Below are positions 1 through 64,000 of a DNA stretch of 64,000 nucleotides, piece after piece. This DNA comes from Antedon mediterranea. Taxonomy: Eukaryota > Echinodermata > Crinoidea > Comatulida > Antedonidae. Numbering within the stretch: position 1 is the stretch's first letter; every line of letters begins with the position of its first letter. The translations under genes were made by a program, and so were the position numbers. The stretch is from positions 20,226,912-20,290,911 of the forward strand of contig NC_092675.1 in the NCBI RefSeq assembly GCF_964355755.1, written 5' to 3'. Below the pieces are notes generated by a model, which was given only the letters and a program-made list of their open reading frames with translations, had not been told where the DNA came from and did no database searches.

Positions 1-142
1 TCAAAATATAACCAAGCCTCATCAGTAAAATTTGAAAATTATACAAAATGGGATATTATATATATATATATATATGAACACATATGCAAATATTGTTGAA
101 AAGTGATATTGTACTTTGAATCTTGGTGCCAACCTAATTATA

Positions 143-182
143 GCTTTAACCATGGAGGTATTTTATACCTCCATGCTTTAAC
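143..182. repeat. Palindromic micro-insertion with 8-bp target duplication (unit A)
   Basis: A 24-bp near-perfect palindrome (151-174, ends CATGGAGGTAT and ATACCTCCAT, TTT loop) sits between two copies of GCTTTAAC (143-150, 175-182). Units B (near 21236) and D (near 63611) have a single GCTTTAAC and no palindrome, which is a clean empty site. The same insertion is in unit C at 46953-46992. Confidence 0.8.
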
Positions 183-1316
183 ATTAATAAATACTGTATG
201 TCTATTGTATAACTTTAAAAAAGAAATCACAGATATATAGGAAATAATGTTTCTTTGAAGGAATAAAATGTATAGGCCTACTTGATGTCAAACTTTCCAG
301 ACGGGTATATCGCTTTAAGAGATGCATGCGCATCAACCAAAGACGAGGTTGAAACATCAGATTCTCTTATGTATAAAGAAATGTCTAATCACTGTTCATT
401 CAAAACAGAGATACTCAAACACATTTATTTATTTTATTTGTTCTTTCTTTAAACTGAAATACACTTTCAATACAAATGTACTGATTTCCAAAGTGGTTCA
501 GTAAACATATTTACAACAAAAATAAAATATAAAACAAAAACAAAAAGAAAGAAAACCGATATAAAACTATTTACAATTGTGAAGGCAAAAGGTTAAATAT
601 ATATATGTTTTCTATAGTGAAGATTTAAAAGTTGCCAAAGACATATTATAATGGAGTTCTGATTTTATGTTATTTGGTAGAGAATTCCATAGTTTAGTTG
701 ATCTTATCTATAAACAAAACTTCTTTTAGCCTGAGAGTTATTCCATGAAGTCATTTTCACATATACCCAAGCACATTATCTATGTATTTTCCACTCTGTC
801 TGATCTAATTAATACCCCTTTTTTTGACACTGCCAAGCTATGTGAAAGTGTTCTCTTCCTTTTATTATTGTATAGTTTTGCAGTTTTAATTTTTGTTTTA
901 TTCATAGTCAATTGACTATGTTTTAGTGTAGTGTATTAAGTATATGAGGTTCTACAGCTAATTAAATATGCGAGGTCTTGTACTCACACCTCATAAATAT
1001 TGGGCATAGGTATGTAAACAAAGACAGATATCATGTATCAAGTTATCTTAATCTCTACAATTCACTTCTATTATAACATCAGTGCTGTGAACATCATAGT
1101 CTTTTCTGCAGAGTTTCTTTAAAATTAACATTACCAAAACTCAATTTTGTAATTTGTTAACTGTAGTGTAAGTAAAAATCAATATTACAATTTTCTTGTT
1201 ATACAATTATGATTTAACCATGTAGGTTTATGTAATGATTTAGTTTGTGTTATTAACATACAGAACAGCATGTACAGTGTCACAATGTAATGGTTATAAG
1301 GGACATAAATTATTTT
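183..1316. other. AT-rich 5' flank, no gene seen
   Basis: Conserved in all units (B 21168-23015 apart from the MITE; C 46993-48089) with many small indels. Short open frames here are not conserved between paralogs. I see no gene, RNA or promoter I can support. Confidence 0.6.
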
Positions 1317-1340
1317 GGACTAGTAGGTTAGGACTAGTAG
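1317..1340. repeat. 14-bp minisatellite locus, about 1.7 copies (unit A)
   Basis: Repeat unit GGACTAGTAGGTTA. Orthologous positions in B and C hold about 12 and 54 copies. The short allele is followed by the same unique sequence TTGAACCTGA. Unit A also lacks a 13-bp stretch containing CCAAT that precedes the array in B and C. Confidence 0.8.
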
Positions 1341-1586
1341 TTGAACCTGATTGAATGGCATACTGTTACAGTGTTTTGTATAATTATTTTAGTAGGGAGT
1401 ATCGGTACCTCATTAACAGTCAATGTATAAGGGTTGCAGTGTTGCGTATGTCTTTATACTTTCCGTTAATAATAATTAAACAATTATCTAATCAAACTTC
1501 ATAATCTAGTAATATAATAAAGCTCTTTTTGAAATCAAATTTTCGTTTTTCATGAAGGTGGAAATAAACGTTAAAACTTTACAAAC

Positions 1587-1618
1587 GTTTCGTGCGTTAG
1601 CATCGCACTTTTTCAAGG
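1587..1618 (-). ncRNA. Hammerhead-ribozyme-like relic at Penelope 3' end
   Basis: Read on the minus strand, CCTTGAAAAA is followed by the stem GTGCG/CGCAC with loop ATGCTAA and then GAAAC. This matches the stem II plus GAAA core of hammerhead motifs known from Penelope-like elements. The CUGANGA box that should precede the stem is degenerate (CCUUGAAAA), so self-cleavage is unlikely. The stem and GAAAC are seen; the ribozyme assignment is inferred. Confidence 0.45.
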
Positions 1619-1696
1619 TAGTGGTTTCAGCTTGGTTTGCCGACACTGATCATGGCATAGTCACGTGATGTTGTTGTGACATGCGCCCTCTCTGAG

Positions 1697-2361
1697 TTAT
1701 TTCTTTAATACATCTGGGTGAATCCCAGGGGGGTCCGCCCCGGCCGGCCGTCTCACTTCTAACAGGTCATCATATATGTGTGGCAGCCACTTTCCTCCTT
1801 GGTCTCTGTTCATGTTGTTTCCAGTTTTTCTAATTGTAATTGCTTCTTGCCATCCTCTCTTGTTGATGTTTCCCTCTTTCTTTAACACTTTCGCCTCCCA
1901 ATTAGGTGTATGGTTTTCCTTTATAGCATGGTCTGTGATTGCAGATTTATGTGTAATGTTTGATTGTGACATTCTGCTTGACCTTGTCATGACTCCTTTC
2001 ATGTGATCTTCTACATCTTTTTTATGTTCTTTTATTCTGTTTCCCAGTTTTCTACCAGTTTCTCCTATGTATATTAAGTTGCAATTCATACAGGGTACAC
2101 CATACACTACTCCACTTGTGTCCTCCGGCTTAATCTTATCTTTTGGGTGTACTAGATGCGATCTTAATTTGTTTTGGGGTACGAAGTAAGAGTTAATTTT
2201 ATGGCTAGTGAGCGTTCTACGTATCTTTTCGGATAGCCCTCTCACATAGGGTAAAGCTACGCTGCCACGCATGTCTTGTTTGTTTTCTCCTTTTTTCTGG
2301 CTATTTTCTTTTTTTTTGTGTATCACTCTATTGATGGCCCAATTTGGATATTCACATATAT
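1697..2361 (-). pseudogene. GIY-YIG endonuclease domain of Penelope-like element
   Basis: An open frame of 209 codons runs from 2326 to 1697, and homology extends upstream in the same frame to about 2361 (YPNWAINRVI). Residues 72-101 of the open frame carry the Penelope-type GIY-YIG core: GVVYG, a C-x2-C pair (C79, C82), YIGETGR (86-92) and the REH-like KEH at 99-101. A downstream Q-E-A-I (160-163) could hold the catalytic glutamate. In the living element this domain nicks target DNA for target-primed reverse transcription. It is separated from the RT core by one frameshift near 2361-2370, so the original single polyprotein is broken. This open frame has no conserved start of its own. Confidence 0.8.
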
Positions 2362-3241
2362 TAATTAAGTACCTTTTGGATGTGCTTCATCTCTTCTCTT
2401 TTGCTCTGCTGTGTTGTTACAATGTTTTGGCATCTGTCCACTAGTGTGTTGATGACGCTCAGCTTGTGCTCAAGAGGATGCCTTTTTGATTTGAAGTTTA
2501 AGTATTGGTCAGTATGTGTGGGTTTCCTGTAAATCGAAGTTTTTGTAGTACCGTCAGTTTTTAGGGTGATGAGGCAGTCCAAGAACGGAAGAGTGTTATC
2601 GGTAATTCTTTCTGTAGTAAACTTGATACTTTTAGTAGGGTCTATGGTGTTAAGATGTTTGTTAAGATCTTCTATAGATTCTTTTTTGACTACAGCTAAC
2701 ACATCATCTACATACCTTCGCCAATAAGTGGGTCTGATGTTGTCATTTGCCCTGCTTATGGCCTCAGTCTCCAACCATTCTAAAAACAGGTTAGCAACGA
2801 TTGGGTTAATTGGACTTCCCATAGCTATGCCAGATTTTTGCCTGTATATGATGTTTCCAAAACTAAAGTATGCGGTGTTCACGACCAGAGACAACAGTTT
2901 CATAACATCTTCTACTTTCAGTTTTGTACGGTTTTGTAGCGTTTGGTCAGCCCTCAAGCATTCATATATTATTTCCAGTGATTTTTCTGTAGGGGTTTTT
3001 GTAAACAAAGACACTACATCAAAAGAAACAAAGGTTTGGTTAGGTGACACATGAAGATCTTTTAGTTCGGTGGCTAGTTCTTTAGAGTTGTTTATTGAGT
3101 GTGTGGTGTTGCCAACCATTGGTTTTAGAATATCTCTTAGAAATTTGGACACCTCATAGTAAATGGAGTCTATGCCGTCAACGATTTGCCTCAAAGGCCA
3201 ATTTGGTTTATGAATTTTAGGTGTGCAATATAGCCTCGGAG
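2361..3241 (-). pseudogene. Reverse transcriptase core of Penelope-like element
   Basis: The 277-codon open frame (3194-2361) shows RT motif A FDVVSLF (58-64), motif B GIAMGSP (122-128), the catalytic YVDD (161-164), LPFLDC (202-207) and the Penelope-typical YRKPTHTDQYL (222-232). The frame stays open upstream of the first methionine and adds PRLYCTPKIHKP at about 3241-3205, the normal RT entry motif. Beyond that a frameshift or stop near 3290 breaks it; the preceding residues are recoverable in another frame (YEQLKSNPTPKYK, about 3380-3340). Catalytic aspartates are intact but the reading frame is not, so this is a dead copy. Units B and C lack it. Confidence 0.85.
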
Positions 3242-3440
3242 TTTTTTCCGCTGTCGGGAATAATTTACATTTTTCCCCATATGTGATTTTTTCACTTAAG
3301 CAATCTATTTAGGGTGTTCACCAAAGCACGTTTATATTTTGGAGTGGGGTTTGATTTGAGTTGTTCATATACTTGGTCGTCGGATAACATCTCACTAACC
3401 TTAGCTTTATAACCTGTTGTGTTTCTACAACCGTAGCACA

Positions 3441-3880
3441 TAAATTTCCATTTCACACCTGATTCAGAACCCGGAAAGTGTCAGACACTGGTTGCGTGTA
3501 TTTACACTGCAAAATACCAACCCGTGTAAATGTTCTAGATTAATTGAAATATCGCCCTCTCATGGATGAAGAGACACCCTGTAACGGTCTGCTCATTATC
3601 ACCTTACTTTTTTTATGGCAATACAAACAAATTGTGTCTACTCGTGAAAAATAATATTTCTGAAAAAAAATAACGAACAAATAACTATACATTTAATTTA
3701 ATTATTTAATATGTGAAAAAAGAAAAAAAATCTGTCTTAATTGTATGTAAATTAAATACTATAGTGAGCAAGGATAGCAACCAACCGGAAAAATACGCTG
3801 GACTGTTTACACCGCGAATACGCAAGTACATAAGTTTTTTCCAGGTTGACTTGATGCGGAATACATTGCACATCACTTAA
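3441..3880. other. Conserved upstream flank, no gene seen
   Basis: Shared with unit C (50515-50948) but missing from unit B. It starts with a TTTCACACCTGATTCAG segment whose beginning resembles the start of the palindromic element downstream, so it may itself derive from a related repeat. No open frame is supported. Confidence 0.5.
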
Positions 3881-4060
3881 GGGCCTTTCACACCTGTTCC
3901 GGCATGGTTCTGGTTCGGCGAATCGAACGGCAATGTTTCGTTTTCACTATGCTCCACATGGCTATGCGCCAATCGATATGCGCATGGCCGCGTAAAAATG
4001 AAACATTGGCTTTGCCAGCGCCAGACTGGAACCGTGCAGACGGGCCCTTTACCCGTGTGG
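3881..4060. mobile_element. Palindromic MITE-like element upstream of zinc-finger gene A
   Basis: An imperfect long inverted repeat: the left arm starts GGGCCTTTCACACC, and the right arm read in reverse contains GGGCCCGTCTGCACGGTTCC. The inner arms match well (GGCAATGTTTCGTTTTCAC against GCCAATGTTTCATTTTTAC reversed). An 82-codon minus-strand open frame (3877-4125) spans it and is open in all three units. Because it lies over the hairpin and its differences are mostly amino-acid changing, I regard it as fortuitous. The element lies 0.3-0.5 kb upstream of the ATG and could carry promoter function. Confidence 0.55.
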
Positions 4061-4296
4061 TTCAGCGACCGGGTTGACTTTTTACGTTGTTTAAACCGGC
4101 CTGAATTTCTGCGTCCCAGGTACAATTCGGGTTACTTAATTCTGGATCAACTTGATTTGAGTTGTTATTTGTCCTAGACTCCTACTGTAAATTCAAACTA
4201 TACTTTCAAATGATGTTTTTATTTATTTACAATATAATTTTGTACACAATTTTAATTTCAGTGATTTTTTTTATGAATGTAATTTCTTTTTTTCAG

Positions 4297-4378
4297 TGAC
4301 TTCTTGAAAGTGTACCAATACCCAGCGGTTGACAACCGGGGCAAGTCAGGCTTACAGTACTTATGCCATCTGTGAATA
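4297..4378 (+). promoter_or_regulatory. 3' splice acceptor and 5' UTR exon of zinc-finger gene A
   Basis: A polypyrimidine tract ending TTTTTTTCAG at 4296 is followed by 82 bases that are nearly identical in all three units and end in TGAATA directly before the ATG. The in-frame TGA at 4373-4375 means no upstream exon can extend the protein through this exon. The upstream exon and promoter were not identified. Confidence 0.55.
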
Positions 4379-11978
<7,600 letters not shown>

Positions 11979-12309
11979 ACATTGTGGGATGGAATTGTTC
12001 ATTGATAATTAAGTTTTGTGATCTTTTTTCTCTTTAATTGTTTTATATTTTCAATATCATTGAATATTATAGTATAGGCCTAACTAATATATCTTATCAG
12101 CTCTGTCTACACTATCAAACTTTATGAGACTAAAACGTGTAGACATAGCTTTAGAGAACTTTTTTGTAATTGTTTTTTTTTCTTTTGATGTTTTATTTTC
12201 TGTTTAAAAATAAGTTTTTTGAGCTGTGATCGTTAAAATGTTATATTTGTTGCATATTTTATATATGTTTGTTGAATTCAACATAAAGATATTGTATGAT
12301 GTGTTTATG

Positions 12310-12315
12310 AATAAA
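12310..12315 (+). terminator. AATAAA polyadenylation signal, gene A
   Basis: AATAAA lies about 330 bases after the ancestral stop codon at 11976-11978, inside a block conserved at equivalent positions in B (33615) and C (57381). The 3' UTR between stop and signal is AT-rich and highly conserved between units. Confidence 0.6.
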
Positions 12316-12342
12316 TATACAGTACCTTGAATTATTATATTG

Positions 12343-12545
12343 TGGGTTTTTCTCGATATACCTTCATCCTTTAAATCTTTTAGGAAAAAAAAGCACCATT
12401 ATTATAAAGAAGGTCCATCTATTTTTATTTTGTGAATATTCTGTGAGACTCGACTAAAAAACCATGTTTTGTGGTATATGTTGTCATTGTACGTATGGTA
12501 AGTTAAGCTGAGCTTTTTCTCCATGATTACTTTAAGTATGCGAAC
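12343..12545. repeat. Dispersed repeat segment downstream of gene A
   Basis: About 200 bp starting TTTCTCGATAT is clearly related, with many differences, to 45466-45650 inside the TIR element of unit B. Equivalent copies follow genes B (33650-33845) and C (57417-57600). This indicates an old copy of the same element family fixed next to the poly(A) site before the units duplicated. Confidence 0.6.
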
Positions 12546-12899
12546 TCAACCAATCCAAGTCTTGAAATTTAAGAAATTATTGTAAGATATGTAGTAACAC
12601 TTTTAAAAAACTTTTTGGAAATTATTTATTACAATTGCATATGTATTTAAACAAATAGAGGGACTAGGCATCGGAATCTTAACACATTTCTATTTATATT
12701 TCTGACATAACTTAAGTATTCCTAAAATTGAGGGCGCCAAAAATAAAATTTAGGAGATTGAAAGGAAGCGGGAAGCCACAAACAAAAACAAAATTGTGGT
12801 GTGCTCCCTAGCACGATATGGTTATCTGTGGTACCACGACATCAAATGCTTTGATGTTATCGCCTCATGATGTGTGGTGGAAAGGGGGACGTTTAAATC

Positions 12900-13000
12900 T
12901 GTGAACCCTAAACACAGAAGCTCGCATAGCTTTAACTCTATTCCACCGACCGACAAGAGATCGATTCAACACGACGCTCTGCCGACTGAGCTATCCGGCC
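12900..13000 (-). repeat. tRNA-like module, family 1, leftward (unit A)
   Basis: Reversed, this reads GGCCGGATAGCTCAGTCGGC followed by AGAGCGTCGTGTTGAATC: a tRNA acceptor/D-arm with a good Pol III A box. The T-arm side is degenerate; a B-box-like AGGGTTCACAG lies about 85 bases downstream, too far for a functional tRNA. It is probably a tRNA-derived SINE head or a tRNA pseudogene. Confidence 0.5.
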
Positions 13001-13114
13001 CTCTGGTTTATCGCAAGGCTAAAACTAGATTCGTTTCTTCAAAATTACGTCATGAATATGCAAATTTATGACGTATAAGACTATACTATTGTCACCCTTT
13101 ATTACTCATGTACA

Positions 13115-13206
13115 TTGTTGCATAACAGATAGTGCTCTAGTAACTATCGTTTGAATTCTCTCAACTCTAATAGCTGGGGTTCAACGATTCTCTACGGATT
13201 TTTAAA
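13115..13206 (+). repeat. tRNA-like module, family 1, rightward (unit A)
   Basis: A diverged relative of the family 2 rightward module: TTGCATAACAGATAGTGCTC stands where that one has TGGCGTAACGGGTAATACTC, then AGCTGGGGTTCAACGATTC (B-box-like) and a T-run. It faces away from the leftward module across about 115 bp. Confidence 0.4.
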
Positions 13207-13277
13207 AAAAATAAATATAAATTGTTTTTATTTTATTTTGAAGGAGAGATATTTAGAGAGTCAAATTAATTTAGGAT

Positions 13278-14568
13278 AATCATATATATATATTTATATA
13301 TTTCCATATTTCGAAGTCTAATTTCCGGGCACCTGCAGGCTGGTATACATTTTTTTAAACATGGAGAAATTATTATTATTATTTGTCATTAGGGTAGCCA
13401 CGCCCCAGTAATAGCATGGTCCCTCCTTCTGGTTATCTGAGTTCGAAATTCACTTCAGTTTTGGCAGCTGGTGATATTTTGTATACACTGTTTTGTACAT
13501 CGACCATAAACAAATGATTATGAAATGGTAGACAATTCCGTTTAGACATTTATTAGCTGTAATTTTGGTCGAAATGAAAGAGAGAGACTTTTGCGAAACA
13601 ACCAACACAACCACACCTTTCGTTGTGTTTTCATTGCTTACTTTTCATCATTGATTGTTTCAATTTCTTCATGCCCGTGGCGTCTGTATCGTGTACAAAC
13701 GAGTCGTAATTATTTGTTTTTAATGAGAGCAATGACGGTGCTACATCCCGATCAAACAAATTATTTATAAAATTCAGACCAGGGACCAGCCCGAAACGTT
13801 TCGGTGACTGCTGCAGCTCAGGGGATGTTAGAAGCTAGACAAGAAATAATGTCATGGCCGCCTCATTTAATGCACAGCTCTCATTTTCTAAAAAGAGACA
13901 GACGGAGGCTAAAAAATCGAAAGCCTTTGCGGCAAAATGACGTCAAAAGGCGGCCTATCAAGTGTCTTGTGTGTACTGTCAAGCCGCTGCTGTTAAAGTT
14001 TCACGTCATTCATTTTGCTGTCATAGTCCTGAATGTATTCTTAAAGATGTATTGTCCCCCAAAAACATGAAAAATCAAGATTAATTAAATCAGTCTTTGA
14101 ATAGGTTATTTTGTAGTTTTAATAAAGTTAATCACTTCCGTAGAAAAAAAAACTTTATGTTTCATTTATAAAATGACAAACTAAATGGTTAAATTCAACC
14201 AAAAATACATTGGCTAGCAGTCAATTTGACTAATTTTTGCTTTCAATTTGCAGTGTTTTTTTAAGGTAGGCCTAAATACATTTTTTTCGATCTGATTTTT
14301 TGGTAAATGTGGATAACTATTTTGTGACATTAAAATGGAATATTCAACAACAAAAAATTTCAATAATTATTTTTTTCAGGGGGACAATACATCTTTTAAT
14401 ATGTGAAAAATGTTTCCAAATTATATTTTGGCAACATTGCCACGACCGGTTCTAAAAAAGTTTTATTAAGCCCACTTTATTCAAGTTTCCGTACGAAACA
14501 CAAGTGCTGCACAAAAACAGTTTATTCCAAAAATAAAACTTTATTTTTAAATACATATATTATATATA
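13278..14568. mobile_element. Composite 1.3-kb insertion private to unit A
   Basis: Units B and C read AATCACAACGATATATTT across this point, while unit A has about 1.3 kb bounded by TA-rich runs (ATATATATATTTATATA on the left, TATATTATATATA on the right). It contains a (ATT)n tract near 13371, an 88-codon open frame (13804-14070) that I do not recognise, and a nested TTAA-type MITE. The element class is unknown. Confidence 0.55.
14045..14394. mobile_element. Second TTAA-type MITE (AGATGTATTGTCC family)
   Basis: A 350-bp element with TIRs AGATGTATTGTCCCCC. The left flank is TTAA (14041-14044); on the right TTAA follows after one extra T (14396-14399). It shares terminal sequence with the element at 8405-8949, so it belongs to the same family, but the interior differs. 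Confidence 0.75.
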
Positions 14569-17054
14569 CAACGATATATTTAGTGTAGACAACACAATAA
14601 AACATTCTTAATATCAGGTAAAAAATAATACTGTTTCTTAATTGCTGTCCTAATGCAAATAAACACATAATAATAATTACATACACCCTGTATATTAGTA
14701 CTTAAAATATCGATAGGCTTTTTCAGTTGTTGGGGCATACTGTACATTCTGGAAACTTAATTATAACAAGATTTTTTTAAACACATTTATTATAAATTTA
14801 TTATATTGGAAGGTATGCTTGGTTGAATTAATTTGAAAAATCATTTTAAAAATAGGCCACGTACCAAATTATAACATTACATAAACTCATTACAAAAATA
14901 CATTTGTAGAAAATATTCAAAATAGCCTATAAGGAAGATTAGGAGCTTTTTTCCGTTAGGGTCCTTTCATGTGACTTATCAGGATTTAATCCAAATACTC
15001 AAAAAAACTGTTTTTGTCTTTGTGAAATCGTTTAGTCTTAAAGAGATGGATATATTGTTTACTGTAATATTTCTGAATACGCAAACATGAATAGTAGCAT
15101 CAAATACTTGGGTAACATATGGTAAGAAATGATTGTTTTAAGAAAAAAAAAAAGGGGGGGGGGTATAAAGGTATAAAGCACACATGCAGTGTGGGTTTTT
15201 TGTTCGAATTTAATTTAAAAACCAAATAGTAATAAATAATGTAATTAAAACTACATCACTTGTGTAGTGGCGTGGACGAATGTAAAAATAGGAAAGTTTG
15301 CACTTTGTTCGTTACACAAACTTATACATTTTGCGCATCCACCACGAGTAAAAAACGGAATTGCACTGGGAAGGGTTTTAATACTACATCTAAATTAATT
15401 AATTATCTGCCATCTTTGATCCAATCTAAATTTTCCACTCTTAGCTGTTCGTTTTACAAATAGTACATATTTTTGCTATCACACGCGCCAATACCATGGG
15501 GGTATCATAAGGGAAGCTCAGTTTGACTACATTTGGGCGGTCTACCTATAGTAAATCAATGTAGACCTATGGATGACATTTTTCCGAAAGAAATTGATAT
15601 AGGCTACCACGGTACTCGCATCTGGTGTAACATTCAGACGGCTTTTTACTATATTGGATAAATGGAACGTGTTTTATCTATTATTATTTTGATTAAACTA
15701 AAGCCACTCAAAAACTAAAAGCCATCCTGCTATAAAGCACTGATCATTTCTTCGTCGTCTAAGTTTGTAAAGGGGTTCTCAAGTGGTGTAGGCTACATGG
15801 GTTCTCAAGTGGTTAACATGTAGCTGTCCCTGCTCAACGCAGAATTGCGACACAACGCGATATCATCACTAGATTGGATTGTCTTAAAAAGGGTAATTCC
15901 GGGCATTTTTTTAAGGGGGGATTATTTCACGATGCGCGTTGTTCTTTACCGCTGACGAATAATAAAGTGGGGTTATTTAAAGTTTATATTTTATCCCTGG
16001 AGTTACTTTAATTTTAATGCTTTTGTGAACGTCTTTCATCGTAGCCTTCGCATTTTATATTTTTACATCAACCCAACCCCTTCCCCCCGCAAAACCGACG
16101 AATTTCCGATGTAACTAGCTAGTCGCAATAAATATTTGTTGTTATTAATGCCGCGAAGTATCCGGTGTAATGCACTCGTGGTATCTTCTTCTCTCGAGTC
16201 GATAGGCCCTAGGGTTAATTTTTAAAACAGCAAAGTCGACAACGAAACTCCGCTGAATACATGATATTTAGCAAGTGCCTGGGGAAATTATGATCAATTC
16301 TGCAGTGTTTTCTATTATTTTAGTTAATTTATAGAGAAAGACACTTTATCTCACAAAAGCCGACTTTTCAACAGTCACGTAAACTTAAAACGGTTAAAGA
16401 AAACTCATTTCCGTGGCCAGCAGGGTGTGTAAAACTTGTAGAATAGGCTTAGAATATTATGCTTAATGATGCGCTTTAATATTTGACTTGTACTGAATAT
16501 TCGTCGTATAATAGAAAATAATTCGATTCTCAAACAAAATCCGTTCGTGAACACGGACCACCACGACTCTTAATTTTAGCGGTGGTGGTCTCTAGTCGAC
16601 ACTACTCTAACATTTGGCAAGTAGAATTTAAAATACACTGAATCTTTGGTGCGAACAAAATAAAGAAACGGCCTCTATTCTCGTCATCTAACTTGTCTTC
16701 ATCAGTGATAGTGGTTACCTTGATTCTGCTTACCTATGTTGACGTTACTTGAATATTCAAGTACAACATTGGTTCTATTGTAATATAATTGAATAATATA
16801 ACAATTTATATAGCGCACATATACACTAAAAGTGCTCAAGACGCTATTACAATTGAAGTGAATATGCCCAGAAAATGTAGCACGAGAAAACCGACGTCAC
16901 AGTAGAACCTCAAGAGGACTAAAATCTAGGCCAAATTTCAGGGGTAGCAAGCGTGTATAAAAATCTGAATGTTCATGCAGTATTATGTTTTACAATTACG
17001 ACGAATACATTTAAAGTTAGACGATGTATTCCTAGTCCGCAAGTCATATAACTC
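14569..17054. other. Conserved non-coding flank between tRNA-like pairs (unit A)
   Basis: Homologous to 34589-37065 (B) and 58270-60809 (C). No open frame is conserved across the three copies. It includes TTTATATAGCGC...AGTGCTCAAGACGCT (about 16806-16852), a motif pair that looks like a dispersed repeat core. No gene is supported. Confidence 0.5.
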
Positions 17055-17192
17055 GGTTCCTATTTTTGGACGAAAGCGCACCGCCAGTAATTTGACCAAT
17101 CACGTCGCGATGGATCATCCGAACTGTCGCTTGTGATTGGTCAATTCACAATCCCGTTACGCCTATGTCACACCTTGCGTTCAAATAGGAAC
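17055..17192. repeat. Inverted repeat with paired CCAAT boxes (unit A)
   Basis: The outer arms are GGTTCCTATTTTTGGACG on the left and GCGTTCAAATAGGAAC on the right, inverted. Inside are TTGACCAATCAC and GTGATTGGTCAA, also inverted, with GTCGCGA near the centre. It is conserved in B and C. It may be a small MITE or a bidirectional regulatory element. A 61-62 codon open frame crosses it in B and C but is probably fortuitous. Confidence 0.55.
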
Positions 17193-17751
17193 TAAGCTTG
17201 TACGGTACTTATAGTACTTATTTTGGGTGTATTTATTCCGCATTGCTGTTCGCCTTAAAATGTTGTTCGATCATCTGCGATATGCACAATATCATAATGG
17301 CATCAAATTTATGAATGTGATCGAGTGGGTATACTGTACCTGTGAGTCTTTTTTTTAAACCATAGACCTACATTTCTTCTTTTTTTCTTCTTCGCCGTTT
17401 TAATTTAATTGAAACTATAACTATGAAATTAATTAATGATAAAATTATCGAACTGAAAAACAGAATTAATATTCTTGTAGGCCTCCATACTGTTGCATTT
17501 GTTGATACACATAAAACGAAGTAACGTTTCCAAGAAACATGACATTAACGTATTGGAAATGGAAAAACACACCTATTAAAAGTTTTATTCAAAGTGTATT
17601 GTCCACTAAGCAAATATTTTATTTCGCGAGAACGCAATGCGTATAAATATTTTCATCTATTGTGCTTTTTGACACGAAAAAATGACATACCGACCTAACA
17701 TCAGAGTTCATAGGATGTTCGATTCGCGGAAATATATCGCTTTGTGAAAAA

Positions 17752-17808
17752 CGAACCCACGACATACGTGTGTTAACACGACGCTCAGACGACTGAGCTA
17801 AATTACTG
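17752..17808 (-). repeat. tRNA-like module, family 2, leftward (unit A)
   Basis: Reversed it reads TTTAGCTCAGTCGTCTGAGC, then GTCGTGTTAACACACG, then TCGTGGGTTCG and a TTTTT run. The A box, an anticodon-arm-like hairpin and the B-box half are about 40 bases apart, as in a real tRNA, and a Pol III T-run follows. The acceptor stem does not pair convincingly, so I call it tRNA-like rather than a tRNA gene. Confidence 0.5.
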
Positions 17809-17908
17809 ATCATTTTGGTTTTAGCAAGGTTAATAGGATATTTATGACGTAATGATCAATTACGTAATACACGTATAAATAGACTATTATCAGCTTTTCA
17901 GTCATGTA

Positions 17909-17984
17909 CTTGGTGGCGTAACGGGTAATACTCCGTTTTGAGTGCTATCGGCTGGGGTTCGAACCTCGTCGGATATTTTTTTTT
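17909..17984 (+). repeat. tRNA-like module, family 2, rightward, with T-run terminator (unit A)
   Basis: TGGTGGCGTAACGGG fits a Pol III A box and GGGGTTCGAACCTCG a B box. Spacing is tRNA-like and a run of nine or ten T follows. It diverges from the leftward module across about 100 bp containing TATAAATAG and TTACGTAA motifs. Confidence 0.5.
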
Positions 17985-19166
17985 AATGAATATTGGTTTT
18001 TTTTTAAAGAGAGATAAATAATAATAATAATATATAACACAATTAGAAACTCCAAAAAACAACAATTTAACTAATATCTTTTCTCTAACACATAAGTTTA
18101 AAACTAAAAAACAAGTAAAAAATAGATTATATAAATTATTTTAAAAATATCCTAATATGTCATTAATAAAAGAATTTACAAAGAACCTTCAACCAATAAT
18201 AGTTTAAATTGACGTTAAATAAAGCACCGTCCGTATACACTTGTTGATGTGTATAAACGCACACCGTCACTGCGTACGTATACGCCTATGAATGACAGCC
18301 TCGTTATGAAGACGTGTCACATGACAAACGTCTTCAAATATTCACAAACATTCCACCAATCAACTTAGTGACTTATTTCTATTTTATATTACTGTGCTCC
18401 ACTGTTGCTAAATTTGGTCCACTGAACCAGTTACCGTAGTACTATTTCTATTTCTATTTCGGAAGTAAATAAAGGCATAAATGGCGCTCCGTAGAAGTAG
18501 AGAATGTTCGATCGTCGAAATGACACTCTGAATATACCTCCACATTTTGGGGATTTGGCATTATTTTTCCCAATCTGGCATTATTGAGACAGGCTACAGA
18601 GTACAGCATAATTTAAATTATCAACGCTGACCAAAGAAGGAAGGATATTGACATTATCAATGACAATTTTATCCATCTTTAAATAAAATTACCAGGATTG
18701 GTGACATTTATAGAAACTTGCGTCGTCAACTCAGAGACTATAGTCATTCATTTTCCGTCCGGGTACGACGGTAAGTAAGGCCACTTGTGGCATCATGCAT
18801 GATGGAGTAATCTTCACTCCATGCTTGTGCTGGTATACTCGCTGCATCCTGCTAACAGGCGATGTGAAAATTGTACTCCCGTCCAATAACGACAATGGCC
18901 TTTATTTATTCGCGCGTTATTTATTACCGTTCTGCATTTTATGGCATTATCAATCAATCAACTTATCAATCAATATTGAAACACTAGTTATAGTTTATTA
19001 ATTTACAAAATTGAAAAGCAAAAGTGAACTTTTATTTATCTTTATATCCCCTGAATAATTATGCATATAAGAGCCCATGTTTGCGAGGAAAAAAAAGTAT
19101 AAAATACACCACTAAACAATGTGTCCACATATACTTAGATATTAAAAATCATAATCAATCAAGCCA
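17985..19166. other. AT-rich 3' flank of unit A, no gene seen
   Basis: Homologous to the ends of units B and C. It includes a hairpin-like ATGGAGT...ACTCCAT (about 18801-18822), present in every unit, and TTTGGCATTATTTTTCCC. No coding or RNA gene is supported. Confidence 0.5.
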
Positions 19167-20344
19167 TCAAAATATAACCAAGCCTCACCAGTAAAAATTG
19201 AAAATTATACAAAATGGGATATTATGGATATATATATATATCGTATCCAGATATTCACCCCCTGGACATTTAGCCCCCGTAAAACTACCCCCGGACAACC
19301 ACCACCTGGACAACTACCCCCTTAGGACAACTACCCCTTTAGGACAACTACCCCCTGGACAAATATCCCCGGACAACTACCCGCTTAGGACAACAACCCC
19401 CTTAGGACAACTACCCCCTGGACAACTTTCCCCGGACAATTACCCCCTAGGAACAATTACCCCCTAGGAACAATTAACCCCACCGGGTAATTACCCCGCG
19501 GACAACTACCTCTGACACAATACTCCCCGTAGGACAACTACCTCCTGGACCTGGACAATACTCCGAGGGCAAATAATCTTTTAGCACAACTACCTCCGTA
19601 GGAAAACTAACCCCTGGACAACTACCACCCAGACAACTATCCCTTTAGAACAACTAACCCCCGGACTGACAACTACCACCACCCAACATTCTGGATGTTT
19701 TTGGATTGCTTGAAAAGGGAACAGGCAATGAACGAAGTTGTGATCGGGTAAGCCCAAGCTGGTGCGCCACCTCCGGCGCAACGCAGAGCGTACAGACAAA
19801 CCAATCAACGTATTCTAAGGCTAGTAGAAGGCTATGGCGGTAGAGACACTTTAGATTTTTTAAGGGGTGTCTTCCATAACCTGCATTATGGTAGTTAGTA
19901 GCCTTCAACATACCTTTTTATACTTTGTTTTTAAGTCAGTATAATTTTGATTGTCAAAATACTTTTCGCACTTGGTATCAACAAAAAAAGTCCCGAAAAT
20001 GGGATCATCTGGATTATTAACTCTAATGAAACTTAGTCTTTAAATATGGCTGGAAATATCATATTTGACATTTTGACCTTTTTATTCTTTCTATGTCTGT
20101 AGGAATTTAATGTTGGTCTCATATTGTTCAAAATATCAATGTTTCTATGTACTTCAATGAAAATGTTTCATAAAAAATGACATGAAATGCTACCTTTGAT
20201 TGTTGACATAATTTTTGCGTCAGGACAATGCTTCGATGACCACTGGTCTTAAAAGAATTAATTTTTGTCTCAAATTTGTCATGTATGTATTTTTGTACAC
20301 TTGATGAATAATATCACTTTTGATATTTGACCTCAATGTTCACT

Positions 20345-20545
20345 CACCGAATAAACGGCGATCTTTAAATAAATTCCTCTCAAATAAACGGTGACCATGT
20401 CACTCCCATGAAACATCATATGGAATAATCGGCATCTATTTCCATTAGATTATACCCCTCCCATCGAATAAACAACTTTCTTCCAATAAATGTCCACCTA
20501 AAAACCACCTGAACAATAAACAGCCCAGGCCGTTTTTTCAATAAA
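20345..20545. repeat. Degenerate AATAAACG motif array
   Basis: Inside the foldback-like element, AATAAACGGCG, AATAAACGGTG, AATAATCGGC, AATAAACAAC, AATAAATGTCC, AATAAACAGCC and AATAAATACGG recur every 20-45 bases. It is probably a degenerate tandem repeat. Confidence 0.45.
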
Positions 20546-20657
20546 TACGGTACTTTAAATCTAGCACATCTAGGGTCTAGCGTGCTGTTAAACAGAATAA
20601 TCGGTTAAAAACGGGTGTTTCGAAACTAGAGACCCGAGACCAGAGACCACAGACCCA

Positions 20658-20818
20658 CTACGAAAAGGGAGACCTAAATATACGAAAAGGGAGACCCACG
20701 TACGAAAAGGGAGACCCCACTATACGAAAAGGGAGACCCTAATATACGAAAAAGGAGACCTAAATATACGAAAAGGGAGACCCAAATATACGAAAAGGGA
20801 GACCCAAATATACAAAAT
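20658..20818. repeat. Short tandem repeat, TACGAAAAGGGAGACC unit
   Basis: About eight copies of a 19-21-bp unit (TATACGAAAAGGGAGACCCAA with variants) directly precede the right arm of the foldback-like element. Confidence 0.75.
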
Positions 20819-21518
20819 GGAGTAGTTGTCCTGGGGGTATTTGTCCTGGGGGTATTTGTCCAGGGGGTAGTTGTCCTAAGGGAGGGGGTGTTGTCCGGGG
20901 GGTAGTTGAACCGGGGGTAGTTGACCGGGGGTAGTTATCCTAAGGGGGTAGTTATCCTAAGGTAGTTGAACCGGGGGTAGTTGAACCGGGGGAGTTATCC
21001 GGGGGGTTGTTGTCCTAAGGGGGTAGTTGTCGTCCTAAGGGGGTAGTTGTCCTAAGGGCGTAGTTGTCCGGGGAGTAGTTGTCCTGGGGTAGTTGTCCTA
21101 AGGGGGTAGTTGTCCGGGTGGTAAACATCGGGGGATAACTGTCTAGGGGGTAGGTGTCCTAGAACCATATATATATATATGAAAATGTTGTTGAAAAGTG
21201 ATATTGTACTTTGAATCTTGGTGCCAACCTAATTATAGCTTTAACATTAATAAATACTGTAGGCCTATTGTATAACTTTAAAAAAGAAATCACAGATATA
21301 TAGGAAATAATGTTTCTTTGAAGGAATAAAATGTATAGGCCTATACTTGATGTCAAACTTTCCAGACGGGTATATCGCTTTAAGCGATGCATGCGCATCA
21401 ACCAAAGACGAGGTTGAAACATCAGATTCTCTTATGTATAAAGAAATGTCTTATCACTGTTCATTCAAAACAGAGATACTCAAACACATTTATTTATTTT
21501 ATTTGTTCTTTCTTTAAA

Positions 21519-22134
21519 GCCCCCTTCCCTACGTTTTTTAGATCTAATTTAAGATCACAAACTATATTTAATGTAAAAATAATACTATATGGTCCTATTG
21601 CGATAACTTTGTCTTTAAAAGGTTTAAAATGTGAAAAATAAGTCGATTCTAATAATTATAGCGGCCCGCTATAAATCCCAAAATGCATTGCGCGCGGATT
21701 GATATTTTTGTTTTTCACCTGTAATTCGCCCACTTTTCGATCGATCGTGAGGCCAAAACAAATGGAAGACTCCTAACTTTTCAGCAAAAATACCGGGTTT
21801 TCCCCAATTTGTATCAACGGAGTCTGGCAAAAATAGAAAGACAATTAATGCAGCAACTATACAACGTCAGGCTAGGTATATAGCTAGCGTACGATGTTCG
21901 TACGTTACCGATGTTTACCAGCTAGGCCTACAGAACTAAGGCTAGGCTAGGCCTAAGACCGTCCACGAGAGGTCGATCGCCGCGAGCTACTTAGGTAGTG
22001 CATTGTTTCTCACTTTTTATCATAATTTACCATAAAACGTACATTTAAGACAAGGAATGACATGGTTTAATGTTTTTAAAGTGATATATATGTATTATTT
22101 TCCAAAAAACGTCCAAAATTGCAGGGAAGGGGTC
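21519..22134. mobile_element. 616-bp MITE with TTTAAA target duplication
   Basis: Unit B only. The TIRs are GCCCCCTTCCCTAC and, reversed, GACCCCTTCCCTGC. TTTAAA flanks it at 21513-21518 and 22135-22140; units A and C have one TTTAAA at this point. The match could be extended to 8 bp (TCTTTAAA) if the TIR start is shifted. Non-coding. Confidence 0.75.
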
Positions 22135-22140
22135 TTTAAA

Positions 22141-23015
22141 CTGAAATACACTTTCAATACAAATGTACTGATTTCCAAAGTGGTTCAGTAAACATATTTA
22201 CAACAAAAATAAAATATAAAAGAAAAACAAAAAGAAAGAAAACCGATATAAAACTATTTACAATTGTGAAGGCAAAAGGTTAATACATATATGTTTTCTA
22301 TAGTGAAGATTTAAAAGTTGCCAAAGACATATTATGGAGTTCTGATTTTATGTTATTTGGTAGAGAATTCCATAGTTTAGTTGATCTATAAACAAAAGTT
22401 CTTTTAGCCTGAGAGTTATTCCATGAAGTCATTATTACACATATACCCAAGCACAATATCTATGTATTTTCCACTCTGTCTGATCTAATTAATACCCCTT
22501 TTTTTTACACTGCCAAGCTATGTGAAAGTGTTCTCTTCCTTTTATTATTGATATTGTATAGTTTTCCAGTTTTAATTTTTGTTTTAGTCATAGTCAATTG
22601 ACTATGTTTTAGTGTAGTGTAATATGAGGTTCTACAGCTATATTAAATATGCAAGGTCTTGTACTCACCTCATAAATATTGGGCATAGGTATGTAAACAA
22701 AGACAGATATCATGTATCAAGTTATCTTAATCTCTACAATTCACTTCTATTATAACATCAGTGCTATGAACATCATAGTCTTTTCTGCAGAGTTTCTTTA
22801 AAATTAACATTACCAAAACTCAATTTTGTAATTTGTTAACTGTAGTGTAAGTAAAAATCAATATTACAATTTTCTTGTTATACAATTATGATTTAACCAT
22901 GTAGGTTTATGTAATGATTTAGTTTGTATTATTAACATACAGAACAGCATGTACAGTGTCACAAACACAATGTAATGGTGTGGCCAATCAGATTATAAGG
23001 GACATAAATTATTTT
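22141..23015. other. AT-rich 5' flank of unit B, no gene seen
   Basis: Counterpart of 463-1316 in unit A. It contains GGCCAATCAG just before the minisatellite, a CCAAT box shared with unit C and lost in unit A. No gene is supported. Confidence 0.5.
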
Positions 23016-23180
23016 GGACTAGTAGGTTAGGACTAGTAGGTTAGGACTAGTAGGTTAGGACTAGTAGGTTAGGACTAGTAGGTTAGGACTAGTAGGTTAG
23101 GACTAGTAGGTTAGGACTAGTAGGTTAGGACTAGTAGGTTAGGACTAGTAGGTTAGGACTAGTAGGTTAGGACTAGTAGT
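23016..23180. repeat. 14-bp minisatellite, about 12 copies (unit B)
   Basis: Perfect GGACTAGTAGGTTA repeats followed by the same TTGAACCTGA flank as in A and C. Confidence 0.9.
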
Positions 23181-23514
23181 TGAACCTGAATGAATGGCAT
23201 ACTGTTACAGTGTTTTGTATAATTATTTTAGTAGGGAGAACCGGTACCTCATTAACAGTCAATGTATAAGGGTTGCAGTGTTGCGTATGTCTTTATACTT
23301 TCCGTTAATAATAATTAAACAATTATCTAATCAAACTTCGTAATCTAGTAATATAATAAAGCTCAATATAAAGTAACAAATGTCAAGAATAAGTAAACGA
23401 CAGAAAATAAATATTCCTTTGCTTTATAATTAATCAGTACATAAGTTCACAATACGCAAGTACATAAGTTCGTTCCAGGTTGACTTGATGCGGAATACAT
23501 TGCGCATCACTTAG

Positions 23515-23690
23515 GGGCCTTTCACACCTGTTCTGGCATGGTTCTGGTTCGGCGAATCGAACGGCAATGTTTCGTTTTCACTATGCTCCACATGGCTATG
23601 CGCCAATCGATATGCGCATGGCCGCGTAAAAATGAAACATTGGCTTTGCCAGCGCCAGACTGGAACCGTGCAGACGGGCCCTTTACCCGT
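23515..23690. mobile_element. Palindromic MITE-like element upstream of gene B
   Basis: Paralog of the element at 3881-4060, with the same inverted arms and the same overlapping minus-strand open frame (23511-23759). Confidence 0.5.
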
Positions 23691-23932
23691 GTGGTTCAGC
23701 GACCGGGTTGACTTTTTACGTTGTTTAAACCGGCCTGAATTTCTGCGTCCCAGGTACAATTCGGGTTACTTAATTCTGGATCAACTTGATTTGAGTTGTT
23801 ATTTGTCCTAGACTCCTACTGTAAATTCAAACTATACTTTCAAATGATGTTTTTATTTACGATATAATTTTGTACACAATTTTAATTTCAGTGATTTTTT
23901 TTATGAATGGTGGGTAATTTCTTTTTTTTCAG

Positions 23933-24014
23933 TGACTTCTTGAAAGTGTACCAATACCCAGCGGTGGAAAACCGGGGCAAGTCAGGCTTACAGTACTTAT
24001 GCCATCTGTGAATA
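23933..24014 (+). promoter_or_regulatory. 3' splice acceptor and 5' UTR exon of zinc-finger gene B
   Basis: CTTTTTTTTCAG ends at 23932. The following 82 bases match those before genes A and C and end in TGAATAATG, with the TGA in frame. Confidence 0.55.
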
Positions 24015-33283
<9,269 letters not shown>

Positions 33284-33614
33284 ACATTGTGGGATGGAAT
33301 TGTTCATTGATAATTAAGTTTTGTGATCTTTTTTCTCTTTAATTGTTTTATATTTTCAATATCATTGAATATTATAGTATAGGCCTAACTAATATATCTT
33401 ATCAGCTCTGTCTACACTATCAAACGTTATGAGACTAAAACGTGTAGACATAGCTTTAGAGAACTTTTTTGTAATTGTTTTTTTTTCTTTTGATGTTTTA
33501 TTTTCTGTTTAAAAATAAGTTTTTTGAGCTGTGATCGTTAAAATTTTATATTTGTTGCATATTTTATATATGTTTGTTGAATTCAACATAAAGATATTGT
33601 ATGATGTGTTTATG

Positions 33615-33620
33615 AATAAA
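33615..33620 (+). terminator. AATAAA polyadenylation signal, gene B
   Basis: Equivalent to 12310 (A) and 57381 (C), about 330 bases after the terminal TAA at 33281-33283. Confidence 0.6.
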
Positions 33621-33649
33621 TATACAGTACCTTGAATTATTATATTGTG

Positions 33650-33845
33650 GGGTTTTCTCGATATACCTTCATCCTTCAAATCTTTTAGGAAAAAAAAGCA
33701 CCATTATTATAAAGAAGGTCATCTATTTTTATTTTGTGAATATTCTGTGAGACTCCACTAAAAAACCATGTTTTGTGGTATATGTTGTCATTGTACGTAC
33801 GGTAAGTTAAGCTGAGCTTTTTCTCCATGATTACTTTAAGTATGC
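33650..33845. repeat. Dispersed repeat segment downstream of gene B
   Basis: Paralog of 12343-12545, related to the interior of the TIR element at 44733-46354. Confidence 0.55.
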
Positions 33846-34205
33846 GAACTCAACCAATCCAAGTCTTGAAATTTAAGAAATTATTGTAAGATATGTAGTA
33901 ACACTTTTTAAAAACTTTTTGGAAATTATTTATTACAATTGCATATGTATTTAAACAAATAGAGAGACTAGGCATCGGAATCTTAACACATTTCTATTTA
34001 TATTTCTGACATAACTTAAGTATTCCTAAAATTGAGGGTGCCAAAAATAAAATTTAGGAGATTGAAAGGAAGCGGGAAGCCACAAACAAAAACAAAATTA
34101 TGGTGTGCTCCCTAGCACGATATGGTTATCTGTGGTACCACGACATCAAATGCTTTGATGTTATCGCCTTATGATGTGTGGTGGAAAGGGGGACGTTTAA
34201 ATCTG

Positions 34206-34304
34206 TGAACCCTAAACACAGAAGCTCGCATAGCTTTAACTCTATTCCACCGACCGACAAGGGATCGATTCAACACGACGCTCTGCCGACTGAGCTATCC
34301 GGCC
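34206..34304 (-). repeat. tRNA-like module, family 1, leftward (unit B)
   Basis: Same GGCCGGATAGCTCAGTCGGC head as in unit A, reversed at 34285-34304. Confidence 0.5.
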
Positions 34305-34418
34305 CTCTGGTTTATCGCAAGGCTAAAACTAGATTCGTTTCTTCAAAATTACGTCATGAATATGCAAATTTATGACGTATAAGACTATACTATCGTCACC
34401 CTTTATTACTCATGTACA

Positions 34419-34510
34419 TTGTTGCATAACAGATAGTGCTCTAGTAACTATCGTTTGAATTCTCTCAACTCTAATAGCTGGGGTTTAACGACTCTCTACG
34501 GATTTTTTTT
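34419..34510 (+). repeat. tRNA-like module, family 1, rightward (unit B)
   Basis: Paralog of 13115-13206. The B-box-like part has changed to GGGGTTTAACGACTC, and an eight-T run follows. Confidence 0.4.
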
Positions 34511-37065
34511 AAAAATAAATATAAATTGTTTTTCTTTTATTTTGAAGGAGAGATATTTAGAGAGTCAAATTAATTTAGGATAATCACAACGATATATTTA
34601 GTGTAGACAACACAATAAAACATTCTTAATATCAGGTAAAAAATAATACTGTTTCTTAATTGCTGTCCTAATGCAAATAAACACATAATAATAATTACAT
34701 ACACCCTGTATATTAGTACTTTAAATATCGATAGGCTTTTTCAGTTGTTGAGGCATACTGTACATTCTGGAAACTTAATTATAAAAATATTTTTTTAAAC
34801 ACATTTATTATAAATTTTTTCAATACACGCCCTTATATTGGAAGGTATGCTTGGTTGAATTAATTTGAAAAATCATTTTAAAAATAGGCCACGTACAAAA
34901 TTATAACATTACATAAACTCATTACAAAAATACATTTATAGAAAATATTCAAAATAGCCTATAAGGAAGATTAGGAGCTTTTTTCCGTTAGGGTCCTTTC
35001 ATGTGACTTATCAGGATTTAATCCAAATAATAACAATCTTTGTGAAATCGTTCGTTTATTCTTAAAGAGATGGATATATTGTTTACTGTAATATTTCTGA
35101 ATACGCAAACATGAATAGTAGCAGCAAGTACTTGGGTAACATATGGTAAGAAATGATTGTTTTAAGAAAAAAAAAAGCGGGGGGGAAGTTAAAAAAGTAT
35201 AAAGCACACATGCAGTGTGGGTTTTTTGTTCGAATTTAATCTAAAAAACAAATACGTAGTAATAAATAATGTAATTAAAACTACGTCACTTGTGTAGTGG
35301 CGTGGACGAATGTAAAAATAGGAAAGTTTGCACTTTGTTCGTTACACAAACTTATACATTTTGCGCATCCACCACGATTAAAAAACGGAATTGCACTGGG
35401 AAGGGTTTTAATACTATACATCTAAATGAATTAATTATCTGCCATCTTTGATCCAATCTAAATTTTCCACTCTTTTAGCTGTTCGTTTTACAAATAGTAC
35501 ATATTTTTTGCTATCACACGCGCCAATACCATCGGGGTATCATAAGGGAAGCTCAGTTTAACTACATTTGGGCGATCTACCTATAGTAAATCAATGTAGA
35601 CCTATGGATGACATTTTTCCGAAAGAAATTGATATAGGCTACCACGGTACTCGCATCTGGTGTAATATGCCTATTGCGACATTCAGACGGCTTTTTACTA
35701 TATTGGATAAATGGAACGTGTTTTATATAAAGCACTGATCATTTCTTCGTCGTCTAAGTTTGTAAAGGGGTTCTGAAGTGGTGTACATGGGTTCTCAAGT
35801 GGTTAACAGGTAGCTGTCCCTGCTCAACGCAGAATTGCGACACACCGCAACATCATCACTAGATTGGATTGTCTTAAAGGGTAATTCCGGGCATTTTTTT
35901 AAGGGGGGATTATTTCACGACGATGCGCGTTGTTCTTTACCGCTGACGAATAATAAAGTGGGGTTATTTAAAGTTTATATTTTATAAATTTTATCCCTGG
36001 AGTTACTTTAATTTTAATGCTTTTGTGAACGTCTTTCATCGTAGCCTTTGCATTTTATATTTTTACATCAACCCAACCCCTTCCCCCGCAAAACCCACGA
36101 ATTTCCGATGTAACTAGCTAGTCGCAATAAATATTTGTTATTATTAATGCTGCGAAGTATCCGGTGTAATGCACTCGCGGTATCTTCTTCTCTCGAGTCG
36201 ATAGGCCCTAGGGTTAATTTTTAAAACTGCTAAATCGACAACGAAACTCCACTAAATACATGATATTTAGCAAGTGCCTGGGGAAATTATGATCAATTCT
36301 GCAGTGTTTTCTATTCCTTTAGTTAATTTATAGAGAAAGACACTTTATCTCACAAAAGCCGACTTTTCAACACATTCACGTAAACTTAAAACGGTTAAAG
36401 AAAACTCATTTCCGTGGCCAGCAGGGTGTGTCAAACTTGTAGAATAGGCTTAGAATATTATGCTTAATGATGCGTTTTAATATTTGACTTGTACTGAATA
36501 TTCGTCGTCTAATAGAAAATAATTCGATTCTCAAACAAAATCCGTACGTGAACACGGACCACCACGACACTTAATTTTAGCGGTGGTGGTCTCTAGTCGA
36601 CACTCTAACATTTTGGCAAGTAGAATTTAAAATACACTGAATCTTTAGTGCGAACAAAATAAAGAAACGGCCTCTATATTCTTGTCATCTAACTTGTCTT
36701 CATCAGTGATAGTGGTTACCTTGATTCTGCTTACCTATGTTGACGTTACTTGAATATTCATCAAGTACAACATTGGTCCTATTGTAATATAATATAATAA
36801 TATAACATAACAATTTATATAGCGCACTTATCCACTAAAAGTGCTCAAGACGCTATTACAATTGAAGTGAATATGCCCAGAAAATGTAGCAAGAGAAAAC
36901 CGACGTCACAGTAGAACCCCACGAGGACTAAAATCTAGGCCAAATTTCAGGGGTAGCAAGCGTGTCTAAAAATCTGAATGATCATGCAGCACATTATGTT
37001 TTACAATTACGACGAATAAATTCAAAGTTAGACGATGTATTCCTAGTCCGCAAGTCATATAACTC
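34511..37065. other. Conserved non-coding flank (unit B)
   Basis: Counterpart of 14569-17054. It runs from AATCACAACGATATATTT, the empty site for the composite insertion of unit A. No gene is supported. Confidence 0.5.
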
Positions 37066-37204
37066 GGTTCCTATTTTTGGACGTAAGCGCACCGCCAGTA
37101 ATTTGACCAATCACGTCGCGATGGATCATCCGAATTGTCGCTTGTGATTGGTCAATTCACAATCCCGTTACGCCTATGTCACACCTTGCGTTCAAATAGG
37201 AACT
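37066..37204. repeat. Inverted repeat with paired CCAAT boxes (unit B)
   Basis: Same structure as 17055-17192, with few substitutions; both CCAAT boxes are intact. Confidence 0.55.
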
Positions 37205-37784
37205 AAGCTTGTACGGTACTTATTTGTAAAGTTTTTTTTGTGTATTTATTCCGCATTGCTGTTCGCCTTAAAATGTTGTTCGATCATCTGCGATATGCAC
37301 AATATCATAATGGCATCAAATTTATGAATGTGATCGAGTGGGTATACTGTAGGCCTACCAGTGAGTCTTTTTTTTAAACCATAGACCTACATTTCTTCTT
37401 TTTTTCTTCTTCGCCGTTTTAACTTAATTGAAACAGACTAAAGCTATAACTATGAAATTAATTAATGATAAAATTATCGAACTGAAAAACAGAATTAATA
37501 TTCTTGTAGGCCTCCATACTGTTGCATTTGTTGATACACATAAAACGAAGTAACGTTTCCAAAAAACATGACATTAACGTATTGGAAATGGAAAAACACA
37601 CCTATTAAAAGTTTTATTCAAAGTGTATTGTCCACTAGGCAAATGTTTTATTTCGCGAGAACGCAATGCGTATAAATATTTTCATCTATTGTGCTTTTTG
37701 ACACGAAAAAATGACATACCGACGTACCTAACATCAGAGTTCATAGGATGTTCGATTCGCGGAAATATATCGCTTTGTGAAAAA

Positions 37785-37840
37785 CGAACCCCCGACATAC
37801 GTGTGTTAACACGACGCTCAGACGACTGAGCTAAATTACT
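37785..37840 (-). repeat. tRNA-like module, family 2, leftward (unit B)
   Basis: Paralog of 17752-17808. The spacer to the rightward partner is about 41 bp shorter than in A and C (the stretch with ATTTATGACGTAATG is missing). Confidence 0.5.
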
Positions 37841-37904
37841 GATCATTTTATCAATTACGTAATACACGTATAAATAGACTTTTATCAGCTTTTCAGTCAT
37901 GTAC

Positions 37905-37980
37905 TTGGTGGCGTAACGGGTAATGCTCAGTTTTGAGTGCTATCGGCTGGGGTTCGAACCTCGACGGATATTTTTTTTTT
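37905..37980 (+). repeat. tRNA-like module, family 2, rightward (unit B)
   Basis: TGGTGGCGTAACGGG A box, GGGGTTCGAACCTCG B box, then about ten T. Confidence 0.5.
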
Positions 37981-38361
37981 ATGAATATTGGTTTTTTTTT
38001 AAAAGAGAGATAGTGACACTGTATTGTCGAATATGGATGGCACCATACCGGTAGGTATTCAAATATGCTTAATCGATGTAAAAATACTTTTAAAATAATA
38101 ATTCATCAATTCTCATCTTTTTCTTATCTCGTAAAAACTTTTATTACAATTCCTTGGAAGTCATTCTAAGAAATAATACATCACCTGAAACCTGTAATAA
38201 TTGTATAATATAAAATATTACACATTTTCTGTATGTAGTAGGTAGTTTAAGCGTATACACACATTCTCACGATGCCATTGCGTACACATTGTGATGACAG
38301 CCTGGTTATGAAGACGTGTCACATGACAATCACAGTAAAATATTCACAAACCAATCCGATC

Positions 38362-38510
38362 GGCCTACACATTCAATGTCATTTCATTTCATTTCATTTA
38401 TTTATTTCACTTTACAACTATATAAATATACAGTGGAGGAGCCTAAAAGAAAGCAAAGCTTGTGGTGAATAGGCTCCTCAAAACAAAACAAAAATAAAAT
38501 AGAAATAATA
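38362..38510. repeat. Retroposon-like tail with 10-bp stem hairpin
   Basis: (TCATT)n and TTTATTTATTTC, then a perfect hairpin GAGGAGCCTA/TAGGCTCCTC (38436-38445, 38470-38479) and an A-rich end. It is present in C (62188-62310) and absent from A. Its class is uncertain; the TTTATTTATTTC start could be the reversed tail of a LINE. Confidence 0.4.
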
Positions 38511-39025
38511 TATAACACAATTAGAAACTTAAAAAAACAACAATTTAACTAATATCTTTTCTCTAACACATAAGTTTAAAACTAAAAAACAAGTAAAAAA
38601 TAGATTATATAAATTATTTTAAAAATATCCAAATATGTCATTAATAAAAGAATTTACAAAGAACCTTCAACCAATAATAGTTTAAATTGACGTTAAATAA
38701 AGCACCGTCCGTACGTATACACTTGTTGATGTGTATAAACGCACACCGTCACTGCGTACGTATTATTATACGCCTATGAATGACAGCCTCGTTATGAAGA
38801 CGTGTCACATGACAAACGTCTTCAAATATTCACAAACATTCCACCAATCAACTTAGTGACTTATTTCTATTTTATATCACTGTGCTCCACTGGTGCTAAA
38901 TTTGATCCACTGAACCAGTTACCGTAGTACTATTTCTATTTCGGAAGTAAATAAAGGCATAAATGGCGCTCTGTAGAAGTAGAGAATGTTCGATCGTCGA
39001 AATGACACTCTGAATATACCTCCAC

Positions 39026-39157
39026 ATTTTGGGGATTTGGCATTATTTTTCCCAATCTGGCATTAATATTTGAGGCTACAGTACAGCATAATTTAAATTA
39101 TCAACGCTGACCAAAGAAGGAAGGATATTGACATTATCAATGACAATGTTTAAATAT
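39026..39157. repeat. Left copy of a direct repeat flanking the unit B insertion complex
   Basis: CCACATTTTGGGGATTTGGC through GGAAGGATATTGACATTATC recurs at 44155-44330. Units A and C have one copy, so the 5-kb complex between the two is flanked by a local duplication of target sequence. Confidence 0.7.
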
Positions 39158-39710
39158 TAAACTAATACAGTATTAATAAAATATAAAATAGGCCTAACAT
39201 ACAATAAATATTCAATTTTTAAGGTCTACCACATGACAATAACATAATTTACAGAGTATAGTGTAGTAGGTACAACATAAATATTTGTATTGTAATTCAT
39301 CTAAATCCTCTCCAACATACATATATTTGTAATTCAATATTTTGTTTTAAATAATTAAATTATAGTTTGGGTATGACAATGTCGGTAGGTACCGGTGTCA
39401 TCTTTTTATCCAGTTCACTCTCAGTTTGAAGTCACAAAGACAAAGAACTCTGCATCATCAACGATTCCTGAAAGTGTCAGAAAAAATAATAAATATTATT
39501 TAAAAAAATTTTTAATGTCAAATGGAAGCTGTATTTTATTAATTAATATTACAGTATTTGCTATTATTATTTATAATAATCTAGGCCTACTAGTAGCCTA
39601 GCTAGGCACCTATTGAGCCTAATAAATCAAATAATAAATGAAAAATAAAATAATAATATTAATACTGATTGAAAACAAGTATTTTTTGGGGGGATCAGAT
39701 CACCAGGCTA
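39158..39710. other. AT-rich start of unit B insertion complex
   Basis: Private sequence, strongly AT-rich, with several TAGGCCTA or AGGCCTA occurrences. No gene is supported. Confidence 0.4.
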
Positions 39711-39718
39711 GGCCGGCC

Positions 39719-41514
39719 GCGATTTTTTTTTTCGTACATAAGTTGGGGACCCCCTCATGAAACGTCACAAAATAAACATGAATAATTCATCAGTTAAATT
39801 TTCTTGTTCCGTGTGCACCCAAGCGTATTGCGGTACGATTCTAGGCCTATCTCCGCTGTTGTTGCGGCGTGCGATTCCATAGAAGAATAGCTGCGTTTTG
39901 TGTGGATTGTCGAAATAATCAGCCTTTAGTTTATGGTGTTTTTTAATAGAATAACGTGTTAAAAATTATAGTTTCTATTAATACTATTAGGCCTAATTAT
40001 TAGTCTCTAAAGCCCATGTCTATTATAGTAGTCTGTGTGGGTGTGTGTGGCGTGTGTGTTAGGTATGACACAGTCCGAGTAAAGTCAGAAAAATTAAACA
40101 ATAATCCTTACATAAAAATACATTTTTTATTCTCGTGGGTCTAGTCTTCCCATCTCATGTGTTCATATACGCGCATTTTTAAAGTTCCTTTGAGTACATG
40201 CAAATTGTTTGATAATAAAATAGCAGAATTAAAAAAATACAGCACACAAATTATACACATTCTTTATTCTTGTGGCTCTAAGCTTTCTTTGGGCTATGTC
40301 CAATGAATTACTACTTAGTGTAATGTCTTGCCTAGCTGTCGATTAGCCTCGACTCGACACATTTTGCATAGTGGTGTGTGTGTGAAGAAGAGTGCGCGAA
40401 GGCAATCACATGAATTGACTTAGAATCCTAGGCCTACTGTAGAAAGTATCGTATCGCAGTTGTGTAATCACTTCTTGTTACTATACGCTTGGGTGCACGC
40501 GGAACAAAAAATTTAACTGATGAATTATTCATGTTTATTTTGTGACGTTTCATGAGGGGGTCCCCAACTTATGTACGAAAAAAAAAATCGCGGGCGGGCT
40601 GCGATTTTTTTTTTCGTACATAAGTTGGGGACCCCCTCATGAAACGTCACAAAATAAACATGAATAATTCATCAGTTCAATTTGTTGTTCCGTGTGCACC
40701 CAAGCGTATAGCAACAAGAAGTGATTACACGCACGACTAAACTGCGATACGATTCTTTCTACAATAGGCCTAGGATTCTAGGTCAATTCACGTGATTGCC
40801 TTCGCGCACACAAAATGTGTCGAGGCTAATCGACAGCTAGGCAAGATATTAAACTAAGTACTGTAGTTAATTGGACATAGCCCAAAGAAAGCTTAGACCC
40901 ACAAGAATAAAAAATGTGTATAATTTGTGTACTGTAATTTTGTAATTCTATTTTATTATCAAACAATATGCATGTACTCAAAGGAACTTTAAAAATGCGC
41001 GTATATGAACACATGAGATGGGAAGATTAGACCCACGAGAATAAAAAATGTATTTTTGTGAAATGTTTATTGTTTAATTTTGCTGACTTATTACTCGGAC
41101 TGTGTCATACCTAACACACACACGTCACACACACCCACAGTACACAGCTACTACTAGAATAGACATGGGTTTAGAGACTAATAATTAGGCCTAATAGTAT
41201 TAATAGAAACTATAATCAGGGAGTTGTTATTAGAACACGTAATTCTTTAGTAATAAATTATATTAAAAACACCATAAACTAAAGGCTGATTATTTCGACA
41301 ATCCACACAAAACGACGCTATGAAATCGCACGCCGCAACCACAGCGGATCGAGATAGGCCTAGAATCGTATCGCAGTTGTATTGTGTAATCACTTCTTGT
41401 TGCTATACGCTTGGGTGCACACGGAACAAGAAAATTTAACTGATGAATTATTCATGTTTATTTTGTGACGTTTCATGAGGGGGTCCCCAACTTATGTACG
41501 AAAAAAAAAATCGC
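39719..41514. mobile_element. 1.8-kb palindrome of two opposed TIR elements
   Basis: Copy 1 (39719-40591) and copy 2 (40601-41514) are reverse complements of each other over nearly their whole length, separated by 9 bp. Each is itself bounded by ~105-bp TIRs beginning GCGATTTTTTTTTTCGTAC. GGCCGGCC lies at both outer ends (39711-39718, 41516-41523) and may be an 8-bp target duplication. No transposase is visible. Confidence 0.8.
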
Positions 41515-41523
41515 AGGCCGGCC

Positions 41524-42697
41524 AGGACCAATGATACTCGTAATCAGTACAACTTAACGACTATCGGATCAGCATCAACACAGTACAACACACGTCTCGC
41601 TATCGCCTATACTGACACACGTGTCTCGCGTTGCCGAAACCACGCTCACAGCTAGAAAATGTACCTACCTTTCGAGGCCTGAGAATACACCAACAAATTT
41701 TGAACAGGATAGAAATATATCATACTCGATTAAACTAATATTATTCTTGATAAAACAATTGATTATAATTGTTTTAATTTGTTGGGATGCACCTCCGACT
41801 ATTCAGAAAATGGACAACAAAACAGTAGTCAAATCGTACCACATTTATAAATTTCACGAGTCCCGACTTCAGTCGCCGAATGTATTGTATTAGCTTCGGT
41901 TTCTTTGAAGGAAACCGATTGGTTATTCAATTATACTTATTAGGAAATGCTTTTACCATAATAGGTAATGTTGGGCGGTTCTTAAATATTCATGAGAGCT
42001 TAAAATAAAACAGCACTTATTTGCTAGGCGACGAAAAATCGTGGTTTCAGTTTTCAACGATAGGTGGCGCTTCAAAATCGTCAATGCGGAAGTAAGTCGA
42101 TTTTACACGATTTAACGGTCAAAACGCGAAGTGGCTTTCCCACTGTCCACATTTTGGGGATTTGGCGTTACTGTATTTTTCGCAATCTGAGACAGGCTCA
42201 TAGTTGCCATTTCTGGCATTATTATGCTTTTTGGCATTATTTGGAGGCCCACGGCATCTGGCATAATGCCGCGGCTGTATTTAGCCGTTTTTAGCATAAT
42301 CTGGCATAATTTTGTGTTTTTTGAACAACCAAAAAAATAATATACCACAGAACAAAAATAAAATATTTTGTTAATACATATCACCTTACACAATATCATA
42401 TCGTAAAAAAACAGATCTGTTCGGGTTTTCCGTACAATAGTTCTTCCATCCTTTCGTTTCGGACTTCATCGACTCTTCGGATAGGAAGGCTGCTCGAAAA
42501 CTACCGTGTGTGCGATATAGGCAGCACAACAAATCCGAAGAGGCTAGCTATTGGCCAATTATGTTGCTCTATTTCAGAGATCATGCGGGTTATTGGATCC
42601 CCAGATATAGAGACAATTGAACGAAAACATTATGAAAGGGGTTTTGTTTTTTCAGTTCATAATTATAAGTGGCCACACCCCTACCCCAACCCTTAAA
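41524..42697. other. Private unit B sequence, no gene seen
   Basis: Contains several copies of CTGGCATTAT/TTTGGCATTATT (42140-42310) related to the direct repeat at 39026. Short open frames are unrecognised. Confidence 0.4.
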
Positions 42698-43920
42698 ATG
42701 GCAATTTCCGGTAACTAGAAGCTCTAATTTTAAAAAGAATTTCTTCTAGAGAATTTGTTTTCCATATTTCAAATTATGTTCCATTTGCATCGTCGTAGCA
42801 ACCCTATATTTCAAAATGTTCTTCACCTCTCAGTGACCATGATGGGGCGAGGTCCTAGGGACTCTTATACATTTTTATTTAAAATTAAGTGCAATTTCCG
42901 GCCATCTAGCAGCTCTATTTTTCCAATTTGTTTTACCTCAGCCCCAACCATGGTGGGGCTGAGGTCCTGGAAACACTTAATATATATTTTTATTTCCTAT
43001 TTTAAATTATAATTTGCACTTTCAAAACTATCATGGGCTAAGATCCTTTTTATTTCACATTTGAAATTAAGTGCCATTTCCGGCCATTGAGTGAGCAGCT
43101 CTATTTTTTTCATATTTTCTTACCTCAGCCCCAACCATGGTGGGGTTGAGGTCCTGGAGACACAATTAATATATATTTTGATTTCCTATTTTAAATTATA
43201 ATTGCCATTTTCGAACTATGGTGGGCTAAGATCATGGAGACACTAATAAATATATTTTGATTTCATATTTTAAATTAAGTGCCATTATATTTCCGGCCAT
43301 CTAGCAGCTCTATTTTTCCAATTTGTTTTACCTCAGCCCCAACCATGGTGGGGCTGAGGTCCTGGAAACACTTAATATATATTTTTATTTCCTATTTTAA
43401 ATTATAATTGGCACTTTCAAAACTATCATGGGCTAAGATCCTGGAGGTATACTAATAAATATATTTTTATTTTATATTTGAAATTAAGTGCCATTTCCAA
43501 CCATTGAGCAGCTCTATTTTTTTCATATTTTCTTTCCTCAGCCCCAACCATGGTGGGGTTGAGGTCCTGGAGACACAATTAATATATATTTTGATTTCCT
43601 ATTTTAAATTATAATTGCCATTTTCGAACTATGGTGGGCTAAGATCATGGAGACACTAATAAATATATTTTTTTTCATATTTTAAATTAAGTGCCATTTC
43701 CGGCCATCGAGTAGGTATTTTTTTCCAAATTTTCTTATCAACCATGGTGGGGCTGAGGTCCTGGAGACACTCAAAATAATTTTTTTTATTTCCTATTTTA
43801 AATTATAATTGCTATTTTCTAATTATGGTGGGCTAAGATCCTTTCATATTTGAAATTAAGTGCAAAGATCCCGGCCATCGAGCAGCTCTCATATTTCAGT
43901 TCAAAAATTATAAATTTCCA
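42698..43920. repeat. About 200-bp satellite with GGGGCTGAGG hairpins
   Basis: About six degenerate tandem units with hairpin centres near 42936, 43124, 43331, 43537 and 43730 (spacing 188-207 bp). Each unit has TTTCCGGCCATC, CAGCTCTATTTTT, a hairpin CCTCAGCCCC/GGGGCTGAGG around CCATGG, and GGGCTAAGATC. Confidence 0.8.
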
Positions 43921-44154
43921 TGGCTGTGTAACAGGTTTTTTTTTTTTTGGGGTGGGGGAGGGGGTGGGGGTTGGTGTTGGTGTCAATTGCAATTACCATT
44001 TTCGCACCCCAGATATTTAGAATTATTAGTTATTACTCACAAAACTAAAAATATAAATTTTGTACGACATGGGGATACAATTTTAGGCCCTATTTTGTGT
44101 CAGTTGGGGTTTTACAAACGTTTATTAGACATAAAACCGTTGGTGGCGCTGTTT
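43921..44154. other. G-rich tract and end of insertion complex
   Basis: A T-run followed by GGGGTGGGGGAGGGGGTGGGG at about 43949-43970; otherwise unrecognised. Confidence 0.4.
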
Positions 44155-44330
44155 AGGGCCACATTTTGGGGATCTGGCATTATTTTTCCCAATCTGGCAT
44201 TATTTGAGACAGGATACGGCATAATTTAAATTTTATCGCTGGCAACGCTGGACAGGCTACAGTACAGCATAATTTAAATTCAACGCTGACCAAAGAAGGA
44301 AGGATATTGACATTATCAATTGACAATGTT
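44155..44330. repeat. Right copy of the direct repeat flanking the insertion complex
   Basis: Duplicates 39026-39157 with extra internal material, then continues into the ordinary unit sequence (TGTTATTGTTATATCATA) shared with unit C. Confidence 0.7.
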
Positions 44331-44732
44331 ATTGTTATATCATATTTGTTTCTCAATCTTTAAATAAAATTACCAGGATTGGTGACATTTATAGAAACTT
44401 GCGTCGTCAACTCAGAGATAGTCATTCATTTTCCGTCCGGGTACGACGGTAAGTAAGGCCACAGTTACTTGTGGCATCATGATGGAGTAATCTTCACTCC
44501 ATGCTTGTGGTGGTATACTCGCTGCCTCCTGCTAACAGGCGATGTGAAAATTGTACTCGCGTCCAATAACGACATGACAATGGCCTTTATTTATTCGCGC
44601 GTTATTTATTACCGTTCTGCATTTTATGGCATTATCAATCAATCAACTTATCAATCAATATTGAAACACTAGTTATAGTTTATTAATTAATTAATGTTTG
44701 CGAGGAAAAAAAAGTATAAAATACACCACTAA

Positions 44733-46354
44733 CTGGGGCGGATCCAAAGGGGGGGGGGGGGGTGTCCACGGGGTCCGGACCCCCCCTAAATTTTAAGGGT
44801 GCCCTTTTTTTAGAGGTTCAATATTTTATTCGTGTGACATATTTGTGTGTATATTAGTATGCACAGAGTAAGCTACACTAACCCCAAAAATAAAAACAGA
44901 AATTTATCACAATGAGCGCGATGTTACAGCGGCCGATCAAAGAGCATTGTGAGAGGTGGTGATGCGTGATGATCTCTACTTAAACTTCTAAAAATAGATC
45001 GTTTCGCATACTACAGAGGGCGCATGTAAACTTTTTACGATTCAACTCCGCGTACGTTACCATGCGCGTTCTGTCATTGACGCGATTATTTGTCCATTGG
45101 TAAACACATTTTTATGTATTATTATTCTGAAAATAATTGAACTGTAAACATAATTCTTTTGAGTATTTGTTTATTTACATATCATTCCATCAGATCAACT
45201 ATTTTTTATTTACATTACATCCAACCAAACATGTAAAAAATGTAGTTAAAATATCGTACTATCTACCGCGTACGACCATACGCGGTAGATTGTTTACTCA
45301 AAAATCATCGAACGGTCCTTACACTATACTATTCAACCTTGTTTTTATAGTTGAGCCTCTCATGACCTGGGATTTGTTTGTCTTCCTACGCCAAGATAAT
45401 ATAGTTCTACAAGCCATGTGCTTTTTTCTCTGAGAAATATTTATTATAAGTGCCAAAAAAATGTTTTTTTCTCGATATGAAGCCTTTATTATTCAAATCT
45501 TTTAAAGAAAAATCACACATACCATAAAGAAGGTTCATTTATTTCATTTTTGAAACAATATTTGTGAAAATTACGTGAGGCTCAACTACAAAACCACCAT
45601 TTTGTGATATGATGTCATCGTAAGCCAATCATAGCTGAGCTTTCCCGCGATCGGCAGAGCTCACGGTTGAATGATTTTGGATTCTGGCTATTTCATTGGT
45701 GGACGCGAATCACCCACAGCGGAATGTTTTCTCTCGCGCGCGTGTACCAAGAAGTCACGTGATCTCTCTGTACTGAACGGTACTCTACACAAATTTAGAG
45801 CAATGAATTTGTACGAATTCCGTTAAATAAACAACTCTATATATTTTATAAACATTTAATAATATTTTATTGATATTTCCAATGTTGATATATAAAAGAA
45901 ATTACTATAAAACGTAATTATATGTAATTATTTTAGCGAAAAATGGCGCAATTTGTTTACAACGTTCGTGGCTGCTAAAAACGATCATTTTCGGCAATGT
46001 TTTAGACCCTATATTTCGAAAACTACAAGTCAGATTTTCGTAATTCTTTCTTTATTGGAATATTGAAACAAAATACCAACAGATAATGTTTAAATTGGTT
46101 GAAAAATAACGACTTTTAATTTTGCATCGTTATCCCTGCTAATAAAGTGTCATTTCCGGCGAACTAGAAAGGTGCCATTTATCATGGATTTTGCGTGCGA
46201 GAGTGCCATTTCCGGCCATCTAAGTGTGTCCTGTAACAAAATTCGCTTCGCCACAACCCCCACCATGGGGGGGCTGTGGCTCAAATACTCAATATCTGAT
46301 GTGCCCTTTTTATCAGCGGACCCCCCCTCTCAAAAATGTCTGGATCCGCCCCAG
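44733..46354. mobile_element. 1.62-kb element with CTGGGGCGGATCCA termini
   Basis: Perfect TIR CTGGGGCGGATCCA at both ends and ACTAA duplicated (44728-44732, 46355-46359); units A and C show the single ACTAAACA empty site. The termini look hAT-like, but hAT elements duplicate 8 bp, so the class is open. The interior (45466-45650) is related to the repeat downstream of every zinc-finger gene. No transposase is present. Confidence 0.8.
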
Positions 46355-46380
46355 ACTAAACAATGTGTCCACATATACTG

Positions 46381-46790
46381 AGAGATACCTAAAACAAGCA
46401 TGGCAATTTCGAAATGATTCACTGAATTCCATGACTCAATAACTATGTTATCTACATTTCTACATTAAGTAAATTGAAAAAAGTGGGGGGGGGGGGGGGA
46501 GTTGGGGGTTTCTCGTAATAAGCTGTGTTTATCAGTTGATTTTATTTTATTTTATACACTTTTACTATATCTTGTTTTGTATTCATTGTGTAAAGTAATG
46601 ATCTACTGTATGTATCGATGTAAATTGGGGGTGGGGTGGGGGAGGGGTAGGATAGGGGTTGATAGTTGCTTTTGCCTTTTTTTACTTTTCTGTTAATTGT
46701 TATATTTTATATTGTAAAGGATGCACCTTTGTGCTAAGTGTGCCACCGATCTAAAGGTGTAATTCCAAATAAATAAATAAAAATAATACT
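46381..46790 (+). mobile_element. Short LINE-like 3' tail with poly-G tract
   Basis: An insertion between CACATATACT and TTGATATT, which adjoin in A and C (as TAGATATT/CGATATT). It ends in GTGTAATTCCAAATAAATAAATAAA, a tail typical of truncated non-LTR elements. It contains a 15-G run and a second G-rich stretch. Part of it (46464-46671) recurs inside zinc-finger array C. Confidence 0.5.
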
Positions 46791-46952
46791 TTGATATTAA
46801 AAATCATATAATCAATCAAGCCATCAAAATATAACCAAGCCTCACCAGTAAAAATTGAAAATTATACAAAATGGAATATTATGGATGGTATATATGAAAA
46901 TATTGTTGAAAAGTGATATTGTACTTTGAATCTTGGTGGCAACCTAATTATA

Positions 46953-46992
46953 GCTTTAACCATGGAGGTATTTTATACCTCCATGCTTTAAC
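46953..46992. repeat. Palindromic micro-insertion with 8-bp target duplication (unit C)
   Basis: Same 24-bp palindrome at the same site as unit A 143-182, with GCTTTAAC on both sides. It was therefore inherited by A and C before they separated, or moved by conversion. Confidence 0.8.
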
Positions 46993-48089
46993 ATTAATAA
47001 ATACTGTATGTCTATTGTATAACTTTAAAAAAGAAATCACAGATATATAGAAAATAATGTTTCTTTGAAGGAATAAAATGTATAGGCCTATACTTGATGT
47101 CGAACTTTCCAGACGGGTATATCGCTTTAAGAGATGCATGCGCATCAACCAAAGACGAGGTTGAAACATCAGATTGCCTTATGTAAAGAAATGTCTTATC
47201 ACTGTTCATTCAAAACAGAGATACTCAAACACATTTATTTATTTTATTTGTTCTTTCTTTAAACTGAAATACACTTTCAATACAAATCTACTGATTTCCA
47301 AAGTGGTTCAGTAAACATAGTTACAACAAAAATAAAATATAAAAGAAAAACAAAAAGAAAGAAAACCGATATAAAACTATTTACAATTGTGAAGGTAAAA
47401 AGGTTAATACATATATGTTTTCTATAGTGAAGATTTAAAAGTTGTCAAAGACATATTATGGAGTTCTGATTTTATGTTATTTGGTAGAGAATTCCATAGT
47501 TTAGTTGATCTATAAACAAAAGTTCTTTTATTTTAGCCTGAGAGTTATTCCATGAAGTCATTATTACACATATACCCAAGCACATTATCTATGTATTTTC
47601 CACTCTGTCTGATCTATAATACCCCTTTTTTTTACACTGCCAAGCTATGTGAAAGTGTTCTCTTCTTTTTATTGTATAGGTTTGCAGGTTTAATTTTTGT
47701 AGTGTAGTGTAGTACAGTATATGAGGTTCTACAGCTAATTAAATATGCAAGGTCTTGTACTCACACCTCCTAAATATTGGGCAGGTATGTAAACAAAGAC
47801 AGATATCATGTATCAAGTTATCTTAATCTCTAGAATTCACTTCTATTAGAACATCAGTGCTGTGAACATCATAGTCTTTTCTGCAGAGTTTATTTAAAAT
47901 TAACATTACCAAAACTCAATTTTGTAATTTGTTAACTGTAAGTAAAATCAATATTACAATTTTCTTGTTGATTTAACTATGTAGGTTTATGTAATGATTT
48001 AGTTTATATTATTAACATACAGAACAGCATGTACAGTGTCACAATGTAATGGTGTGGCCAATCAGATTATAAGGGAAATAAATTATTTT
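46993..48089. other. AT-rich 5' flank of unit C, no gene seen
   Basis: Counterpart of 183-1316 in unit A, with small indels; GGCCAATCAG is present just before the minisatellite. Confidence 0.5.
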
Positions 48090-48841
48090 GGACTAGTAGG
48101 TTAGGACTAGTAGGTTAGGACTAGTAGGTTAGGACTAGTAGGTTAGGACTAGTAGGTTAGGACTAGTAGGTTAGGACTAGTAGGTTAGGACTAGTAGGTT
48201 AGGACTAGTAGGTTAGGACTAGTAGGTTAGGACTAGTAGGTTAGGACTAGTAGGTTAGGACTAGTAGGTTAGGACTAGTAGGTTAGGACTAGTAGGTTAG
48301 GACTAGTAGGTTAGGACTAGTAGGTTAGGACTAGTAGGTTAGGACTAGTAGGTTAGGACTAGTAGGTTAGGACTAGTAGGTTAGGACTAGTAGGTTAGGA
48401 CTAGCAGGTTAGGACTAGCAGGTTAGGACTAGCAGGTTAGGACTAGCAGGTTAGGACTAGCAGGTTAGGACTAGCAGGTTAGGACTAGCAGGTTAGGACT
48501 AGCAGGTTAGGACTAGCAGGTTAGGACTAGCAGGTTAGGACTAGCAGGTTAGGACTAGCAGGTTAGGACTAGCAGGTTAGGACTAGCAGGTTAGGACTAG
48601 CAGGTTAGGACTAGCAGGTTAGGACTAGCAGGTTAGGACTAGCAGGTTAGGACTAGCAGGTTAGGACTAGCAGGTTAGGACTAGCAGGTTAGGACTAGCA
48701 GGTTAGGACTAGCAGGTTAGGACTAGCAGGTTAGGACTAGCAGGTTAGGACTAGCAGGTTAGGACTAGCAGGTTAGGACTAGCAGGTTAGGACTAGCAGG
48801 TTAGGACTAGCAGGTTAGGACTAGCAGGTTAGGACTAGTAG
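48090..48841. repeat. 14-bp minisatellite, about 54 copies (unit C)
   Basis: GGACTAGTAGGTTA for about 22 copies, then about 31 copies of GGACTAGCAGGTTA (from about 48401), then a final AGTAG copy. The block structure shows that one variant unit was amplified as a contiguous run. Confidence 0.95.
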
Positions 48842-49147
48842 TTGAACCTGAATGAATGGCATACTGTTACAGTGTTTTGTATAATTATTTTAGAAGGGAG
48901 AACCTGTACCTCATTAACAGTCAATGTATAAGGGTTGCAGTGTTGCGTATGTCTTTTCTTTTTGCAATTTGTAAATTTGTAATTTTTATCTTTTATTTTA
49001 AAATGTGTGGAGAAACTAATAAAACAAACAAACAAACAAAACTTTTACTTAAACCCGGTCATTCCTTGTCTTAAATGTACGTTTTATTTTATGGTAATTT
49101 TAACCATTCAAAGATGAAATTTGTTATCGCAATAGGACTATAGAGTT
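48842..49147. other. Unit C flank with (AAAC)n tail
   Basis: The flank shared with A and B ends near 48950. The private sequence includes AAACAAACAAACAAAC (about 49022-49040), possibly a retroposon tail. No gene is supported. Confidence 0.4.
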
Positions 49148-50421
49148 AGGCCAAATAAAAAAAAATACTTGTTAAGCGTCACACCCTCATAAATTTTCAG
49201 GGGCGGGGGGACGGTTTTTTTTTTTTTTTTTTTTTTACTTTTTATGGAGGTATAATTTTGCGCGATGGACGTTTTGGCCCACTTTTTTTTAGGACGAAAC
49301 GTCAAACTTTTAAAATGCGAAACAGAACAAAATTGACTATGTATGAAATATTATTGCTTATGACAAAATTGAGTTTTGTATTGTTTATATCCAGACGTAA
49401 TTAAAACATTAAATTTAATTGCCACCGAGCGAAATTGTAGGCCCTAGGCTAATCCGTCCAAGCTGCCACCCCCGCCTCACTCATCGGCGGCCATGGTCCG
49501 CCGTCTCTCGCTTGACTCATCTATCCAGGAAATTCCCTATCGCGAGAAGCATGATGTTGGTCTCAATAATACTAAATTATAGTGGGCTGCTGATTTTGAA
49601 AACGGCTTACGGCATTTCTTAAGTGAATTTTTATTCAACGTATTCATTCTTCTTTGATGAATCCGTTGCCAATTGCTGTGTAAATCAGTATTTAAAGTTG
49701 TGACGCGAAAAGTGTGTGTAATTATTCCACAGGTAAACCAGGCATAAGAAAACGCATCGCCGGGCCCATCGCCCAACAGGACCTCGTGGTGTGCCGATCT
49801 CGAGCGCGAGATCATCGTAAACAAAATTGGTAGAGTCCATTATGTATGGGGTGTTTCCTATTTACGAACCTATAAAAAACGCGTTCCGACCACTGTGTAG
49901 GCAAAATATTTATTTCAGTAATCCCTAAATTGATAATCGTGTATTCTGTAATCACGTGACTGATGATGTAATCCTCAGCGACGTACTAAATGCACGTGAT
50001 TTAATGTGTTGGGGAAAAAGCTTGCTGTTTACCACACATGATTCGCGGTGCTATTCGCATTTCCTTGACGTAAATCGGCGGCGTGTAAATGAAACAATTG
50101 TTTTCACCAAATTGCCGTTGTCGACATAGAGCGATCGGTGGCTAGCTAGCGTGGCTAAGCTAAGAAGTACGTATTTTTCAAAAATTACACCAGCCTAGCA
50201 AACATTTGCTAGTTCTGAAATTTTCAACTAGCAATTATGAAGAATCTACTAGCAAAATGCTAGTTTGCTAGCGCGAATTTTGAGCCCTGCTCTAGAGCTG
50301 GGCCGGGCCGCTAAACTTTCCGTTGTATATGGGTAAAAAAAAAATTAAAATAAAAAGAGAGGCGGCTGGATAATCAGGAGCGGGCGGTGACGCTTAACAA
50401 GTATGTTTTTTTATTTGGCCT
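49148..50421. mobile_element. 1.27-kb TIR element with TTA-type flanks
   Basis: Inverted termini of about 38 bp: (A)GGCCAAATAAAAAAA...ACTTGTTAAGCGTCAC on the left and its complement on the right. The immediate flanks can be read as GTTA|GGCC and GGCC|TTAT, i.e. a TTA duplication as in PIF/Harbinger elements. It contains a 24-T run and unrecognised short open frames (e.g. 49537-49824 minus, 95 codons). Non-autonomous by appearance. Confidence 0.7.
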
Positions 50422-50948
50422 TATTTTTACATTAAATGTAGTTTGTGACCTTAAATTGGATTTTAAAAACGTACTGTAGGAATGGGACTTTAAACCAAAC
50501 TTGTGTCATGTCCAGATAAATTTCCATTTCACACCTGATTCAGAACCCGGAAAGTGTCAGACACTGGTTGCGTGTATTTACACTGCAAAATACCAACCCG
50601 TGTAAATGTTCTAGATTAATTGAAATATCGCCCTCTCGTGGATGAAGAGACACCCTGTAACGGTCTGCTCATTATCACCTTACATTTTATGGCAATACAA
50701 ACAAATTGTGTCTACTCGTGAAAAATAATATTTCTGGAAAAAAATAACGAAAACAAACAACTATACATTTAATTATTTAATATTTGAAAAAAGAAAAAAA
50801 ATCAGTCTTAATTGTATGTAAATTAAATACTATAGTGAGCAAGGATAGCAACCAACCGAAAAAAATATGCGGGACTGTTTACACCGCGAATACGCAAGTA
50901 CATAAGTTCGTTCCAGGTTGACTTGATGCGGAATACATTGCGCATCAA
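50422..50948. other. Upstream flank of gene C, no gene seen
   Basis: From about 50515 this matches 3441-3880 of unit A, so that the Penelope relic and the private C sequence abut the same position (CATAAATTTCC / AGATAAATTTCC). Confidence 0.5.
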
Positions 50949-51120
50949 GGGCCTTTCACACCTGTTCCGGCATGGTTCTGGTTCGGCGAATCGAACGGCA
51001 ATGTTTCGTTTTCACTATGCTCCACATGGCTATGCGCCAATCGATATGTGCATGGCCGCGTAAAAATGAAACATTGGCTTTGCCAGCGCCAGACTGGAAC
51101 CGTGCAGACGGGCCCTTTAC
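50949..51120. mobile_element. Palindromic MITE-like element upstream of gene C
   Basis: Paralog of 3881-4060; inverted arms are conserved. The overlapping minus-strand open frame is 50945-51193. Confidence 0.5.
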
Positions 51121-51365
51121 CCGTGTGGTTCAGCGACCGGGTTGACATTTTACCTTGTTTAAACCGGCCTGAATTTCTGCGTCCCAGGAACAATTTGGGT
51201 TACTTAATTCTGGATCAACTTGATTTGAGTTGTTATTTGTCCTAGACTCCTACTGTAAATTCAAACTATACTTTCAAATGATGTTTTTATTTACAATATA
51301 ATTTTGTACACAATTTTAATTTCAGTGATTTTTTTTATGAATGGTGGGTAATTTCTTTTTTTCAG

Positions 51366-51447
51366 TGACTTCTTGAAAGTGTACCAATACCCAGCGGTGG
51401 ACAGCCGGGGCAAGTCAGGCTTACAGTACTTATGCCATCTGTGAATA
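51366..51447 (+). promoter_or_regulatory. 3' splice acceptor and 5' UTR exon of zinc-finger gene C
   Basis: TTTCTTTTTTTCAG ends at 51365; the following 82 bases match those of A and B and end in TGAATAATG. Confidence 0.55.
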
Positions 51448-52950
51448 ATGAATTTATACAAAAGTGAACATTGTGGAGATAAACTTCAAACACACCAAGA
51501 GTTTAAATTTCTTCGATGTCAAGTGAACGTTGTCAGACTTTGTCTAGATTTAAATAGTGGATGGAGCAGACATTTGGGAGAGTACACAGAAGAGACGCCA
51601 TATGAATGTGTACATTGTGGAAAGAAATTCAACCAGAATGACGATCTGAAAAAACATATGAGAATACACACAGGAGAGAAACCATATGAATGTGAACATT
51701 GTGGGAAGAAATTCAACCAGAATGACGATCTGAAAAAACATATGAGAATACACAAAGAAGAGACACCATATAAATGTGAACATTGTGGGAAGAAATTCAA
51801 AGACAATGATGATCTGAAAAAACATTTGAGAATGCACACAGGAGAGAAACCACATGAATGTGAACATTGTGGAAAGAAGTTTAACCAGAGTGACGATCTG
51901 AAAAGACATATGAGAATACACACAGGAGAGAAACCATATGAATGTGAACATTGTGGGAAGAAATTCAACCAGAATGACGATCTGAAAAAACATATGAGAA
52001 TACACAAAGAAGAGACACCATATAAATGTGAACATTGTGGGAAGAAATTCAAAGACAATGATGATCTGAAAAAACATTTGAGAATGCACACAGGAGAGAA
52101 ACCACATGAATGTGAACATTGTGGAAAGAAGTTTAACCAGAGTGACGATCTGAAAAAACATATGAGAATACACACAGGAGAGGAACCATATGAATGTGAA
52201 CATTGTGGAAAGAAGTTTAACCAGAGTGATGATCTGAAAAAACATTTGAAAATACACACCAGAGAGAAAACATATGAATGTGAACATTGTGGGAAGAAAT
52301 TCAACCGGAATGACAGTTTGAAAAAACATATGAGAATACACACAGGAGAGAAACCATATGAATGTGAACATTGTGGGAAGAAATTCAACCACATTTGGAA
52401 TTTGAAAATTCATTTGAGAATACACACAGGAGAGAAACCATATGAATGTGAACATTGTGGGAAGAAATTCAACCAGATTGGGCGTTTGAAAATTCATTTG
52501 AGAATACACACAGGAGAGAAACCATATGAATGTGAACATTGTGGGAAGAAATTCAACTGGAATGACGATCTGAAAAAACATACGAGAATACACACAGGAG
52601 AGAAACCATATGAATGTGAACATTGTGGGAAGAAATTCAACCGGAATGACGTTCTGAAAAAACATATGAGAATACACACAGGAGAGAAACCATATGAATG
52701 TGAACATTGTGGGAAGAAATTCAACCAGATTGGGAATTTGGGAAGACATTTGAGAATACACACAGGAGAGACACCATATGAATGTGAACATTGTAAAAAG
52801 AAATTCAACCAGATTGGGAATTTGGGAAGACATTTTAGAATACACACAGGAGAGACACCATATGAATGTGAACATTGTGGGACGAAATTCAAACAGAATG
52901 ACGATCTGAAAAAAACATTTGAGAATACACACAGAAGAGACACCATATGA
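51448..52950 (+). CDS. Poly-C2H2 zinc-finger protein C (500 aa)
   Basis: The leader is the same as in A and B, but the first cysteine is mutated ([12 protein letters not shown]), in line with that half-finger not being needed. Fifteen complete fingers follow. Fingers 2-4 and 5-7 are a 252-bp (three-finger) tandem duplication ([23 protein letters not shown] with HECEHC starts). TGEKP linkers dominate, giving a more canonical array than A or B. Unusual residues include [13 protein letters not shown] and NHIWNLKIH. The frame ends in the 16th finger, where a seventh A shifts it ([13 protein letters not shown]), the same type of end as other decayed fingers in the cluster. Predicted nuclear nucleic-acid binding protein with no effector domain visible. 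Expression unknown. Confidence 0.75.
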
Positions 52951-57046
<4,096 letters not shown>

Positions 57047-57380
57047 TAAACATTGTGGGAAGGAATTGTTCATTGATAATTAAGTTTTGTGATCTTTTTT
57101 TTCTTTAATTGTTTTATATTTTCAATATCATTGAATATTATAGTATAGGCCTAACTAATATATCTTATCAGCTCTGTCTACACTATCAAACTTTATGAGA
57201 CTAAAATGTGTAGACATAGCTTTAGAGAACTTTTTTGTAATTGTTTTTTTTTTCTTTTGATGTTTTATTTTCTGTTTAAAAATAAGTTTTTTGAGCTGTG
57301 ATCGTGAAATTTTATATTTGTTGCATATTTTATATATGTTTGTTGAATTCAACATAAAGATATTGTATGATGTGTTTATG

Positions 57381-57386
57381 AATAAA
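57381..57386 (+). terminator. AATAAA polyadenylation signal, gene C
   Basis: Equivalent to 12310 and 33615. Confidence 0.6.
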
Positions 57387-57416
57387 TATACAGTACCTTG
57401 AATTATTATATTGTGG

Positions 57417-57600
57417 GTTTTTCTCGATATACCTTCATCCTTCAAATATTTTAGGGAAAAAAAGCACCATTATTATAAAGAAGGTCCATCTATTTTTATT
57501 TTGTGAATATTCTGTGAGACTCGACTAAAAAACCATGTTTTGTGGTATATGTTGTCATTGTACGTACGGTAAGTTAAGCTGAGCTTTTTCTCCATGATTA
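57417..57600. repeat. Dispersed repeat segment downstream of gene C
   Basis: Paralog of 12343-12545. The sequence that follows it in A and B (AAGTATGCGAACTCAACC) is deleted here. Confidence 0.55.
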
Positions 57601-57892
57601 CTTTTAAGAAATTATTGTAAGATATGTAGTAACACTTTTTAAAAACTTTTTGGAAATTATTTATTACAATTGCATATGTATTTAAACAAATAGAGAGACT
57701 AGGCATCGGAATCTTAACACATTTCTATTTAAAATAAAATTTAGGAGATAGAAAGGAAGCGGGAAGCCACAAACAAAAACAAAATTATGGTGTGCTCCCT
57801 AGCACGATATGGTTATCTGTGGTACCACGACATCAAATGCTTTGATGTTATCGCCTCATGATGTGTGGTGGAAAGGGGGACGTTTAAATCTG

Positions 57893-57991
57893 TGAACCCT
57901 AAACACAGAAGCTCGCATAGCTTAAACTCTATTCCACCAACCGACAAGGGATCGATTCAACACGACGCTCTGCCGACTGAGCTGTCCGGCC
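57893..57991 (-). repeat. tRNA-like module, family 1, leftward (unit C)
   Basis: Reversed head GGCCGGACAGCTCAGTCGGC; the A box carries one substitution relative to A and B. Confidence 0.5.
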
Positions 57992-58105
57992 CTCTGGTTT
58001 ATCGCAAGGCTAAAACTAGATTCGTTTCTTCAAAATTACGTCATGAATATGCAAATTTATGACGTATAAGAATATACTATTGTCACCCTTTATTACTCAT
58101 GTACA

Positions 58106-58197
58106 TTGTTGCATAACAGATAGTGCTCTAGTAACTATCGTTTGAATTCTCTCAACTCTAGTAGCTGGGGTTCAACGATTCTCTACGGATTTTTTTT
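58106..58197 (+). repeat. tRNA-like module, family 1, rightward (unit C)
   Basis: Paralog of 13115-13206, with GGGGTTCAACGATTC and an eight-T run. Confidence 0.4.
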
Positions 58198-60809
58198 AAA
58201 AATAAATATAAATTGTTTTTCTTTTATTTTGAAGGAGAGATATTTAGAGAGTCAAATTAATTTAGGATAATCACAACGATATATTTAGTGTAGACAACAC
58301 AATAAAACATTCTTAATATCAGGTAAAAAATAATACTGTTTCTTAATTGCTGTCCTAATGCAAATAAACACATAATAATAATTACATACACCCTGTATAT
58401 TAGTACTTAAAATATCGATAGGCTTTTTCAGTTGTTGAGGCATACTGTACATTCTGGAAACTTAATTATAAAAATATTTTTTTAAACACATTTATTATAA
58501 ATTTGTTCAATACACGCCCTTATATTGGAAGGTATGCTTGGTTGAATTAATTAGAAAAATCATTTAAAAATAGGCCACGTACAAAATTATAACATTACAT
58601 AAACTCATTACAAAAATACATTTTATAGAAAATATTCAAAATAGCCTATAAGGAAGATTAGGAGCTTTTTTCCGTTAGGGTCCTTTCATGTGACTTATCA
58701 GGATTTAATCCAAATAATAACAATCTTTGTGAAATCGTTTATTCTAAAAGAGATGGATATATTGTTTACTGTAATATTTCTGAATACGCAAACATGAATA
58801 GTAGCAGCAAGTACTTGGGTAACATATGGTAAGAAATGATTGTTTTAAGAAAAAAAAAAAGGGGGGGGGGGGAGTTAAAAAGTATAAAGCACACATGCAG
58901 TGTGGGTTTTTTGTTCGAATTTAATCTAAAAAGCAAATAGTAATAAATAATGTAATTAAAACTACGTCACTTGTGTAGTGGCGTGGACGAATGTAAAAAT
59001 ATGAAAGTTTGCACTTTGTTCGTTACACAAACTTATACATTTTGCGCATCCACCACGAGTAAAAAACGGAATTGCACTGGGAAGGGGTTTTAATACTACA
59101 TCTAAATTAATTAATTATCTGCCATCTTTGATCCAATCTAAATTTTCCACTCTTAGCTGTTCGTTTTACAAATAGTACATATTTTTGCTATCACACGTGC
59201 CAATACCATGGGGGTATCATAAGGGAAGCTCAGTTTAACTACATTTGGGCGATCTACCTATAGTAAATCAATGTAGACCTATGGATTACATTTTTCCGAA
59301 AGAAATTGATATAGGCTACCACGGTACTCGCATCTGGTGTAATATGCCTATTGCGACATTCAGACGGCTTTTTACTATATTGGATAAATGGAACGTGTTT
59401 TATTTATTATTATTTTGATTAAACTAAAGCCTATACCAAAAAGCTAAAAGCCATCCTGCTATAAAACACTGATCATTTCTTCGTCGTCTAAGTTTGTAAA
59501 GGGGTTCTGAAGTGGTGTACAGTACATGGGTTCTCAAGTGGTTAACAGGTAGCTGTACCTGATCAACGCAGAATTGCGACACAACGCGACATCATCACTA
59601 GATTGGATTGTCTTAAAGTGTAATTCCGAGCATTTTTTTAAAGGGGGGATTATTTCACGATGCGCGTTGTTCTTTACCGCTGACGAATAATAAAGTGGGG
59701 TTATTTAAAGTTTATATTTTATAAATTTTATCCCTGGAGTTACTTTAATTTTAATGCTTTTGTGAACGTCTTTCATCGTAGCCTTCGCATTTTATATTTT
59801 TACATCAACCCAACCCCTTCCCCCGCAAAACCCACGAATTTCCGATGTAACTAGCTAGTCGCAATAAATATTTGTTATTATTAATGCCGCGAAGTATCCG
59901 GTGTAATGCACTCGTGGTATCTTCTTCTCTCGAGTCGATAGGCCTTAGGGTTAATTTTTAAAACAGCAAAGTCGACAACGAAACTCCGCTGAATACATGA
60001 TATTTAGCAAGTGCCTGGGGAAATTATGATCAATTCTGCAGTGTTTTCTATTATTTTAGTTAATTTATAGAGAAAGACACTTTATCTCACAAAAGCTGAC
60101 TTTTCAACAGTCACGTAAACTTAAAACGGTTAAAGAAAACTCATTTCCGTGGCCAGCAGGGTGTGTCAAACTTGTAGAATAGGCTTAGAATATTATGCTT
60201 AATGATGCGTTTTAATATTTGACTTGTAGGCCTACTGAATATTCGTCGTCTAATAGAAAATAATTCGATTCTCAAACAAAATCCGTACGTGAACACGGAC
60301 CACCACGACACTTAATTTTAGCGGTTGTGGTCTCTAGTCGACACTCTAACATTTTGGCAAGTAGAATTTAAAATACACTGAATCTTTGGTGCGAACAAAA
60401 TAAAGAAACGGCCTCTATATTCTTGTCATCTAACTTGTCTTCATCAGTGATAGTGGTTACCTTGATTCTGCTTACCTATGTTGACGTTACTTGAATATTC
60501 ATCAAGTACAACATTGGTCCTATTGTAATATAATATAATAATATAACATAACAATTTATATAGCGCACTTATCCACTAAAAGTGCTCAAGACGCTATTAC
60601 AATTAAAGTGAATATGCCCAGAAAATGTAGCACGAGAAAACCGACGTCACAGTAGAACCCCACGAGGACTAAAATCTAGGCCAAATTTCAGGGGTAGCAA
60701 GCGTGTCTAAAAATCTGAATGTTCATGCAGTACATTATGTTTTACAATTACGACGAATAAATTCAAAGTTAGACGATGTATTCCTAGTCCGCAAGAAGTC
60801 ATATAACTC
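58198..60809. other. Conserved non-coding flank (unit C)
   Basis: Counterpart of 14569-17054 and 34511-37065; poly-A/poly-G run near 58850-58872. No gene is supported. Confidence 0.5.
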
Positions 60810-60946
60810 GGTTCCTATTTTTGGACGTAAGCGCACCGCCAGTAATTTGACCAATCACGTCGCGATGGATCATCCGAATTGTCGCTTGTGATTGGTCAAT
60901 TCACAATCCCGTTACGCCTATGTCACACCTTGCGTTCAAATAGGAA
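60810..60946. repeat. Inverted repeat with paired CCAAT boxes (unit C)
   Basis: Same structure as 17055-17192 and 37066-37204. Confidence 0.55.
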
Positions 60947-61460
60947 CTAAGCTTGTACGGTACCGTACTTATTTGTGAAGTTTTTTTGGGTGTATTTATT
61001 CCGCATTGCTGTTCGCCTTAAAATGTTGTTCGATCATCTGCGATATGCACAATATCATAATGGCATCAAATTTATGAATGTGATCGAGTGGGTATACTGT
61101 ACCTGTGAGTCTTTTTTTTAAACCATAGACCTACATTTCTTCTTTTTTTCTTCTTCGCCGTTTTAATTTAATTGAAACAGACTAAAGCTATAACTATGAA
61201 ATTAATTAATGATAAAATTATCGAACTAACTGAAAAACAGAATTAATATTCTTGTAGGCCTCCATACTGTTGCATTTGTTGATACACATAAAACGAAGTA
61301 ACGTTTCCAAAAAACATGACATTAACGTATTGCAAATGGAAAAACACACCTATTAAAAGTTTTATTCAAAGTATATTGTCCACTAGGCAAATGTTTTATT
61401 TCGCGAGAACGCAATGCGTATAAATATTTTCATCTATTGTGCTTTTTGACATGAACAAAT

Positions 61461-61496
61461 GACATACCATGGAGTAAATTACTCCATGGACATACC
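61461..61496. repeat. Second palindromic micro-insertion with 8-bp target duplication
   Basis: A 20-bp palindrome (61469-61488, ends ATGGAGTAA and TTACTCCAT) sits between two copies of GACATACC (61461-61468, 61489-61496). Units A (near 17684) and B (near 37711) have one GACATACC and no palindrome. Its ends ATGGAG/CTCCAT match those of the 24-bp insertion at 151-174. Confidence 0.8.
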
Positions 61497-61557
61497 GACC
61501 TAACATCAGAGGTCATAGGATGTTCGATTCGCGGAAATATATCGCTTTGTGAAAAAC

Positions 61558-61609
61558 GAACCCACGACATTCGTGTGTTAACACGACGCTCAGACGGCTG
61601 AGCTAACTG
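61558..61609 (-). repeat. tRNA-like module, family 2, leftward (unit C)
   Basis: Reversed GTTAGCTCAGCCGTCTGAGC with B-box half GGGTTCG and a TTTTT run; paralog of 17752-17808. Confidence 0.5.
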
Positions 61610-61709
61610 ATCATTTTGGTTTTAGCAAGGTTAATAGGATATTTATGACGTAATGATCAATTACGTAATACACGTATAAATAGACTATTATCAGCTTTTC
61701 AGTCATGTA

Positions 61710-61785
61710 CTTGGTGGCGTAACGGGTAAGACTCAGTTTTGAGTGCTATCGGCTGGGGTTCGAACCTCGTCGGATATTTTTTTTT
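61710..61785 (+). repeat. tRNA-like module, family 2, rightward (unit C)
   Basis: TGGTGGCGTAACGGG, GGGGTTCGAACCTCG and a nine-T run, as in A and B. Confidence 0.5.
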
Positions 61786-63471
61786 ATGAATAGGCCTATT
61801 GGTTTTTTTTAAAAGAGAGATATGTGACACTGTATTGTCAAATATGGATGGCACCATACCGGTAGGTATTCAAATATGCTTAATCGATGTAAAAATACTT
61901 TTAAAATAATAATTCATCAATTCTCATCTTTTTCTTATCTCGTAAAAACTTTTATTACAATTCCTTGGAAGTCATTCTAAGAAATAATACATCATCTGAA
62001 ACCTGTAATAATTGTATAATATAAAATATTACACATTTTCTGTATGTAGTTTTAAGTGTATACGTACACACATTCTCATGTGTATGACATTGCGTAAACA
62101 TTGTGATGACAGCCTGGTTATGAAGACGTGTCACATGACAATCACAGTAAAATATTCACAAACCAATCCGATCGGCCTACACATTCAATGTCATTTCATT
62201 TCATTTCATTTATTTATTTCACTTTACAACTATATAAATATACAGTGGAGGAGCCTAAAAGAAAGCAAAGCTTGTGGTGAATAGGCTCCTCAAAACAAAA
62301 CAAAATAAAATAGAAATAATATATAACACAATTAGAAACTCCAAAAAACAACAATTTAACTAATATCTTTTCTCTAACCCATAAGTTTAAAACTACAAAA
62401 CAAGTAAAAAATAGATTATATAAATTATTTTAAAAATATCCAAATATGTCATTAATAAAAGAATTTACAAAGAACCTTCAACCAATAATAGTTTAAATTG
62501 ACGTTAAATAAAGCACCGTCCGTACGTATACACTTGTTGATGTGTATAAACGCACACCGTCACTGCGTACGTATACACCTATGAATGACAGCCTCGTTAT
62601 GAAGACGTGTCACATGACAAACGTCTTCAAATATTCACAAACATTCCACCAATCAACTTAGTGACTTATTTATATTTTATATCACTGTGCTCCACTGTTG
62701 CTAAATTTGGTCCACTGAACCAGTTTACCGTAGTACTATTTCGGAAGTAAATAAAGGCATAAATGGCGCTCCGTAGAAGTAGAGAATGTTCGATCGTCGA
62801 AATGACACTCTGAATATACCTCCACATTTTGGGGATTTGGCGTTACTGTATTTTTCCCAATCTGAGACAGGCTACAGTACAGCATAATTTAAATTATCAA
62901 CGCTGACCAAAGAAGGAAGGATATTGACATTATCAATGAACAATGTTATTGTTATATCATATTTGTTTCTCAATCTTTAAATAAAATTACCAGGATTGGT
63001 GACATTTATAGAAACTTGCGTCGTCAACTCAGAGATAGTCATTCATTTTCCGTCCGGGTACGACGGTAAGTAAGGCCACAGTTACTTGTGGCATCATGAT
63101 GGAGTAATCTTCACTCCATGCTTGTGGTGGTATACTCGCTGCCTCCTGCTAACAGGCGATGTGAAAATTGTACTCGCGTCCAATAACGACAATGGCCTTT
63201 ATTTATTCGCGCGTTATTTATTACCGTTCTGCATTTTATGGCATTATCAATCAATCAACTTATCAATCAATATTGAAACACTAGTTATAGTTTATTAATT
63301 TACAAAATTGAAAAGCAAAAGTGAACTTTTCTTTATCTTTAGGGGATAATCCCCTGAATAATTATGCATATAAGAGCCCATGTTTGCGAGGAAAAAAAAG
63401 TATAAAATACACCACTAAACAATGTGTCCACATATACTTCGATATTAAAAATCATATAATCAATCAAGCCA
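61786..63471. other. AT-rich 3' flank of unit C, no gene seen
   Basis: Includes the 10-bp-stem hairpin (62248-62291) and the ATGGAGT...ACTCCAT hairpin (about 63100-63120). It gives the undivided version of the site that holds the 5-kb complex in unit B (near 62938). No gene is supported. Confidence 0.5.
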
Positions 63472-64000
63472 TCAAAATATAACCAAGCCTCACCAGTAAA
63501 AATTGAAAATTATACAAAATGGGATATTATGGATGGTATAGGCCTATATATGAAAATATTGTTGAAAAGTGATATTGTACTTTGAATCTTGGTGCCAACC
63601 TAATTATATAGCTTTAACATTAATAAACTTTAAAAAAGAAATCACAGATATATAGGAAATAATGTTTCTTTGAAGGAATAAAATGTATAGGCCTATACTT
63701 GATGTCGAAATTTCCAGACGGGTATATCGCTTTAAGCGATGCATGCGCATCAACCAAAGACGAGGTTGAAACATCGGATTCTCTTATGTAAAGAAATGTC
63801 TTATCACTGTTCATTCAAAACAGAGATACTCCAACACATTTATTTATTTTATTTTGTTCTTTCTTTAAACTGAAATACACTTTCAATACAAATTTACTGA
63901 TTTCCAAAGTGGTTCAGTAAACATACAGTATTTTACAACAAAAATAAAATATAAAAGAAAAACAAAAAGAAAGAAAACTGATATAAAACTATTTACAATT
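63472..64000. repeat. Tandem segmental duplication, unit D (5' end only)
   Basis: The landmark recurs at 63472 and homology to the starts of A, B and C runs to the window end, so a fourth unit continues beyond the window. Like B it lacks the 24-bp palindromic insertion of A and C, and it shares with B the variant TTTAAGCGATG where A and C read TTTAAGAGATG. It has private micro-insertions at 63541 (GGCCTA) and 63926 (CAGTA). Confidence 0.85.

What the first reader, a model, noticed from the sequence alone, without database searches (positions are those of the whole stretch)
143..182. Tiny palindromic insertions (20-24 bp) flanked by perfect 8-bp target duplications
Two independent sites show the same thing. 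In A and C a 24-bp palindrome lies between two GCTTTAAC copies, while B and D have one GCTTTAAC and no palindrome. In C (61461-61496) a different 20-bp palindrome lies between two GACATACC copies, while A and B have the empty site. Both palindromes end ATGGAG...CTCCAT. An 8-bp duplication is the signature of hAT- or P-type cut-and-paste integration, but the inserts are far smaller than any MITE I know of. They could be extreme internal deletion products or hairpin-end remnants of a transposon with ATGGAG termini, or a minimal mobilised palindrome. A related hairpin (ATGGAGT...ACTCCAT, near 18801, 44481 and 63103) is fixed in all units.
Basis: partly seen in the sequence, partly recalled or inferred. 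Interest (0 to 1): 0.8.

Follow-up and report, generated by a model that had tools for sequence, protein, structure and literature searches.

The report
Excision scars of P-type transposons
The tiny palindromes are most likely not a miniature mobile element but scars left where transposons related to the fruit-fly P element jumped out and the cell glued the broken ends together, and this animal genome seems to carry more than a thousand of them.

Summary
In detail: two window sites carry a palindrome between direct repeats, and other tandem copies of the same DNA have the empty site. Best explanation: excision footprints of P-superfamily transposons. Genome-wide, ATGGAG-N(4-16)-CTCCAT occurs 2148 times against 786 for the reversed control. 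Of 40 sites read, 27 have an exact 7-bp duplication outside CATGGAG...CTCCATG; mismatched flank pairs give 0.03. The duplication is 7 bp, not 8. Parents exist: a 6.3-kb element on contig C11 has both CATGGAGGTATAAAAATAGAAGG ends, a 7-bp duplication and P-type transposase domains. Seven further two-ended loci also have exact 7-bp duplications. In scars picked by a 16-base end, the retained inverted repeat stops at nucleotide 18-20, then filler or overlap leads into the other arm. Drosophila P excision junctions have the same anatomy: 8-bp duplication, up to 17 nt of CATGATGAAATAACATA, filler (PMC2895639, Table 1). The mechanism is known; the scale, the 7-bp/18-20-nt geometry, the zf-AD-like transposase and a scar family with no parent seen are new to me.

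The parts
144..150 (.). left 7-bp target duplication CTTTAAC, site 1, first copy
151..175 (.). 25-bp P-type excision footprint CATGGAGGTATTTTATACCTCCATG (two rejoined inverted-repeat ends)
   Evidence: genome-wide anatomy
176..182 (.). right 7-bp target duplication CTTTAAC
21239..21245 (.). empty site 1 (single CTTTAAC) in the second copy
46954..46992 (.). same footprint and duplications as site 1, third copy (palindrome 46961-46985)
63612..63618 (.). empty site 1 in the last, partial copy
61461..61467 (.). left 7-bp target duplication GACATAC, site 2
61468..61488 (.). 21-bp footprint CATGGAGTAAATTACTCCATG
61489..61495 (.). right 7-bp target duplication GACATAC
17684..17690 (.). empty site 2 in the first copy
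37713..37719 (.). empty site 2 in the second copy
44468..44510 (.). probable footprint with extra CATCATG, between CTTGTGG repeats (site 3)
   Evidence: no empty copy seen, so less certain
63085..63127 (.). same as site 3, third copy
18784..18830 (.). same as site 3, first copy; longer left filler, one mismatch in the right repeat

Best explanation
Each palindrome is an excision footprint of a P-superfamily DNA transposon. Step 1: an element with ends CATGGAG... inserts and duplicates 7 bp of target. Step 2: its transposase cuts one strand at the element's 3' end and the other strand about 18 nt inside the inverted repeat, so the donor site keeps single-strand tails of about 18-20 nt of the repeat on both sides. 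Step 3: the two tails, which are inverted copies of each other, are joined by annealing of a few bases or with short filler, after variable trimming. The result is duplication + left arm + right arm + duplication, a short near-palindrome. Shown here: the duplications, parent elements for one end type, the arm-length limit, and the variable junctions. Inferred: that the tails are 3' single strands and that alternative (polymerase-theta type) end joining made the junctions, by analogy with Drosophila.
For: (a) 27 of 40 palindrome sites have an exact 7-bp duplication at one register and 3 more have one mismatch; cross-pairing of flanks predicts 0.03 exact. (b) Loci picked by one arm, not by palindrome: 32 of 55 have the left 7-mer again within 110 bases, against 0.47 expected, and 6 more match with one mismatch after CATG; grouped by shared flanks, 25 of 46 contexts have an exact repeat. 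(c) Parents: 8 of 8 two-ended loci put to the test, all with CATGGAGGTATAAAAA at both ends, have exact 7-bp duplications, including C11:13871856-13878179, 6,324 bp. (d) The C11 element has open frames matching TNP-like RNaseH_N (E 4.9e-24), GBD (E 2.4e-4, under Pfam's cut-off) and RNaseH_C (E 1.1e-5), in order on one strand; its relative on C6 matches the P transposase structure 6p5a at E 3.1e-9. (e) Of 20 arms in 16 loci chosen by the first 16 bases, the repeat stops at nt 18 (15), 19 (4) or 20 (1). Whole genome: 276 copies of the C11-type 18-mer but 52 of the 20-mer, and only 2 of 13 sampled 20-mer loci continue into the repeat. (f) Targets form a palindrome, about TTNGTTWAACNAA, n=50 distinct duplications. 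(g) Drosophila P{wa} junctions in PMC2895639 Table 1 have the same layout with 17-nt tails and 8-bp duplications.
Against: Of the 40 palindromes, 10 have two or more mismatches at 7 bp; L014 is an 8-bp repeat, the others look decayed, indel-shifted or chance palindromes. Of 55 one-arm loci, 17 show neither an exact nor a one-mismatch repeat by the test used. No parent was found for the arm type of site 2 (CATGGAGTAAA...), nor an exact one for site 1, nor for the abundant CATGGAGAAATAAGTTA type. The arm limit is 18-20, not the 17 of Drosophila P, and the duplication is 7, not 8. Several of the 16 loci of point (e) share one host repeat, so their arms are not all independent. The 40 palindromes all come from the first 7.5 Mb of contig C1. 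Strand polarity of the tails cannot be seen in sequence.
Confidence: 0.96

Rival explanations
1. A minimal mobile palindrome: 20-40 bp units with P-type ends that are themselves moved by the transposase in trans.
For: Some palindromes of identical sequence sit at different targets (CATGGAGAAATAAGTTATTTCTCCATG at L057, L104, L121).
Against: Interiors differ from site to site, with arms ending at 18-20 nt and non-palindromic filler. Recurrent identical ones are what a 3-base overlap (TTA) of the two arms gives. Drosophila P transposase has binding sites internal to the ends (Figure 4 legend and a cited title in PMC7776569, passages seen), which these units lack.
Confidence: 0.02
2. hAT or another 8-bp-duplicating superfamily, with hairpin-end remnants.
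For: Duplications of 7-8 bp next to short palindromes; hAT excision leaves palindromic junctions (recalled).
Against: The palindrome holds the element's own inverted repeat, not flanking DNA; parents carry P-type transposase domains and 7-bp duplications.
Confidence: 0.01
3. Ordinary hairpins or regulatory palindromes, with the flanking repeats arising by chance or slippage.
For: 786 reversed-control matches show that such palindromes also arise otherwise, and 10 of 40 sites lack the repeat.
Against: Exact 7-bp repeats at one fixed register in 27 of 40 against 0.03 expected, and empty sites in sister copies.
Confidence: 0.01

Closest known systems
Drosophila P{wa} excision junctions repaired by alternative end joining (PMC2895639, Tables 1-3)
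   Same: Target duplication, remaining inverted-repeat tail starting CATG, microhomology or filler, second tail, target duplication.
   Different: There: experimental, 8-bp duplication, 17-nt tails. Here: present in a genome assembly, 7-bp duplication, arms up to 18-20 nt, several end sequences.
Galileo (P superfamily, Drosophila; PMC4168063)
   Same: 7-bp duplications with a few 8-bp ones, palindromic 15-bp target motif with consensus duplication GTATTAC; here about GTTWAAC.
   Different: Galileo has long repetitive inverted repeats; here the two parents share 32-36 bases at their ends. Relatedness of the transposases was not tested.
Zebrafish Pdre2 / THAP9 element (PMC10983969)
   Same: P-type transposase, inverted repeat starting CAT.
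   Different: 8-bp duplication, 13-bp repeats, THAP9-type protein; no footprint set in the passages I read.

Membership tests
P superfamily of DNA transposons (parents) | transposase with P-type RNase H core split by a GTP-binding insertion | tested here: met
   C11 element, three separate open frames in order on the minus strand: RNaseH_N E 4.9e-24; GBD E 2.4e-4 (22.0 bits, cut-off 24.8); RNaseH_C E 1.1e-5 (25.7 bits, cut-off 24); matches to PDB 6p5a, E 6e-5 for C11 and 3.1e-9 for C6. Splicing of the frames is assumed.
P superfamily of DNA transposons (parents) | 7-8 bp target duplication | tested here: met
   8 of 8 two-ended loci exact at 7 bp
P superfamily of DNA transposons (parents) | short terminal inverted repeats | tested here: met
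   first 36 bases alike at both ends of L082; first 32 bases alike at the two ends of the C11 element (L122, L080)
P superfamily of DNA transposons (parents) | N-terminal THAP DNA-binding domain (usual, perhaps not essential; recalled) | tested here: inconclusive
   no THAP match at E <= 0.01 in two ORFs; a zf-AD-like stretch instead, E about 1e-5 but under Pfam's cut-off; an upstream exon is not excluded
P-type excision footprint | inverted-repeat tails left at the donor site, limited to the stagger length, between target duplications | tested here: met
   20 arms end at nt 18-20; duplications
P-type excision footprint | 17-nt 3' overhang produced by the transposase | not testable with these tools
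   needs biochemistry; the sequences suggest about 18
hAT footprint / hAT MITE | 8-bp duplication and hAT transposase | tested here: not met
   duplication is 7 bp and the parents' transposase is P-type
MITE | short element with both ends plus internal sequence, moved as a unit | tested here: not met
   no parental sequence beyond nt 18-20 of the repeats in the measured scar arms

The most novel reading that the evidence does not exclude
This genome is a natural archive of over a thousand P-type excision events. They come from several related families that share CATGGAG ends, and some of these families may be extinct here and visible only as scars: no parent turned up among the 37 loci read for the CATGGAGAAATAAGTTA type, which has 250 exact 17-nt arms in the genome. 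The enzyme is a variant P machine: 7-bp duplication, stagger of 18 or more, a zf-AD-like N-terminus in place of THAP, and a second, convergent gene in the element.
Probability: 0.5. Interest if true: 0.6.

Novelty: new member of a known kind. Interest (0 to 1): 0.45.

Why it matters
Excision scars are the usually unseen half of cut-and-paste transposition. Here they outnumber the elements: of 18 consecutive loci with one 16-base end, 1 is a two-ended element and 14 of the other 17 show an exact flanking repeat. They could give a countable record of past activity, many natural end-joining outcomes at a break of known structure in an animal other than the fly, and a way to detect transposon families with no element left. 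It also warns against annotating such palindromes as micro-MITEs or regulatory hairpins.

Tried and rejected
hAT and micro-MITE readings were rejected (see rivals). The first P-type copies I looked at (L003-L007, L049, L050) end, by alignment, in ATATCAAAGATCTT..., and the 794-aa elements (L075-L077) in CTGAGACAACAATC; neither is a parent. An apparent 9-kb pair of CATGGAGAAATAAG ends on C2 (L055) looks by eye like two separate scars. The shuffle control (mean 0.67) includes self-pairings; the cross-pair figure (0.03) is the proper one. L093 has its 7-mer repeat inside a compound scar and is counted among the 32 of 55. I did not test Galileo or THAP9 relationships by a tree.

Literature searches (one search returned no paper, one unrelated paper) listed no title or abstract on a genome-wide set of P excision footprints. 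Of those results I saw the listings (titles and starts of abstracts). I read passages of PMC7776569, PMC4168063, PMC10983969 and PMC2895639. No whole paper was read, and subscription journals are mostly not held.

Full report
What is in the window. Site 1 is filled at 143-182 and 46953-46992 and empty at 21238 and 63611; site 2 is filled at 61461-61496 and empty at 17684 and 37713. The flanks of filled and empty copies match closely. The window holds tandem copies, at offsets of about 17-26 kb, with arrays of 84-bp repeat units that read as zinc fingers by eye, which is why filled and empty alleles can be compared inside one sequence. In the uniform reading the insert is CATGGAG...CTCCATG and the repeat is 7 bp.

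Genome-wide excess. ATGGAG-N(4-16)-CTCCAT occurs 2148 times; the same pattern read backwards occurs 786 times. I fetched the first 40 distinct places listed, all in the first 7.5 Mb of contig C1. 27 of 40 have an exact 7-bp repeat at the CATG...CATG register and 3 have one mismatch; pairing left and right flanks from different sites gives 0.03 exact per 40. At the same register, exact repeats of 5, 6, 9 and 10 bp gave 0 of 40 and of 8 bp 1 of 40. One pair of the 40 (L026, L028) shares flanks. Longer end words are far more specific, both strands together: CATGGAGAAATAAG 443 against 5 for the control, CATGGAGAAATAAGTTA 250 against 0, CATGGAGGTATAAAAA 394 against 0.

Sites chosen by one arm only. 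I read 55 loci: 19 picked by hand from the lists, those being without a perfect partner arm nearby, 16 from the list and 20 from the list. 32 of 55 repeat the left 7-mer within 110 bases, against 0.47 expected when 7-mers are swapped; 6 more match with one mismatch after CATG; 17 show neither. Some loci are copies of the same host repeat; grouped by shared flanks, 25 of 46 contexts have an exact repeat.

Parents. P-type transposase domains occur in the genome: 13 matches to PF12017, 35 to PF21787, 12 to PF21788. Two related families have CATGGAGGTATAAAAA ends. One is C11:13871856-13878179 with both ends and the 7-bp duplication GATACCG. The other is represented by C3:12873686-12888305 (duplication GTTTTAG; interior only partly read), by a C6 copy that lacks the first bases of one end, by a 3.1-kb deletion derivative on C1 (duplication GTGAAAT) and by a 3.1-kb two-ended locus on C11 read at its ends only (duplication GTAAAAC). 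Four smaller two-ended loci (L083, L084, L085, L128), which may themselves be partly repaired excision sites, also have exact 7-bp duplications, so 8 of 8 put to the test. The two transposase ORFs are 31% identical. The C11 element has RNaseH_N, GBD and RNaseH_C matches in order in three open frames.

The arm limit. In L086-L101, chosen by the first 16 bases, 20 arms measured against the two parent repeats end at nt 18 (15), 19 (4) or 20 (1); shorter arms are excluded by the choice, and five or six of the 16 loci share one host repeat. Genome-wide the 18-mer of the C11-type end has 276 matches and the 20-mer 52. Of the 13 20-mer loci sampled, only L129 and L133 continue into the repeat; the others stop at 20-21, many of them, by eye, where the next base could come from the other arm. 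For the CATGGAGAAATAAGTTA type the next base is G in 16, T in 14 and A in 2 of 32 arms. By eye, most T cases read straight into the other arm, which suggests that base 18 is G. Of the 37 loci of this type read, none continues like another beyond that point apart from copies of the same host repeats (by eye), so no parent was seen. In the run of list rows from C1:328512 to C1:16161465 there are 18 loci: one two-ended element (L082) and 17 others, of which 14 have an exact flanking repeat (13, L033).

Target. 50 distinct exact duplications (of 63 exact sites) give a palindromic preference, about TTNGTTWAACNAA around the 7-mer GTTWAAC. Galileo in Drosophila also has 7-bp duplications, a few of 8 bp, and a 15-bp palindromic target (PMC4168063, passages).

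Mechanism. In Drosophila, P transposase cuts at the 3' end and 17 bp inside the inverted repeat on the other strand, leaving 17-nt tails (PMC7776569, passages). Repair junctions after P{wa} excision read duplication, CATGATGAAATAACATA trimmed to various lengths, microhomology or filler, the mirror arm, duplication (PMC2895639 Table 1). The scars here are the same object with other letters and slightly different numbers (7 bp and about 18 nt). That the tails are 3' single strands and that theta-type end joining acts here is inference.

Verdict. Ordinary in mechanism, unusual in number. Known kind; the parent families differ from the canonical P element in duplication length, apparent stagger, N-terminal domain (as far as seen) and a second convergent ORF.

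Noticed in passing
L080 147-908 (+) and L082 1047-1991 (+): The P-type elements carry a second open reading frame convergent to the transposase; the two copies share about 40% identity over 134 residues and have no confident Pfam match. A neighbouring ORF in L082 (311-703) has a cysteine/histidine spacing that looks PHD-like by eye only.
   Followed up: partly
L052 2494-4344 (-), L080 2282-4030 (-): The transposase N-terminus matches zf-AD weakly (E about 1e-5, below Pfam's cut-off) and no THAP match was listed.
   Followed up: partly
L075, L076, L077: Three copies, about 99% identical, of another P-type element with an open 794-aa frame and about 47-bp inverted repeats starting CTGAGACAACAATC; looks recently active. 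Its target duplication was not measured.
   Followed up: no
window 4499-11877, 24151-33181, 51584-56956: Arrays of 84-bp units that read as C2H2-type zinc fingers (by eye from the repeat unit), in tandem copies.
   Followed up: no
window 48090-48838: 14-bp satellite GGACTAGCAGGTTA, 53.5 copies, 99% matches, one row in the list of arrays scoring 400 or more.
   Followed up: no
L086, L088, L089, L093, L095: A dispersed repeat with shared flanks carries a scar with the same target (GTTTGAC) but varied interiors, so scars can be copied inside other repeats.
   Followed up: partly
window 12519, 33823, 57590, 13360: Single CTCCATG or CATGGAG half-sites, the first three shared between copies, perhaps decayed scars.
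   Followed up: no
G000 C1 8.19-8.42 Mb: ATGGAGTGTACTCCAT is listed six times at intervals of tens of kb, suggesting a repeated block.
   Followed up: no
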